Shown: piece after piece, positions 1-64,000 of the stretch | Position numbering within the stretch: position 1 is the first letter of the stretch | How the letters are laid out: each line of letters opens with the position of its first letter | Source: Gammaproteobacteria bacterium | GTDB lineage: Bacteria > Pseudomonadota > Gammaproteobacteria > Steroidobacterales > Steroidobacteraceae | Direction: 5' to 3' | Length of the DNA stretch: 64,000 bases | NCBI GenBank assembly: GCA_016874295.1 | Contig: VGUH01000014.1 | Location: 1 to 64,000, forward strand | The notes under the pieces: model-generated | Told to the model about the DNA's origin: nothing | What the model saw: the letters and a program-made list of their open reading frames with translations, nothing else | The model's database searches: none | Position numbers and translations under genes: made by a program

Positions 1-1910
1 TGCAAGGACAATGCCGTCAATTCCTTCTGCAGCCTTTCGGCCAGCACTTCGATCTGTCTCTGCTCGCGCTGGCGCAATTCCTCGCGCGTGAACACGCTGC
101 CGCGCGCGAACGCGCGGTCGCTCAGCCCACCCGCGCGCTCGATGACCGAACGCAGTGATTCGCCGCGCTTGATCGGGTAAGTGCCGGGGAAGTGCACTTC
201 GCCGGTGATCGTCACGGTTTCCCGCTCGTGCCAGTCCGGCACTGCGCGGATCACCACATAGTCGAATGGTCGCAACGGCAGATCCGCCGACGCGTTGCCC
301 ACCAGCACGTCGGCGAGACGGATCTCGATCAGGTCGGTTTGGCGCCCTTCGCCTCCGACTACTTCGTAGCGAGCCAACTCCGCCACGCCGCCGTCGGCCG
401 AGTCATCGAGACCGCCACCGGCGCGCAGCAGGTCGCTGACCGTCATGCCACGCTCGAGCGGATAGTCGCCCGGAACCTTCACGTGCCCGCCGATGCCGAC
501 CACCTGGTGCGGCTCGTCGCGGCTGCTCTGGCGGCGCAGTTCATCGAGGATCGGCTGGATGACATCAGCGCCTTCTGCGTTTGTGCGGTTGGTGGCGAGG
601 TCGAAAACATGCACCTTGTCGCGCGCCTGGAGCGGCAGATTCGCAGCCGAAGCAGGGTCGGCGAAGGCCGCCGCAAGGTCCGCGGAGACGACCGAGACAA
701 TCCGAGTCGGCCCGGTCTCACGCCGGATCAGCGCATAGTGGAGATCGGCGCGCGGGCGCAGCTCGTCCAGGCTGCCGACGAGGTCGGTCAGGCGCATCCC
801 GGGGCGGAACTCGGCGTCGCCGCCGCGGTACACGTGCCCAAGCAGCGCCACCGTGCCTTCCTGGCTGTCGCGGATTGCCTGGATGCGAATCGTATCGCCG
901 GCCTGCAACCGTGCGGACCGGCCTGCGGGCGTGGTGAGGTCGATGTCCACCACCGTGCGGTTGCGACGGTCGTCCACGCGCTCGAGCTTGGCGGTGCGCG
1001 GGTCCGCCTGCGGAGTCAGCCCGCCCGAGAGATAGAGGATGTCGGACGCGACCGCGCCGTCCCTCAGCTCGTAGATCGCCGGACGGCGTACTTCTCCCCT
1101 GACCGCTACGGTAGTGCCGACTGGCGGGATAAAGATCACGTCTCCCGGCTGCAGCCGCCGGTCGGCACTGGTGTCGCCCTCGAGCAGCAGGTCGTAGAGG
1201 TCGATGCGCCCGACAATCTGGCCCGCGCGCTTGAGCTGGATGTTGCGCAACGAGCCGATGGTCTTTGCGCCGCCGCTGACCAGTAGTGCATTCGTGATCG
1301 TGGACAGCCCGCTCACGGTGTACGAGCCAGGCGATTCGGCTTCACCCAGTACGAACACCTGGATCGAGCGTAGCGCGCCCATCGAGACGCTGGCCCGCAT
1401 GCCGATCATTTGCTCGGCGACGCGCCGTTCGAGCAGCTCACGGGCTGCCTCGAAGCGTAGCCCGGCCACCGCGATCGGCCCCAGCTGCGGGAAGTCCACG
1501 ACGCCGTCGCGGCCCACAACCAGCCGATACCGGCCGCCGCGCTCGCCGATCAACTGCACTTCGAAGGTATCGCCTGGCCCGATGACGTAGTCTGATGGCA
1601 CCGGGATGTCGGTCGCCGGCGCGAAGGTGGTCGGCACGGTCCGGAACAGGTCGTACCCGAACGGCCGCAATGCGGCTTCATCTTGCTGCGCTGGCTTCTG
1701 CCGATGGACGTCCGGGACAGCGAGCGGCGCATCCGCCTGGACTGCGACACCGCTCGCGGGCTGTTCCATGATCGCCCGCTGCTGCTCCGGGGTCAGCGAC
1801 CGGAAGCGCTCGATCTGCTCCTCGGTCTGCGCCTGCGCGGGCACGATGAACGCACCGTAGAGCGCGGCTACGACTGCAAGGACGCGGATCACTTGAACGA
1901 CGCCGACCAT
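1..1910 (-). CDS. Wza/SLBB-type polysaccharide export protein (3' end outside window)
   Basis: Outer-membrane polysaccharide export protein, expected to form the channel through which an exopolysaccharide or capsule leaves the cell. The ATG at 1910 is followed by a hydrophobic export signal (about residues 6-22) ending in an Ala-Gln-Ala cleavage-like site. A polar linker leads to the export-domain signature DYVIGPGDTFEVQLIGE near residue 105. At least four SLBB-like modules follow, recognisable by VFVLGEAESPGSYTV, VAVRGEVRRPAIYEL, VGIGGHVKVPGDYPL and VTITGEVHFPGTYPI. The frame is still open at base 1, so the C-terminus lies outside. It overlaps the end of the wzi-like gene by 22 bp, so the two are probably co-transcribed. 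Number of SLBB modules and lack of a visible lipobox separate it from classical Wza. Confidence 0.85.
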   Translation of the reverse strand, partial: MVGVVQVIRVLAVVAALYGAFIVPAQAQTEEQIERFRSLTPEQQRAIMEQPASGVAVQADAPLAVPDVHRQKPAQQDEAALRPFGYDLFRTVPTTFAPATDIPVPSDYVIGPGDTFEVQLIGERGGRYRLVVGRDGVVDFPQLGPIAVAGLRFEAARELLERRVAEQMIGMRASVSMGALRSIQVFVLGEAESPGSYTVSGLSTITNALLVSGGAKTIGSLRNIQLKRAGQIVGRIDLYDLLLEGDTSADRRLQPGDVIFIPPVGTTVAVRGEVRRPAIYELRDGAVASDILYLSGGLTPQADPRTAKLERVDDRRNRTVVDIDLTTPAGRSARLQAGDTIRIQAIRDSQEGTVALLGHVYRGGDAEFRPGMRLTDLVGSLDELRPRADLHYALIRRETGPTRIVSVVSADLAAAFADPASAANLPLQARDKVHVFDLATNRTNAEGADVIQPILDELRRQSSRDEPHQVVGIGGHVKVPGDYPLERGMTVSDLLRAGGGLDDSADGGVAELARYEVVGGEGRQTDLIEIRLADVLVGNASADLPLRPFDYVVIRAVPDWHERETVTITGEVHFPGTYPIKRGESLRSVIERAGGLSDRAFARGSVFTREELRQREQRQIEVLAERLQKELTALSL

Positions 1911-3187
1911 TGCGCGAAGCCCAGGATATCGGAGGCATCCATTCCCGTCACGTCGATCTCCCTTTCCTCGTAGCCGATGCCGAGGCGCAGCTCGCCGCCC
2001 AGCAGCTTGCGCCGATGATACAGGTCCGCGGAGCGGATCGCAGCTGCGACCGGCGACACCGAGTGCACGGCATTGGCGCCCTCCCGGTTGATGTCCGCGT
2101 CCTGAAGCGCCAGCTCCCAACTGTCGCCCCTGCCGCCGACCAGCATGAAGCCCGCTGCGATCTGCCGGCTGTCGCCGTCGAGCGCATGGCCGACCGAGCG
2201 GTCCCGGTACTGGTAGCCATCCTCGTAAATAGAATTGCGGTAGGCGCAGCCGAACCGCGGCTCGCTCTGGTAGAACGCGCAGGCCGTATCCGCAACTTCG
2301 ACGTGCGCGCGCCAGGACCGGTCGCCCAGCCCGCCCCAGATCTCCAGGCCCGCCAGGCCCAGGTACTTGCTCGGCATCGAGTTCGCCTCGTCCTCGCCGA
2401 TCGCCTGCAGGTACAACGCGGCGGGCAGCCAGGGGATCGACCAGCGCATGTCGACGCCCGCCATCTGGTTGCCGGGCTGCAGGCTGGGGTCCTGGTCGTT
2501 GTCGTTGCCGGCGAGCAGGTCGAGGAAGGTGTCGAAGTCGCAGGGCCGGCCCTCGCCGCACCACTGCGCGCTCCTCGACAGCCCGAGTTCGAAGCGCGGG
2601 TGCGGCTTCCAGGTCGCGCGCATGCCGAAGAAGCGCGCGTCCGGCGCGTCGTCGCGGCTGCCCTCGAACTGGCCCATGGTCGCGACCAGGCGCCACTGCC
2701 CGATCCACGCGAGCCAGGGGTGATCGATGGGGTCGGAGAAGTTGCGCTCGATCGTGATCGAGGGCAGCGGTCGCGCGTTGGTGCCGAGGATCAGGCTGCC
2801 CTCCCAGCCCGGCCCCCACCAGCGGTCGAGGTAGCCGGCCGAGAGCATCCGGTTGCCGAGCACCATGCCGGCATAGCTGCCGTCCGCCCGGACGTCCTTG
2901 CCGCCGTCGGCATCCGCGACGACCGTCGCCTGCAGCCGCAGGGCGAAGCGGTCGCCCGTGTACTGCAGGGCGCCCGACAGCTCGCCCTCCTCGCGCGCGA
3001 CGTCGCCGAAGCGGCGCAGCGTCACGGGCTTCTCCGAGGCGGCGAGGCGCGCTTCGTAGGCCATCGACCCCACGCGCGTGGCGGCACGCGCCGCCCCCCG
3101 CACGCGCTTGAGCGCCGCATTCACGTACGCGGGCCGCGCCGTGTTCAATATTGCTGGCAACCGGTACCGCATCGTCGTATGGATCAA
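1889..3187 (-). CDS. Wzi-family capsule assembly protein, N-terminus missing
   Basis: Outer-membrane beta-barrel protein of the Wzi capsule-assembly family. Family hallmarks are GYLDRWWGPGWEGSLILGT and the following RPLPSITIERN, with barrel-like alternating strands to a C-terminal FAQWSASFK. Recognisable homology begins only near AALKRVRGAARAATRVGS (about position 3120). Upstream residues are the reverse strand of a HigB toxin fragment, and there is no signal peptide, which a Wzi protein needs. Roughly the first 80-110 residues of a normal Wzi have therefore been replaced at a recombination junction near 3120. The protein is probably not exported as it stands. The next in-frame ATG (AYEARLAAS) would not restore a signal either. 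The export gene follows with a 22 bp overlap. Confidence 0.75.
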   Translation of the reverse strand: MIHTTMRYRLPAILNTARPAYVNAALKRVRGAARAATRVGSMAYEARLAASEKPVTLRRFGDVAREEGELSGALQYTGDRFALRLQATVVADADGGKDVRADGSYAGMVLGNRMLSAGYLDRWWGPGWEGSLILGTNARPLPSITIERNFSDPIDHPWLAWIGQWRLVATMGQFEGSRDDAPDARFFGMRATWKPHPRFELGLSRSAQWCGEGRPCDFDTFLDLLAGNDNDQDPSLQPGNQMAGVDMRWSIPWLPAALYLQAIGEDEANSMPSKYLGLAGLEIWGGLGDRSWRAHVEVADTACAFYQSEPRFGCAYRNSIYEDGYQYRDRSVGHALDGDSRQIAAGFMLVGGRGDSWELALQDADINREGANAVHSVSPVAAAIRSADLYHRRKLLGGELRLGIGYEEREIDVTGMDASDILGFAQWSASFK

Positions 3188-3266
3188 CTATCCCTACCGG
3201 GTGCTGTACGTGCGCTTCATCGGCACGCATGCCGAATATGATCGGATCGACGCGCAGACCATCTGA
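3123..3266 (+). pseudogene. higB: HigB toxin C-terminal remnant
   Basis: C-terminal part of a HigB-family mRNA interferase. The frame encodes AGRAVFNIAGNRYRIVVWIN followed by YPYRVLYVRFIGTHAEYD and RIDAQTI, which is the characteristic C-terminal half of HigB (VFNI-GNKYRLVV, then FVGTHAEYD-ID). The N-terminal half is absent: the upstream sequence belongs to the antisense wzi-like gene, and the frame meets a TAG at 3057. A GTG at 3078 could start translation, but the catalytic domain would be incomplete. The higA antitoxin gene follows 12 bp downstream, the usual HigB-HigA order. Identity of the remnant is quite certain; loss of toxin activity is inferred. Confidence 0.85.
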
Positions 3267-3278
3267 GGTAGCCGCCCC

Positions 3279-3647
3279 GTGAATATCAAGCCGATCCGCA
3301 GCCAGAAGGACTATCGCACCGCACTGCGGGAAATTGATTCGCTCATGGACGCCGAGGCCGGATCGCCGGCCGGCGAGAAGCTGGATGTCCTCGTGACGCT
3401 GGTCGAGGCCTGGGAGCGGAAGCACTTCCCCATGGAGCTGCCTGAGCCGGTCGACGCGATCCGCTTTCAGATGGAACGCGGCGGGCTGTCGGCACGTGAC
3501 CTGGTGCCCATGATCGGGAAGCTCAATCGGGTATATGAGGTGCTGAACCGCCGGCGGCCGCTGACGCTCCGGATGATCTGGAACCTGCACCACCAGCTCG
3601 GCATTCCACTCGAGAGCCTGATCAAGCCGCCGCGCTGTGCAGACTGA
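3279..3647 (+). CDS. higA: HigA-type antitoxin, orphaned
   Basis: Antitoxin of the HigA family: a DNA-binding helix-turn-helix protein that neutralises HigB and represses its own operon. The 122-residue product starts with MNIKPIRSQKDYRTALREID, typical of the HigA N-terminus. The HTH lies around ERGGLSARDLVPMIGKLNRV (residues about 67-86), and the C-terminus LHHQLGIPLESLIKP is also typical. Length is normal and the frame is intact. Its partner toxin immediately upstream is truncated, so this is an orphan antitoxin. Its own promoter and N-terminal toxin sequence were lost at the junction with the wzi-like gene, so expression is uncertain. It could still bind operators or neutralise related toxins elsewhere; that is inference. 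Confidence 0.88.
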   Translation: MNIKPIRSQKDYRTALREIDSLMDAEAGSPAGEKLDVLVTLVEAWERKHFPMELPEPVDAIRFQMERGGLSARDLVPMIGKLNRVYEVLNRRRPLTLRMIWNLHHQLGIPLESLIKPPRCAD

Positions 3648-3707
3648 TGTGATGGACAAGCTCGATTGAAACAAGTCCTACGACTGCAAGGCTGAGCGTT
3701 CCCGCTC

Positions 3708-3755
3708 GTGACCCTGCTGGTCGATACCAGCGTCTGGTCGCTGGCCTTGCCGCTG
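3708..3755 (+). pseudogene. VapC/PIN toxin N-terminal remnant
   Basis: A GTG at 3708 opens a frame reading (M)TLLVDTSVWSLALP, which matches the first strand and helix of PIN-domain VapC toxins, including the first catalytic Asp (VDTSVW). Similarity stops after about 15 residues. The rest of the frame is shadow of the pgi region and lacks the other PIN acidic residues. The preceding bases end in an apparent GTGA overlap with a short frame ending KAERSRS, as a VapB antitoxin gene would, but too little remains to name it. Together with the HigB fragment this marks 3.1-3.8 kb as toxin-antitoxin debris. In another frame a 22-residue tail ends at TAG 3821-3823; I do not recognise it. Confidence 0.65.
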
Positions 3756-3829
3756 CTGAGTCGTTCCCGGTGGCCGCGTACTGTCCGCTGCGCCTGTGGA
3801 AGCCGCCGCCCGAGTCGCTTTAGGAAGCG

Positions 3830-5383
3830 TCAGCGCTGGCGCCGGATCCAGCCCAGCAGCCCGGCAAGCTCCGCCGGCGCCTCACTTGCCCGGGCCGGCT
3901 CGTGCAGCACCGGCAGGATCCCGCCGCAAAGCTTCTTACCTAGCTCCACGCCCCACTGGTCGAAGGGGTTGACGTCCCAGAGCACCGATGCCACGAACAC
4001 CTTGTGCTCGTAGAACGCCACGAGCTTGCCGAGCATCGTCGGATCGAGCTTCGGGAACACCAGCAGCGACAGCGGTCGGCTGCCGGGATGGCGGCGCTGG
4101 GGGTCGTCCGACTCGTGCCCCGTCATGAAAGCCTGCGCCTGGCTCAGGCAGTTGGCGATCACCAGTTCGTCAGCCGCGGCGTCCGCGGCACCCGTGAGCG
4201 GCAGCAGCAGATCGAGGCTCACGTGCGCCGTGCCCTGGTGCAGCAGCTGGAAGAACGAGTGCTGCGCATTCGAGGCGGGCTCGCCGAAGATCACGGCGCC
4301 GGTGTCGCCGACGACTTCCTCGCCCCCGCGCGTAATCGACTTGCCGAGACTTTCCATCTCGAGCTGCTGCAGGTATGCGGGCAGCCGCGCGAGACGCTGC
4401 GTGTACGGCAGCACCGCGTGGCCGGCGCAGCCCTGCACGTTGCGGTTCCAGTGGGCGATGAGCCCGGCGAGCACCGGCAGGTTCTCGTGCGGCTCGGCCT
4501 GGCGGAAGTGCTCGTCCATGGCCCGCGCGCCCGCGAGCATAGCCTCGAAGTGCTGCGTGCCGATGGCGAGCTCGATCGCGAGCCCGACCGCCGACCACAG
4601 CGAATAGCGCCCGCCGACCCAGTCCCACATCTCGAAGCGTGCATCCGCCGCAATGTCGAATTCGTCCATCGCCTTGCCGTTGGTGGACACCGCAACGAAA
4701 TGCGCGCGCACCGCGGCCTCGCCGAGCTTGCCCGCGATCCACGCGCGCGCACGGCGCGCATTGGCAAGCGTCTCCTGCGTGGTGAAGGTCTTGGAACAAA
4801 CGATGAACAGCGTGCGCGCCGGGTCGAGCTCGGCCGCGAGGTCCGCGAACTGCGTGCCGTCCACGTTGGAGACGAAATGGCAGCGCAGGTGGCCGGTGCG
4901 GTATGGCCTGAGCGCCTCGACCGCCATCGCGGGGCCGAGGTCGCTGCCGCCGATGCCGATATTGACCACGTCGGTGAAGCGCGCGCCGGTTGCGCTCTTG
5001 CGCTTCGCGGTGTGCACGTCCCTGACGAAGGCCGCGCAGCGCGCGCGCATCGTGCGCACGGCGCCCTCGAGCGGCACCAGCTTCGCGGGCACCGCCGTGC
5101 CCGCCGGCGCGCGCAGCAGCGTGTGCAGCGCCTGGCGCTGCTCGCTGTCGTTGACGATCTCGCCCGCGAACATCGCCTCGGTGCGCGCGGCTAGCCCCGC
5201 CCGCTCGCAGTCCGCCAGCAGCATCGCGAGCGCCTCGACGTCGAGGTGCTGGCGGCTGAAGTCGAACAGCAGGCCGTCGCTCGCGCGGGAGAAGTGCTTG
5301 AAGCGGTTGGCGTTGCGCGCGAACAGCTTGCTCACCGAAACGGCGGCAAGCCTCCTGGCGTGACCGGTGAGGCTCTCAGCCAA
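3830..5383 (-). CDS. pgi: Glucose-6-phosphate isomerase
   Basis: Interconverts glucose-6-phosphate and fructose-6-phosphate; here it probably also feeds hexose phosphates to nucleotide-sugar synthesis. The 517-residue product has the PGI signatures [43 protein letters not shown] and the C-terminal [15 protein letters not shown] chose the TTG at 5383 ([15 protein letters not shown]) because it is preceded by GAGGG about nine bases upstream and gives normal family length; longer starts would read through the epimerase gene in a different frame. It overlaps the epimerase stop by 8 bp, so it is the last gene of a coupled run dnaQ, dehydrogenase, epimerase, pgi. Downstream lies the toxin-antitoxin debris. 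Confidence 0.93.
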
Positions 5384-6419
5384 GATTGGTGACCCTCGGA
5401 TCCGGCGGTGCGCCGTCCCGGTAGTACTCGAGGTACCAGTCGACGAACTTGCGAATGCCGATCTCGACCGGCGTGGAGGGCCGGTAGCCGACGTCGCGCA
5501 CCAGGTCCTCGGCATCGGCCCAGGTGTCCGGCACGTCGCCGGTCTGCAGCGGCAGCAGGTTCATCTCGGCCTTGCGCCCGAGGCATTGCTCCAGCACGGC
5601 GATGTAGTGCATCAACTTGACCGGCTGGTTGTTGCCGATGTTGTAGAGGCGGTAGGGCGCGCTGCTGGTCGCGGGGTCGGGGTCGTCGCCGTTCCAGTCC
5701 GGATTGGGCTGCGCCACGTGATCGAGCGCCGCGATCACGCCGCCGACGATGTCGGCGACGTACGTGAAGTCGCGCCGGTGCTTGCCGTAATTGAACACGT
5801 CGATCGGCTTGCCCGCGAGGATGTTGCGCGTGAACTGGAATAGCGCCATGTCCGGCCGGCCCCAGGGGCCGTACACCGTGAAGAACCGCAGCCCGGTCAC
5901 CGGCAGCCGGTACAGGTGCGCGTAGGTGTGCGCCATCAGCTCGTTCGCCTTCTTGGTCGCGCCGTAGAACGACAGCGGATGGTCCACGTTGTGGTGCACC
6001 GAGAACGGCATCTTCGTGTTGGCGCCGTACACCGAGCTGGTCGAGGCATAGACGAGGTGCTCGACGTCGTGGTGCCGGCAGCCCTCCAGCACGTGCAGCG
6101 TGCCGGTCAGGTTGCTGTCGGCGTAGGCGTGCGGGTTCTCGATCGAGTAGCGCACGCCGGCCTGGGCCGCGAGGTGGACGACCCGCGCGAAGCCGCCGCC
6201 CGCAAACAGGCCCTCCATCGCCGCGCGGTCGCCGAGATCCGTGCGCGTGAAGCTGAAGCCCTCGCGGGCGGTCAGGCGCGCGAGCCGGGCCTGCTTGAGC
6301 GTCGGGTCGTAATACGCGTTCAGATTGTCGAGGCCGATGACCTCATCGCCGCGCGCGAGCAGCCGCTTGCTGACGTGGTAGCCGATGAACCCCGCAGCGC
6401 CCGTCACCAGGATCTTCAT
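5376..6419 (-). CDS. UDP-glucuronate 4-epimerase-like NAD-dependent epimerase
   Basis: Short-chain dehydrogenase/reductase family epimerase, 347 residues. It has the N-terminal NAD site [20 protein letters not shown], the [17 protein letters not shown] segment typical of UDP-glucuronate epimerases (Cap1J/LpsL/Gla group), the catalytic Ser-Tyr-Lys (STSSVYG, then YGATKKANE) and the substrate loop [16 protein letters not shown]. It would convert UDP-glucuronate to UDP-galacturonate for polysaccharide assembly. The start ATG shares its A with the TGA of the upstream dehydrogenase gene (TGATG), and the stop overlaps pgi. Exact substrate is inferred from subfamily resemblance; a UDP-N-acetylhexosaminuronate is the main alternative, given the dehydrogenase next to it. 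Confidence 0.9.
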
Positions 6420-7717
6420 CACAGCCTGCCGTCGGACTGGCCGCGGTTCAGCAGGTACTTGATGTCGTAGATGACGTGCCTGCGCTTCGCGAGCCGGCGG
6501 ATCTCCTCCGGGCGCATGGCGAGGAACTCCCGATGCGCGACCGCGAGCACGATCGCGTCGTAACGGCCGCGCGCGGGCCGCTTCACCGGCTTGAAGCCGT
6601 ACTCCGCCTGCGCCTCGCGCGCATCCACCCACGGATCCCAGACATCCACCCTCGCCCGGTGCGCCTGAAGTTCGGCGATCAGGTCCGCAACCTTGGAATT
6701 GCGCAAGTCCGGCGTGTTCTCCTTGAAGGCGAGGCCCATCACCAGCACGCGCGAGGCGTTTACGTGGATACGCTTCGCCACCATCAGGCGGATGATCTCG
6801 CCCGCGACGTACAGCGCCATGTTGTCGTTGATGCGCCGGCCCGCGAGGATCATCTCCGGGTGATAGCCGATCTGCTGCGCCTTGTGCGTCAGGTAGTAGG
6901 GATCGACGCCGATGCAGTGCCCGCCGACCAGGCCGGGCCGGAACGGCAGGAAATTCCACTTGCTGCCCGCGGCCTCGAGCACCTCCTGGGTGTCGATGCC
7001 GAGACGGTTGAAGATTATCGCCAGCTCGTTGATGAGCGCGATGTTGACGTCGCGCTGCGTGTTCTCGATCACCTTGGCCGCCTCGGCGACGCGGATCGAC
7101 GAGGCCTTGTGCGTGCCTGCCTTGACGATCGAGCCATAGAGCCTGTCGACGAACTCGGCCGCCGCGGGCGTCGATCCTGACGTGACCTTGCGGATGGTCG
7201 GCAGCCGGTGCTCCCGGTCGCCCGGATTGATCCGCTCGGGGCTGTAGCCCGCGTAGAAGTCCCGGTTGAACTTGAGGCCCGACTGCTTTTCAAGGATCGG
7301 GACGCAGATCTCCTCGGTGCAGCCCGGGAACACGGTCGACTCGTAGATCACGATATCGCCGCGCTTCAGCACTTTCCCGACCGACTCGCTCGCGCGTTCG
7401 AGCGGCGCGAGGTCCGGTCGGCGATCGGCGTCTATGGGTGTCGGGACCGTGACGACGAAGACGTTGCAGGACTTGAGATCACGAAGCTCCGCGCTGAAGC
7501 GCAGCCGCTTTGCCCCGGCCAGCTCCCTGCGCTCGACCTCGAGCGTGCGGTCCCGGCCGCGCCTGAGGTCGGCGATGCGGTCCGGGTCGATGTCGAAGCC
7601 CACCGTGTCGTAGTGCCTGCCGAACTCGACCGCGAGCGGCAGCCCGACGTAGCCGAGCCCGAGCACGCCGATGCGGCAGCCATGCAGCGAAAGCCCGCGG
7701 GACTTCTCACGCGCCAC
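6419..7717 (-). CDS. Nucleotide-sugar 6-dehydrogenase (TviB/WbpA-like)
   Basis: NAD-dependent four-electron dehydrogenase that oxidises a UDP-sugar to its uronate. The 432-residue protein has the N-terminal Rossmann motif [18 protein letters not shown], the TVPTPID loop, the catalytic-cysteine motif [14 protein letters not shown] and the late [19 protein letters not shown] segment. These favour the TviB/WbpA branch (UDP-GlcNAc or UDP-GalNAc) over classical UDP-glucose dehydrogenases, but substrate is not fixed by the sequence I can see. I chose the GTG at 7717, which overlaps the dnaQ end by 11 bp; homology starts 11 codons later. Product and epimerase together supply an acidic sugar for the neighbouring export system. 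Confidence 0.9.
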
Positions 7718-8423
7718 GGGCTCCCCCGGCGCGAAACAGCGTGCGCCCGCCCGAGGCGCGATCGATCGTCTCGAGTGCCTCGCCGTGGGCCGCGAGCTCG
7801 GCCTCATTCGCCCGCACCACCGGAATCCGGGCACGGGCACGCGCGGCGGAGCGCGCCGCGACCCGCGGCCCGGTAGCCGCCGACGCCGCGTCGAGCCCGA
7901 GTGCTGCCTGGCCGCCGCTCATCGCGAGATAGACGTCGGCGAGGATCCGGGCGTCCTTCAGGGCGCCGTGCAGGTCCCGGCCGGTGTTGTCCACGTTGTA
8001 CCGCTTGCAGAGCGCGTCGAGGCTGTTGCGCTGGCCCGGGTGCATGCGCCGCGCGAGCGCAAGCGTGTCGAGCACCCGGCAGCGGTCCGCGATGGTCTCG
8101 GTCATGCCCGATGCGGCGAGCTCGGCGTCGAGGAAGCCCACGTCGAACTCGGCGTTGTGGATCACGAGCTCGGCGCCCTCCACGAACGCAAGGAACTCCG
8201 CAGCGACGTCGGCGAATGCCGGCTGCGCGGCCAGGAATTCGTTGCTGATCCCGTGCACCTCGAGCGCGCCCGGATCGACCTCCCGCCCCGGCTTCAGGTA
8301 GCGGTGCCAGTGGCGGCCGGTCGGCCGGCGATGCACCAGCTCGATGCACCCGATCTCGATGATGCGATGCCCGTCGGCGAGCTCGAGGCCTGTCGTTTCG
8401 GTGTCAAGGACGATCTGGCGCAC
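7707..8423 (-). CDS. dnaQ: DNA polymerase III epsilon subunit (proofreading exonuclease)
   Basis: 3'-5' exonuclease that proofreads for the replicative polymerase. All three exonuclease motifs of the DEDDh family are present: Exo[10 protein letters not shown] (about residues 6-14), Exo[13 protein letters not shown] and Exo[16 protein letters not shown]. The 238-residue length matches E. coli DnaQ (243). The C-terminal third is Ala/Arg-rich and would carry the polymerase-binding tail. rnhA lies upstream on the same strand, as in E. coli, but separated here by a large inverted repeat. Downstream it overlaps the nucleotide-sugar dehydrogenase gene by 11 bp, an unusual coupling of a replication gene to polysaccharide genes. 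Confidence 0.95.
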
Positions 8424-8446
8424 GGTGCGGAAGGATACCAGCTTGG

Positions 8447-8574
8447 AAATGAAGGGGACGCACCCCTTTATCGAAGGGGACGCGCCCCTTCAGTTCCACA
8501 CGGTGATGACAGCGCACGGTTGGACTGCTGAAGGGGCGCGTCCCCTTCGATAAAGGGGTGCGTCCCCTTCATTT
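8447..8574. repeat. REPIN-like family 1 element: 47-bp perfect inverted repeat
   Basis: Left arm 8447-8493 and right arm 8528-8574 are perfect reverse complements over 47 bp, around a 34-bp spacer. Each arm holds two copies of a 19-bp unit that is itself a hairpin: GAAGGGG, a five-base ACGCG (or ACGCA) loop, CCCCTTC or CCCCTTT. The same unit recurs at 17576, 33685/33736, 54237 and 54497. The element fills the gap between rnhA and dnaQ. Its right arm supplies the last codon and TGA of rnhA. Layout (two inverted palindromic units around a short spacer) is that of REPINs; no transposase (RAYT) gene is in the window. Confidence 0.9.
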
Positions 8575-9003
8575 CAGCTCATCGATGCCGCGGTTCGCGA
8601 GCGCGTCGGCGCGCTCGTTCTCCGGGTGACCGGCGTGGCCGCGGACCCAGTGCCATTCCACGTCGTGCGCGGCTGCGAGCGCGTCGAGCTGCTGCCAGAG
8701 ATCCTGGTTCTTGACCGGCTTGCGGCCGGCAGTGCGCCAGTTGCGGCGTTTCCAGTCGGCGAGCCAAGTGGTGATTCCGCCGCGTACGTACTGCGAGTCC
8801 GTGTAGACGGCAACCCGGCAGCGCCGCTGCAGCACCTCGAGCGCACGGATCGCCGCCGTCAGTTCCATGCGGTTGTTCGTGGTGTCGGCCTCGCCGCCGT
8901 ACAGCTCGCGCTCCCGGTCCCCGTAACGAAGCACCGCACCCCAGCCGCCCGCGCCCGGGTTGCCGCGACAGGCGCCGTCGGTGTAGATCTCGACGCGACT
9001 CAA
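8569..9003 (-). CDS. rnhA: Ribonuclease HI
   Basis: Cleaves RNA in RNA-DNA hybrids. The 144-residue protein has the family core [20 protein letters not shown] (first catalytic Asp), the [10 protein letters not shown] helix with the Glu, YTDSQYV with the second Asp, and [20 protein letters not shown] with the His and last Asp. The TTG at 9003 ([10 protein letters not shown]) overlaps the stop of the methyltransferase gene as TTGA, indicating coupling. The final Lys codon and stop lie inside the right arm of the family 1 repeat, so the native C-terminus may have been trimmed or altered when the element inserted. Slightly shorter than the E. coli enzyme (155). Confidence 0.94.
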
Positions 9004-9728
9004 GAGACGCGCCGCGCCGCCGGCTCGGCCAAACCGCCGATGACCGCAGTGCGCATCCGCCTGCGCAGGCGCACCGGCGTCATCGAGTGCATGCGCTTGC
9101 GCGCGTGCAGGAGGTACGCACCGGAAAAGCGCGGCCAGACGCGGATGCCGGCGCGCTCGAGGAAGCCGCGCGCGCGCGCGGCGATCCGGCCCGCGAGCGG
9201 CGGCGCGTAGAGATAGCGCGATGGGGCGCCGACCTCGAAGCCGACCAGTTTCAGCCAGTCCGCGAGCCGCGCCGCCGGGATGGTACGCGGGAGTCCCGGC
9301 GGGCAGCCGCCGCGCGTGAAGGCGTGACGCAGCGCCCACGCGCCGAGCGGTTCGAAGCCGAGCACGACGAGTTCGCCATCGCCTGTCAGCACGCGCGCCG
9401 CCTCGCGCAGCACCTCGTGCGGCTCCGGCGCGAATTCGAGCGTGTGCGGGAGCAGCATGACGTCCACGCTGTCGGACTGGAGCGCGAGTGCCGCCGGCTC
9501 GGAAATCAGCGCGACCCCCGGCGCGGGCCGGCCCGCCACGAGCGCGGCGCGGCGCGTACGCGCGTGCGCGAGGAAAGTGTCGCAATCGCCCCAGCAGCCG
9601 ACCTGCACGCAGTACAGGCCGAAGGCGCACTCGAGCGCTGCGGCGACGATCGCGCGCTCCTGCCCGGCCAGGATGCCGCCCAGCGGCCCCGCGAGCCAGG
9701 CATCGATGTCGATCGCTGGCGAGCCCAT
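9000..9728 (-). CDS. YafS-like SAM-dependent methyltransferase
   Basis: Predicted class I methyltransferase of 242 residues, matching E. coli YafS in length and position (between rnhA and gloB, divergent from gloB). A methyltransferase domain is visible: a central segment [20 protein letters not shown] followed by [20 protein letters not shown], typical of type-11 methyltransferases. The glycine-rich SAM motif I is not obvious in the expected place, so the cofactor site may be degenerate; substrate is unknown. I chose the ATG at 9728 ([15 protein letters not shown]); an upstream start at 9839 would run across the gloB promoter. Its stop overlaps the rnhA start as TTGA. Confidence 0.8.
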
Positions 9729-9801
9729 GCCGAAAGCATAACCGCTTCCGCCGCCGCGAGCGGGAGTCCCAGCAGCGAAGCCTGCGCGATACACTGCCAA
9801 C

Positions 9802-10578
9802 ATGCTCGACGTGCGGCCGATCCCCGCGTTCCGCGACAACTACATCTGGATGATCCACGGCATCGGCGCCCCGCACGGTGTCGCGGTCGTGGATCCGGGC
9901 GATGCGCAGCCAGTGCTGGCGGCGCTCGCCGCCGGTGCGCTGAAGCTCGAGGCCATCCTCGCGACGCATTATCATGCCGACCACGTGGGTGGCATCGCTG
10001 AACTCGTCGCCGTGACCGGAGCCCGGGTGTTCGGACCTGCGCGCGAGCGCATGCCGGTCGCCTGCGTGCGGCTCGCGGGCGGCGAGCGCGTGGGGATCGC
10101 CGCGCTCGGGCTCGAGTTCGGCATCTTCGACGTGCCCGGCCATACGGCGGGGCACGTCGCCCTCACGGGGCACGGGGTGCTGTTCTCCGGCGACACGCTG
10201 TTCAGCGCTGGCTGTGGTCGCCTGTTCGAAGGGACAGCCGAACAGATGCTGGCTTCGCTCGATGCCCTGGCGGGGCTGCCGGATGAGACCCGGGTGTTTT
10301 GCGGGCATGAGTACACGGAGGCCAACCTGAGGTTCGCCCTCACCGTGGACCCCGGCAACTCGGCCATAATGGACTATGTCAAACGGGCCGCCGTCCTCCG
10401 GGGGGAGGGGCGGCCCACGCTGCCGTCAACCATCGGGCTTGAGAAGCGCGTCAACCCATTTCTGCGAACCCGCCATGAAAATGTCAAATCATCGGCCGAG
10501 CGCCGTGCCGGCAGAATGCTGCCGACACCGGCCGCCGTGTTTGCGGAACTTCGCAGCTGGAAGGATACGTTCCGATGA
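9802..10578 (+). CDS. gloB: Hydroxyacylglutathione hydrolase (glyoxalase II)
   Basis: Hydrolyses S-D-lactoylglutathione to lactate and glutathione, completing methylglyoxal detoxification. The metallo-beta-lactamase-fold protein has 258 residues. Metal ligands are clear: THYHADH (His56, His58, Asp60, His61), PGHTAGH, and [17 protein letters not shown] with the bridging Asp. The C-terminal glyoxalase II region includes [14 protein letters not shown] and ends [11 protein letters not shown], as in proteobacterial GloB. It is divergent from the yafS-like gene and overlaps mltD as ATGA, so the two downstream genes are translationally coupled. Confidence 0.96.
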
Positions 10579-12194
10579 TTGATGCGCGATTCGGGATCCT
10601 GGCGCCGCTCGCCCTGGCCGTCGCCGCACTTTCGCTCGCCGGCTGCGCCTCGCAATCGGCCACGAGTGCTCCCGCGCCGCTGCCCGAGCAGGTCGCCAGC
10701 ACCCAGGCCGGGGACCCGATCGCCGACGATGGCGACAGCGCCGGGACGTCGCCCGAGGAACTGGAAGCCGAGGCGCCGCAGGTCGAGCCGCTCGCGTCGG
10801 CGGTCGCCTACGGCGACGTGGTCGTGCGCATCCGCAACAACCTGGTCCTGCCCCAGGTCAGCCACCCGCGCGTGGACCGCGAGATCGAGTGGCTGCAGCG
10901 CAATCCCGATTACCTCGCCCGCGTGTTCGGCCGCGCGCAGCGTTACCTGCACTACGTAGCCAACGAGGTCGAGGCGAAAGGCCTGCCCGCCGACCTCGCA
11001 CTGTTGCCGGTGGTCGAGAGCGCCTTCAACCCGTTCGCCTACTCGCGCGCCCATGCCTCCGGCCTGTGGCAATTCATCGCGCCGACCGGCGAGCTGTACC
11101 GCCTGCGCCGCAACTACTGGAAGGACGAGCGCCGCGACGTACTCGAATCCACGCGCGCCGCGCTCGAGTACCTCACGGCGCTCAGGGAGCGCTTCGACGG
11201 CGACTGGTTCCTGGCGATCGCGGCCTACAACTACGGCACGGGCAATGTCCAGCGCGCGGTCAATCGCAACAGGGCGCTCGGCCGGCGCACGGATTTCTTC
11301 TCGCTGTCCCTGCCCGCCGAGACCCGCGCCTATGTGCCGAAGCTGATCGCGCTCGCGAAGATGGTGAGCGAGCCGGATCGTTACGGCTTCTACTTGCCGC
11401 CGGTGCCGGACGCGCCGTATTTCCGCGTGGTGCCGACCGAGGGCCCGGTGGACCTGCGGCTGATGGCCGAGCTCGCGGGCGTCGATCCCGAAGAGCTGCA
11501 TGCGCTCAACCCCGGCTGGAACCGCTGGATGACCGACCCGGACGGCCCGCACCGCGTGCTGGTGCCGGAAGTGGTCGCCGACGGCTTCACCGCGAAGCTC
11601 GCGGCGCTCGACGGCAGCGCCCGCGCGCGGCTCGCGGTGCACACCGTGGTTCCGGGTGAATCGCTGGCCTCCATCGCCGGCTATTACAAGGTGCCGGAGA
11701 CCGTCATCGACCGCATGAACGGGGGGCCCCAGACCGGCCTCAGGCCCGGCGACGCGCTCTGGGTGCCGGCGGGCGACGTTTCGCAGCTGCACGCGGGGCT
11801 GGGATCGGACCTGGAACGGCGCCTGCACCGAGTGAAAAGCGGCGAGTCACTGTGGAGCATTTCGCGCCGCTACGGCATGACGGTGGCGCAGCTCGCACGC
11901 ATGAACCATATCTCGACCAAGGCGGTGCTCCAGCCGGGCCAGCGCCTGCAGGTCGCGGGCAGCGGCGGCAGCGGCGCATCGGGCTCCGAGGCCGCCGAGG
12001 CACGCACGGCGGCCGTGGACGGCAAGGTGAACTACAAGGTGAGGCGCGGCGATACCCTGTCCGGAATCGCGCGCCGCTACGCGGTGACCGTCCGCGAGTT
12101 GCAGTCATGGAATAACATGGGCGGCAGCACCGCGCTGCGCGCCGGGCAGTCCCTGACCATCCACGTCGGAGGCGGCACGGGCGTCGGCGGCTGA
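10575..12194 (+). CDS. mltD: Membrane-bound lytic murein transglycosylase D
   Basis: Periplasmic lipoprotein that cleaves peptidoglycan with formation of anhydromuramic ends. The 539-residue protein has a signal with a lipobox ending at Cys24 (LSLAGC), an SLT catalytic domain with the probable catalytic Glu148 in VVESAFNPFAYSRAHASGLW, and three LysM peptidoglycan-binding modules at roughly 356-400, 418-461 and 486-530. E. coli MltD has the same plan with two LysM modules. The ATG overlaps the gloB stop (ATGA). The gloB-mltD neighbourhood is conserved in Enterobacteria, which supports the name. Confidence 0.94.
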   Translation: MIDARFGILAPLALAVAALSLAGCASQSATSAPAPLPEQVASTQAGDPIADDGDSAGTSPEELEAEAPQVEPLASAVAYGDVVVRIRNNLVLPQVSHPRVDREIEWLQRNPDYLARVFGRAQRYLHYVANEVEAKGLPADLALLPVVESAFNPFAYSRAHASGLWQFIAPTGELYRLRRNYWKDERRDVLESTRAALEYLTALRERFDGDWFLAIAAYNYGTGNVQRAVNRNRALGRRTDFFSLSLPAETRAYVPKLIALAKMVSEPDRYGFYLPPVPDAPYFRVVPTEGPVDLRLMAELAGVDPEELHALNPGWNRWMTDPDGPHRVLVPEVVADGFTAKLAALDGSARARLAVHTVVPGESLASIAGYYKVPETVIDRMNGGPQTGLRPGDALWVPAGDVSQLHAGLGSDLERRLHRVKSGESLWSISRRYGMTVAQLARMNHISTKAVLQPGQRLQVAGSGGSGASGSEAAEARTAAVDGKVNYKVRRGDTLSGIARRYAVTVRELQSWNNMGGSTALRAGQSLTIHVGGGTGVGG

Positions 12195-12251
12195 GAAGCC
12201 TCGGTCTCGCCCGCGCATGGGCGCGACCAAGGCTTCAACGGGAGGGAAGGC

Positions 12252-13037
12252 ATGGGGTTCCTGGCCGGCAAGAAAGCCCTGATCGTGGGGCTCGCGACCG
12301 ATCGCTCGATCGCCTGGGGCATCTCGCAGGCCATGCGCCGCGAGGGCGCCGAGCTTGCCTTCAGCTACCAGAACGAGCGCATCAAGGAGCGCGTGATCGA
12401 GCTCGCCGGCGAGCTCGGCTCGCAGCTCGTCATGCCGATGGACGTGGCCGTCGATGCCGAGATCACCTCGGCGTTCGAGCGCCTGCGCAGCGAATGGCAG
12501 TCGCTCGACGTCCTCGTCCACTCGGTCGCTTTCGCGCCGCGCGAGGCGCTGACCGGCGGGTTCGTCGAGGCGACGACGCGCGAGAACTTCGCGACCGCGC
12601 ACGACGTGTCGAGCTACAGCCTCACCGCCCTCGCGCGCGCCGCGCTGCCGCTCATGGCCGGGCGCGCCGGTGCGATCCTCACCCTCTCCTACCTCGGGGC
12701 CGTGCGTTCGATCCCGGCCTACAACGTGATGGGTCTCGCGAAGGCGAGCCTCGAGGCCAATGTGCGCTTCCTCGCCGCCGACCTCGGCGCGCGGAACATC
12801 CGCGTGAACGCGATTTCGGCGGGCCCGATCAAGACGCTGGCCGCGGCCGGCATCCCGGGATTCCGCAAGATGCTGCACCACGTCGAGCAGGTGTCGCCGC
12901 TCAGGCGCAACGTCACCATCGAGGACGTCGGCAATGCCGCCGCCTTCCTCTGCTCCGACCTCGCGGCCGGCATCACCGGCGAGACGCTCTATGTCGATGC
13001 CGGCTACTCCCACGTCGGGATGAGTTTCGCTGAATAG
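12252..13037 (+). CDS. fabI: Enoyl-[acyl-carrier-protein] reductase (NADH), FabI type
   Basis: Last reductive step of the fatty-acid elongation cycle. The 261-residue short-chain dehydrogenase has the FabI cofactor motif [28 protein letters not shown], and the Tyr-X6-Lys catalytic pair at Tyr157 and Lys164 (YNVMGLAK). The typical C-terminal segment [17 protein letters not shown] and [11 protein letters not shown] is present. A good ribosome-binding site (GGGAGG) precedes the ATG. Convergent with ppiD, with a perfect palindrome between the two stops. Ile/Ser residues that alter triclosan sensitivity were not assessed. Confidence 0.96.
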
Positions 13038-13049
13038 CAATCGACGGGT

Positions 13050-13125
13050 CTGAGGGTGCCGGGTCGCACTTATCGCACTTATTGCTTTGGCAATAAGTGC
13101 GATAAGTGCGACCCGGCACCCTCAG
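13050..13125. repeat. Family 2 palindrome, copy A (36-bp perfect arms)
   Basis: Arms 13050-13085 and 13090-13125 are perfectly complementary over 36 bp, with a TTTG loop. Each arm contains GGTGCCGGGTC followed by two near-identical nine-mers, GCACTTATC and GCACTTATT. Copies at 26841 and 47080 share this sequence. It sits between the convergent stops of fabI and ppiD. A transcript from either strand would form the same very stable hairpin, so a bidirectional terminator or transcript-end stabiliser is a reasonable role; there is no U-tract after it. Confidence 0.93.
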
Positions 13126-13143
13126 AAGACCGCGTCCCGTTCG

Positions 13144-15039
13144 TTACTCGAAGAGTTTCGGGTTGACGTCCACGTCCGCGTTGGCGCGCATCTCGGTGAG
13201 GTAGACGTTGGCGTCGGACATCGCGATCCGGTCGCGAGCCTGGTCGTGCGCGGCGCGCTGCGCGTCCGCGTCGTGCGCATCGAGCCTGCCCGGCTGCACC
13301 GCGGTTACGGTCCAGAGCGCCGCGTTGCCGTCGGCGAGAACCACGGATCCGTATCGCGCGGCACCCGAGGGCACCGGTGCGCGGAAGGCGGCCTCGCGGA
13401 CCCCGGCTGGCACGTCCGGATCGCTGCGACGTAGCGACCTCGGCAACCCGGCTCCCGCCTCGCCGCGCCAGGGCGCGATCGTATCGAGCCAGGCTGCGCC
13501 ATCCGACAGCGCCTTGGCGGCCTCGGCCGCGCGCGCCGCGGCGAGCTTGCCGGCGGCCTCGAGCCGCGCGGCCGCGGTGACCACGGCGCGCACTTCCTCG
13601 AATGGCCGCGCGCGGGCCGGCTGGTGGTCCTTCACGCCGAGCGCGACCACACGTTCCGGGGCGAGCTCGACGAGGCGCAACTCGCGGCCGGCAAGAACCT
13701 CGGGCGAGAACACGGTGTCGGTCAGATTGCGCGATGAGCCGAGTTCCGGACTGCCGGCCCGCGTGAAGCGTTCGATGCGCTGCACCGGCAGATTCATCTT
13801 CGTCGCCACGGCGTCGAGGTCGCCCGCAGCCTCGAAGGCCAGCGTGTCGAGCTGCTCGCGCGCATCGCCGAAGGCCTTCTCCACCTGGGAGCGCCGGAAC
13901 TCGGGCTCCAGTTCGGCGCGCACGTCCTCGAAGCTGCGGGAAACCTCGGGTGCGATGGAATCGAGCCGGATGACGTGCCAGCCGAACTCGGTCCGTACCG
14001 GCCCGCGGATCTCGCCCGGCTGCATGCCCCAGACCGCGTCCGCGAACGAGCCGACGAAATCCTCGCGCTGGGCCTCGCCGAGATCGCCTCCCGATTCCTT
14101 CGACGCCTCGTCGTCGGACAGCTCGCGTGCGAGCGCAGCGAAGTCCTCGCCCGCCCTGGCGCGCTCGAGCGCCTGGCTCGCCTTTGCCTCGGCGGCCGCG
14201 TCGTCGCCGGCAATCAGGATGTGCCGCGCGCGGCGACGGCCCGGCACGGTGTAACGCGCCCGGTTCTCGTCGTACCAGGCGCGCAGCTCGTCCTCGGACA
14301 CGTCCGCCTGCGCGGCGAAGGCGTCGAGGTCCAGCCGCACGAACATGACGGTCGCCAGCTCCTCGGTCATGTAGCGGGACTGGTTCGCCGCGTGGAACTT
14401 GCGCAGCGCCTCGTCGTCCACCTGGACCGCCGAATCGAAGGCCGACGCGGGAACCGCGACCCAGCCGACGCTGCGCACTTCGTCGCGCAGCGCAACCGAG
14501 CGCGTCAGCTCGGCCGGCAGCACGAACGCGGACTGATAAAGGGCGCGGTCAACCTGGCTCGCGAGCAGGTAACGGCGCTGTTCGGTCTCGAAGCGCTCCG
14601 GCGTCATGCCGGCGGACTGCAGCGCCGCGAGATAGGCGTCCCTGGAGAACCTGCCCGCCACCTGGAAGGCGGGGACCTCGTGAATCGCCATCAGCACCTG
14701 CCCGTCGCTCGCCTGGTAGCGGAGCTTCTCGGTGCGCTGGCGCAGGAGCTCGCCGCGCACGGCAATGTACACGACGCGCTGCTTGACGGACTCCTGCAGC
14801 TCGTCGGGCACGCCGGCCTCGCCCATCATCGTGTGCAGGCGTGACATCTCCTCCTGGTAGTTGCGCAGCACGTCCGCGGTCGGGATCTCGCGGCCATTCA
14901 CCTCGATGCCCTTGGCGCGCGTGAGCCCGCCCGAATCGGTGGAAAAATTGACGCCCCAGAACACGAACACGATGCCGAGCGCGACCAGGATCGCGACGGC
15001 GAAGATGCCTTTCAGCTTGTCGTGAATCGTCTGCAGCAT
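13144..15039 (-). CDS. ppiD: Periplasmic folding chaperone PpiD (parvulin-type)
   Basis: Inner-membrane-anchored periplasmic chaperone that assists newly exported proteins at the Sec translocon. The 631-residue protein has a short cytosolic start, one membrane helix (about residues 13-32, IFAVAILVALGIVFVFWGV), a SurA-like N-terminal chaperone region, one parvulin domain at roughly 270-370 (GRRRARHILIAGDD to GWHVIRLDSI) and a long C-terminal region. It begins MLQTIHDKLKGIFA, typical of PpiD. In many gammaproteobacteria it follows lon and hupB on the same strand; here an S9 peptidase gene and tRNAs separate it from lon, and hupB is absent. Confidence 0.94.
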   Translation of the reverse strand: MLQTIHDKLKGIFAVAILVALGIVFVFWGVNFSTDSGGLTRAKGIEVNGREIPTADVLRNYQEEMSRLHTMMGEAGVPDELQESVKQRVVYIAVRGELLRQRTEKLRYQASDGQVLMAIHEVPAFQVAGRFSRDAYLAALQSAGMTPERFETEQRRYLLASQVDRALYQSAFVLPAELTRSVALRDEVRSVGWVAVPASAFDSAVQVDDEALRKFHAANQSRYMTEELATVMFVRLDLDAFAAQADVSEDELRAWYDENRARYTVPGRRRARHILIAGDDAAAEAKASQALERARAGEDFAALARELSDDEASKESGGDLGEAQREDFVGSFADAVWGMQPGEIRGPVRTEFGWHVIRLDSIAPEVSRSFEDVRAELEPEFRRSQVEKAFGDAREQLDTLAFEAAGDLDAVATKMNLPVQRIERFTRAGSPELGSSRNLTDTVFSPEVLAGRELRLVELAPERVVALGVKDHQPARARPFEEVRAVVTAAARLEAAGKLAAARAAEAAKALSDGAAWLDTIAPWRGEAGAGLPRSLRRSDPDVPAGVREAAFRAPVPSGAARYGSVVLADGNAALWTVTAVQPGRLDAHDADAQRAAHDQARDRIAMSDANVYLTEMRANADVDVNPKLFE

Positions 15040-15132
15040 GTTGCTATTGACGGTGCCGGATCGTCGGCCGTCGGAAAAAACGGGGCGCTAGGGTAGCATG
15101 TCCGGCCTTCCGCCCGAAGTCTGGAGATCCCG

Positions 15133-17229
15133 ATGACGACCCGTGCCGCCACCCTGGTCCTCGCCGCGCTCGTTGCCCTGCCGTGCGTCACGTCAGCCGC
15201 CGGCAAACCGCCATTTGCGCCGCTCGACGTGTTCGGGCTCGAGTGGGCGAGCGACCCGAGGATCTCGCCGGATGGCGCGCGGATCGCCTACGTGCGTCGC
15301 TCGTTCGACGTGAAGACCGACACTCAGCGCGGCGCCATCTGGCTCATGGACCGCAACGGCAGCAATCACCGCCCGCTTGCCGGCGGCGGCGGCGATCAGG
15401 GCAGCCCCCGCTGGTCTCCGGACGGCGACCGGCTCGCATTCGTTGCCGCGGACGGCGACGGCGCGCAGATTCACGTGCACTGGTTCAAGGCGGGCGTCGC
15501 CGCGCGCATCACCAACCTTCTGCAGCCGCCGAGCAGCCTCGCCTGGTCACCCGACGGCCGCCAGTTTGCGTTCGTCATGCGCGTGCCGGCAAAGCACGAG
15601 CCGCTCGCGGTCACGCTCCCCGAGCGGCCCGAGGACGCCAGCTGGGCGCCGCCGCTCAAGGCCATCGACCGCATGGTCTACCGCGCCGACGGCGAGGGCT
15701 ACCTGCCGGATGCCTTCGGCCAGGTGTTCGTCGTACCCGCGGACGGCGGCACGCCGCGCCAGCTCACCGAGGGCGCGTTCGACCATCGCGACCTGGCCTG
15801 GTCCGCCGACGGCAGCGAGATCCTCGTGTCCGCGAACCGTCACGAGAACGCCGACCTCGAGCCGAACGACGGCGACCTGCATGCCGTGGACGTCGCGACC
15901 GGCAGCATGCGCGCGCTCACGAAGCGCTTCGGTCCGGACGCGGAGCCCGCGCCGTCGCCGGACGGCAGGTTCATCGCCTTCACGGGCTACGATGACCGTT
16001 ACCAGAGCTACCAGCGCACGCGACTGTACCTGCTGCACCGCGAGAATGGCGAGATTCGCGAGCTCGCCGCCGACCTCGACCGCGACATCGAGCGGCCGGC
16101 CTGGAGCCGCGACAGCCGGCGCCTGTACTTCCAGTACGACGACCAGGGCACGACCCGCATCGCCGAGGTGGACCTCGCGGGCCGGGTCACGAACCTCGTG
16201 GACGACCTGGGCGGTGAGGCCTGGTCGCGCCCCTACGGCGGCGGCTCGTATTCGGTTGCGAGCGATGGCACGATCGCCTACAGCGCCAACGACGTCCATG
16301 ATCCGTCGGCGGTCGGAGTCTATGACGGCGGCAGGACGCGCCGCCTCACCGCGCTCAACGACGACCTCCTGGCGCTGCGCGAGCTCGGCCAGGTCGAGGA
16401 AATCTGGAGCACGACGCCGGCCGACGGGCGCCGCGTGCAGAGCTGGCTGATCCGTCCGCCGGGCTTCGATCCCGCGAAGAAGTACCCGCTGCTCCTCGAG
16501 ATCCACGGCGGCCCGCACACGAACTATGGCCCGCGCTTCGCCGCGGAACTGCAGCTCTTTGCGGCGGCCGGCTACAACGTGCTGTTCTCCAATCCGCGTG
16601 GCAGCACGAGTTACGGCGAGGAATTCGGCAACGCGATCCACCACGCCTACCCGGGCCGCGACTTCGACGACCTGATGGCGGCGGTGGACGCGGCGATCGC
16701 GCGCGGTGGCGTCGACGACACGCGCCTGTTCGTGACCGGCGGCAGCGGCGGCGGCGTGCTGACCGCGTGGATCGTCGGCACGACCGACCGCTTCCGCGCG
16801 GCGGCGGTGCAGAAGCCGGTCATCAACTGGGCGAGCTTTGCGCTGACGGCTGACCTGCCGAACTACTTCTACAGGTACTGGTTCCCCGCGCCGCCCTGGG
16901 AGGATTACGAGGCTTACTGGCACCGTTCCCCGCTCTCACGCGTCGGGAATGTCAGGACGCCGACCCTTGTGGTCACCGGCGAGCAGGATTTCCGCACGCC
17001 GATCTCGGAATCGGAGCAGTACTACCAGGCGTTGCGCATCCGCGGCGTCGACACGCTGCTGGTCCGTGTCCCGGGTGCCTCCCACTCCCTGGACGTCCGC
17101 CCCAGCCAGCTCAACGCCCGCATCGCCTACATCCTCGCCTGGTTCGCCAGGCATGACCGCCCTGCTTCATCGGCTGCGGAAACGGCGGCGACCGCGCCGA
17201 GCGGGCCGGGTTCGCGAGTGAGCGACTAG
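15133..17229 (+). CDS. S9-family prolyl oligopeptidase, exported
   Basis: Serine peptidase of the prolyl oligopeptidase/acylaminoacyl-peptidase group, probably periplasmic. The 698-residue protein has a cleavable signal (LVLAALVALPCVTSAAG), a beta-propeller with repeated SPDG-type blades (DPRISPDGARIAYV, SPRWSPDGDRLAFV, SLAWSPDGRQFAFV) and a C-terminal alpha/beta-hydrolase domain. The catalytic triad is Ser538 (TGGSGGGVL), Asp619 (TGEQDFRTP) and His651 (GASHSLD). Substrate peptides are unknown. Its last codons (GSRVSD, TAG) lie within a family 3 repeat, so the repeat supplies the stop. It interrupts the usual lon-hupB-ppiD order. Confidence 0.92.
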   Translation: MTTRAATLVLAALVALPCVTSAAGKPPFAPLDVFGLEWASDPRISPDGARIAYVRRSFDVKTDTQRGAIWLMDRNGSNHRPLAGGGGDQGSPRWSPDGDRLAFVAADGDGAQIHVHWFKAGVAARITNLLQPPSSLAWSPDGRQFAFVMRVPAKHEPLAVTLPERPEDASWAPPLKAIDRMVYRADGEGYLPDAFGQVFVVPADGGTPRQLTEGAFDHRDLAWSADGSEILVSANRHENADLEPNDGDLHAVDVATGSMRALTKRFGPDAEPAPSPDGRFIAFTGYDDRYQSYQRTRLYLLHRENGEIRELAADLDRDIERPAWSRDSRRLYFQYDDQGTTRIAEVDLAGRVTNLVDDLGGEAWSRPYGGGSYSVASDGTIAYSANDVHDPSAVGVYDGGRTRRLTALNDDLLALRELGQVEEIWSTTPADGRRVQSWLIRPPGFDPAKKYPLLLEIHGGPHTNYGPRFAAELQLFAAAGYNVLFSNPRGSTSYGEEFGNAIHHAYPGRDFDDLMAAVDAAIARGGVDDTRLFVTGGSGGGVLTAWIVGTTDRFRAAAVQKPVINWASFALTADLPNYFYRYWFPAPPWEDYEAYWHRSPLSRVGNVRTPTLVVTGEQDFRTPISESEQYYQALRIRGVDTLLVRVPGASHSLDVRPSQLNARIAYILAWFARHDRPASSAAETAATAPSGPGSRVSD

Positions 17230-17260
17230 GTTCTGGCGGAGCGAACGAGCGAAACCCGGC
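17205..17260. repeat. Family 3 tandem-GA hairpin, copy i
   Basis: Outer arms GCCGGGTT and AACCCGGC enclose the family core. On the + strand the core has GAGTGAGCGAC on the 5' side and GGAGCGAACGA on the 3' side; these pair as alternating Watson-Crick pairs and tandem G.A/A.G mismatches, with an 11-base apex beginning TAGG. It covers the stop codon of the S9 peptidase gene and lies between it and the oppositely oriented tRNA-Asp gene. The apex is the most divergent of the five full copies. Confidence 0.82.
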
Positions 17261-17298
17261 GCGCGAAGGCAAGGTCGCGGCCGAATCAGCTGGCAATG

Positions 17299-17325
17299 AA
17301 AAAGGGTCGCCATTTCTGGCGACCC
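17299..17325 (-). terminator. Rho-independent terminator after tRNA-Asp
   Basis: On the minus strand a perfect 8-bp stem GGGTCGCC/GGCGACCC (17318-17325 with 17304-17311) with a six-base loop is followed directly by five T (17299-17303). It lies 12 bases beyond the 3' end of tRNA-Asp and would end the lon, tRNA-Val, tRNA-Asp transcript. Confidence 0.88.
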
Positions 17326-17336
17326 TGCGAGGATGA

Positions 17337-17413
17337 TGGCGGAGCGGACGGGACTCGAACCCGCGACCCCCGGCGTGACAGGCCGGTATTCTAACCAACT
17401 GAACTACCGCTCC
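17337..17413 (-). tRNA. tRNA-Asp (GTC)
   Basis: 77-nt cloverleaf with encoded CCA. Acceptor stem GGAGCGG/CCGCTCC, D-arm AGTTCAGTTGGTTAGAA, anticodon stem CCGGC/GCCGG around CTGTCAC (anticodon GTC), T-arm with GGTTCGAGTCC. It is the last tRNA before the terminator at 17299-17325, 7 bases downstream of tRNA-Val, and probably co-transcribed with lon. Confidence 0.97.
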
Positions 17414-17420
17414 AGGTCAC

Positions 17421-17496
17421 TGGTGGGTGCTGCAGGGTTCGAACCTGCGACATTCGCCTTGTAAGGGCGACGCTCTACCAGCTGAGCTAAGCACCC
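17421..17496 (-). tRNA. tRNA-Val (TAC)
   Basis: 76-nt cloverleaf with encoded CCA. Acceptor GGGTGCT/AGCACCC, D-arm AGCTCAGCTGGTAGAGC, anticodon loop CTTACAA (anticodon TAC), T-loop GTTCGAACC. It lies about 100 bp after the lon stop, in the place where tRNA-Val and tRNA-Asp follow lon-hupB in many gammaproteobacteria; no hupB lies between. Confidence 0.97.
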
Positions 17497-17575
17497 CGGC
17501 GGACCGCAATCCGGCCCCCCTGGGAGGCGCGGAACTATACGGCATCGACCCCCGGAAGGCCAAGCCGCCGCAAAT

Positions 17576-17594
17576 GAAGGGGACGCGCCCCTTC
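17576..17594. repeat. Family 1 repeat unit (single)
   Basis: One 19-bp family 1 hairpin unit (GAAGGGG, ACGCG, CCCCTTC), preceded by AAAT as in the left arm of the large element at 8447. No inverted partner is visible nearby, so this is a solo unit. It lies between the lon stop (17599-17601) and tRNA-Val. Confidence 0.85.
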
Positions 17595-17598
17595 ACAT

Positions 17599-20049
<2,451 letters not shown>

Positions 20050-20243
20050 TGTCGGATCCTCGGGGGCGGTCGCGCCGCCTGGTTTCAGGTAGGATACGTG
20101 ATGGGGCCGGTACACGGGCGAAACAAGTCGCGGAACCGGAGGGGTCTCGCCCCCTCAGCTGCGACGCACGTCACCGGATTGCAGACTCGTCGCTGACGGG
20201 GTTCGACCCCCCGAGCGGGACCCCTTGGCGGTCGGCGGTCGCT

Positions 20244-21551
20244 TCAGGCCCGGCGGATCTCGGGCGCCGTGACCTGGGATTCGTCGCTGCGATAGACGAG
20301 GTAGGGCTTGCTGTCGCCCAGGATGACGATCTCGTCCACCACGACCTTGGCCACGTTCTTGAGCGACGGCAGGTCGTACATGATGTCGAGCAGCACGTTT
20401 TCGAGAATCGTCCTGAGGCCCCGGGCGCCGGTCTTGCGCTCCATTGCCTTGCGGGCGACCGCGCGCAGGCCGTCCTCGCGGATCTCGAGGTCGACATTCT
20501 CCATGTCGAACAGGCGCGCGTACTGCTTGGAAAGCGCGTTCCGTGGCTGGGTCAGGATGGTCACGAGGGCGTTCTCGTCCAGTTCCTCGAGGGTCGCGAC
20601 CACCGGCAGGCGGCCGACGAACTCCGGGATCAGTCCGAACTTGATGAGGTCCTCGGGCTCGACGTCCTTGAACAGATCGGCGCCCTGCGGGCGCTCCGAG
20701 GGAGCCCTGACCTCGGCCGCGAAGCCGATCCCGCCCCGGGAGCTGCGCTTCTCGATGATCTTCTCGAGGCCCGCGAATGCGCCGCCGCAGATGAACAGGA
20801 TGTTGCCCGTGTCGACCTGCAGGAACTCCTGCTGCGGATGCTTGCGGCCGCCCTGCGGCGGCACCGAGGCGATCGTGCCCTCGATCAGCTTGAGCAGCGC
20901 CTGCTGCACGCCCTCGCCCGACACGTCGCGGGTGATCGACGGGTTGTCCGACTTGCGTGAGATCTTGTCGATCTCGTCGATGTAGACGATGCCGGTCTGC
21001 GCCTTCTCGACGTCGTAGTCGCACTTCTGCAGCAGCTTCTGGATGATGTTCTCGACGTCCTCGCCGACGTAACCCGCCTCGGTGAGCGTGGTCGCATCCG
21101 CGATCGTGAATGGCACGTTCAGCAGCCGCGCGAGCGTCTCAGCCAGCAGCGTCTTGCCGCAGCCGGTCGGCCCGATCAGCAGGATGTTGCTCTTGGCGAG
21201 CTCGACCTCGTCCTTGTCGTGGCGATGCTTTTTGTCGCCCGGCCGGGCCTGGAGCCGCTTGTAGTGGTTGTAGACCGCCACCGCGAGGATCTTCTTGGCG
21301 CGGTCCTGCCCGATGACGTACTCGTCGAGGACCTTGCGGATCTCGTGGGGCTTCGGCAGGCGGTCGCGCGAGCGCTCCTGCTTTTCCTCGAGCTCCTCGC
21401 GGATGATGTCGTTGCAGAGCTCGACGCACTCGTCGCAGACGAACACCGAGGGACCGGCGATCAGCTTCCTGACCTCGTGCTGGCTCTTGCCGCAGAAGGA
21501 GCAGTACAGCAGCTTGCCGTCGTCGTGCTTGCCCCGCGTGTCATCAACCAT
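20244..21551 (-). CDS. clpX: ATP-dependent unfoldase ClpX
   Basis: AAA+ unfoldase that recognises substrates and feeds them to ClpP. The 435-residue protein has the N-terminal zinc-binding domain (CSFC at 17-20 and CDEC near 39-42), Walker [12 protein letters not shown], Walker [11 protein letters not shown], the pore loop GYVG in [12 protein letters not shown], and the ClpP-binding IGF loop ([10 protein letters not shown]). Length and motifs match the family closely. It lies between clpP and lon on the same strand. A candidate promoter is upstream at 21590-21618, so it need not depend on clpP read-through. Confidence 0.98.
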
Positions 21552-21589
21552 GCGTCGCGCCCCTCGCCCGCTAGAAGGCCGGTTCCGGT

Positions 21590-21618
21590 TTTATAGCATG
21601 CCGGTCCCGGCCGGTAAA
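21590..21618 (-). promoter_or_regulatory. Candidate sigma-70-type promoter for clpX
   Basis: On the minus strand, TTTACC (21613-21618) and TATAAA (21590-21595) are separated by 17 bases, about 40 bases ahead of the clpX start. The -10 box is close to consensus, the -35 box weak. No clear heat-shock sigma-32 box is seen here. Offered as a candidate only. Confidence 0.4.
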
Positions 21619-21671
21619 TTCCTTTTCCAAGTCAAGTACTTGCATTTCCTATCTACAGCGGATCCTCACGC

Positions 21672-22304
21672 TCACTTGGCAGGTTCCGGCAGTTGCACCC
21701 GCTTGTCGAGGACCCCGTCCACGATTCCGTACTCGCGGGCCTGCTCGCCGCTCATGAAGTTGTCCCGGTCGGTATCCCTGCCGATCTTGTCGAGCGGCTG
21801 GCCGGTGTGGCGCGCGAGAATCTCGTTGAGCCTGCGACGCGAGTCAAGGATTTCGCGGGCATGGATTTCGACGTCGGTTGCCTGGCCGTGGAAGCCCCCG
21901 AGCGGCTGATGGACCATAACGCGCGAGTGCGGCAGCGCAAAACGCTTGCCTTTGGCGCCCGCCGCGAGCAGCACCGCTCCCATCGAGGCCGCCTGCCCCA
22001 CGCAGATCGTGCTGACGTCAGGCTTGATGAACTGCATCGTGTCGTAGATCGCCAGACCCGCGGTGACGGCGCCGCCCGGCGAATTGATGTAGAGGTGGAT
22101 GTCCTTGTCCGGGTTCTCGGACTCGAGGAACAGGAGCTGGGCGACCACCAGGTTCGCCATGTGGTCCTCGACCTCGCCGACGATGAACACCACGCGCTCC
22201 TTCAGGAGCCGCGAGTAGATGTCGTACGCACGCTCGCCGCGGGCGGTCTGCTCGACCACCATGGGAACGAGGTTCAGGGCCTTGGTTTCGATGCTGCCGC
22301 TCAC
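21672..22304 (-). CDS. clpP: ATP-dependent Clp protease proteolytic subunit
   Basis: Barrel-forming serine protease that works with ClpX (and ClpA, not in this window). The 210-residue protein has the catalytic triad Ser107 ([10 protein letters not shown]), His132 ([13 protein letters not shown]) and Asp181 ([13 protein letters not shown]). The start [19 protein letters not shown] contains the usual processing region and [13 protein letters not shown]. It follows tig with a 4-bp gap and precedes clpX, the conserved tig-clpP-clpX-lon order. Confidence 0.98.
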
Positions 22305-22308
22305 GTCA

Positions 22309-23628
22309 TCACCCCACTGCTTCGGACGCCGCGTCGGCCCCGAAGTTCATGATGTCCTTGAAGGTCGCCGCCTGGTCCCTGACGTCCGCGGTCGCGACCA
22401 CCCAGGCCACGGCCTGGTCCTCGAGCACCGACATCTGCAGCTGGCGCGTCGCCGCCTCGTCCTGCAGGTACTGCCGGCGCGCCTCGTCGGGATCGGTGTA
22501 GGTCGACACCAGCTCGTCCAGCCGGCTCTGAACCTGCGCCGCGTCCGGCTTTATGTTCGCCCTGCGGGCTACTTCGTTCAGCAGCAGCCCGAGCGCGACA
22601 CGGCGCTTCGCCGCGGGCTCGAAGTTCTCGCGCGGCGGCAGCTGGCGCGCGTCGCGCTGCCCGCTGCGGCGCAGGAGCGCGACCTGCATGTCGCGGATCT
22701 CGGCATCGACCAGCGACTTCGGCACGGCGATCGGGTTCGCCGCCAGCAGCTGGTCCATGACCTGGGCCTTGAGCCGTGACTGCACGGCCTGGGCGAGTTC
22801 GCGCTCCATGTTCTGGCGCACCTCGGCGCGCAGCGCCTCGATGCCGCCCTCGGCGACGCCGAAGGCTTCGCAGAACGCGGGGTCGACTTCCGGCAGGCTG
22901 CTCTCCTCGACCTTGTGCACGAGCGTCTCGAAGCGCGCCGTCTTGCCGGTGAGCGTCCGCGCCGGGTAGTCCTCCGGGAAGCGCAGGTCGAATTCGCGCT
23001 TCTCGCCCGGGGCGGAGCCCCTCAGCCCCTGCTCAAAGTCCGGCAGCAGCCTCCCGGCGCCGAGCACGATGACGTGGTTCTCGCTCTTGCCGCCTTCGAA
23101 CGGCGCGCCGTCGATCCGGCCCTCGAAGTCGATCGTGACGCGGTCGCCGTCACCGCAGCCGCGCGCGACCTCGGTCCAGTTCGGCCGCTGGCGGCGCAGG
23201 CTTTCGATCATGGCGTCCACGTCGCCCTCGCCGACCGCGGCGACCGGCCGCGTGAGCTTCAGCTTCGCCGGGTCGGCCAGCTCGAACTGCGGGTAGACCT
23301 CGAAGGTCGCGGTATAGCGCAGGCCGTCGGGCTCGCCGGTCTTCTGCGCCTCGATGCGCGGACCGCCGGCGGGCTGCAGTTTCTCCTGCCGAAGCGCCTC
23401 GGCAAAGGTCTCGCGGATCAGGTCGGAGACGACCTCGTCCTTGACCTGGGTGCCGTAATGCTTGCGCACGACGTGGATCGGCGCCTTGCCCGGACGAAAA
23501 CCCTTGATGCGCGCAGTGCGGCTCACCTTGAGCAGCCGCGCGTCGACCTGCTGGCGCACGCGGGTCGCGGGCACCGAGATTTCCATGCGGCGCTCGAGGC
23601 CCGGTAGCGTCTCCACTGAAACCATCAT
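22309..23628 (-). CDS. tig: Trigger factor (ribosome-associated chaperone)
   Basis: Chaperone and peptidyl-prolyl isomerase docked at the ribosomal exit tunnel. The 439-residue protein has the N-terminal ribosome-binding signature (KGFRPGKAP), the FKBP-type domain around residues 155-240 ([20 protein letters not shown]) and the helical C-terminal domain. Two adjacent ATGs (23628 and 23625) are possible; [12 protein letters not shown] is conserved from the second. It begins only 16 bases after the 3' end of tRNA-Leu, so its message is probably processed from a tRNA-containing transcript or has its promoter inside that gene. Confidence 0.97.
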
Positions 23629-23644
23629 CTGCCGCTCAACCTCG

Positions 23645-23729
23645 TGGTGCGAAAGGAGAGACTCGAACTCTCAAGGGTTTCCCCACCGGATCCTAAATCC
23701 GGCGCGTCTACCAGTTCCGCCACTTTCGC
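23645..23729 (-). tRNA. tRNA-Leu (TAG)
   Basis: 85-nt class II tRNA with a long variable arm and encoded CCA. Acceptor GCGAAAG/CTTTCGC, D-arm GGCGGAACTGGTAGACGC, anticodon loop TTTAGGA (anticodon TAG), T-loop GTTCGAGTC. It lies directly upstream of tig and downstream of the small membrane-protein gene. Confidence 0.96.
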
Positions 23730-23798
23730 ATCTGGAACCGGGCGACAGGCGGCGGCGACCCCCGCCGCGCCTCAGCCGATAATTATAGCGTAAGGGGC

Positions 23799-24095
23799 TC
23801 AGCCGGCCGGCGGCGGGCGCCGCCGGCGGCGCGCCAGGCGGGTGCGCAGGAAGGCAAGCAGGCTCGGCAGCACGAAGGCGGCGAGCACCGTAAGCGTCGC
23901 GGCGCCGCGCGGGGTCACGCGGCCCGCGTACGTCGCTAGGTAGAAGAAGACGATCGTCACGCCGGCGGCGAGGATCGCCCCGTACTTGAGCGCGGCCAGC
24001 GCCGACTCGACCGGCGTCGGGTCATCGTCGGGCGAAATGCCGCCCGGCCAGTGATAGGTCGGCTCGGGAATATCGCGGCGGGAATGGTGGGCCAT
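23799..24095 (-). CDS. Small predicted inner-membrane protein, function unknown
   Basis: 98-residue protein with a polar N-terminus (MAHHSRRDIPEPTYHWPGG), two predicted membrane helices (about residues 38-56, GAILAAGVTIVFFYLATYA, and 64-84) and an Arg-rich cytosolic tail. Composition and codon use look like a real gene. I do not recognise a named family. The ATG lies within the last 11 bases of the tRNA-Lys gene and no other usual start exists nearby, so the message would have to be an unprocessed transcript or be read leaderless after an altered cleavage. It sits inside a tRNA cluster with no conserved partner. Confidence 0.6.
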   Translation of the reverse strand: MAHHSRRDIPEPTYHWPGGISPDDDPTPVESALAALKYGAILAAGVTIVFFYLATYAGRVTPRGAATLTVLAAFVLPSLLAFLRTRLARRRRRPPPAG

Positions 24096-24160
24096 GTAGG
24101 ACTCGAACCTACAACCTACGGATTAAGAGTCCGGAGCTCTACCAATTGAGCTAATGGCCC
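24085..24160 (-). tRNA. tRNA-Lys (CTT)
   Basis: 76-nt cloverleaf with encoded CCA. Acceptor GGGCCAT/ATGGCCC, D-arm AGCTCAATTGGTAGAGC, anticodon loop CTCTTAA (anticodon CTT), T-loop GTTCGAGTC. Its last 11 bases overlap the apparent start of the downstream small membrane-protein gene. Confidence 0.97.
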
Positions 24161-24169
24161 TTGGCAAAT

Positions 24170-24246
24170 TGGGGCGAGCGACGGGATTCGAACCCGCGAC
24201 GGCCGGAATCACAATCCGGGGCTCTACCAGCTGAGCTACGCCCGCC
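24170..24246 (-). tRNA. tRNA-His (GTG)
   Basis: 77-nt cloverleaf counting the encoded G-1 that marks tRNA-His: an 8-bp acceptor GGCGGGCG pairs with CGCTCGCC (one G-T), then CCA. D-arm AGCTCAGCTGGTAGAGC, anticodon loop TTGTGAT (anticodon GTG), T-loop GTTCGAATC. Nine bases upstream of tRNA-Lys. Confidence 0.97.
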
Positions 24247-24293
24247 AACGTGGTCCGGCGAAATTATATAGGAAGGCCTCCCGGGACGCGTGC

Positions 24294-24370
24294 TGGTGCG
24301 CCCGGAGGGACTCGAACCCCCGACCGGCGGATTAGAAATCCGCTGCTCTATCCAGCTGAGCTACGGGCGC
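24294..24370 (-). tRNA. tRNA-Arg (TCT)
   Basis: 77-nt cloverleaf with encoded CCA. Acceptor GCGCCCG/CGGGCGC, D-arm AGCTCAGCTGGATAGAGC, anticodon loop TTTCTAA (anticodon TCT), T-loop GTTCGAGTC. Follows tRNA-Pro by 10 bases. Confidence 0.97.
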
Positions 24371-24380
24371 CCCGTTCAAA

Positions 24381-24457
24381 TGGTCGGGGCAGAGGGATTT
24401 GAACCCCCGACCCTCTGCTCCCAAAGCAGATGCGCTACCAGACTGCGCCATGCCCCG
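24381..24457 (-). tRNA. tRNA-Pro (TGG)
   Basis: 77-nt cloverleaf with encoded CCA. Acceptor CGGGGCA/TGCCCCG, D-arm GGCGCAGTCTGGTAGCGC, anticodon loop TTTGGGA (anticodon TGG), T-loop GTTCAAATC. First gene of the minus-strand cluster Pro-Arg-His-Lys-ORF-Leu-tig. I see no convincing promoter in the 170 bases upstream. Confidence 0.97.
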
Positions 24458-24631
24458 ACGGCCGTTCGCAGGATACGTGGATGGCAGCCGTCTGGGCAGG
24501 TGTTCGCGACAAACGTTGTGTTTTTTTTACAACGGGGGGAGCCCCATTTTCCAGCAGCAGCAGCGGAAGGCAAGTTAGCGGGCGTGGATTCGGCCTGCCA
24601 AAGCTGGCCTGTAGCAGTCGTATCCACATAA

Positions 24632-25901
24632 ATGGGGGACTTGAGCCCGACCCACGGGAAACCGCTCGCAAGGGCGATTCACCTCGCGATCGGCGGCGCG
24701 ATAAGCCTGTCGATCGTGCTGACGGCCCAGGCCATGCTCACCCAGGAATAGGAAGACATCGTGCTCGTCGGGTCGCGAAACAGGCATGGCAGCCAGTTCA
24801 AGGGCCCGGCGCCCGTATTGGCCGTCGATTGCGATGCGCTCGACACATCCGGTCATAACAATCTGCAGGAAGTCCTCGAGGCCTTGCCGATGACCGGCAA
24901 CGTCACGTTCTCGACGCGTGCCAACAATCAGCATCCAACCGCGAATGGCATCGCAGCGGTCAGCTTGCGTGGACTTGGCGCTGACGCGTGGTCGGACGCT
25001 TTGGCTGGTGTCGTCAATAACGTTCTGCGGAGGAATTTCGAGGGTCTCGAGATTGCCGGCAGCTATGGTGCGACGGCAGCCAGCGGCATGGATGAGTTGG
25101 CGGCCTCCGCCTTCCGGGGAACGGGCGATGACACGGGCAACGTGACCGTGATGTTCAACTAACTCTGGAACAGCACGCTAGGAAATGACGAAGTCCACGA
25201 AACCAGCATGACCGACTTCAGGTCGCGAGCCGGTTCAGATCGGCGATCGACCCGCAGCTTGCCGGGAATGATCCTCGTCGACGCGGGCTGCCGACCGAAA
25301 CTGTGGCTTTCGATCCAGCATGCCCTTTTGATCGCCCCGAGCTGGCAGCTGGAATTTGCCGACATGATTACTCGCCCGACAGCGCGTCGTTTCTGGGATC
25401 TGAGCGCGCGTGCTTGCCGCTGCTCGGCTTCAGGTATATCGCCGACGACATCGAGGTTTTTTGCCGAAATCGCAGTCCAGCAAAACAATTCCATTGCGCG
25501 ACTGCGCACGGTCGATGTCGGCCCGAAGTTGCTCGACACGCGACCTGGGGGATGAATACGAGTAAGGGGGTGATCGCTTCACCGTGGAAGGCGACCATAC
25601 GGTTGGTGACCTTGGTGCCAGTGCACGGGTATTTAGCGTCGGAGGCTTCCAGGACTTCCGCGTGCTGCCAGCGGCGGCGGGAAACGCGACGCGCACGGTT
25701 GGCTCGTTCGCGACCACCAACCTTGAGTTCACCTATGAAGGCATTTCAAGTACTGTGCACACCCAGTCGATCGACAACGGATTCGACGAGAAGATGCCAT
25801 TCGCGATTGGCGACGGATACGGCGACGAGTTCGGCTACGCGTCCAGCCAGCACTACCCACGCGGTCACTTCCGGGCCTTCAAGACGATGTTTCGGTTCTG
25901 A
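24632..25901 (+). pseudogene. TonB-dependent receptor, decayed
   Basis: Remnant of an outer-membrane TonB-dependent receptor of the type common in Xanthomonadales and Caulobacterales. The ATG at 24632 opens a signal peptide (HLAIGGAISLSIVLTAQAM), then a TAG at 24749-24751 interrupts it. The same frame continues with the plug domain (EDIVLVGSRNRHG, GHNNLQEVLEALP, VSLRGLGAD) but jumps to DALAGVVNNVLRRNFEG, missing about 40 plug residues. It stops at 25162. Barrel pieces follow in other frames (DPACPFDRPELAAGICRHDY, then FAEIAVQQNNSIARL), ending with the C-terminal [20 protein letters not shown] and a final Phe (AFKTMFRF). A full receptor needs about 900-1000 residues; only some 420 codons remain. 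GC is visibly lower than in neighbouring genes. Confidence 0.9.
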
Positions 25902-25927
25902 CGGTTGCGGCCGTGAGGCTGCAGGGA

Positions 25928-25950
25928 GGGGCGCATCGGCGCCCCCTTTA
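25928..25950 (+). terminator. Terminator-like hairpin after the receptor pseudogene
   Basis: Stem GGGGCGC/GCGCCCC with an ATCG loop followed by CTTTATT on the + strand, 26 bases after the receptor stop and 29 bases before the folD start. It probably ended the receptor transcript, so folD likely has its own promoter or depends on read-through. Confidence 0.6.
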
Positions 25951-25978
25951 TTGCGTGCCACGTGAAGGAATTCTTGCC

Positions 25979-26830
25979 ATGACAGCGAAAATCATCGACG
26001 GCAAACGGATCGCGGAAGAATTCAGGCGCGAGGTGCGCAAGGGCACGGACGCGCTGGCGGCCCGGGGAAGGCGACGGCCCGGTCTTGCGGTCGTGATGGT
26101 CGGCGACCACGCCGCCTCGGCGGTCTACGTGCGCAACAAGCGGCGCGCCTGCGAGGAGACGGGCATCGCCTCTGTTGCCCACGACCTTCCCGCCTCGACG
26201 TCCGAGGCCGACCTGCTGGCCTTGATCGACCGCCTGAACGCGGATTCCGCGATCGACGGCATCCTGGTGCAACTGCCGCTGCCCGCCCATATCGGGTCGA
26301 CCGCGGTTTTGGAGCGCATCGACCCGGCCAAGGACGTGGACGGCTTCCATGCGTACAACGTCGGCCGGCTCGCGCAGGGCACGCCTGTGATGCGGCCCTG
26401 CACGCCCTACGGGATGATCCTGATGCTCGAGCGCGAGGGCATCGACGTGCGGGGCAAGGACGCGGTGATCGTCGGGCGAAGCAACATCGTCGGCCGCCCG
26501 ATGGCGCTCGAGCTGCTCATCAAGGCGGCCACCGTCACGGTCTGCCACAGCCAGACGAAGGACCTTGCGCGCCACGTCGGCGCGGCAGAGATCCTTGTAG
26601 CGGCCATCGGCAAGCCACGCTTCGTGCCAGGAAGCTGGGTCCGGCCCGGCGCCATCGTCCTTGACGTCGGCATCAACCGCCTGCCGGACGGCAAGCTGGT
26701 CGGCGACGTCGACTACGAAGGGGCGGCGGAGCGCGCCGGGTGGATCACGCCCGTACCCGGTGGCGTCGGCCCGATGACCATCGCCGCGCTCATGAAGAAC
26801 ACCCTCGAGTCCTGCCTGCGGCGGAAGTGA
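25979..26830 (+). CDS. folD: Methylenetetrahydrofolate dehydrogenase/cyclohydrolase
   Basis: Bifunctional enzyme interconverting 5,10-methylene-, methenyl- and 10-formyl-tetrahydrofolate. The 283-residue protein has the catalytic Tyr-X3-Lys in [48 protein letters not shown], the NADP loop [14 protein letters not shown] and the C-terminal [20 protein letters not shown]. The ATG at 25979 has GAAGGAA upstream and fits the family start; earlier in-frame codons belong to the pseudogene trailer. It is convergent with cysS, with a family 2 palindrome between. Confidence 0.96.
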
Positions 26831-26840
26831 TCGAACTGAG

Positions 26841-26901
26841 GGTGCCGGGTCGCACTTATCGCACTTATTGGCAATAAGTGCGATAAGTGCGACCCGGCAC
26901 C
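26841..26901. repeat. Family 2 palindrome, copy B
   Basis: Arms 26841-26870 and 26872-26901 are perfectly complementary over 30 bp around a single central G. The sequence equals copy A up to the apex (TTATTG G CAATAA instead of TTATTGC TTTG GCAATAA). The preceding CTGAG also matches copy A, but the matching right end is replaced by the cysS stop, one base further on. It separates the convergent folD and cysS stops. Confidence 0.93.
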
Positions 26902-26902
26902 G

Positions 26903-28312
26903 TCACTTCCGGCGCCAGGTGGTGCCGGCGGGTCCGTCCTCGAGCAGGATCCCGGCGGCAGCGAGTTCGTCGCGGATGCGGTCGGACTCGGCGAAGTTCT
27001 TGGTGCGGCGCGCTTCAAGGCGGGCGGCGACGCGCCGTTCGATCTCGGGCGGATCCAGGCCGCCGGTCGCCGCCGTCGTCTCGCCGCCAAGCTGTGAAGG
27101 CGCCGCCAGCCATGCCGCTGCCGGGTGCGCGAGCAGCCCCAGCAGCCCGCCGAGCTGCCTGAGCTCGGCGGCGAGCGCCGCAGCCCGCGACCCGTCGCCA
27201 GCCGATTTCGCGACGTTCAGCTCGCGTGCCGCCGTTTGCAGCGCAGCGATCGCCCCGGGCGTATTGAAGTCGTCGTCCATCGCCTCCGCGAACGCACGCG
27301 TGGCCGCGCCGGCCACCACGCGGGGCGCCGGCTCCACGTCGCGCAGGGCGACGTACAGCCGCTGCAGGGCGGCGTCCGCCTGCCGCAGGTTGTCATCCGA
27401 GTAGTTGACCGGCGCGCGGTAGTGCGACGCGAGCAGGAAGGCGCGCAGCACCTCCGGCCGGAGGCGCGGCAGCACCTCGCGCACGGTGAAAAAGTTGCCG
27501 AGCGACTTCGACATCTTCTCGTCGTCCACGCGCACGAATCCGTTGTGCATCCACAGGGTCGCGAACGGCGCGTCGCAGGCCGCGCAGCTCTGGGCGATCT
27601 CGTTCTCGTGATGCGGGAACTTGAGGTCCATGCCGCCGCCGTGGATGTCGAACGCGGGGCCGAGGAGCGCGACTGCCATTGCCGAACACTCGATGTGCCA
27701 GCCGGGCCGGCCCATGCCCCAGGGCGAGTCCCAGGCGGGCTCGCCGGGCTTGGCGCGCTTCCACAGCACGAAGTCGAGCGGGTCGCGCTTCGCCTCGTCG
27801 ACCTCGACGCGCGCGCCGGCGCGCAGGTCCTCGAGCTTCTTGCCGGACAGCCGGCCGTACTTCGCGAAACGCGCCACCGCGTAGAACACGTCGCCGTCGG
27901 CGCCGACGTAGGCGTAGCCGCGCTCGACCAGGCGCGCAATCATCGCGACGATTTCCGGGATGTAGCCGGTCGCGCGCGGCTCCCGGTCCGGCTTCTCGAT
28001 CCCGAGCGCGGCGAAGTCCTCGTCCATCGCCGCGATGAAGCGCGCGGTCAGCGCCTCGAAGGGCTCGCCGCGCTCGCGCGCGCGGGCCAGGATCTTGTCG
28101 TCGATATCGGTGATGTTGCGCACGTAGGTGACGCGATAGCCCGAGGCGCGCAGCCAGCGGCGCACGACGTCGAAGGCGATCTGCGAGCGGGCGTGGCCGA
28201 CGTGCACGTGGTCGTAGACCGTGATGCCGCAGACGTACATGCGCGCATGTCCGCGCTCAATCGGCTCGAACGGCTCCTTGCGGCCGGTCAGCGAGTTGTG
28301 GATGCGCAGCAT
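26903..28312 (-). CDS. cysS: Cysteinyl-tRNA synthetase
   Basis: Charges tRNA-Cys. The 469-residue class I synthetase has the zinc ligand Cys28 in [17 protein letters not shown], which also contains the HIGH-type motif (HVGH), further zinc ligands in WHIECSAMA and [11 protein letters not shown], and KMSKS in [12 protein letters not shown]. The C-terminal DALR-like domain and zinc-less tail are of normal length. It follows gltX on the minus strand with a 4-bp gap, so the two synthetases are likely co-transcribed. Its stop abuts a family 2 palindrome. Confidence 0.97.
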
Positions 28313-28316
28313 CGGC

Positions 28317-29735
28317 TCAACCGCGTCCCAGGCGCGCGGCGCCGGCGAGCCGGTCGCGCACCAGCGACTGCGGGATCGCCGCGAGCAGGGCCGCGAGCTC
28401 CGGCCCGTCGTGCCGGCCGGTCAGCGCGCAGCGCAGCGGCATGTAAAGCGCCTTTCCCTTGCGGCCGGTGCTGCGCTTGAGCACGTCCGCGAGCGCCGCA
28501 AGGTCGCCGCCGGTCTCGGCGTATCCGGCGAGGGCGGCATCGAAGAACGCGGGCCCCGCTTCGCTGATCGCCTGCGCCGCGTCGGGCGCGAGCGGCGGCA
28601 GCGCGCCGCCGAGCACCGCGAGCCAGTCGCGCGCGTCGCCCGGCAGCAGCACGTTGCCTTTCAGCAGGGCGGCGACCGAGGCGCGGCGCTCGCCGTCCCA
28701 GTCCGCAGGCAGTTCGGCGGCGAGCCACCGGGCCGCGGCAGCGCCGTCCAGGCGCAGCACTGCCTCGCGCTGCCAGTGATCGAGCTGGGCCGCGTCGAAG
28801 TGCGCCGGCGCGCGCCCGAGGCGGCCGGCGTCGAAGTGCCGCGGCATTTCCGCAAGATCGAGCCAGCCGTCCGGGGCCCCGTGGTGGCCGAGCCGCAGCA
28901 GGTAGTTGGCCAGCGCCGCGGGCAGGTAACCGCGCTCCCGCAGTTGCGACAGCGTGACGCTGCCGCGGCGCTTGGACTGCGGCGCGCCGCTCGCGTCGAG
29001 CAGCAGCGGCAGGTGGCCGTAGCGCGGCGTCGGGAGGCCGAGGGCACGCAGCAGCAGGAGCTGGCGCGGCGTGTTCGCGAGGTGGTCGTCACCGCGCAGC
29101 ACGTCGGTCACGCCCATCAGCGCGTCGTCGACCGCATTGCAGAAGAAGAACACGGCGCCGCCGTCCGCGCGCCGCACCAGGAAGTCGCCGAGCGTCGCGG
29201 CCTCGATCGCCTGCGGGCCGCGCACCCGGTCGTCGAAACGCAGCGTCTCCGCTCCCGGCACGGCAAATCGCAGGGCAGGCGTCCGCCCTTCGCGCTCGCG
29301 CGCGGCGCGCGCGGCGGCATCCAGCGCGCGGCAGATCCCTGGGTAGCGCGGTGGCTGACCGGCGGCGAGCTGCGTGCGGCGCGCCACCTCGAGCTCGGCG
29401 GGCGTGCAGTAGCAGGGATAGGCTTGGCCCTCGCGTTCGAGCTGCGCGAACAGGCGGGCATACAAAGCGCCGCGCTCCGACTGCCGGTACGGGCCGCGCC
29501 CGTCGTCGCGCCCCGGGCCAGCGTCCCAGCCGATGCCGAGCCATTCGAGCTCGGCCAGCTGCGTGGCGACGTGCTGCTCGCTGCCGCGCTCGCGGTCCGT
29601 GTCCTCGATGCGCAGCAGGAAGCGCCCGCCGCGCGCCCTCGCCAGCAGGAAACTGAACAGCGCCGTGCGGGCGTTGCCCGGGTGCAGGGCGCCCGTGGGA
29701 CTCGGCGCGAAGCGCGTGACGACGGCGGGTTCCAT
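28317..29735 (-). CDS. gltX: Glutamyl-tRNA synthetase
   Basis: Charges tRNA-Glu (and possibly tRNA-Gln in a non-discriminating form). The 472-residue class I enzyme has the HIGH region as [16 protein letters not shown] (HPGN variant) and a KMSKS region [10 protein letters not shown], where the usual KLSKR is QSKR. Zinc-like CYCTPAELE is present. [19 protein letters not shown] is typical. The length fits the family; the variant motifs deserve note but lie within what GluRS enzymes tolerate. A second glutamyl/glutaminyl synthetase elsewhere in the genome cannot be excluded. Divergent from the cyclophilin gene. Confidence 0.93.
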
Positions 29736-29809
29736 CGCGCCACAGTCTACGGGATCGGGCGTGCCGCCTCACGCGGAAGGTAGGCTAAAATCGCGGCGAG
29801 GAGACCCAC

Positions 29810-30421
29810 ATGCCGCGATTCGCGCTCGCCCTGCCCGCCCTGCTCATCACGCTCGCTGCCGCGGCCCAACCGGCCTCGACGCTCGCGCCGCGCGTGCGAT
29901 TCGAGACCACGGTCGGCGACTTCGTCGTCGAGGTGGACACGGTCCGCGCGCCGCTCACCGGCGAGAACTTCCTGCGCTACGTGCGCGACGGCGCCTACGA
30001 CGGCACGGTATTACATCGCGTGATCGCGAATTTCGTCGTCCAGGGCGGCGGCTACGACGACCGCCTCGCCGAACGAGCGCCGCGCGCCCCGATCCCGAAC
30101 GAGAGCGGCAATGGGCTCTCGAACCGGCGCGGCACGCTCGGCCTCGCGCGCGAGGAGTCGCCGCATTCGGGCAGTTCGCAGTTCTACATCAACCTGGTGG
30201 ACAACGCGGGCCTCGACCCGCTGCCGAGCCGCTGGGGCTACGCCGTGTTCGGCCGCGTGGTCGAGGGCATGGAGGTGATCGACCGGATCGGCTACATGCG
30301 CACCGAGACCGTGGCGAACTTCGGCACGGACGTGCCCGTCGAGCGGCCCATCGTGCGGCGCGCCTACGTGACCGAGACGCCCGCGCAACCGGTGCCGGAG
30401 CAGCCGAGCGGCACCGAGTGA
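29810..30421 (+). CDS. Periplasmic cyclophilin-type peptidyl-prolyl isomerase
   Basis: Peptidyl-prolyl cis-trans isomerase of the cyclophilin family, 203 residues. A cleavable signal (ALALPALLITLAAAAQP) indicates export, as in PpiA. Core motifs are FETTVGDFVVEVDT, NFLRYVRDGAYDGTVLHRVI with the catalytic Arg, FVVQGGGYDD, GTLGLAREESPHSGSSQFYI and WGYAVFGRVVEGMEVID. The C-terminus is a Pro/Glu-rich tail. A strong GAGGAG lies upstream of the ATG. The stop overlaps the lpxH start (GTGA), the conserved ppi-lpxH pairing. Confidence 0.94.
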   Translation: MPRFALALPALLITLAAAAQPASTLAPRVRFETTVGDFVVEVDTVRAPLTGENFLRYVRDGAYDGTVLHRVIANFVVQGGGYDDRLAERAPRAPIPNESGNGLSNRRGTLGLAREESPHSGSSQFYINLVDNAGLDPLPSRWGYAVFGRVVEGMEVIDRIGYMRTETVANFGTDVPVERPIVRRAYVTETPAQPVPEQPSGTE

Positions 30422-31140
30422 CCACCTGGCTCGCGTCGGACCTGCACCTCGATCCAACCACACCGGGCGTCGCCGCCCGTTTCCGGCGGTTCCTCGACGG
30501 CCCCGTGCGCGGTGCGCATGCGCTGTTCCTGCTGGGCGACCTGTTCGAGGCCTGGATCGGCGACGACGATCCCGAGCCCGCGCATCGCGAGGTGATCGCC
30601 GCGCTCGCCGCGACCGGCGCCGCCGGGACCCGGGTCTTCGTCATGCGCGGCAATCGCGACTTCATGATCGGCACGCGTTTCTGCGCCGAGTCTGGCGCGA
30701 CGCTGCTCGACGACCCGTCGCTGGTGACGATCTCGGGCGAGCGCGTGCTGCTGACGCATGGCGACGGCCTGTGCACCGACGACCGCGCCTACCAGCGCCT
30801 GCGCGCCCTGGTCAGCGATGCCGGTCTGCGGGACGCGTTCGCGCGGCTGCCGATCGAGGCGCGGCGCCGGCTGGCGAGCGAGGCGCGCGCCGGGAGCCGC
30901 GAGCACCTCGCGGCGGCGTCGGCCTACATCACGGACGTGAACGCGGCGGCCGTCGCGCGGGTGTTCGCGGGCGCCGGCGCGTCGCTCATGATCCACGGCC
31001 ACACGCACCGGCCGGGGGTGCATCGCCTCGAGGCGGGCGGCGCTGGCGGCACGCGCATCGTGCTCGGCGCATGGCACGACGAGGCCGAGGTCGTGCGCTG
31101 GGACGACGCCGGCTGGCAGCTCCTGCCCTGCCCCGCGTGA
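30418..31140 (+). CDS. lpxH: UDP-2,3-diacylglucosamine hydrolase
   Basis: Lipid A pathway enzyme that cleaves UDP-2,3-diacylglucosamine to lipid X. The 240-residue calcineurin-like phosphoesterase has all metal-site motifs: ASDLHLD, LLGDLFEAWIGDD, VMRGNRDF, LLTHGDGLCTDD and IHGHTHRPG. Length equals E. coli LpxH. The GTG start overlaps the cyclophilin stop (GTGA). Convergent with the receiver-kinase gene, with a family 3 hairpin in between. Confidence 0.95.
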   Translation: MTTWLASDLHLDPTTPGVAARFRRFLDGPVRGAHALFLLGDLFEAWIGDDDPEPAHREVIAALAATGAAGTRVFVMRGNRDFMIGTRFCAESGATLLDDPSLVTISGERVLLTHGDGLCTDDRAYQRLRALVSDAGLRDAFARLPIEARRRLASEARAGSREHLAAASAYITDVNAAAVARVFAGAGASLMIHGHTHRPGVHRLEAGGAGGTRIVLGAWHDEAEVVRWDDAGWQLLPCPA

Positions 31141-31157
31141 ACTGCAGCGGTGAATCA

Positions 31158-31251
31158 GGCGCGCGTGCGAGCGCGGCGGACCCCGCGAGTGAGCGACTAA
31201 AGTTCCGGCGGAGCGAACGAGCGGGAGTCCCGCCGCGCGCGTGCGCGCGCC
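31158..31251. repeat. Family 3 tandem-GA hairpin, copy ii
   Basis: A 94-bp imperfect palindrome with about 29-bp outer arms, starting GGCGCGCG and ending CGCGCGCC. The + strand core has GAGTGAGCGAC and GGAGCGAACGA flanking the apex TAAAGTTCCGGC. Inner stem next to the core is CCCCGC/GCGGGA. It lies between the convergent stops of lpxH and the receiver-kinase gene. Confidence 0.88.
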
Positions 31252-31264
31252 GGAAATACCGCGG

Positions 31265-32515
31265 TTACCGCTCAAGCTCGTCGCGCTCGAGTTCGCGCAC
31301 GGCGTCCAGCAGCTGCTCGGCGCTGTGGTAACGCTGCCCCGGGTCCTTCGCGATGCAGCGGTAGAGGACGTTCTCGAAGTGGATCAGCTCGGCCTTCAGC
31401 TCGGGCAGGGGGGCGTGCGCGTGCTTGTAGATCACCTGCATCGGTGTGCCAGCAACGTAGGGCTTACGGCGCATCAGGAGCTCATAAAAGATGACGCCGA
31501 TGCTGTAGATGTCGCTGCGCTCGTCGGTGTCGCGGCCGTGTCCCTGCTCCGGGCTCATGTAGTACGGCGTGCCGAAGATCTCGCCGCTGTTCGTGATCGC
31601 GGCGTCGAGCTCGACGTGCTTCGAGAGCCCGTAGTCGATCAGCGCCACCGAGGACTCGTCGCGCAGCATCACGTTGCCAGGCTTGAGATCGCGGTGCAGG
31701 ACGCCGGCCCCGTGCAGGACCCTGAGCGCCTCGGCCATCTGCCGCATGAATGCCACCGCGCGCAGCGGCGGCAGCCCCTGCTTGATGCGCCCGCGCAGGT
31801 CGCCCAGCGGAAAGTACTCCATGGCGATGAATGCGTGGTCGTCGGCCACGCCGAAGTCGTGTACCCGCGCGACATTCGGGTGCTCGATCGCCGCAGCGAT
31901 CTGGTATTCGCGCAGGAAGCGGTCGAAGTTGCGCAGGCCCGACCCTTCGTCGGGAGGCTGGTGCAGGACCTTGAGCGCGACCTCGCCGCCGGTGCGCTCG
32001 CTCTCCGCGAGGTAGACGCTTGACACCCGGCTCTCCGCGATCTGGCTCACGAAGCGGAAGCCGCGGATCAGGGCGTCGCCGAAGCGCGAAGCGCGCGCTG
32101 TCTCGTCGGCGCGCGCCGCGGGCCGCGAAAACTGGCCGCGGCGTGCCTGCGCAGCGCGCAGCGCCGCGATCAGCGCACCGTGGTCGATCTTCTGTCGTGA
32201 CAGGCAGGCATGGGCGCCGGCGTAGATCGCGAGCTCCTCGGCTTCCGGCGATGGCCGCAACATCAGGTAGATGATCGGTGGAAAGCCGTTGCGGCGGCTG
32301 AGGTCACGCAGCCAGTCGACGCCGATCTCGCGCCCGGGCTGGTCGCCGAGCAGGACGGCATCGTAGGCGCTGCCCGAGAAGTCGCCCGGCAGCCGCCCGC
32401 GCGCCGCGGGCTCGTACTCGGCAACCGAGGGGGACTCGAAACCGGTGTGGATGTGGCGTGCGAGAAGACGCCGGACATCGTTCTGGTCGTCGATGATCAG
32501 AACCCGCACGGACAT
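31265..32515 (-). CDS. Receiver-like domain fused to a Ser/Thr protein kinase
   Basis: 416-residue signalling protein. Residues 1-125 form a CheY-like receiver (acidic pair Asp9-Asp10), but the usual phosphoacceptor position after strand 3 is Gly57 (YDAVLLGD), with Asp58 one residue late, and the conserved Lys near 107 is replaced (ACLSRQ). Residues 150-415 form a Hanks-type kinase: Lys182 (VALKVL), HRDLKPGN at 274-281, DYG at 294-296 in place of DFG, and GTPYYMSPEQ. No membrane segment is seen. It may be a kinase tuned by an unphosphorylated or atypical receiver. Last gene of the run from fimV; 9 bp after the glycerate kinase gene. Target proteins are unknown. Confidence 0.88.
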   Translation of the reverse strand: MSVRVLIIDDQNDVRRLLARHIHTGFESPSVAEYEPAARGRLPGDFSGSAYDAVLLGDQPGREIGVDWLRDLSRRNGFPPIIYLMLRPSPEAEELAIYAGAHACLSRQKIDHGALIAALRAAQARRGQFSRPAARADETARASRFGDALIRGFRFVSQIAESRVSSVYLAESERTGGEVALKVLHQPPDEGSGLRNFDRFLREYQIAAAIEHPNVARVHDFGVADDHAFIAMEYFPLGDLRGRIKQGLPPLRAVAFMRQMAEALRVLHGAGVLHRDLKPGNVMLRDESSVALIDYGLSKHVELDAAITNSGEIFGTPYYMSPEQGHGRDTDERSDIYSIGVIFYELLMRRKPYVAGTPMQVIYKHAHAPLPELKAELIHFENVLYRCIAKDPGQRYHSAEQLLDAVRELERDELER

Positions 32516-32524
32516 GCGCGTATT

Positions 32525-33709
32525 CTACCTGCGCGCTAAGTCGGCCGGCGCCTGGCGCAACGCCAGCACGATGTCGCCGACGTTGGTACCCGTCGGGCCG
32601 GTGTGAACCAGGTCGCCGGTCGCCTCGAGAAGCGACCCGGATTCCGCGGCCGCGAGTGCGCCGGCCGGATCCAGGCCGCAGTCCCGGGCGCGCTCGGCGG
32701 TCTCGCCGTCGACGATCGCGCCGGCGTCTTCGCTGTCGCCGTCGATTCCGTCCGTGCCTGCCGCCAGCAGCAGGAGATCGGGGTGACCCGCGAGATGCCG
32801 GGCGGCCGCGACGGCGAAGTGCTGGCAGCGGCCGCCACGCCCGGGGCGCGCGGGCAGCCGCACCACCGTCTCGCCGCCGTGAACGTGCAGGTCCGCCTCG
32901 CCGCCGGCGAGTTCGTGGCAGATGCGTCGTGCCGCCGATTCCGCGTCGCCGGCGAGGCGCTCGGCGCGCGGCGCCACGCGCAGCCCGCGCATCGCCGCGG
33001 CGCGCGCCACCGCGTCCAGCGCGTCGTCCACCGAACCGACCAGCTGGCGCGGGAGCCCGGGCGTGTCGAGCAGACCCGAGGCGAGCACGGCCGGCTCATC
33101 CCGCGGCACGTCGGAGATCATGAGCGCCTCGACGGCTGCGCCCGCGAACAGGCCGGCGAGGCGCCCGCCCTTGATGCGGGACAGTGCGACACGCGCGCGG
33201 TTGAGCTGTTCGATGTCGAGCCGCTCGTGGAGCGATCGGTCGAACAGCGCGCGCAGCTCGGCGAGCCCGACACCCGGCGCTGGCACCTCCAGCAGCGCGG
33301 ATGCGCCGCCCGAGACGAGGAGCAGCACGCGGCTCGCGCGCGGCGTCGCCGCCGCAAACGCGAGCAGCGCCTCGCCGGCGGCCAGGCTGCGCTCGTCCGG
33401 CCGGGGATGGCCTGCGTGCAGCACGCGCATGCCGGGGCGCTGCGCGAGCGAGGGCGACACGTCGCCGTCCGGCATGATCACGAGGCCGCGCTCGAGGCGC
33501 GGACCGAGCACGTCCACCGCGCCCTGCATCATCGCGGCTGCCGCCTTGCCGACGGCGAAGGCGCTGGCCGCGCCGGCGGATTCGCGGCCGGTGAGCGCCG
33601 CGCGCACGCGGCGGCGGCCGTCCACCGCTGCCAGCGCGATCCGGAACAAGTCCAGGAGCAACTCGCGGCGCGGGTCGGCCTCGGAGGGGACGCGCCCCTT
33701 CAGCGCCAT
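32525..33709 (-). CDS. Glycerate 2-kinase (MOFRL/GckA family)
   Basis: Predicted to phosphorylate glycerate to 2-phosphoglycerate. The 394-residue protein has FAVGKAAAAMMQGA, VLHAGHPRPDERSLAAG, LLVSGGASALLEVP, LSRIKGGRLAG, LMISDVPRDEPAVLASG and the C-terminal MOFRL domain ending TGDLVHTGPTGTNVGDI. The predicted start ATG at 33709 lies in the spacer of a family 1 repeat pair, and the first residues ALKGRVPSEAD are encoded by the repeat arm. Conserved sequence starts at PRRELLLDLFRIAL. The native start may have been displaced. Neighbours give no clear pathway; glyoxylate or hydroxypyruvate metabolism would be the usual link. Confidence 0.88.
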   Translation of the reverse strand: MALKGRVPSEADPRRELLLDLFRIALAAVDGRRRVRAALTGRESAGAASAFAVGKAAAAMMQGAVDVLGPRLERGLVIMPDGDVSPSLAQRPGMRVLHAGHPRPDERSLAAGEALLAFAAATPRASRVLLLVSGGASALLEVPAPGVGLAELRALFDRSLHERLDIEQLNRARVALSRIKGGRLAGLFAGAAVEALMISDVPRDEPAVLASGLLDTPGLPRQLVGSVDDALDAVARAAAMRGLRVAPRAERLAGDAESAARRICHELAGGEADLHVHGGETVVRLPARPGRGGRCQHFAVAAARHLAGHPDLLLLAAGTDGIDGDSEDAGAIVDGETAERARDCGLDPAGALAAAESGSLLEATGDLVHTGPTGTNVGDIVLALRQAPADLARR

Positions 33710-33755
33710 GATGTTGCGCGCCCGCAGTCGTGCATGCTGAAGGGGCGCGTCCCCT
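33685..33755. repeat. REPIN-like family 1 pair between purF and glycerate kinase
   Basis: Arms 33685-33704 and 33736-33755 are perfect reverse complements over 20 bp (each one family 1 hairpin unit plus CAGC/GCTG), with a 31-bp spacer. Same unit and near-equal spacer length as the element at 8447-8574. The glycerate kinase ATG lies in the spacer and its first codons run through the left arm. Confidence 0.9.
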
Positions 33756-33764
33756 TCGCTGCCG

Positions 33765-35273
33765 CTAGATGGCGCGGGCCGTGCGCCCGCCCGGCAGATC
33801 CAGCAGACGCTGGGCGCGCGCGCCGTCGGAACGTTCGTGCTCGATGCGGGCCAGGAACTCGCGCGTCACGTCGCCGGTCACGTACTCACCCGAGAAGCAG
33901 GACGTGTCGAAGGCCGTGATCCGCGCGTCGTCGTGCCGGCAGGCCGCCACGAGGTCCTCGAGATCCTGATAAATGAGCCAGTCCGCGCCGATCGACGCAG
34001 CGACGTCCTCTTCGCTCCGGCCGCTCGCCACCAGTTCGGAGGCGACCGCCATGTCGATGCCGTACACGTTCGGGAAGCGCACCGGCGGCGCGGCCGAGGC
34101 AAAGTAGACCTTCTTCGCGCCCGCCTCGCGTGCGAGCTCGATGATCTGCGCCGAGGTCGTGCCGCGCACGATCGAATCGTCCACCAGCAGCACGGTCCGG
34201 CCCCGGAACTCGAGATCGATGGCGTTCAGCTTGCCGCGCACCGACTTCTGGCGCATGTCCTGGCCCGGCATGATGAACGTGCGCCCGATGTAGCGGTTCT
34301 TGACGAAGCCTTCGCGGTACTTGACGCTGAGCGCGAGCGCGAGTTGCAGCGCGCTCGTACGGCTGGTGTCCGGGATCGGGATCACGACGTCGATGTCGTG
34401 CTCGGGCCGCAGCCTCTGGATCTTCTCCGCGAGCTTCTCGCCCATGCGCATGCGCGCCTTGTGCACCGAGATGTTGTCGATGATCGAGTCGGGCCGCGCG
34501 AAATAGACGTACTCGAAGATGCAGGGCGTGTGCCGCCCCGGCGGCGCGCACTGCTGTGAGTGCATGCGCCCGTGCATGTCCACGTAGATCGCCTCGCCCG
34601 GCGCCACGTCGCGCTCCAGCGTGAATCCGAGCATGTCGAGCGCGACGCTCTCGGAGGCGAGCATCCACTCGAGCCCGCGCGCGGTCTTGCGCTTGCCGAG
34701 CACCAGCGGGCGGATCCCGTGCGGGTCGCGAAAGCCCGCGATCCCATGACCGACGATCAGCATCACCACCGCGTAGCCGCCGCGGCAGCGGCGGAACACG
34801 CCCTCGATCGCCCGGAACACGTCGGTCGGGGCCGGGCACGCGGCGGTCGAGCGCTGCAGCTCGCTCGCGAACACGTTGAGCAGCACTTCGGAGTCGGAGC
34901 GCGTGTTGAGATGGCGCCGATCCTCCTCGACCATGGTGCGCGACAGTTCGACCGCGTTCGTCAGGTTGCCGTTGTGGCCGAGACCGATGCCGAATGGCGC
35001 GTTGACGTAGAACGGCTGCGCCTCGTCGGCGCTGTCGCAGCCGGCGGTCGGGTAGCGCACGTGACCGATCCCCGCGTTCCCCGACAGCTGCCGCATGTCC
35101 TCATCGCGGAACACGTCCCGCACCAGGCCCGCGTCCTTGCGCACGAACAGCGCGTGCTCGTCCATGGTCATGATGCCGGCCGCGTCCTGGCCGCGGTGCT
35201 GGAGCACGGTGAGCGCGTCGTAGATGCGCTGGTTGACCGGCGCGGTCCCGACGATGCCGACCAGACCGCACAT
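33765..35273 (-). CDS. purF: Amidophosphoribosyltransferase
   Basis: First committed enzyme of purine synthesis: PRPP plus glutamine to phosphoribosylamine. The 502-residue protein starts [21 protein letters not shown], so Cys2 is the glutaminase nucleophile without propeptide. It has [31 protein letters not shown], and the PRPP-binding [13 protein letters not shown]. The E. coli-type length and lack of iron-sulfur cysteines fit the gammaproteobacterial form. The ATG at 35273 follows the cvpA stop by two bases. The PurR-type operator common upstream of cvpA-purF was not found by eye. Confidence 0.97.
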
Positions 35274-35275
35274 GA

Positions 35276-35788
35276 TCAGCCGGCCGCCTCGCCGGTCGCC
35301 TGCTCGTAGAGCTCGATGGCGGCGGGCTGCGCGTAGTCCTCGAGCCAGTTCGCGACCGTTTCGGCCGCGGGCATCGACTTCGTCTGGGCCCACCAGTGTT
35401 CCTTGTCGAGTCCGGCAGCGCGCCCCGCGAGCACCAGCAGACCCACGATAACAATGCCCCGCACCAGGCCGAACACCGCGCCGAGCAGCCGGTCCATCAC
35501 CGCGAGCCCGACTGCGCGCCGCGCGAAGTGGGCGACGATGCTGCCGACCAGCGAGCCCGCGAGCAGCACGAGGAGCAGCATGATCGCCCGCGCCAGCCAC
35601 TCGCGCACGCCGGGCTCGGCCAGCGCGCCCCCGAGCCAGGGGTAGACGAGGTAGGCAAAATGCCAGGCGATCCACAGCCCCACCAGCCAGCTGAGGAGCG
35701 CAATGGACTCGCGGATGAACCCCCGGAAGTAGCCGACGACGCCCGACAGCAGCAGGATGATGGCGAAGATGTGGTCGGCGCCGTCCAT
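35276..35788 (-). CDS. cvpA: CvpA family inner-membrane protein
   Basis: 170-residue inner-membrane protein related to E. coli CvpA, needed there for colicin V export; its molecular role is uncertain. The sequence [20 protein letters not shown] followed by [17 protein letters not shown] shows the conserved N-terminal helices and the RGFIRE loop, then further helices at about 65-85 and 100-125 with [14 protein letters not shown] chose the ATG at 35788 on family length; no strong ribosome-binding site precedes it. dedD-like, cvpA and purF keep the E. coli order. Confidence 0.93.
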
Positions 35789-35825
35789 GAGGGGAGCCCT
35801 GCAAATCGTGCGGCATTCTAGCCGA

Positions 35826-36395
35826 TCAGGGGTGGCGCGCGACGACCGTCTGGAAACCATCCTTGGCGAGCCGTGCGGCGATCTCCTCCGCGCGCGCGCG
35901 CTCCTGTTCCGGACCCACGCGCACGCGATACAGGATCTGCCCTGACGCGCGGTACTCGAGCATGAAGGCGGCGTAGCGCCGTTTCTTCAATTCCGCGACC
36001 AGCTGTTCGGCCTTGGCGCGATTCGAGAAGGCGCCGAGTTGCACGGCCCACGCGGATGACTGGGAGGCGGATTCCGGGCGCTGCGGTTCAGGCTCAGCGG
36101 CGTCGCTGCGCGGCAGCACGGTCGCAGCCGGCGCTGCGGACGGCTGGCTGGCCGACGGCTTGCCGGGCGCCTCGCCGGCCGGCCTGGGCGCATCGGCAAC
36201 CGGCTCGGGCACGAGCACCTCATCGTTCGGCGTCTGCCGGCCATCATCCAGGAGAAACTCCTGGCTTCGTGTTGGCTGGGCAGGCGGTTCGACCGGGGCC
36301 TGGCCGCGGCCAGTCAGGATGGCGGGCACGATCAGCACGACGATCGCGACCAGCACCAGCGCTCCGACCAGGCGTTCGCGAACCCGCACTTCCAT
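35826..36395 (-). CDS. DedD-like SPOR-domain protein
   Basis: 189-residue cell-division protein of the DedD type. One N-terminal membrane helix (LVGALVLVAIVVLIVPAIL, about residues 9-27) is followed by a Pro/Glu-rich periplasmic linker and a C-terminal SPOR domain (WAVQLGAFSNRAKAEQLVAE to ILYRVRVGP) that binds denuded septal peptidoglycan. In E. coli dedD lies between folC and cvpA, exactly as here. The name dedD rests on position and architecture, as the linker is not conserved. Confidence 0.9.
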   Translation of the reverse strand: MEVRVRERLVGALVLVAIVVLIVPAILTGRGQAPVEPPAQPTRSQEFLLDDGRQTPNDEVLVPEPVADAPRPAGEAPGKPSASQPSAAPAATVLPRSDAAEPEPQRPESASQSSAWAVQLGAFSNRAKAEQLVAELKKRRYAAFMLEYRASGQILYRVRVGPEQERARAEEIAARLAKDGFQTVVARHP

Positions 36396-36422
36396 GGCGA
36401 TCGATTGTAGCCCGGCCGGCGT

Positions 36423-37688
36423 TCAGGGAGCCGCGCCAAGGGCCGCGAGCGCCGGCCCGACCGTGAGGAACGAGCCGAACACGAGCACCCGGTCGCCCGG
36501 CCGGCCTTCGCTGCGCGCCTGCGCGAGTCCCGCAGCGACGTCGGCAACGGCGACCACCGACGCCGCACCGGCCGCCTGGATGCGGCGCGCCAGATCCGCC
36601 GGCAGGAGCGCGCGGGGTCCCTCGAGTCCCACCGCGATCCAGCGCTGGATGCGGGGCGCAAGCGCCGCCACCACCGCCTCGACGTCCTTGTCCGCGAGGA
36701 TTCCGCAGACCGCGATCGTGCGATTCGCGCGTGGTCGCGCCGCGAGGCTCGCGGCGAGCGACGCCGCAGCCTCGGCATTGTGCGCAACGTCGAGGATCAA
36801 TTCCGGATCCCCGGGGATCACCTGGAACCGCCCCGGCAGGCGCACGGCGGCGAGCCCCGCCCGCACCGCCTCGTCCGGCACGAGCAGCCGCGGCTCGACC
36901 GACTCCAGCATCGCGAGCGCGACCGCGGCGTTGCCGAGTTGGTTCGCGCCGGCGAGTGCCGGCAGCGGCAGCTCCCGGCGGCGCGAGCCGAAGCCCACGT
37001 AGTCCCAGCCGTCCGAACGCTCCACGAAGTCGAAGTCCGTGCCGATGCGCCGCAGCTGCGCGCCGTTCGCCGCAGCGCGGGCGGCGATGCTCGCCGGCAT
37101 TTGCCGGCCGCCGAAGATCGCCGGCCGCCCGGTGCGGAAGATGCCCGCCTTTTCGGCGCCGATCGCCTCGACCGTCGTGCCGAGCCACTGCTGATGATCG
37201 AGGCTCACGGAGACCACGGCCGCCGCGTCGGCGTCCAGCAGGTTCACGGCGTCGAGACGCCCGCCCATGCCGACCTCGAGCACGGCGACGTCCACCCGCG
37301 CGCGCGCGAACGCGACCAGCGCCGCGAGCGTGCTCCATTCGAAGTAGGTCAGTGAGATGTCGCCGCGCGCCGCGTCGATCTCGGCGAATGCCTCGAGCAG
37401 CTCCTGGTCCGTCACGTCGCGGCCGCATACGCGTACGCGCTCGTGGTAGCGCACGAGGTGCGGCGACGTGAACAGGCCTGCGTCGTAGCCCGCGGCGCGC
37501 AGGATGGCGTCGAGATAGGCGGCCGTGGAACCCTTGCCGTTAGTGCCGCCCACGGTCAGGACCGTCGCCGCGAACGGCAGCCGAAGCCTGCGCCAGACCG
37601 CGCCTACGCGCTCGAGCCCGGGGTCGATCTCGACGGGGTGCGCCGTCTGTTGCCAGGCGAGCCAGTCCCCGAGCCCGCGGAACCGCAC
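36423..37688 (-). CDS. folC: Dihydrofolate synthase/folylpolyglutamate synthase
   Basis: Adds glutamate to dihydropteroate and extends folate polyglutamates. The 421-residue Mur-ligase-fold protein has the P-loop TVGGTNGKGSTAAYLD, FTSPHLVRYHERV, YFEWSTLAAL, VAVLEVGMGGRLDAVN, VSVSLDHQQWLG and LDVAHNAEAA. I chose the GTG at 37688, two bases after the accD stop; homology (VRFRGLGDWLAWQ) starts there. Its presence directly behind accD matches E. coli accD-folC-dedD. Confidence 0.95.
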   Translation of the reverse strand: MRFRGLGDWLAWQQTAHPVEIDPGLERVGAVWRRLRLPFAATVLTVGGTNGKGSTAAYLDAILRAAGYDAGLFTSPHLVRYHERVRVCGRDVTDQELLEAFAEIDAARGDISLTYFEWSTLAALVAFARARVDVAVLEVGMGGRLDAVNLLDADAAAVVSVSLDHQQWLGTTVEAIGAEKAGIFRTGRPAIFGGRQMPASIAARAAANGAQLRRIGTDFDFVERSDGWDYVGFGSRRRELPLPALAGANQLGNAAVALAMLESVEPRLLVPDEAVRAGLAAVRLPGRFQVIPGDPELILDVAHNAEAAASLAASLAARPRANRTIAVCGILADKDVEAVVAALAPRIQRWIAVGLEGPRALLPADLARRIQAAGAASVVAVADVAAGLAQARSEGRPGDRVLVFGSFLTVGPALAALGAAP

Positions 37689-37690
37689 GT

Positions 37691-38554
37691 TCAGCCGGAA
37701 GCCGCGGGCCGGCCGAGGAGGATCCTGAGGAGCGACGCGATGCGTTCGCGCAGTTCCCGGCGGTCGAGAATCATGTCGATCGCGCCGTGGTCGAGCAGGA
37801 ATTCGCTGCGCTGGAAGCCCTCGGGCAGCGTCTCGCGCACGGTCTGCTGGATCACCCGCGGGCCCGCGAATCCGATCAAAGCTTTCGGCTCGGCAATGTT
37901 CACGTCGCCGAGCATGGCGAGGCTCGCGGACACGCCGCCGGTCGTCGGGTCGGTCTGCACCGAGATGAACGGCAGTCCTTCGGCGGCGAGCGCAGCCAGC
38001 GCCGCGCTGGTCTTGGCCATCTGCAGGAGCGAGAGCAGCCCCTCCTGCATGCGCGCGCCTCCGCTCGCCGAGAAGCACACGAGCGGCGTGCGCTGCGCGA
38101 TCGCGTGCTCGACGCCGCGCACGAAGCGCTCGCCGACCACCGAGCCCATCGAGCCCCCCATGAACGAGAACTCGAAGGCGCCGGCAACGATGTCGAGACC
38201 CTCGAGCGTGCCCGCCATCACCACGAAAGCGTCGCGCTCGCCGACCGCCTTCTGGGCCGCGGCGAGGCGGTCGCGGTAGCGCTTCGAGTCACGAAACCGC
38301 AGCGGATCCTCGGGTGCCACGTCGGCGCCGATCTCGGTCGCGCTCTCCGGGTCCAGGAACTGCATCAGCCGATCGCGCGCGCCAATGCGCATGTGGTGGG
38401 CGCACTTCGAGCAGACCTGGAGATTCCGCTCCACCTCGGGCCGGTACAGCACCGAGTCGCAGGCCGGGCATTTCATCCACAGGCCTTCCGGCACGGAACG
38501 CATGCGGCGTTCCGTCTTGATCCGCGACGGGATGATCTTCTCGAACCAGGTCAT
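37691..38554 (-). CDS. accD: Acetyl-CoA carboxylase carboxyltransferase subunit beta
   Basis: Transfers carboxyl from carboxybiotin to acetyl-CoA, making malonyl-CoA with AccA. The 287-residue protein has the N-terminal four-Cys zinc ribbon (CPACDS and CSKCAHH), then the crotonase-like core with [29 protein letters not shown] and [16 protein letters not shown]. Ends GRPAASG. It begins one base after the truA stop; trpF, which sits between these genes in Pseudomonas, is absent. Confidence 0.97.
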
Positions 38555-38555
38555 G

Positions 38556-39374
38556 TCAGTCGAAGTCCAGGCCGGAGATCATAGCCCATGGGCGGTTGTA
38601 CGCGGTTTCAGGTACCTGCAGGGACTTCGGGTAGCGCACCTGCCAGAGGTAGAGTCCGCTGGCGGGCGCGGTGATCCCGGCCCGCGTCCGATCCCGGGCC
38701 GCCAGCACGCCGGCCACCCAGGCCGGCGGCTTCTCGCCCGCCCCGACCTCCATCAGCGTGCCGACGATATTCCTTACCATGTGCTGCAGGAAGGAATTGG
38801 CACTGATCTCGAGCACGACGAGCGGACCTTCCGACCTGACCGAAATTGCGTCGACGTGGCGCATTGCGGTCGTGGACTGGCACTCCACCGCGCGGAAAGA
38901 CGAGAAGTCGTGTTCGCCGACCAGCGCCTGCGCGCCTTCGTGCATGGCATCGGGATCCAGCGCGGCGCGCGTCCAGCACACCCGGTCACGCAGGATCGCC
39001 GGGCGCGTCGCGCGCCTCAGGATGCAATAGCGGTAAGTGCGCCCTTGCGCCGTGTGCCGTGCGTGGAACGTGGGCTCGACCTCCATCGCCCAGTGGATGG
39101 CGATGTCGGGCGGCAGGCGACTGTTCGCCCCGAGCACCCAGCCGCGCACCGGGCGGCTGGCGTGCGTGTCGAAGTGCGCGACCTGGGCACAGGCGTGGAC
39201 CCCTGCGTCGGTGCGGCCCGCCGCTGCGACGCTGACCGGGTGGTCGGCGACGACCGAGAGCGCCTTCTGGACGCTGTCCTGGATCGTCAGGAGGCCGGGC
39301 TGGTGCTGCCAGCCCGAATACCGCGTGCCGTCGTACTCGATGCCGACGGCCAGGCGCAGGACCGTGCTGCTCAC
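38556..39374 (-). CDS. truA: tRNA pseudouridine(38-40) synthase
   Basis: Makes pseudouridine at positions 38-40 in the tRNA anticodon arm. The 272-residue protein has [16 protein letters not shown], the catalytic Asp in [25 protein letters not shown] and the C-terminal [17 protein letters not shown]. The GTG start overlaps the fimV stop as GTGA, indicating coupling, as in the Pseudomonas fimV-truA pair. Confidence 0.96.
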
Positions 39375-41851
39375 GCTCCCGGCAGGGAATCGATCAGCCG
39401 GCGCGCTTCCTGCTTCCGTGAGGCGCTGCCCTCAGCCAGCACTTCCTGCAGGATGTTGCGGGCCCCGTCCGGGTCGCCCATGTCCATGTAAACGCGCGCC
39501 AGGTCGAGCTTCGTGCCGACCTCGCTCATCGTCACCGGCTCGGGCTGCGACAGCTGCGGCATCTGCTCGGTCCTGAGCGTGCCGCCCGCCGTCGGGGAAC
39601 TGTCGGACGCATCCGGCCCACCGGTGTCGAGGTCGACCTCGCCGAAGTCGACCCTCGGCAGCACAGCCGTCGCGCCGTCGGCACCGGCCGGCATCAACGC
39701 CGTACGGTCGGTTTCCTCGATGCGCTCCAGCACGGTCGTGTGTTCATGGCCGCGCTGCGCGATCAAGGTGGTTTCGTCGTGCACGCCGGCCGCGATCGCG
39801 GTCGCATCGTCGATGCCCGGCAGGCTGTCGAGGTTGCCGAGGTCGAGATCCTCGATCGCCATCTCGGCCGTGGATTCGGGTGTCGCAGGCTGCATGCGGT
39901 CGCGCACAGCCTGCTGGCTCGCTTTGAGTCCGGGCGTCTCGACGGTCGGCGTCTCGGATGAGGGCAGCTCGAGCGTCGGCATCTCGACCGTTCCGCCGCC
40001 TTCCTGCCCGCCAATGTCCTGGGTCGTGCTGAACGACATCGAGGCATCGCCGAGGTCGAATTCGACCGCGGCGTGCTCGCCGGTCGGTTCCGCTTCGGCC
40101 ACTTTGCCGAGGTCGAGGTCGAGGCCTTCGTCCCCGTCCGGTGCGGACAGCAGGTCGAGGTCGACGAGGTTGTCGCCGCCCTCGAGCGAGAGGTCGACCC
40201 CCGCATCCTGCACGGCGCCCGCGAACATCGCATCATCCGGCGCGAGTTGGCGGCCCATGATGACGATGCGGTCCCATTCGGCGCCGGCGCCCAGCGACTG
40301 CTTGAGATCGCGCGCGATGGCCAGGAACTGGCTGGTGTCGCCCGCAACGAAGTGGATCTCCGCCAGCTTCAGCTTGAGGTCGTTGCGCCCGGGCTCCTTC
40401 TGCAGGGCCATGCGCACCAGGTCGACTGCCTGGTCGTAGAGGCCGTAGGCCATGTGGAAGTCGGCTTCGGCGAGCGGCTCCGCCTGGTCGAGGTCAATCG
40501 CCGCCTCGGCGCTGATCGTTTCCTCGTGGCTGACGCTTGGTCGCGGCGCCTCGGTCCTGGGCCGCGCGACCGGCCGCTCCTCGACCACGATATCCTGGTC
40601 TTCGTCGTCCTCGTCGCGGCTCTCGAACACCGGCGGGCGGACCATTTCGGCGGTACGGTCGGCGATGCTCTCGCCGGTAGCGAGCGCCCGCAGGCGCATG
40701 GTTTCGGTCGGGATCGGTGCGGTGGCCGGCAGGTCAAACCCCTTCAGTGCGCCGTCCACGTCCTCGTTGCGGCGACGGCGTATGAAGTTGAAGCCGAGCA
40801 AGCCGAGTACCACGAGGGCCGCGGCACCGAGCAGGAGCAGCCAGTTGTCGGCCAGTGTGTCGAACAACGACGGGCCGGCGTCGGCCTTGGCTGCCGGCTT
40901 CGGCCTGGCCCGCTTCGGCTGCTCAGGCTCCGCCGGCGGAACCGCCTCCCGGCCCAGATCGTCCTCGGGAGCGACCGCAGCTTCGTCCGGGGGCTGCGGC
41001 GTCTCGAGCTGCAGGCGGCCCGACTCCTGGCCGCCGCCGGCGGCACGCCAGGCGGCGGTCTGGTCGCGCACTTCGCCCGCCGCCTCGCCGGCTCCGATGC
41101 CGGCGATTTCTTCGGAGGTCGGCACGCGCAGGATCGCCCCGGCGCGCAACTGATTGATGTTGCCGTTGAAGGCCTGGGGATTCGCGCGGAACAGCGCGAT
41201 CATCGTGCGCTGGATGGACTGACGATCGCCGGCGGCCAGCTTGCTCGCGATCCCGTACAGGGTGTCGCCGCGCGCGACTTCGAAGCTCGAGCTGCCGGCG
41301 ACGGCCGACGCCGGCTGCGCGTCTGCCGCGGGCTCTGGCGCGGGCTCTGGCGCAGCTTGCGGTGCAGGCTCCTCCGGCACCGGGCGCGCGGGGGCGGCGG
41401 GCGCCATCGTCACGGGCGCCGCGATCGGCACCGCCACGGGACTCTCCGCGGCGGACAGCACGGCCGGCGGATCGAGCAGCACGGTGTATTCGCGCAGCAG
41501 ACGGCCGCGCGGCCAGTTGACGTCCACGAGGAACGAAACGAAGGGTTCCGTGATCGCGTCGCGGGAACGGACCAGCAGCACGCTGCGCCCGTCGTTGCCA
41601 CGGCCAACGGTGAATTCGAGCGAGCTCAGGAAAGCGGGACGGTCAAGCCCGTAGCGCGCGAAGATTTCCGACGCAGCAAGGTTCGCGTTGAGGGATGCGA
41701 GCTCCTCGGGCGTGGCGGCGACCAGGTCGATCTCGGCCGAGAGCGGCTGGTTGAGTGCCGAATTGAGGCGGATCTCGCCGAGGCCGAGTCCGAGGGCCAC
41801 CGCAGGCGTCAACAAGAGCGCCGAAATGAGGACGCGCAATATCCCGCTCAT
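39371..41851 (-). CDS. fimV: FimV-like peptidoglycan-binding hub protein
   Basis: Inner-membrane pole-organising protein of the FimV family, linked in Pseudomonas to type IV pili, twitching and secretin assembly. The 826-residue product starts at ATG 41851 with a signal (LRVLISALLLTPAVALG), then the FimV N-terminal domain (GEIRLNSALNQPLSAEIDLV), a periplasmic LysM near residues 200-250, a Pro/Ala-rich stretch, one membrane helix (LLLLGAAALVVLGLLGFNFI), an acidic cytosolic region and the conserved C-terminal LysM-linked motif ending TKLDLARVYMDMGDPDGARN. An ATG at 41923 would add 24 unconserved residues. A promoter candidate lies at 41943-41970. Its partner pathway is represented here also by a FimX-like gene. 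Confidence 0.93.
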   Translation of the reverse strand: MSGILRVLISALLLTPAVALGLGLGEIRLNSALNQPLSAEIDLVAATPEELASLNANLAASEIFARYGLDRPAFLSSLEFTVGRGNDGRSVLLVRSRDAITEPFVSFLVDVNWPRGRLLREYTVLLDPPAVLSAAESPVAVPIAAPVTMAPAAPARPVPEEPAPQAAPEPAPEPAADAQPASAVAGSSSFEVARGDTLYGIASKLAAGDRQSIQRTMIALFRANPQAFNGNINQLRAGAILRVPTSEEIAGIGAGEAAGEVRDQTAAWRAAGGGQESGRLQLETPQPPDEAAVAPEDDLGREAVPPAEPEQPKRARPKPAAKADAGPSLFDTLADNWLLLLGAAALVVLGLLGFNFIRRRRNEDVDGALKGFDLPATAPIPTETMRLRALATGESIADRTAEMVRPPVFESRDEDDEDQDIVVEERPVARPRTEAPRPSVSHEETISAEAAIDLDQAEPLAEADFHMAYGLYDQAVDLVRMALQKEPGRNDLKLKLAEIHFVAGDTSQFLAIARDLKQSLGAGAEWDRIVIMGRQLAPDDAMFAGAVQDAGVDLSLEGGDNLVDLDLLSAPDGDEGLDLDLGKVAEAEPTGEHAAVEFDLGDASMSFSTTQDIGGQEGGGTVEMPTLELPSSETPTVETPGLKASQQAVRDRMQPATPESTAEMAIEDLDLGNLDSLPGIDDATAIAAGVHDETTLIAQRGHEHTTVLERIEETDRTALMPAGADGATAVLPRVDFGEVDLDTGGPDASDSSPTAGGTLRTEQMPQLSQPEPVTMSEVGTKLDLARVYMDMGDPDGARNILQEVLAEGSASRKQEARRLIDSLPGA

Positions 41852-41942
41852 CGTGTCCCCCCAAGACCGCGGCGTGAACATAGCGTGGCCGCGAGCTTGT
41901 GAAATGGGTGTGAATCCGGTCACAAGTCCCTGATCCTTTGGG

Positions 41943-41970
41943 ACTATAGCTTACACGCCGTATTTACCAA
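41943..41970 (-). promoter_or_regulatory. Candidate sigma-70-type promoter for fimV
   Basis: On the minus strand TTGGTA (41965-41970) and TATAGT (41943-41948) with 16-bp spacing, about 90 bases before the fimV ATG and in locally AT-rich sequence. It would drive the run fimV to the receiver-kinase gene. Confidence 0.45.
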
Positions 41971-41986
41971 AATCTTGCCTCGCGTC

Positions 41987-42035
41987 ACGCATTGCCGGGC
42001 CCCCGAAGACGCTTCGGGCGTGTGCCGCAATGCGT
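41987..42035 (-). terminator. Nested hairpins after aroC
   Basis: Outer stem ACGCATTGC/GCAATGCGT encloses a stem CCCGAAG/CTTCGGG with a three-base loop, starting 15 bases beyond the aroC stop. There is no clear T-run immediately after it, so a Rho-independent role is uncertain. It separates aroC from the fimV promoter. Confidence 0.5.
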
Positions 42036-42049
42036 TGATTCGCGGGACT

Positions 42050-43141
42050 TCAGCCGGTGATCGGCGGGGTCGATGACGCGACGTCGGCGCATTGCGCGCG
42101 ATGCCGGAGGACGTGGTCCATAAGCACCAGCAGGAGCATCGCCTCGACGATCGGCACGGCCCGCAGTCCCACGCAGGGATCGTGCCGGCCGGTGGTCACG
42201 ATCTCGGCCGGCTGCCCGGCGACGTCGATGGTCCGGCCCGGCACCTGGATGCTGGAAGCGGGCTTGAACGAGACGTGCACGATCAGGTCCTGGCCGGAAC
42301 TGATGCCGCCGAGTGTGCCACCGGAGTGATTCGACAGGAATCCGTGCGGCGTAAGCTCGTCGCGATGTTCGGTGCCGCGCTGCCCGGCGACCGCGACGCC
42401 GTCGCCAATCTCCACCGCCTTGGCAGCATTGATGCCCATCATCGCGTGGGCGATGTCGGCGTCGAGCCGGTCGAACATCGGCTCGCCCAGACCCGGCGGC
42501 ACGCGGCTCGCGCGCACGCTGACGCACGCCCCGATGGAATCGCCCGCGCGGCGCAGCTGCTGCACGTAGTCCTCGAGGAGCGGCAGACGCGACGGATCGG
42601 CGCAGAAGAACGGGTTGTCGCGGGCGGTGTCCGCATCGACGCACTCGAGCCGGTGCGGACCGACCTGGGACAGCCAACCGGCAACGGTCAGGCCGAACTT
42701 CGCGCGCAAGTACTTGCGCGCGATCGCGCCGGCCGCCACGGTCGCAACCGTGATGCGCGCCGAGGCACGGCCGCCGCCGCGGTAGTCGCGAAACCCGTAC
42801 TTCTGTTGATACGCGTAATCCGCGTGACCGGGCCGGAACCGGTCCTTGATCGTCTCGTAGTCGCGCCCGCGCGCATCGACGTTCTCAACCAGCAAGCCGA
42901 TCGGAGTGCCGGTCGTTCGCCCCTCGAACACTCCGGACAGGATGCGGACGGTGTCCGGTTCGCGGCGCTGGCTCGTGTGCCGTGACGTCCCGGTGCGCCT
43001 CGACTCGAGATCGTCCTGGATGTCTGACTCGGCGAGCTCGAGCCCCGGCGGGCAGCCGTCGACGACCGCGCCGATCGCCGGACCGTGGCTCTCGCCGAAG
43101 GTCGTCACGCAGAACAAGCGCCCGAAGGTATTGCCTGACAC
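42050..43141 (-). CDS. aroC: Chorismate synthase
   Basis: Last shikimate-pathway enzyme: EPSP to chorismate, using reduced FMN. The 363-residue protein has the signatures [58 protein letters not shown] and [15 protein letters not shown]. The GTG start (VSGNTFG) lies 3 bases after the prmB stop. prmB-aroC adjacency is common in gammaproteobacteria. Confidence 0.97.
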
Positions 43142-43144
43142 CGT

Positions 43145-44047
43145 TCAGCCCGGCAGGTCGGCGGCGTGCGCGAGGAAGACTTCCGCATGCCCTTGCTCGA
43201 ATGCGAGCCAGGTGAGCGGCAGATCGGCGAAGCGGCGGCGCACGCGCGGCGCGGCATTGCCGGCCTCGACGACCAGGATGCCGCGCGGCGCGAGGTGCTG
43301 CCGGGCGCCCGCGACGATGCGCTCAATGACCGCGAGGCCGTGGCGCGCGGCGCGCAGGCTGGAAACCGGTTCGGCGCGATGCTCGCGCGGCAGGCGGCGC
43401 ATTTCTCCGGCAGACACGTAGGGGGGGTTGCTCACGATGATATCGTAGCGCCGCGCTCCCAGGCCGTCATAGATATCGGCAGCCAGCACGCGCACGCGCC
43501 CGCCGAGCCGATGGCGGCGGACATTGTCGCGGGCCACCCTGCGTGCCGCCGGCGACACGTCGGTCGCGTCCACGCGGGCTCGCGGCAGCGCGTGCGCCGC
43601 CGCAATGGCGATACAGCCGGAGCCGGTGCCGATATCCAGTACGCTCCTGACGCGCGCGGTATCCACCCACGGCGCGAAGCCCGCGAGGCACAGCTCGGCG
43701 ATCGGTGAACGCGGCACGAGCACGTCGGGCGTCACCCGGATCGGGTGTCCCGCGAACCAGCTGATACCGGTGAGGTACGCCGACGGGCGGCGCTCCCGCA
43801 CGCGGCGCTCGATGAGCGCGAGCGCCCGCGCGGCGGCCTGCCCGGCGACGGGGAGCCGGTAGCTTGCCGGCGCCGACTGATGCGCGAGACCGAGCGCGTG
43901 GAACACGAGCGCCGCCGCTTCGTCACGCGGGTTGTCCGTGCCGTGACCGTAGTGCAGCCGCGCGCGCGCGAGCCGCTCGGTCGCCAGGTCGAGCAGCTCG
44001 CCGACATCCGCGAATTCGCGGCGCCCGCCGCGTGACCTTGCAGTCAT
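43145..44047 (-). CDS. prmB: Ribosomal protein L3 glutamine methyltransferase
   Basis: Methylates the glutamine in ribosomal protein L3. The 300-residue class I methyltransferase has the PrmB N-terminal domain (AALVFHALGL, ERRVRERRPSAYLTGISWF), SAM motif VLDIGTGSGCIAIAAAHALP and the catalytic NPPYVSAGEM. Its aroC neighbour and the HYGHGTDNPRDEA segment favour PrmB over PrmC/HemK. I chose ATG 44047 from the family start; upstream sequence is divergent with the SCO gene. Confidence 0.94.
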   Translation of the reverse strand: MTARSRGGRREFADVGELLDLATERLARARLHYGHGTDNPRDEAAALVFHALGLAHQSAPASYRLPVAGQAAARALALIERRVRERRPSAYLTGISWFAGHPIRVTPDVLVPRSPIAELCLAGFAPWVDTARVRSVLDIGTGSGCIAIAAAHALPRARVDATDVSPAARRVARDNVRRHRLGGRVRVLAADIYDGLGARRYDIIVSNPPYVSAGEMRRLPREHRAEPVSSLRAARHGLAVIERIVAGARQHLAPRGILVVEAGNAAPRVRRRFADLPLTWLAFEQGHAEVFLAHAADLPG

Positions 44048-44104
44048 GGCGGGCAGTCTACCCGGCGCCGCGCGTGCCGGTCCCGGCCATGGAATAATCC
44101 GGCC

Positions 44105-44725
44105 ATGCCGCGCCTGCTCATCGCCACCATCATCCTTGCGGGAACCATTGCCGGCATCGCCGCAGCGCAGTACTTCCGGCGTGCGGACCCGGCCCCGCCC
44201 GAGCTCGAGCGGGCCGCGATGTTCGCGGTCACGCGCGCCCTCCCCGAGTTCGCGCTGATCGACCACGCCGGGCAGCCGTTCGGCCCGGGGCGACTGCGCG
44301 GGCAATGGACCTTCCTGTTCTTCGGCTTCGTGAATTGCCCCGACGTCTGTCCGACGACGCTCGCGACGCTCGCCGCCGTGCGCAATTCGCTCGCCGACCT
44401 GCCGGGGGACCGGCAACCCGCGGTCGCGCTCGTCAGCGTCGACCCGGACCGTGACACGCCCGATGTCCTCGCGCCTTACGTCACGCACTTCGACCGGTCC
44501 TTCACCGGCGTGACCGGGACGCGGGAATCGATCGGCGTGCTCACCGACGGGCTCGGGGTCGCGGTCATGACCGGGCCGGCCGACGCTGCTGGCAACTATT
44601 CGGTCGACCACACGGCGGCCATCTTCCTCGTCGACCCCGAAGGCCGCGTGGCCGCGCTCTTCAGCGGCCCCCACGAGGCCGGGACGATCGCGCGCGACTA
44701 CCGGCGCATCGTCACTGCGCGTTGA
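44105..44725 (+). CDS. SCO1/SenC-family copper chaperone-like protein
   Basis: 206-residue membrane-anchored thioredoxin-fold protein. An N-terminal helix (LLIATIILAGTIAGIAAAQY) anchors it to the inner membrane. The periplasmic domain carries the Cu-binding CPDVCP motif (FVNCPDVCPTTL) and the distal His in DHTAAIFLVDP. Members deliver copper to the CuA site of cytochrome oxidase or act as thiol reductases. No oxidase genes are near. psd follows after 13 bp, so the two may be co-transcribed. Confidence 0.93.
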   Translation: MPRLLIATIILAGTIAGIAAAQYFRRADPAPPELERAAMFAVTRALPEFALIDHAGQPFGPGRLRGQWTFLFFGFVNCPDVCPTTLATLAAVRNSLADLPGDRQPAVALVSVDPDRDTPDVLAPYVTHFDRSFTGVTGTRESIGVLTDGLGVAVMTGPADAAGNYSVDHTAAIFLVDPEGRVAALFSGPHEAGTIARDYRRIVTAR

Positions 44726-44738
44726 AAGGGACCGCCGC

Positions 44739-45605
44739 GTGAGCGGACGCAGCCTCGGCGAGCGCGCGTTCATCGGGCTGCAGTACCTGTTGCCGCAGCA
44801 TGTTCTCTCGCGCCTGGTCGGCTGGGTCGCGGAGTGCCGCGTAGCCCTGGTGCGGCGGTTCCTCGTCCGCACGTTCCTGAGCCACTACCCGGTCGACCTC
44901 ACCGAGGCCGCGCAGCCTGAACCGGACGCGTACGCGAGCTTCAACGACTTCTTTACGCGCCGCCTGAAGGCCGGTGCGCGGCCGCTCGACGCCGACCCGC
45001 GTGCCGCGCTCTGCCCGGCGGATGGCACCCTGAGCCAGTCGGGCCCCGTCGCGGGCGACACGCTGTTGCAGGCCAAGGGCATCGACTATTCCGCCGCGGC
45101 GTTACTCGGCGGCGACCCGGCGCAGGCCAGCAAATTTGCCGGCGGTGCGTTCGCGACCATCTACCTCGCACCGCCCAACTACCACCGCGTCCACATGCCG
45201 CTGGCGGGTACGCTGAGGGTCGCACGCTTTGTCCCGGGCGACCTGTTCAGCGTCAACGCGGCGACCGCCGCGAGCGTGCCGGGTCTGTTCACGCGCAATG
45301 AGCGCGTGGTGTGCATCTTCGACACGCCGGCCGGCCCGATGGCAGTGGTCCTCGTGGGCGCGCTGTTCGTCGGCAGCATGAGTCTCGCCTGGGCGGGCCG
45401 CATCCGAGCCGACGGCGGCGGTCGCGTGCACGAACTGGCCGTGCACGACCCGATCATTGCGCTTGACCGTGGCGCCGAACTTGGCTGGTTCAACATGGGC
45501 TCGACGGTCGTCGTCCTGTTCGGTCCGCGCGGGCCAGCGCTGGTCGAGGGACTCGCGCCGGGCCGCGCCGTACGGGTCGGCGAGCGCCTGGCGCTGCCGC
45601 GATGA
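44739..45605 (+). CDS. psd: Phosphatidylserine decarboxylase proenzyme
   Basis: Makes phosphatidylethanolamine. The 288-residue proenzyme has the catalytic Asp and His regions (PADGTLSQSG, APPNYHRVHMPL) and the self-cleavage site ELGWFNMGSTVVVLF, where cleavage before Ser255 makes the pyruvoyl group. This is the usual bacterial type I form. GTG start with GAAAGGGA upstream. It overlaps epmA as ATGA, a pairing also found in Enterobacteria (psd with the epmA/genX region). Confidence 0.96.
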   Translation: MSGRSLGERAFIGLQYLLPQHVLSRLVGWVAECRVALVRRFLVRTFLSHYPVDLTEAAQPEPDAYASFNDFFTRRLKAGARPLDADPRAALCPADGTLSQSGPVAGDTLLQAKGIDYSAAALLGGDPAQASKFAGGAFATIYLAPPNYHRVHMPLAGTLRVARFVPGDLFSVNAATAASVPGLFTRNERVVCIFDTPAGPMAVVLVGALFVGSMSLAWAGRIRADGGGRVHELAVHDPIIALDRGAELGWFNMGSTVVVLFGPRGPALVEGLAPGRAVRVGERLALPR

Positions 45606-46579
45606 CGGGCGAGGACTGGCGGCCGTCGGCCTCTCTCGAACTGCTGCGGGCGCGCGCCGGCATGCTCGAGCGCATCCGCGCGTATTTCGCGGCCCAGCAA
45701 GTGCTCGAGGTACAGACGCCGCTGCTCTCGGCGGCCGCCGTCAGCGACCCGGCGATCGAATCGGTCGGGGCAGGAACGGAGCACGGCGAGCGGCTCTGGT
45801 TGCAGACGTCGCCGGAATACGCGATGAAGCGGCTGCTGGCCGCCGGTTTCGGCGACTGCTACCAGGTCTGCCCGGTGTTCCGCGACGGCGAATCCGGGCG
45901 CCTGCACAACCCGGAATTCACGATGATCGAGTGGTACCGGCTCGACTTCGGCGTCGGCGAGATGGCGCACGACGTGGACCGGCTGTTGCGCGTCGCCTGC
46001 GCGGAGCTGCGCGGCTTCCCGGCCGCCCGCGCGGTCAGCTACCGGGCAGCGATGCTCGAGTGCTGCGGCGTCGACTGCGTGAGCGCCGGGGTGCCGGAAA
46101 TTCGTGAGGTGCTGGCGGCGCGCGGCATCGAGCCGGCGCAATTCGGCGCCTGGGAGCGCGACGAGTGGCTCGACCTGCTGATGGGCGCCGTGGTCGGCCC
46201 GGCGCTCGGCCACGACGCTCCGGTGTTCGTGCACGACTACCCGCCCGGGCAGGCGGCACTCGCGCGCCTGCGGACGCTGCCCGACGGATCTGAGGTCGCC
46301 GAGCGCTTCGAGCTCTACGTCGACGGGCTCGAGCTCGCAAACGGCTTCCGCGAGCTCGGCGACGCCGCGGAACAGCGCCGCCGGTTCGAGCAGGACCAGG
46401 CGACCCGCCGGCGGCGCGGCCAGCGGCTGCGGCCGATCGACGAGCGGCTGCTCGCGGCGCTCGCGGCCGGGCTGCCGGACTGTGCCGGCGTTGCGCTCGG
46501 CTTCGACCGGCTGGTGATGGCGGCCCATCGCCTGCCGTCACTCGATGCGGCCATGGCATTTGCTATTGCACGAGCTTGA
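45602..46579 (+). CDS. epmA: EF-P beta-lysine ligase (GenX/PoxA)
   Basis: Attaches beta-lysine to the conserved Lys34 of elongation factor P. The 325-residue protein is a class II lysyl-tRNA-synthetase catalytic core without the anticodon domain: VLEVQTPLLSAAAVSDP, LWLQTSPEYAMKRLL, YQVCPVFRDGESGRLHNPEF, ELYVDGLELANGFREL and GVALGFDRLVMA. The substrate gene efp lies 570 bp away with the Lys34 site intact. The lysine aminomutase epmB needed for the pathway is not in this window. Confidence 0.95.
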   Translation: MTGEDWRPSASLELLRARAGMLERIRAYFAAQQVLEVQTPLLSAAAVSDPAIESVGAGTEHGERLWLQTSPEYAMKRLLAAGFGDCYQVCPVFRDGESGRLHNPEFTMIEWYRLDFGVGEMAHDVDRLLRVACAELRGFPAARAVSYRAAMLECCGVDCVSAGVPEIREVLAARGIEPAQFGAWERDEWLDLLMGAVVGPALGHDAPVFVHDYPPGQAALARLRTLPDGSEVAERFELYVDGLELANGFRELGDAAEQRRRFEQDQATRRRRGQRLRPIDERLLAALAAGLPDCAGVALGFDRLVMAAHRLPSLDAAMAFAIARA

Positions 46580-46588
46580 GGAGCAGCG

Positions 46589-47077
46589 ATGCTGCGCACG
46601 CAAGACGACTCGACGGACCTCCTGAAACTGGCCGAAGGGGCGTTCGCGGGCGAGCGCGATCCCTGGGCGAACGCCGCGAACGCCGCGGCGCTCGTGTTCG
46701 AGCGCCTGCCGGACCTCAACTGGGCGGGTTTCTACTTCCTTCGTGGCGGCGAGCTGGTCGTCGGTCCCTTCCAGGGGCGGGTCGCCTGCGCACGAATTCC
46801 GCTCGGGTCGGGCGTGTGCGGCACTGCGGCTGCGCAACGTGCGACGCTCCTGGTGCCCGATGTGCACGCGTTCCCGGGCCACATCGCCTGCGACGCCGCC
46901 TCGAACTCGGAAATCGTGGTACCGCTCCTCGCCAGCGACCGGCTGGTTGGTGTGCTCGACCTCGACAGCCCGCGTCTCAACCGCTTCGGCGCTGACGACG
47001 CACGACTGCTGGAGGCGCTCGCGGAACGTCTCGTCGCAGCATGCGACTGGAGCCTCGCCGCTATCGACGGTTTTTGA
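46589..47077 (+). CDS. msrC: Free methionine-(R)-sulfoxide reductase (GAF type)
   Basis: Reduces free methionine-R-sulfoxide. The 162-residue GAF-domain protein has the three catalytic-site cysteines with the fRMsr spacing: Cys67 (FQGRVACARI), Cys77 (GSGVCGTAA) and Cys101 (PGHIACDAASNSE). LNWAGFYFL and VPLLASDRLVGVLDLDSP are typical. It follows epmA by 9 bp. Convergent with efp through a family 2 palindrome. Confidence 0.95.
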   Translation: MLRTQDDSTDLLKLAEGAFAGERDPWANAANAAALVFERLPDLNWAGFYFLRGGELVVGPFQGRVACARIPLGSGVCGTAAAQRATLLVPDVHAFPGHIACDAASNSEIVVPLLASDRLVGVLDLDSPRLNRFGADDARLLEALAERLVAACDWSLAAIDGF

Positions 47078-47079
47078 TC

Positions 47080-47148
47080 GGTGCCGGGTCGCACTTATCG
47101 TACTTATTGGGCATCGCCCAATAAGTACGATAAGTGCGACCCGGCACC
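47080..47148. repeat. Family 2 palindrome, copy C with compensatory change
   Basis: Arms 47080-47112 and 47116-47148 are perfectly complementary over 33 bp with an ATC loop. Compared with copies A and B the second nine-mer is GTACTTATT instead of GCACTTATT, and the opposite arm has changed in step (AATAAGTAC), so pairing is kept. The apex is TTATTGGGC/GCCCAATAA. It lies three bases from both convergent stops (msrC and efp). Confidence 0.93.
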
Positions 47149-47151
47149 ATG

Positions 47152-47718
47152 CTACTTCGCGCGGGCGATATAGGCGGCGCTGCGCGTATCGACCTTGATG
47201 ACTTCGCCCTGGTTGATGAACAGCGGCACCTTGACGACGGCCCCAGTCTCTAGCTTGGCCTGCTTCGTGCCGCCGGTGACGGTGTCGCCGCGCATGCCGG
47301 GATCCGTCTCGACGATCTTGAGCTCGACGTGCGGCGGGGGCGTCACCGTCAGCGGCTGGCCATTCCAGAGCGTCACGATGCAGACCGTGCCGTCCTTGAG
47401 CCACTGCGCGGCGTCACCGATTGCGGTCTCACCGGCCGCGAGCTGCTCGTAGGATTCCGGGTTCATGAAGTGCCAGAACTGCCCGTCGGAATACAGGAAC
47501 TGCATGTCGGCATCCATGACGTCCGCCGCCTCGACGGAATCGCCGGACTTGAACGTGCGCTCGATGACCCGCCCGGTGCGCAGGTTCCTGATGCGCACGC
47601 GATTGAAGGCCTGGCCCTTGCCTGGCTTCACGAACTCGTTTTCCACGATCGTGAACGGGTCGCCGTCGAGCAGGATCTTGAGGCCGGAGCGGAATTCGCT
47701 GGTGTTGTAGCTGGACAT
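47152..47718 (-). CDS. efp: Elongation factor P
   Basis: Relieves ribosome stalling at polyproline stretches. The 188-residue three-domain protein has the modification site Lys34 in [10 protein letters not shown], the type changed by EpmA, and [36 protein letters not shown] and [18 protein letters not shown]. The start [15 protein letters not shown] at 47718 is the family start. Divergent from the FimX-like gene across 186 bp. Confidence 0.97.
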
Positions 47719-47904
47719 CGCAATCCGCCGTCGCGGGCCGCCCGGCATGGCCGGGCAGGTGGAGCCTCGGGGCCGCGTATGATAGCCGCTGCCCGCACGA
47801 CCGGCCACTCTGCCCGGGAGCTTGACGCGGATCGCGAAATCCGGGGTTTTCCGGGTGTTGCTATCCCCGCCGCCACCCCCGAGGCAGGACGCCCCCGGAG
47901 TCCG

Positions 47905-49437
47905 ATGAAGCCGATTTCCGCGGTCCCGATGATTGCCCTGACACGCAGCCAGGACAACGTCGAGGCGATCAACAAGGCGCTCCGGAACGCCGGCCACCCG
48001 GTCCACGTGACCTGGCTGCCGGACGCGCGCGACCTCGGCGACGTATTGACCCAGGCCTCGGCCGAGATGCTCATGCTGTTCGCCGACGAGGGGATCGTCG
48101 ACCTCGCGAGCGCCATGGATTTCCGCGCCCGTTTTACCCCCGAGGTGCCGGTCCTCATCGTGCGCGACAAACTGGACGAGAACGAGATCGCGAAGTCCCT
48201 CGCGCTCGGCGCGCAGGACGCCGTGACCCTAGGCAATGTGCCCCGGCTGCAGCTGGTAGTCGGCCGCGAACTGCGCACCTTCCGTCTCGACCGCGCGCTG
48301 TCGGCGACGCTCGCTTCGGCCCGCGAAGCCAAGAAACAACTGCAGCACATCGTCGAAAGCTCGACCGACGCGATTGCGCAGGTCCAGGAGGGCATCATCG
48401 TCGACGCGAACCCTGCATGGCTCGCGCTGTTCGGGTACTCGAACCCCGAAGAAGTCGTCGGTACGCCGCTGATGGATGCATTCGATCCCGACGACCACGC
48501 CGCCATTAAGGGCGCATTGGTCGCCAGCATGCATGGCAAGTGGTCCGGACACACGCTGCGCGCCTCGGCGCTGGTCGTGAGCGGCCACCATCCGTCGCTC
48601 GAGTTCCAGCTCGTGCGCGCCGAGTTCGACGGTGAGCCCTGCGTGCAGGTCGTCGTGCCGGCCAAGGTCGGCGACGCAGGGGAATACGAACGCAAGCTCC
48701 AAGAGGCGCTGCAGAGCGACCCCGCGACGGGCTTCCTGCACCGCCGCAATTTCATCGAAAAACTCCGCGAGCGGATCAGCGAGCCCGTCCGGGGCGGCGT
48801 GCGCTGCATCGCCTACATCGAGCCGGACAAGTACCAGGCGCTGCACGAGGAACTCGGCGTCCTGTCCGGCGAGGAGTTCCTCTCGGACTTCGCCCGGGTA
48901 TTGCGCGAGCAGCTGCAGCCCGGCGACCTCGCGGGTCGCTTCGGCGGGAATGGATTCATGCTGCTCGTCGAACGCGGCAACACCCGGGACGTCGAGGCCT
49001 GGTCGGAGCACGTGGTGCACAAGGTGGCGACCGAAGTGTTCCAGGCCGGTGCCAAGTCCATGTCCACCACCTGCACCATCGGCCTCGGGCCCGTGCCAGC
49101 CGAGGTGCGCACGCCCGAAGGCCCGGCGAGCGACGCCTACCAGGCGCAGCGCCAGGGCCGGGAGATGGGCGGCAACCGCGTGCAGCTGCTCGAACACACG
49201 GGCGCAATGCTGCGACTGCAGGACCAGGACCGACTCTGGGTGCAGCGGATCAGGACGGCGCTCGAGGAGAGCCGCTTCCGGCTCGTGCAGCAGCCGATCG
49301 CGAGCCTGGTCGGCGAAGACCTCGGCATGTACGACGTGCTGGTGCGCATGCTGGACGAGCAGGGCCAGGAGGTGCTGCCGTCGGCATTCATGCCAGCCGC
49401 CGAGCGCAACGATCTCATGAAGGACATCGACCGCTAA
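47905..49437 (+). CDS. FimX-like protein, N-terminal part (ends at in-frame TAA)
   Basis: Cyclic-di-GMP signalling protein resembling FimX, which controls type IV pili and twitching. This 510-residue part has a receiver-like domain (about 1-120; no phosphoacceptor at the usual place), a PAS domain (about 148-255, [20 protein letters not shown]), a degenerate GGDEF domain (GGNGF in [13 protein letters not shown]) and the beginning of an EAL domain ([21 protein letters not shown] instead of an EAL triad). It stops at TAA 49435-49437 after NDLMKDIDR, exactly where homologues have a Trp (IDRWV). The rest of the EAL domain continues in the same frame. ATG 47905 has GGAG upstream. Confidence 0.85.
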
Positions 49438-49956
49438 GTGATCAGCGCGGCGATGTCGTTCTGTGCGGCGCGCAAGCCCGGTGCGCTGTTCGTCCGGCTT
49501 TCGCAGGACACGCTCGCGGACGCGGCGCTGCCTGACTGGCTTTCGGACGATCTCAAGAAGGCGAAGATCGAGCCGGCGCGCATCGTGTTCCAGGTCCGCG
49601 AGGAATCGGCCGCGCAGCAGATCAAGGAGGCCGTCGCACTGCACAAGGCGCTCGCGGAGCGCGGCTTCCGATTCGCGCTGGAGGGTTTCGGTGTCGGACG
49701 CGACACCGAGCAGCTCCTGAACCACCTGAAGCCGGACTTCGTGAAGATCCGCGGCGCACTGATGCAGGGCCTCTCGGCCGACCAGGGCAAGCAGGCGCGC
49801 GTGAAAGCGATGGTCGAACTCGCCCGCAAGTGCAAGGCGATCACGATCGGCGAGCGCGTGCAGGACGCCAACACGATGGCCGTGCTGTGGCAGCTCGGCG
49901 TCGAGTTCATCCAGGGCTATTTCGTCAACGCGCCCGAGGAAGTCGTCCTCGGCTGA
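49438..49956 (+). CDS. FimX-like protein, C-terminal EAL part after in-frame stop
   Basis: 172 codons in the same frame as the preceding gene, beginning directly after its TAA with GTG (stop-start TAAGTG). It encodes the remaining EAL domain: VISAAMSFCAARKPGALFVR, FQVREESAAQQIKEAV, LEGFGVGRDTEQLLNHLKPD, FVKIRGALMQG and a C-terminal GVEFIQGYFVNAP. Catalytic EAL residues are replaced, as in FimX, which binds but does not cleave c-di-GMP. An AAGGA lies 13 bases before the GTG, so re-initiation is possible. Otherwise this is the tail of a disrupted gene. No further frameshifts or stops are seen, so decay, if any, is recent. Confidence 0.75.
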   Translation: MISAAMSFCAARKPGALFVRLSQDTLADAALPDWLSDDLKKAKIEPARIVFQVREESAAQQIKEAVALHKALAERGFRFALEGFGVGRDTEQLLNHLKPDFVKIRGALMQGLSADQGKQARVKAMVELARKCKAITIGERVQDANTMAVLWQLGVEFIQGYFVNAPEEVVLG

Positions 49957-49972
49957 CGGTTGAATCGCGCTC

Positions 49973-50063
49973 GTCCGGCGACCTTCGCCGCACCGGGTTC
50001 CCTCGCTCGTTCCGCCGGAACTTAGTCACTCGCTCGGGACCCGGCGCCGCTCGGTCGCCGGAC
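49973..50063. repeat. Family 3 tandem-GA hairpin, copy iii
   Basis: 91-bp imperfect palindrome with outer arms GTCCGGCGACC/GGTCGCCGGAC and inner CGGGTTCC/GGACCCG. On the minus strand the core is GAGCGAGTGAC and GGAACGAGCGA around the apex TAAGTTCCGGC. Relative to copies i, ii and v, two pairs have switched in a compensatory way. It lies between the convergent FimX-like and parC stops. Confidence 0.88.
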
Positions 50064-50068
50064 CAGAG

Positions 50069-52321
50069 CTATTCGACCGTCAGGCGGGTCACCTTCCGGT
50101 AGTTGCGTGACAGGACCGCGCCGCGCTGGCCGCGCGCGCCGAGGTGCTCCTGCAGGTCCTTCCAGGCAAGCGTCATCCTGCGGTCGTCGCAGTGCACGAC
50201 CAGCGACTGCCCCGGTGCGACCACGATCGCCGCCACCATGAGTTCGTCTCCTGCGCGCGACTTCTTGCCGGGGATGCCGAAAATCAGGTTGCCGCGGCCT
50301 TTCTCCATCTCGGGCAGGTCCGCGACCGGGAATGCCAGCAGGCGCCCGTCCGTGTTGACCGCCGCGACCAGCGCACCCGCCGCAGCCGGCACCGGCGAGG
50401 CCGGCAGCACCTTCGCGTTCTCCGGCAGGCGGAACACGGTCTTGCCGGCGCGGTTGCGGCCGGTCAGGGCCTCGAGGCGCGCGATGAAGCCGTGCCCCGC
50501 GTCGCAGGCGAGCAGCCACCTGTCTGCCGGCTCGCCAATCGCGACCGCCGCGAACGTCGCGCCTTCCGGCGGATCGAGGCGGCCCGACAGCGGCTCGCCC
50601 TGCCCGCGCGCCGAGGGTAGCGTGTGCGCGGCCAGCGAGTACGCGCGCCCGGTCGAGTCGATGAACACCGCCTGCTGCGTGCTGCGGCCCCTGGCCGCCG
50701 ACTGGAATGCATCGCCCTGCTTGTAGGAGAGCGCGATCGGGTCCAGGTCGTGGCCGCGCGCCTGGCGCACCCAGCCGAGCTTCGAGAGCACGACGGTCAC
50801 CGGCTCGGCGGTGACCAGCTCCTCCTCCGAAATCGCCTGCGCGGCGGCGCGCTCGACGATCTTCGTGCGCCGCGCATCGCCGTACCGCTTCGCGTCCGCC
50901 TCGAGCTCGTCGCGGATCAGCTTGCTGAGCTTCGCCGCACTCTTCAGCGTCTTCTCCAGCAACTCCTGCTCCGCAACGAGCTCCTTCTGCTCGCCGCGGA
51001 TCTTCATCTCCTCGAGTCTGGCGAGGTGGCGCAGCTTGGTCTCGAGGATCGCCTCCGCCTGCAGGTCGGAGAGCTTGAAGCGCTTCATCAGCACCGGCTT
51101 CGGCTCGTCCTCGCGCCGGACGATGCGGATCACTTCATCCAGATTCAGGAAAGCGCTGAGCAGGCCGTCGAGGATGTGCAGCCGCGCGGTAACCTTCTCG
51201 AGCCGGTAGCGCAGCCGCCGCTTCACCGTCTCCTTGCGGTAGCCGAGCCACTCGAGGAGCAGCTCGCGCAGGCCGAACACGCGCGGCCGGCCGTCGAGCG
51301 CGATGACGTTGATGTTTACCCGGTAGCTGCGCTCGAGGTCCGTGGTCGCGAACAGGTGCGCCATCAGCTGCTCGACGTCCACGCGGTTGGAGCGCGGCGT
51401 GACGACGAGCCGCGTCGGGTGCTCGTGGTCGCTCTCGTCGCGCAGGTCCTCGACCATCGGCAGCTTCTTCGCGCGCATCTGCTCGGCGATCTGCTCGAGC
51501 ACCTTGGAGCCCGAGACCTGATACGGCAGCGCGGTGATCACCACCTCGCCGTCCTCCATCTCGTACACCGCGCGCGCGCGGAACGTGCCGTTGCCGGTCT
51601 TGTAGATCGCGCGCAGTTCCGACTTCGGCGTGACGATCTCCGCGCCGGTCGGGAAATCCGGACCCTGCACGTACTTGCCGAGCTGCGCGGGCGTCGCCTC
51701 GGGATCGTCCAGCAGCTGGATGCAGGCGGCCGCGACCTCGCACAGGTTGTGCGGCGGGAGGTCGGTCGCCATGCCGACCGCGATGCCCTGCGTGCCGTTC
51801 AGCAGCACGTTCGGCAGCCGCGCCGGCAGCAGCTTCGGCTCGTCGAGCGTGCCGTCGAAATTCGGCTGCCAGTCGGCCGTGCCCTGGCCGAGCTCGGCGA
51901 GCAGCACCTCGGCGTACGGTCGCAGGCGCGACTCGGTATAGCGCATCGCCGCGAACGACTTCGGGTCGTCGGTCGAACCCCAGTTGCCCTGACCGTCCAC
52001 GATCGGGTAGCGGTAGGAGAAGTCCTGCGCCATCAGCACCATCGCCTCGTAGCAGGCGGAGTCGCCATGCGGGTGATACTTGCCGATCACGTCGCCAACC
52101 GTGCGCGCGGACTTCTTGTGCTTGGAACCGGCCGACAGGCCGAGCTCGCTCATCGCGTAGATGATCCGGCGCTGCACCGGCTTCAGCCCGTCCGCGAGCT
52201 GCGGCAGCGCGCGGTCGAGGATCACGTACATCGAGTAATCGAGGTAGGCTTTCTCGGTGAAGGCGCGCAGCGGCTGCCTCTCGATGCCATCGAAGTCGAG
52301 TGGCGGCTGCCGTGCAGTCAT
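50069..52321 (-). CDS. parC: DNA topoisomerase IV subunit A
   Basis: Breaks and rejoins DNA to decatenate daughter chromosomes. The 750-residue protein has the ParC start [20 protein letters not shown], the quinolone-target region [20 protein letters not shown] followed by EA (sensitive-type Ser and Glu), the catalytic Tyr in [13 protein letters not shown], and ParC-type C-terminal blades. ATG 52321 overlaps the parE stop as ATGA. The length matches ParC (752 in E. coli) rather than GyrA. Confidence 0.96.
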
Positions 52322-54207
52322 GCCATGGTCGCCAGGTTGCCCTTGGTCTCGAGCCACTCGCGGCGGTCGGCAGCGCGCTTCTTGGCGAGCAGCATGTCGA
52401 GCACCTGGTCGGCGCCGTCCTTGGCCTCGACCGTAAGTTGCACGAGGCGGCGCGTGTCGCGTGCCATCGTCGTCTCGCGCAATTGCAGGGGGCTCATCTC
52501 GCCGAGGCCCTTGAAGCGCGTGATCACCGGCTTGCCGCGGATGCCCTCGGCCTGGATGCGGTCGAGGACGCCCGCCTTGTCGTGCTCGCCGAGCGCGTAG
52601 TAGACGTTCTTGCCCACGTCGATGCGGAACAGCGGCGGCATCGCTACGAACACGTGACCGGCGAGCACCAGCGGGCGGAAGTGGCGCAGGAACAGCGCGC
52701 ACAGCAGCGTCGCAATGTGCGCACCATCCGAATCTGCGTCCGCGAGAATGCAGACCTTGTGGTACCGGAGCCCGGAGAGATCCGCCGAACCCGCGTCGAC
52801 GCCCAGCGCGGTCGTGATGTCGTGCACTTCCTGCGAGGCCAGGACATCCGCCGCCTCCACTTCCCAGGTGTTCAGGATCTTGCCGCGCAGCGGCATGACC
52901 GCCTGGAACGCGCGGTCGCGCGCCTGCTTCGCCGAGCCGCCTGCGGAATCGCCCTCCACCAGGAACAGCTCGCAGTGCTCGGGCTCCTGCAGCGTGCAGT
53001 CCGCAAGCTTGCCGGGCAGCGCGGGGCCGGAGGTGATGCGCTTGCGCGTGACGCGCGCCGCAGCCTTGCTGCGCTCCTGGGCGTTCGCGATCACGAACTG
53101 CGCGACCTCCTCGCCGGCCTCCGGGTGCTGATTGAGCCACAGTGCGAACGCGTCCTTGACCACTCCCGAGACGAATGCCGCCGACTCGCGCGAGGAGAGC
53201 TTCTCCTTGGTCTGGCCGGCGAACTGCGGGTTCTGCATGCGCACCGATAGCACGAACGCGACGCCGCTCCAGACATCCTCGGGCGCCAGCTTGAGACCGC
53301 GCGGCACAAGATTGCGGAACTCGCAGAACTCGCGCACTGCGTCGGTCACGCCCGAGCGCAGGCCATTGACGTGCGTGCCGCCCTCGGGCGTCGGAATCAG
53401 GTTCACATAACTCTCGGACACCGGCGATTCCGCGTCCGGGGCCCAGCAGAACGCCCAGTCCGCGCTTTCGTTGCCGCCCTTCACATGGCCCGCGTAAGGC
53501 TCCTCTGGCAGGCGCGCCGACTTGCCGAGCTGCTCCAGCAGGTAGGCGCCGAGGTCGCCGGTGAAGTACCACTCCTCGGACTCGCCGGTGGACTCGACGC
53601 TGAGCTTCACCCGCAAGCCCGGGCACAGCACGGCCTTGGCCTTCAGCACGTGCTTCAGCCGCGGCACCGACACGTTCGGCGAGTCGAAGAACGCCGGGTC
53701 CGGCCAGAAGCGGACGGTGGTCCCCGTCTGGCCACGCTTCGCGCCGCCGACCGCCTCGAGCTTCGAGAATACCTTGCCGTTCTTGAAGCCGATGTTCCAT
53801 TCCTTGCCGTCGCGCAGGACGTTGCACTCGAGGTGCTTCGATAACGCGTTGACGACTGAGACGCCGACGCCGTGCAGGCCGCCCGCGCTCTCGTAGTTCT
53901 TGTCCGAGAACTTCCCGCCCGCGTGCAGGCGCGTCAGGATCAGCTCGACGCCGCTCACTTTTTCCTTCGGGTGGATGTCCACCGGCATGCCACGGCCGTC
54001 ATCCACGACCGAGACCGAGCCGTCCTTGTGCACCGTGACGGCGATATGCTCGCAATGGCCGGACAGCGCTTCGTCGACGCTGTTGTCCACGACCTCGTGC
54101 ACGAGGTGGTTGGGGCTCCTCGTGTCGGTGTACATGCCGGGACGGCGGCGGACGGGTTCGAGTCCCTCGAGGACTTCGATGTCCGATGCGGTGTACGACT
54201 GCGCCAT
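52318..54207 (-). CDS. parE: DNA topoisomerase IV subunit B
   Basis: ATPase subunit of topoisomerase IV. The 629-residue protein begins [20 protein letters not shown], has the GHKL ATP site ([33 protein letters not shown]), the TOPRIM motifs [17 protein letters not shown] and [11 protein letters not shown], and the C-terminal [16 protein letters not shown]. ParE rather than GyrB is indicated by the partner parC and by the short TOPRIM region. Its upstream gap to the divergent xseB gene (381 bp) is filled with repeats. Confidence 0.97.
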
Positions 54208-54267
54208 GCGGGCCGGGATTCTACAACGAAGGCAACGAAGGGGACGCGCCCCTTCATTGTGCACAGA

Positions 54268-54364
54268 CTTGCTGCGCACGGGCGGCCGGGCGGGTGCCCT
54301 CGCTCGTTCCGCCGGAACTTAGTCACTTCGCTCGGGCACCCGCCTGGCCTGCGTGCGCGGCAAG
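54268..54364. repeat. Family 3 tandem-GA hairpin, copy iv
   Basis: 97-bp imperfect palindrome; outer arms start CTTGC and end GCAAG, inner stem GCGGGTGCCC/GGGCACCCGC. On the minus strand the core is GAGCGAAGTGAC (one extra A relative to copy iii) and GGAACGAGCGA around TAAGTTCCGGC. The only family 3 copy not at a convergent junction; it lies in the divergent parE/xseB gap. Confidence 0.85.
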
Positions 54365-54411
54365 CCAGCGTCGAATGAGACGCGCCACCCCCTGCGATAG
54401 TGGCGCCGGTC

Positions 54412-54477
54412 GGGCGCGCGCGAGCCGGCGGGACCTGCGAGCGAGCGAGGAGAGTCCCGCCGGCGAAGTGCGCGCCC
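54412..54477. repeat. Palindrome related to family 3, core degenerate
   Basis: Arms GGGCGCGC/GCGCGCCC-like and GCCGGCGGGAC/GTCCCGCCGGC pair well, resembling the outer stems of family 3. The apex (CTGCGAGCGAGCGAGGAGA) is purine-rich but does not fold into the alternating G.A pattern. Probably a degenerate or distant member. Confidence 0.6.
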
Positions 54478-54588
54478 GCTAGGCACCCCCCTCGCTGAAG
54501 GGGCGCGTCCCTTTCGTTGTGGCCGAGGTCGCCGCCGGGCGATGCGTGAAGTAAACTGCCTGCGCCATCCGGCACGGGCGGACCACGC

Positions 54589-54837
54589 GTGAGCCGACAG
54601 AAACAGCCGACACCCGACTTCGAGGCGGCGCTCGCCGAGCTCGAGACCATCGTTCAGCGCCTCGAGCAGGGCGAGCTCCCGCTCGAGGAGTCACTGCGCC
54701 AGTTCGAACGCGGCGTCGTGCTCACACGCAGCTGCCAGAAGGCGCTCCGGCAGGCGGAGGAGAAGATCCGCGTGCTCTCGAAGGGCGCCGACGGCGAGCT
54801 CGTGGAGCGCGATTTCGAGGCGGCTGACGAGGACTGA
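54589..54837 (+). CDS. xseB: Exodeoxyribonuclease VII small subunit
   Basis: Small helical subunit of exonuclease VII, which degrades single-stranded DNA with XseA (not in this window). The 82-residue protein has the family pattern FEAALAELETIVQRLEQGEL followed by PLEESLRQFERGVVL and a coiled C-terminal helix. GTG start. It begins the xseB-ispA-dxs run found across proteobacteria, with 9 bp to ispA. Confidence 0.95.
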   Translation: MSRQKQPTPDFEAALAELETIVQRLEQGELPLEESLRQFERGVVLTRSCQKALRQAEEKIRVLSKGADGELVERDFEAADED

Positions 54838-54846
54838 CGGGACGCC

Positions 54847-55749
54847 ATGCAGGCTCCTGCCCCGGCCGGCGACTGGCAGTCGGCGTACCGCGAGCGCGTG
54901 GAAGTGGTGCTGCAGCGCGCGCTGCCCCCGGAATCGCGCGAACCCGCGCGCCTCCATGCCGCCATGCGCTACGCGGCGCTCGGCGACGGCAAGCGCATCA
55001 GGCCCCTGCTCATGTACGCCAGCGCCGGGGCGATCGGCGTTGCGCCGGACGTCGTCGACGCCGCCGCCGCCGCCGTAGAGCTGATCCACGCCTACTCGCT
55101 GGTGCACGATGACCTGCCGGCGATGGACGACGACGACTTGCGGCGCGGCCGGCCGACCACGCACCGCGCGTTCGACGAGGCGACGGCGATCCTCGCGGGC
55201 GACGCGCTGCAGGTACTGGCATTCGAACTGCTCGCCGACGGGCCGATGCCGGGCGTGACCGATGCCGCGCGCATCGAAATGATCCGCCTGCTGGCCCACG
55301 CAAGCGGCACCCAGGGCATGGCTGGCGGCCAGGCGATCGATCTCGCCGCCACCGGGCGGCGCCTCACGCCGCAGCAGATCGAGTCGATGCATGCGCTCAA
55401 GACCGGTGCGCTGATCCGCGCCGCAGTGCTCATGGTCTGCGCGGCCAGGCCGGGCCTGCCCGAGCGGGATCGCGAGGCGCTCGACCGCTACGGCCGCGCG
55501 ATCGGCCTGTGCTTCCAGATCGTGGACGACCTGCTCGACGTCCTCGGCGATACCGCCGTGACCGGCAAGGTGGCGGGCACGGATGCGCTGCGCGGCAAGC
55601 CAACCTACCCGGCCGTGGCCGGCGTCGCCGCGGCACGCTCGCGTGCCGCGCAGCTCGCCGAGGAAGGCATCGCGGCGCTCAGCGGCTTCGGGCCGGGGGC
55701 CGACCGGCTGCGCGAGTTCGCGGGCGACCTCGTCCGGCGCGGGCGATAG
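54847..55749 (+). CDS. ispA: Farnesyl diphosphate synthase
   Basis: Condenses DMAPP/GPP with IPP to farnesyl diphosphate for quinones and undecaprenyl carrier. The 300-residue protein has the first Asp-rich motif in LVHDDLPAMDDDDLRRGRP, GDALQVLAFELLA, the second in IVDDLLDVLGD, and GKPTYPAVAGV. Bacterial short-chain type. The start has weak conservation; ATG 54847 gives normal length. Followed by dxs, so precursor supply and chain elongation are linked. Confidence 0.95.
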   Translation: MQAPAPAGDWQSAYRERVEVVLQRALPPESREPARLHAAMRYAALGDGKRIRPLLMYASAGAIGVAPDVVDAAAAAVELIHAYSLVHDDLPAMDDDDLRRGRPTTHRAFDEATAILAGDALQVLAFELLADGPMPGVTDAARIEMIRLLAHASGTQGMAGGQAIDLAATGRRLTPQQIESMHALKTGALIRAAVLMVCAARPGLPERDREALDRYGRAIGLCFQIVDDLLDVLGDTAVTGKVAGTDALRGKPTYPAVAGVAAARSRAAQLAEEGIAALSGFGPGADRLREFAGDLVRRGR

Positions 55750-55800
55750 GCTGCGGTTGACGCGTATGCCCCCCCTGCCGCGCTCCAGTAGACTCTGACC

Positions 55801-57696
55801 ATGGGTGAGGACGCCGAAGGGAGCCTGCTCGCCGGGATCGAGGCGCCGGCGGACCTCAGGGCCCTGCCGCGCGGCGAGCTGCGCCCGCTCGCGGACCAAC
55901 TTCGCAGGTACCTGGTCGAGACCGTCGGCCAGATGGGCGGCCACCTGGCCGCGGGATTGGGCACGGTCGAACTCGCGGTCGCCCTGCACTACGTCTTCGA
56001 CACGCCCTACGACCGGCTGATCTGGGACGTCGGTCACCAGGCCTACCCGCACAAGGTCCTGACCGGACGCCGGCGCCGGCTGTCCAGCATCAAGCAGCGT
56101 GGCGGACTTGCACCCTTCCCGGCGCGCGCCGAGAGCGTGTACGACAGTTTTGGCGTGGGCCATTCGAGCACTTCGATCAGCGCCGCGCTCGGCATGGCCA
56201 TCGCCAACCGGCTGACCGGCAACGACCGGCGCGTGGTGGCGGTCATCGGCGATGGCGCGATGAGCGCGGGTCTCGCCTGGGAGGCGCTGAACCACGCGGG
56301 CAGCATGGATGTCGACCTGCTCGTGGTGCTGAACGACAACGACATGTCGATCTCGGAAAATGTCGGCGCGCTGTCCAAGTACTTCGCGCGGCTGCTGTCC
56401 GGACACACCTACTCGCATTTGCGCGAGGGCGGCAAGAAGGTGCTGCGCAGGATGCCGGCCGTGTGGGAGCTGGCGCGCCGCTCGGAGGTGCACGCCAAGG
56501 GCATGGTGCTGCCCGGCGCGCTGTTCGAGGAGATGGGCTTCAACTACATCGGGCCGATCGACGGCCACGACCTGGATGCGCTGGTGGCGACGCTCGGCAA
56601 CATGCGCAGGCTCCCCGGCCCGCAGTTCCTGCACGTCGTCACGCAGAAGGGCAAGGGCTACGCGCCGGCCGAGGCCGACCCGATCAAGTGGCACGGCCCG
56701 GGCCCCTACGATCCCGCGAGCGGGACGCTCTTCAAGGAGAAATCCGCCGGCCCGACCTATTCGCAGGTCTTCGGCGAGTGGCTGTGCGACATGGCCGAGC
56801 TCGACGCGCGCTTCGTCGGCATCACGCCCGCCATGCGCGAAGGCTCGGGACTCGTCGAGTTCGAGCAGCGCTTCCCGGAACGTTACTTCGACGTTGCCAT
56901 CGCCGAGCAGCACGCGGTGACGCTCGCCGCCGGCCTCGCCTGCGACGGCATGCGCCCGGTCGTGGCGATCTACTCGACTTTCCTGCAGCGCGGCTACGAC
57001 CAGCTGATCCACGACGTGGCGCTGCAGCGGCTGCCGGTCGTGTTCGCAGTCGACCGCGCCGGTCTCGTGGGCGGCGACGGCGCGACCCACCAGGGCGTTT
57101 TCGATCTGTCATTCCTGCGTTGCGTGCCGAACATGGTGGTGATGGCGCCGGCGGACGAGAACGAATGCCGCCAGATGCTCTACACCGCCGGCCAGCTCGA
57201 CCAGCCGGCCGCGGTGCGCTACCCGCGCGGACGCGGGCCGGGCGTCGCCGTCGAGCGGACCATGCGCGCGCTGCCGGTTGGCCGCGCCGAGCTGCGCCGG
57301 CAGGGCGCGAGCGGACTCGCGCTGCTCGCGTTCGGGACGATGGTGGGTGCCGCCACCCCGGTCGCCGAGGCGCTCGACGCCACGCTGGTCAACATGCGGT
57401 TCGTGAAGCCGCTCGACGAGGCGCTGGTCGCCGAGGTCGCCGCGCAGCACCGCGCGATCGTCACGCTCGAGGAAAACGCCGTGGCGGGCGGCGCCGGCTC
57501 GGCGGTGCTCGAGCAGCTGCAGCGGATCGGCAGCGTCATCCCGGTTCTGCAGCTCGGCGTACCGGATGGATTCATCGAGCACGGCTCGCGCGAGGACAAC
57601 CTGGCGGGAGCCGGGCTCGACAGCCCGGGCCTCAGGGCCGCGATCGAGCACTTCTGGCGCGGCCACGCCGTCGCGCGGGCTGTGCCCGCCGGCTAA
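55801..57696 (+). CDS. dxs: 1-deoxy-D-xylulose-5-phosphate synthase
   Basis: Thiamine-diphosphate enzyme that starts the MEP isoprenoid pathway from pyruvate and glyceraldehyde-3-phosphate. The 631-residue protein has [33 protein letters not shown], the ThDP motif [15 protein letters not shown], the pyrimidine-domain [16 protein letters not shown] and the C-terminal transketolase domain. The ThDP supply gene thiL lies 3 kb away but in another operon. Confidence 0.97.
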
Positions 57697-57723
57697 TCAG
57701 GACCAATATGGTATGATTTCGGC

Positions 57724-58545
57724 ATGAACGCGAAGCCTGCGGGGATTGTTGCCCCGATCATCGAGGACGTGCAGGGACGCGCCGACACGCGGCGGATCCC
57801 GATCGACCGCGTCGGCATCAGGGAGATCTACCATCCGGTGCGGGTCAAGGACCGCTCGGGCGGCGAGCAGCACACGATCGCGAACTTCAGCATGTACGTG
57901 CACCTGCCGCACAATTTCAAGGGCACGCACATGTCGCGCTTCGTGGAGATCCTGAACGAGCACGAGCGCGAGATCTCGGTCGAGTCGTTCAACGAAATGC
58001 TGGCATCCATGACCACCCGCCTGAACTCCGGCGGCGGCCACCTGGAGATGACTTTCCCCTACTTCGTCATGAAGCAGGCGCCGGTCTCCGGCGTGCAGAG
58101 CCTGCTCGACTACCGTGCGACGCTCGCCGCCGAGATACGGGACGGCCGGATCGAGACCTGGATCAAGGTGCTCGTGCCGGTGACCAGCCTGTGCCCCTGC
58201 TCGAAGCAGATCTCCGACTACGGCGCCCACAACCAGCGCTCGCACCTGACGATTTCCGCCAGGATCCGCGAGCACGTCTGGCTCGAGGAACTGATCGACA
58301 TCGCCGAGGAGGAAGGCAGCTGCGAGTTGTACGGGATCCTCAAGCGTCCGGACGAGAAGTTCGTGACCGAGCACGCCTACGACAACCCGAAGTTCGTCGA
58401 GGACATCGTCCGCGACGTCGCCACGCGGCTCAATGCCGACGAGCGGATCCGCTCGTACGTCATCGAGGCCGAGAATTTCGAGTCGATCCACAACCACTCG
58501 GCCTACGCGCGCATCGAGCGCGACAAGGACGAGAAGCCGACCTGA
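57724..58545 (+). CDS. folE2: GTP cyclohydrolase FolE2 (type IB)
   Basis: Makes dihydroneopterin triphosphate from GTP, first step of folate synthesis. The 273-residue protein is the FolE2 form: [40 protein letters not shown] with the catalytic metal-binding Cys, and SGVQSLLDY. FolE2 works with several metals and often backs up zinc-dependent FolE under zinc limitation; whether FolE is also present is unknown. The upstream 27 bases hold GGTATGAT, a possible -10 box, but no Zur box was recognised. Convergent with the second kinase gene. Confidence 0.95.
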
Positions 58546-58548
58546 CCT

Positions 58549-58642
58549 GCGCGCCGACCCAGGGGTCGGCCGGGGTTCCCTCGTTCGCTCCGCCGGAACT
58601 TTAGTCGCTCACTCGGGACCCCGGCCGCCCCTGTCGGCGCGC
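58549..58642. repeat. Family 3 tandem-GA hairpin, copy v
   Basis: 94-bp palindrome with outer arms GCGCGCCGAC/GTCGGCGCGC and inner GGCCGGGGTTCC/GGACCCCGGCC. On the minus strand the core is GAGTGAGCGAC and GGAGCGAACGA around TAAAGTTCCGGC, identical to copy ii although the outer stems differ. It starts four bases after the folE2 stop. Confidence 0.9.
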
Positions 58643-58708
58643 GGCCGGGCGGCATCCGACCCGCGCGTATGAAGGACCGCGTCGGCGGCCGCTGTGCGCG
58701 AGCCGTTG

Positions 58709-58799
58709 GCGCGCTTGGGCCGGGCGGGGTCCCGTACGAGCGACTTGCGGTCGCCACCAGGAGCGAGTGCGGGAACCCCGCCCGGCCAAAGCACGCGCG
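58709..58799. repeat. Family 3-type hairpin, copy vi (variant core)
   Basis: Second hairpin in the folE2/kinase junction. Arms share GGCCGGGCGGGG/CCCCGCCCGGCC. On the + strand the core CGAGCGAC and GGAGCGAGTG again pair as Watson-Crick pairs alternating with two tandem G.A/A.G steps, but the apex (TTGCGGTCGCCACCA) is unrelated to the other copies. Together with copy v it forms a tandem of two hairpins. Confidence 0.75.
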
Positions 58800-58813
58800 A
58801 ATGGATACGCGCG

Positions 58814-60178
58814 TCAGCTGACGCCGCGGGACTCGCCGTTCTGCAGGCGCGAGATCAGCGACTTGAGGAAGACCTTGTTGAATCGCAGCTGGCAGGCCGA
58901 TGAGGCCTGTTCGAGCAGCGTCGAGCTGACGCGCAGGACCGTGACGTCCTTGCCCGCGAGCACGGCCGCCTGGCGCTTGGCGCCGCGCAGGTAGCTGGTC
59001 TCGCCGAAGCAGTCGCCCGCTTCCAGCCGGCCGACGATGCGCCCGTCGCGCTCGACCGTGCAGGCGCCGGTGACGATCACGTAGAAACGATCGTCGATGC
59101 CGCCCGCGCGGACGATTTCGTCGCCCTGCGCGTGCGACTGCCAGGTGCCGGCGCGCAGCACCTCCCAGATCTCGCCCGCCGAAAAGTCGTGGAAGAACTT
59201 GAGGCGACGCAGCAGGTTGAAGTGCTCCTGGCGATCGCTGCGGTCCGCGCCCCTGCGCTGCTGCGCGTGCACGCGCGCGATCGCGTTGGCGAACTCCGCC
59301 CCGTTCGGGTAGCGCTTGTCGATCTCCTTGTGCATCGCCATCGCGACCACGTTCTCGAGCTCGGCCGGGAGTTCGGCGCGCAGCGAGAGCATCGGCGCGG
59401 GCGTCGCATAGACGATCGCGTGCAGCAGCTTCGCCAGCACGCCGGCCCGGAACGGCCGGTGGCCGGTCAGCAGCTCGTACATGACGGCGCCAAGCGAGTA
59501 GATGTCCGAGTGATTGGTGAGCTCGAGCGACTGCATTTGCTGCGGCGACATGTAGCTCGGGCTGCCGGGGATGCCCTCGATGCGCGAGAAATCCGCGTCG
59601 TTATGCAGCGCGATGCCGAAGTCGATCAGCCGGAGGTCGCTGTCCGTGGTCAGCATCAGGTTGCTGGGCTTGATGTCGCGGTGGATCACGCCGCGCGAAT
59701 GCGCGTAGTGCAGCGCCTTCGCGCACTTGAACATCAGCGTCAGAACGTCGTCCACCGGCAGCAGGTTATCCGGCCGCGTATAGGCGGCGAGCGTGCGCGC
59801 GCCGTGGGTGAACTCGGTGACCACGTAGTAATGGCCGTTCTCCTCGCCGGCGTCGTAGATCGGCATGATGTTCGGGTGCTGCAGCATCCCGACCATGTGC
59901 GCCTCGGAGAGGAACATCTTGCGCGCGACCTTGGCGCGCGCCGGGTCGTCGTCGGCCGCGATGCGGTAGGCCTTGATCGCGACGTCGCGGCCGTAGAAGG
60001 GATCGTGCGACAGGTACACGGTGCCGGTGGAGCCGCGCCCTACCTCGCGGATCACGTCGTACTTGCCGATGCGCTCGCCAAGGGCGGGGCCACCGTCTGC
60101 GGGGCGCATGATCGTCGGCACGGTTGCGGTAGCGATGGCCGGCTCCTCTCGGGATCGACCGTGAGGATATTTCGTCAA
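58814..60178 (-). CDS. Ser/Thr protein kinase with cyclic-nucleotide-binding domain
   Basis: 454-residue cytosolic signalling protein. Residues about 40-310 are a Hanks-type kinase: glycine loop GRGSTGTVYLSH, Lys69 (VAIKAYRI), HRDIKPSNLML, LIDFGIAL, and SPSYMSPQQM with SPQ in place of APE. Residues about 325-440 form a CAP/cNMP-binding domain (GDEIVRAGGIDDRFYVIVTG, ERDGRIVGRLEAGDCFGETS). No helix-turn-helix or membrane helix is seen. It may be a kinase controlled by cAMP or c-di-GMP. A TTG at 60178 gives this length; ATG 60109 (MRPADGG) is an equally good start. Not obviously tied to the thiL operon 51 bp upstream. Confidence 0.88.
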   Translation of the reverse strand: MTKYPHGRSREEPAIATATVPTIMRPADGGPALGERIGKYDVIREVGRGSTGTVYLSHDPFYGRDVAIKAYRIAADDDPARAKVARKMFLSEAHMVGMLQHPNIMPIYDAGEENGHYYVVTEFTHGARTLAAYTRPDNLLPVDDVLTLMFKCAKALHYAHSRGVIHRDIKPSNLMLTTDSDLRLIDFGIALHNDADFSRIEGIPGSPSYMSPQQMQSLELTNHSDIYSLGAVMYELLTGHRPFRAGVLAKLLHAIVYATPAPMLSLRAELPAELENVVAMAMHKEIDKRYPNGAEFANAIARVHAQQRRGADRSDRQEHFNLLRRLKFFHDFSAGEIWEVLRAGTWQSHAQGDEIVRAGGIDDRFYVIVTGACTVERDGRIVGRLEAGDCFGETSYLRGAKRQAAVLAGKDVTVLRVSSTLLEQASSACQLRFNKVFLKSLISRLQNGESRGVS

Positions 60179-60229
60179 AACCCCCGGAACCGTGAACCGC
60201 TTCGCGCTTCGCCGGGGGCCGCCAGGTGG

Positions 60230-61183
60230 TCATCCGAAGTGGTCGAAACCGTGACCGGCATCTCGCCCCGGCGGCGCGCCGTCGACCAGCACGCCCGGCG
60301 CCTCCGTGACCACGCCGATGCGCCGCAGCACCACGCCGGCGTCGAGCGCTGCGAGCTTCGCCCGCTCGGCGGGATTCGCGCTGAACAGCAGCTCGTAGTC
60401 GTCCCCGCCACCGAGCGCATACCGCAGCCGTTCCCCGGGCGGGGCCACCGAGCACAGGCCGGCCGAGAGCGGCAGCTCGCGGCTCGCGATGTCGGCGCCG
60501 GCACCGCTCGCCGCGCACAGCTTGCCGAGATCTCCCAGCAGCCCGTCGGAAAGGTCGATGCAGGCGGTCGCGATCCCGCGCAGCGCGACGCCGAGCGCGA
60601 CGCGCGCCTGCGGCAGCTGTAAGCGCGCGAGCAGCGCCTCGCGCGCCCGGCCCTGGGCGTTCAGGCGCCCCTGGAGGATCGCGAGGCCGGCGGCCGCATC
60701 GCCGGGCGTGCCGCTGACCCACAGGTCGTCACCGGGGCGCGCGCCGCCGCGCCGCAGCGCCTGGTCCGCCGGCACGGCGCCGGCCAGGGTCACAGAGACG
60801 GTCAGCGGCCCGCGGGTCGTGTCGCCGCCGACCAGGGCGACGCCGTGACGGCGCGCGAGCGCATCGAAGCCGGCGGAGAAGCCTGCCAGCCAGTGTTCGT
60901 CGACGGCCGGCAGCGTGAGGCCGAGCAGCGCCCAGTCGGGTTCCGCGCCCATGGCCGCGAGATCGGAGAGATTCACCGCGAGCGCGCGATGACCGACGAA
61001 GCGCGCGTCGAAACCCGCCGGGAAGTGCACGGCGTCGACCAGCGTGTCGAGCGCGAGCACGAGCGCCGCGCCCGGCGTCGGCGCGACCAGCGCGCCGTCG
61101 TCGCCGACGCCGGCCAGCACGTCCTTGCGCTGCGCGCCGCGCCCGGTGAAGTACCGCTCGATCAGCTCGAACTCGCCGGACAC
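60230..61183 (-). CDS. thiL: Thiamine-monophosphate kinase
   Basis: Makes thiamine diphosphate from thiamine monophosphate. The 317-residue protein has the ATP/metal region GVGDDGALVAPTPG, VNLSDLAAMGAEPDWALLGL, GGDTTRGPLTVSVT, CIDLSDGLLGDLGKL and GGGDDYELLF. The GTG start at 61183 (VSGEFELIERYF) fits the family; longer starts would overlap nusB. It lies 13 bp after nusB, as in many proteobacteria. Confidence 0.95.
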   Translation of the reverse strand: MSGEFELIERYFTGRGAQRKDVLAGVGDDGALVAPTPGAALVLALDTLVDAVHFPAGFDARFVGHRALAVNLSDLAAMGAEPDWALLGLTLPAVDEHWLAGFSAGFDALARRHGVALVGGDTTRGPLTVSVTLAGAVPADQALRRGGARPGDDLWVSGTPGDAAAGLAILQGRLNAQGRAREALLARLQLPQARVALGVALRGIATACIDLSDGLLGDLGKLCAASGAGADIASRELPLSAGLCSVAPPGERLRYALGGGDDYELLFSANPAERAKLAALDAGVVLRRIGVVTEAPGVLVDGAPPGRDAGHGFDHFG

Positions 61184-61196
61184 GGCCAGCCCCGCC

Positions 61197-61643
61197 CTAG
61201 GCGAGCTCCGCGCCGCGGTGCGCGCGCGAGGCGCGATCGAGCACGGCATTGACGTAGCGGTAGCCGTCGGTCGCGCCGAAGCGCTTGGCGAGCTCGATGC
61301 CTTCGTTGATCACCACCCGGCATGGAATCTCCGGGCGTGCCATGAGTTCCCAGAGGCCGAGCACGAGAATCGCGTGCTCGACCGGGTCGAGGCGCGCGGG
61401 CTCGATGTCGGAGTGGCGCGCGAGCTCCGCGTCGAGACCGGCGAACTCCGCCGGGATCGCGGCAAGCGCGGTGCGGAAATACTCGCGATCGGCCCTGGCG
61501 AATTCCGGCGCCAGCTCGTACTGCGCGGCGAGCTCCGCGGCGGGCTGGCGTGCGAGCTGCCACTGGTAGAGCGCCTGCACCAGCAGCTTGCGCGCCGCCG
61601 CCCGTGCCTGCACGCGGTCACGGCCGGACGACTGCGCGCTCAC
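61197..61643 (-). CDS. nusB: Transcription antitermination factor NusB
   Basis: RNA-binding factor that with NusE binds boxA in rRNA leader antitermination. The 148-residue helical protein has ARAAARKLLVQALYQWQL, EHAILVLGLWELMARPEIPC and VVINEGIELAKRFGATDGYR followed by YVNAVLD. The GTG start overlaps the ribH stop as GTGA. Order ribH-nusB-thiL is conserved. Confidence 0.96.
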   Translation of the reverse strand: MSAQSSGRDRVQARAAARKLLVQALYQWQLARQPAAELAAQYELAPEFARADREYFRTALAAIPAEFAGLDAELARHSDIEPARLDPVEHAILVLGLWELMARPEIPCRVVINEGIELAKRFGATDGYRYVNAVLDRASRAHRGAELA

Positions 61644-62116
61644 TTTGCAAGCCTGCGCATCAGGTTGGCGAGCTCGACGGCCACCCGCGCGGCGTCCGCC
61701 CCGCGGTTGCCCTCGCTACCGCCCGCGCGCTCAAGCGCCTGCTCCTCGGTGTCGGTGGTCAGCACGCCGAATGCGACCGGCACGCCGGTCTCGCTGGCGA
61801 TTCGCGCGAGACCCGCGGCGCACTCCCCGGCGACGTAGTCGAAGTGCGGGGTGTCGCCGCGGATCACCGCGCCGAGCGCGACGATCGCGTCGCAGCGGCG
61901 CGACTCGGCGAGGCGCCGCACCACGGGCGGGAGGTCGAACGCCCCCGGCACGCGTACCAGCTCGAGCGATGCCGGGTCCGCGCCCAGCTCCGCGAGCGCC
62001 TCGACGGCTCCCGCGACCAGGCGCTCGACGACCGGCGCATTGAAGCGCGACGCGACCAGCGCGATGCGCAGATCCCCGACGCGGGAATCGCCCTCGATGA
62101 TGCGTGGCGTATTCAC
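61640..62116 (-). CDS. ribH: 6,7-dimethyl-8-ribityllumazine synthase
   Basis: Condenses the ribityl-pyrimidine with dihydroxybutanone phosphate to lumazine, the riboflavin precursor. The 158-residue protein has LVASRFNAPVVERLVAGA, VRVPGAFDLPPVVRRLA, DAIVALGAVIRGDTPHFDYV with the catalytic His and PVAFGVLTTDTEEQALER. GTG start at 62116; 28 bp after ribBX. Confidence 0.96.
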   Translation of the reverse strand: MNTPRIIEGDSRVGDLRIALVASRFNAPVVERLVAGAVEALAELGADPASLELVRVPGAFDLPPVVRRLAESRRCDAIVALGAVIRGDTPHFDYVAGECAAGLARIASETGVPVAFGVLTTDTEEQALERAGGSEGNRGADAARVAVELANLMRRLAK

Positions 62117-62144
62117 GCCGCGAGTATATCAGGCGCTCGCGCGC

Positions 62145-63224
62145 TCACTCCTCGTAGCCGGCGATCTCCAGCCCGAACGCGGCGATGCCGAGCAGCTGGC
62201 GCGGCGCGGACAGCACGCGCATGCGCGTGACGCCGAGGTCGCGCAGGATCTGCGCGCCGATTCCGTAAGTGCGCAGCACCGCCCCGCCCTGGCCCGTGTC
62301 CGGCTCGTGCTCGTGCGCGCCGGTGCCGATGACCTCGGAGTCAAGCTCGTCGGGCCGCAGCACGACCACGATGCCGTGCGGCTCACGCGCGATCCGCGCG
62401 AGCGCCGCGCGCAGCGTCCAGCCGGTATGCTCACCGTGGATGCCGATCAGGTCGCGCGGGGTGTCGCGCACGTGCACGCGCACGAGCGGCGGCACCGCGC
62501 CCGGCTCGCCGCGCACCAGCGCGACGTGCAGCCGGCCGTGCACGCGGTCGGCGTACCAGCGCATGCGGAAGCTGCCCGCCTCGGTCTCCACCTGCCGGTC
62601 CGCGACGCACTCGATCGAGCTTTCCTTAGCGAGCCGCCAGCGGATCAGGTCCGCGATCGTGCCGATCGCGAGGCCGTGCTCGCGCGCGAAGCGCTCGAGC
62701 TCGGGCCGGCGCGCCATCGTGCCATCCTCGTTCAGGATCTCGACGATCACCGCGGCCGGCTCGAACCCGGCGAGGCGCGCCAGGTCGCAGCCGGCCTCCG
62801 TGTGGCCGGCGCGCGTCAGCACACCCCCCGGCCGCGCCATCAGCGGGAACACGTGCCCGGGCTGGCGCAGGTCCTCGGGCCGCGCATTCGCCGCGACCGC
62901 CGCCTGCACCGTCCGGGCGCGGTCCTGGGCGGAAATCCCGGTGGTCACGCCGCGCGCGGCCTCGATGCTCACGGTGAAGTTCGTGCCGTGGCTGCCTTCC
63001 GACTCGCGCACCATGAGCGGCAGCCGCAGCGCCCGGCAGCGCTCCTCGGTGAGCGTCAGGCAGATGAGGCCGCGGCCGTGGCGCGCCATGAAATTGATGT
63101 CCTCGGGCCGCACGCGCGCCGCGGCCATGAGCAGGTCGCCCTCGTTCTCGCGTTCCTCGTCGTCCATCACGACGACCATGCGGCCGGCGACGAGCTCCGC
63201 GAGCAGTTCCTCGGTGGTGTTCAT
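62145..63224 (-). CDS. ribB: 3,4-dihydroxy-2-butanone-4-phosphate synthase with degenerate RibA-like domain
   Basis: The N-terminal domain (residues about 1-205) makes dihydroxybutanone phosphate: VVMDDEERENEGDLLMAA, RHGRGLICLTLTEERC, SIEAARGVTTGISAQDRA and HTEAGCDLARLAG are all intact. The C-terminal domain (about 206-359) aligns with GTP cyclohydrolase II but lacks its three zinc-binding cysteines: the segment reads LVRVHVRDTPRDLIGIHGEH where active RibA has a Cys-rich loop. It is therefore a RibB-RibX type hybrid, and GTP cyclohydrolase II must be encoded elsewhere. ATG 63224 overlaps the ribE stop as ATGA. Confidence 0.92.
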   Translation of the reverse strand: MNTTEELLAELVAGRMVVVMDDEERENEGDLLMAAARVRPEDINFMARHGRGLICLTLTEERCRALRLPLMVRESEGSHGTNFTVSIEAARGVTTGISAQDRARTVQAAVAANARPEDLRQPGHVFPLMARPGGVLTRAGHTEAGCDLARLAGFEPAAVIVEILNEDGTMARRPELERFAREHGLAIGTIADLIRWRLAKESSIECVADRQVETEAGSFRMRWYADRVHGRLHVALVRGEPGAVPPLVRVHVRDTPRDLIGIHGEHTGWTLRAALARIAREPHGIVVVLRPDELDSEVIGTGAHEHEPDTGQGGAVLRTYGIGAQILRDLGVTRMRVLSAPRQLLGIAAFGLEIAGYEE

Positions 63225-63826
63225 GGGCGTCCCCGGGCGTCGAGCAGCCGGTCGAGATAGCGGGCGACGAGATCGATCTCGAGGTTGAGCTCGAGCCCCG
63301 GTGCCAGCGCGCCGAGCGTCGTCACCGCCCGCGTGTGCGGCACGAGGACGACTGCAAATGCGCCGCCGCTCACGCGTCCGACCGTCAGGCTCACACCATC
63401 GAGCGTGACCGAGCCCTTCTCGGCGATGAAGCGCGCGAGCGCAGCCGGCGCCTCGATGGTCGCGTGCAGCACTCCGCCCAACTCGCGGCAGTCGCGCACG
63501 CGCGCGACGCCGTCCACGTGGCCCGTGACGAAGTGGCCGCCGAGCGCGTCGGTGGCGCGCAGCGCCGGCTCGAGATTGACCGCATCGCCGGCCGCGAGCC
63601 GCCCGAGCGTCGTGCGCACTAGCGTTTCGCCCGACAGTTCCACCGCGAAGCGCCCGTCGGCGAGCGCGATCACCGTGAGGCACACGCCCGCCACGGCGAT
63701 GCTGTCGCCGTGCCGCCAGCCGGCGGTCGCGAGCCCGCCGGTGTCGATCGCGAGCCGGCGCGCACCGCCGGTTCCGGCCCCGGCCTCGGCCACGCGGCCG
63801 ACCGCCTGCACGATGCCGGTGAACAT
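63221..63826 (-). CDS. ribE: Riboflavin synthase (alpha chain)
   Basis: Dismutates two lumazines to riboflavin. The 201-residue protein has two lumazine-binding halves: MFTGIVQAVGRV, DSIAVAGVCLTV, LGGHFVTGHVDGVA, then GSVTLDGVSLTVG and LVPHTRAVTTLG. The ATG shares its A with the upstream ribD stop (TGATG). No FMN riboswitch can lie here because the gene is inside the operon. Confidence 0.96.
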   Translation of the reverse strand: MFTGIVQAVGRVAEAGAGTGGARRLAIDTGGLATAGWRHGDSIAVAGVCLTVIALADGRFAVELSGETLVRTTLGRLAAGDAVNLEPALRATDALGGHFVTGHVDGVARVRDCRELGGVLHATIEAPAALARFIAEKGSVTLDGVSLTVGRVSGGAFAVVLVPHTRAVTTLGALAPGLELNLEIDLVARYLDRLLDARGRP

Positions 63827-64000
63827 CAGCCCGTCCCCCGCCGTGGCCGCAGCCGCAGCAGCAGGTCGCCGCCGACGTCTTCGCGCCCGACGATCGCAAA
63901 CTCGAGCCGCCCGGCCATCGAGGCCGGAGGCTCCAGGTCGGCGAGCGGGCGCGACCCGCGGCCGAGCAAGGTCGGCGCGAGATAGAGCAGCAGCTCGTCG
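63826..64000 (-). CDS. ribD: RibD, C-terminal end (5' part outside window)
   Basis: The last 57 codons of an open frame entering from the right edge: DELLLYLAPTLLGRGSRPLA, then EFAIVGREDVGGDLLLRLRP and a TGA that overlaps the ribE start (TGATG). The DELLLYLAPTLLG segment is typical of the reductase domain of the bifunctional deaminase/reductase RibD, and the position before ribE agrees. The deaminase part is outside. Confidence 0.88.
   Translation of the reverse strand, partial: DELLLYLAPTLLGRGSRPLADLEPPASMAGRLEFAIVGREDVGGDLLLRLRPRRGTG

Follow-up and report, generated by a model that had tools for sequence, protein, structure and literature searches.

What does an in-frame stop codon mean in a FimX-like gene whose frame continues beyond it: an error in the sequence, a protein made in two pieces, or a gene that has recently been lost? 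The question is raised by a locus in the 64,000-nucleotide stretch of DNA analysed here (the window), which belongs to a metagenome-assembled genome (MAG) of the Steroidobacteraceae (2.37 Mb in 46 contigs, 98.8% complete and 0.13% contaminated). The elements of the locus are as follows.

47905..49437, + strand: 5' part of the fimX orthologue (ATG at 47905, 510 codons plus TAA)
49435..49437, + strand: in-frame TAA at a Trp codon that is invariant in the relatives
49438..49956, + strand: 3' remainder of fimX with the rest of the EAL domain (172 codons plus TGA at 49954-49956)
47158..47718, - strand: efp-like gene, divergent from fimX

The earlier note on this DNA described a FimX-like gene split by an in-frame TAA, with a GTG directly after the stop and no further lesion downstream. 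This description is confirmed: the frame opened at 47905 ends at the TAA, a GTG stands at 49438, and the frame then stays open up to the TGA. The stop lies in the context AACGATCTCATGAAGGACATCGACCGC TAA GTG ATC AGC GCG GCG ATG, and the residues NDLMKDIDR that precede it are continued, in the same frame, by VISAAMSFCAARK. The 5' part comprises an N-terminal REC-like region, a PAS domain, a degenerate GGDEF domain and the first quarter of the EAL domain. Pfam matches before the stop are PAS, GGDEF and positions 2-65 of the 236-position EAL profile, and those after it are EAL positions 82-235; the PAS-GGDEF-EAL order thus spans both pieces, and the c-di-GMP-binding EAL domain, intact in the relatives, is cut after profile position 65.

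The designation FimX-like is also borne out, by this domain order and by structural matches. FimX(GGDEF-EAL) 7lkq heads the PDB matches of the 5' part, which also include 4j40, and the four best matches of the 3' part are all FimX chains (3hv9, which ranks first, 3hv8, 4afy and 4j40). We take 7lkq to be the FimX of Xanthomonas citri and 4j40 that of Pseudomonas aeruginosa (organism names partly from PMC8389850). The catalytic motifs are degenerate in the translation, with GGNGF in place of GGDEF and DVL in place of EAL. Residues 1-143 gave no Pfam family match even at E 10; the region is conserved in the orthologues. Orthology to fimX is further supported because the efp-like gene also adjoins fimX in a sister genome. 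A genome search found no second fimX copy.

The stop occupies the position of a conserved Trp, as the earlier note had proposed. The codon is TGG in 108 of the 109 readable loci, i.e. in all the relatives with a readable codon (91 distinct sequences after duplicate removal), and TAA in the window only. None of the 108 relatives has a split fimX gene, and in each of the five genomes of the genus that include the site, fimX is a single uninterrupted open frame. In a further genome of the genus, G001, only the 5' half of fimX is present, as the contig ends there. With identity to the nearest relative at only about 84%, the age of the lesion is poorly bounded. As a matter of counting, the remark that TGG to TAA needs two changes stands; two separate events are not required, as the GG to AA change could be one. 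GG to AA is CC to TT on the other strand and can arise as one tandem event, and TAA can also be reached from TGG in two steps, via TAG or TGA.

Divergence downstream of the stop is not accelerated. At codon positions 1+2, the branch length of the window sequence is 0.055 for the 5' part and 0.069 for the 3' part, and that of the closest sister (L003) 0.043 and 0.061, respectively. The factor by which identity to the sister genomes drops from the 5' to the 3' part is about the same for the window as for sister-sister pairs. The 3' part has 36 near-invariant positions, of which one differs in the window, and none of the 50 single-base changes (out of 1548 possible) that would make another stop there is present. 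Relaxed evolution of the 3' part was therefore rejected as proof of a pseudogene, since divergence after the stop resembles that of the sisters. The absence of accelerated divergence fits either a lesion that is recent when measured against the divergence of these species, or a 3' part that is still under selection. The gene is disrupted in this genome and intact in its orthologues, as expected of a pseudogene with a nonsense allele, and the TAA is most likely a genuine and recent null allele of fimX.

The earlier note had supposed that such a null mutation would affect twitching motility. This is misleading, because the machinery for twitching is already missing. PilA, PilB, PilC, PilN-P and PilJ are absent from the genome, as are nearly all of PilM, PilQ and ChpA. 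The co-presence of FimX with PilB, PilZ and a type IVa pilus is thus not found here, PilZ being the one that is present. Comparison with the sister species, made over targeted stretches around the pilus loci, shows that at least six separate deletions, which lie inside contigs, took away almost the whole set of type IVa pilus and Pil-Chp genes. The deletion loci are located in this genome outside the window (L118 11459-11936, L161 9410-10456, L188 2507-3481, L173 8200-8854, L119 5200-5560 and L146 6300-7530).

Deletion A (sucC-coaE interval, some 6.8 kb missing): pilR, pilA, pilB and pilC gone; roughly the first 35-50 pilS codons run in frame into pilD
Deletion B (ponA-aroK interval, some 4.6 kb missing): pilM now abuts the final pilQ codons, pilN-O-P lost; the flanks overlap by 18 bp
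Deletion C: of three pilT/pilU paralogues in tandem, a single chimeric ORF (353 residues, intact) is left, the middle paralogue lost
Deletion D: pilH, pilI, pilJ and the bulk of chpA gone; pilG now meets the chpA 3' end (8-bp overlap), chpC remaining
Deletion E: of a HEAT-repeat/kinase gene and two pilT-like genes, only two ends remain, out of frame; the first gene now runs up to the C-terminal part of a pilT-like one
Deletion F: pilW and pilE meet inside the sequence that codes for the pilin signal (38-bp overlap); pilX and pilY1 lost

Several junctions lie at short repeats or inside paralogous genes, and three of the deletions left in-frame fusions, namely pilS::pilD, pilT::pilU and pilM::pilQ, the last with a TAG at which the 130-residue pilM remnant ends. 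Domain searches of the whole genome agree with these losses. There was no match to PilB (TIGR02538), and the PF00437 matches were limited to GspE, a single ORF resembling PilT/PilU, a fragment from a C-terminus and a weak hit. No Hpt domain was found in the genome, versus 4-6 matches in each of five sisters, and N-methyl pilin signals number 7, versus 13-16 in the sisters. The survivors are pilZ (intact beside holB), pilD, fimT, pilV and chpC. Type II secretion genes gspD-E-F and pseudopilin-like genes are present, and PilD was probably kept because it also serves this secretion system.

In the sister genome G003 (L140 5188-10164) a HEAT-repeat protein with a Ser/Thr-kinase-like C-terminus is followed by two pilT-like genes. 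The truncation or loss of all three genes at L119 suggests that the HEAT-repeat kinase has a pilus-linked role. An ispH-linked minor-pilin cluster was not found here either; the contig ends at that point and no deletion is claimed. The absence of PilB from G001 and G003 was likewise rejected as a shared loss, since their pilB regions appear to fall in assembly gaps. The pilM gene of G001 (L141 ~6800-7910) is full length with two in-frame stops (TAG and TAA), which perhaps represent an independent decay of the pilus in this genome, itself only 75% complete. As a separate observation, inverted paired copies of GGTGCCGGGTCGCACTTATCG(C/T)ACTTATT occur in the window at 13055-13120, 26841-26901 and 47080-47148, and a fourth pair lies directly beside the pilM::pilQ deletion scar (L118 ~11957-12091); they look like a dispersed palindromic repeat family.

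In the stretches aligned with the sisters, which cover fimX and four deletion loci, breakage or loss of conserved genes affects the pilus genes, their HEAT/kinase neighbour and fimX, and the rest look intact (the remaining stops in these stretches belong, by reading, to overlapping spurious ORFs; loci D and F were compared by alignment only). Ordinary differences in gene content also exist, e.g. a xanthine-dehydrogenase-like gene beside the pilT cluster of G003. The idea of a lesion-rich, poor-quality genome was rejected, as the window holds no other comparable in-frame stop and neighbouring conserved genes look intact. When the whole window was scanned by coding potential for other in-frame stops flanked by coding signal, only one natural gene end (3264) came up. 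This TGA is the end of a HigB-like toxin gene, followed by a HigA-like antitoxin gene (~3140-3650), and by eye the pair is an ordinary toxin-antitoxin system, in which the toxin gene seems short in its upstream part.

Within the order Steroidobacterales, fimX orthologues are present in 30 of the 34 genomes searched for both fimX and PilM. A full-length PilM match accompanies 28 of the 30, the exceptions being the present genome and one with pilM split between contigs; none of the four genomes without fimX has a full-length canonical PilM. This co-occurrence, in counts that ignore relatedness, fits a functional tie of fimX to the pilus.

Based on these observations, we suggest with considerable confidence that fimX was recently inactivated here and is now a pseudogene, in a lineage of the Steroidobacteraceae whose type IVa pilus has been lost. 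The pilus genes went in several independent deletions. With PilB and the pilus base gone, the c-di-GMP receptor FimX would have been left without its known target, and because of this, selection on fimX would have relaxed. A stop codon arising at the EAL domain's conserved Trp may then have become fixed or common. FimX could, on the other hand, have a role independent of the pilus. The expected product would be a protein of 510 residues with REC-like, PAS and GGDEF parts and no complete c-di-GMP-binding EAL domain, and a functional product is presumably not made from fimX. The proposal of a recent null mutation is upheld by the TAA set against TGG in the relatives and by the loss of the pilus machinery; the TAA is not the cause of the loss of twitching.

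A sequencing or assembly error, in which the real codon is TGG and fimX is intact, is improbable in our judgement. In its favour, the genome is a metagenome assembly, and the frame downstream of the TAA is otherwise undamaged and constrained. On the other hand, an error would need two adjacent substitutions, and a real lesion in fimX is to be expected because PilA, PilB, PilC, PilM-Q and ChpA have been lost. The pilM remnant, moreover, carries a second nonsense codon.

We give an equally low probability to a scenario in which the pilus was dismantled under positive selection, e.g. by pilus-dependent phages, through repeated deletions at the six or more loci, several of which left in-frame fusions, and in which some leftovers (truncated FimX, PilZ and the PilT::PilU chimera) were kept for new use.

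Rather doubtful, too, is that the 510-residue protein is itself retained without its EAL domain, perhaps together with PilZ, for a purpose other than the pilus. The intact pilZ and the continuing constraint on the 5' part speak for it. However, the 3' part is equally constrained, suggesting that too little time has passed to tell, and P. aeruginosa FimX devoid of the EAL domain has no activity in pilus assembly and is mislocalised, as it also is without PilB (PMC5595344). An unaccelerated 3' part would also appear if this part were still used. This bears on another proposal of the earlier note, a two-piece FimX for which ribosomes would stop at the TAA and restart at the adjacent GTG, the pieces reassembling into a working EAL domain. 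The one Shine-Dalgarno-like match upstream of the GTG is the following.

49420..49424, + strand: AAGGA, 13 nt upstream of GTG 49438

The TAAGTG adjacency, this motif and the open, not fast-evolving 3' part are in its favour, yet such a split is the least probable of all, as pairing with the 16S tail reaches -5.4 kcal/mol, a value that about 29% of random coding 20-mers equal or beat, no relative has a split, the partner PilB is absent, which leaves no evident use, and the downstream piece has neither the first strands nor the E-x-L motif of the EAL barrel and would have to reassemble with the upstream piece.

Taken as a recent null allele, the fimX stop is in itself ordinary gene decay. Its context constitutes a clear natural record of the loss of a multi-locus machine: structural operons were deleted, several of them at short repeats or between paralogues, pilD, which type II secretion also uses, remains, and fimX, the gene of the dedicated receptor for c-di-GMP, is caught with a single lesion. 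Across the Steroidobacterales, co-occurrence would tie FimX to type IV pili.

The FimX of P. aeruginosa and X. citri is a REC-PAS-GGDEF-EAL receptor of c-di-GMP that acts on PilB. In P. aeruginosa it binds c-di-GMP via its EAL domain and interacts with PilB (PMC5595344), in X. citri a PilB-PilZ-FimX complex forms in which PilZ links the EAL domain of FimX to the N-terminus of PilB (PMC8389850), and FimX promotes pilus extension through PilB (PMC12533971). The window gene shares with these proteins the PAS-GGDEF-EAL order and the degenerate GGDEF and EAL motifs, and P. aeruginosa FimX has a Trp (IDRW) at the position of its stop. It differs from them in the TAA inside the EAL domain, in a REC region that Pfam does not recognise and in that PilB, the target, is missing from the genome. 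Lineage-specific losses of type IV pili that leave pseudogene remnants are a known counterpart, and here likewise a regulator decays and dispersed structural genes are deleted. What differs is that at least six loci carry clean deletions, several of which left fused ORFs, and the loss is seen in an uncultured environmental MAG.
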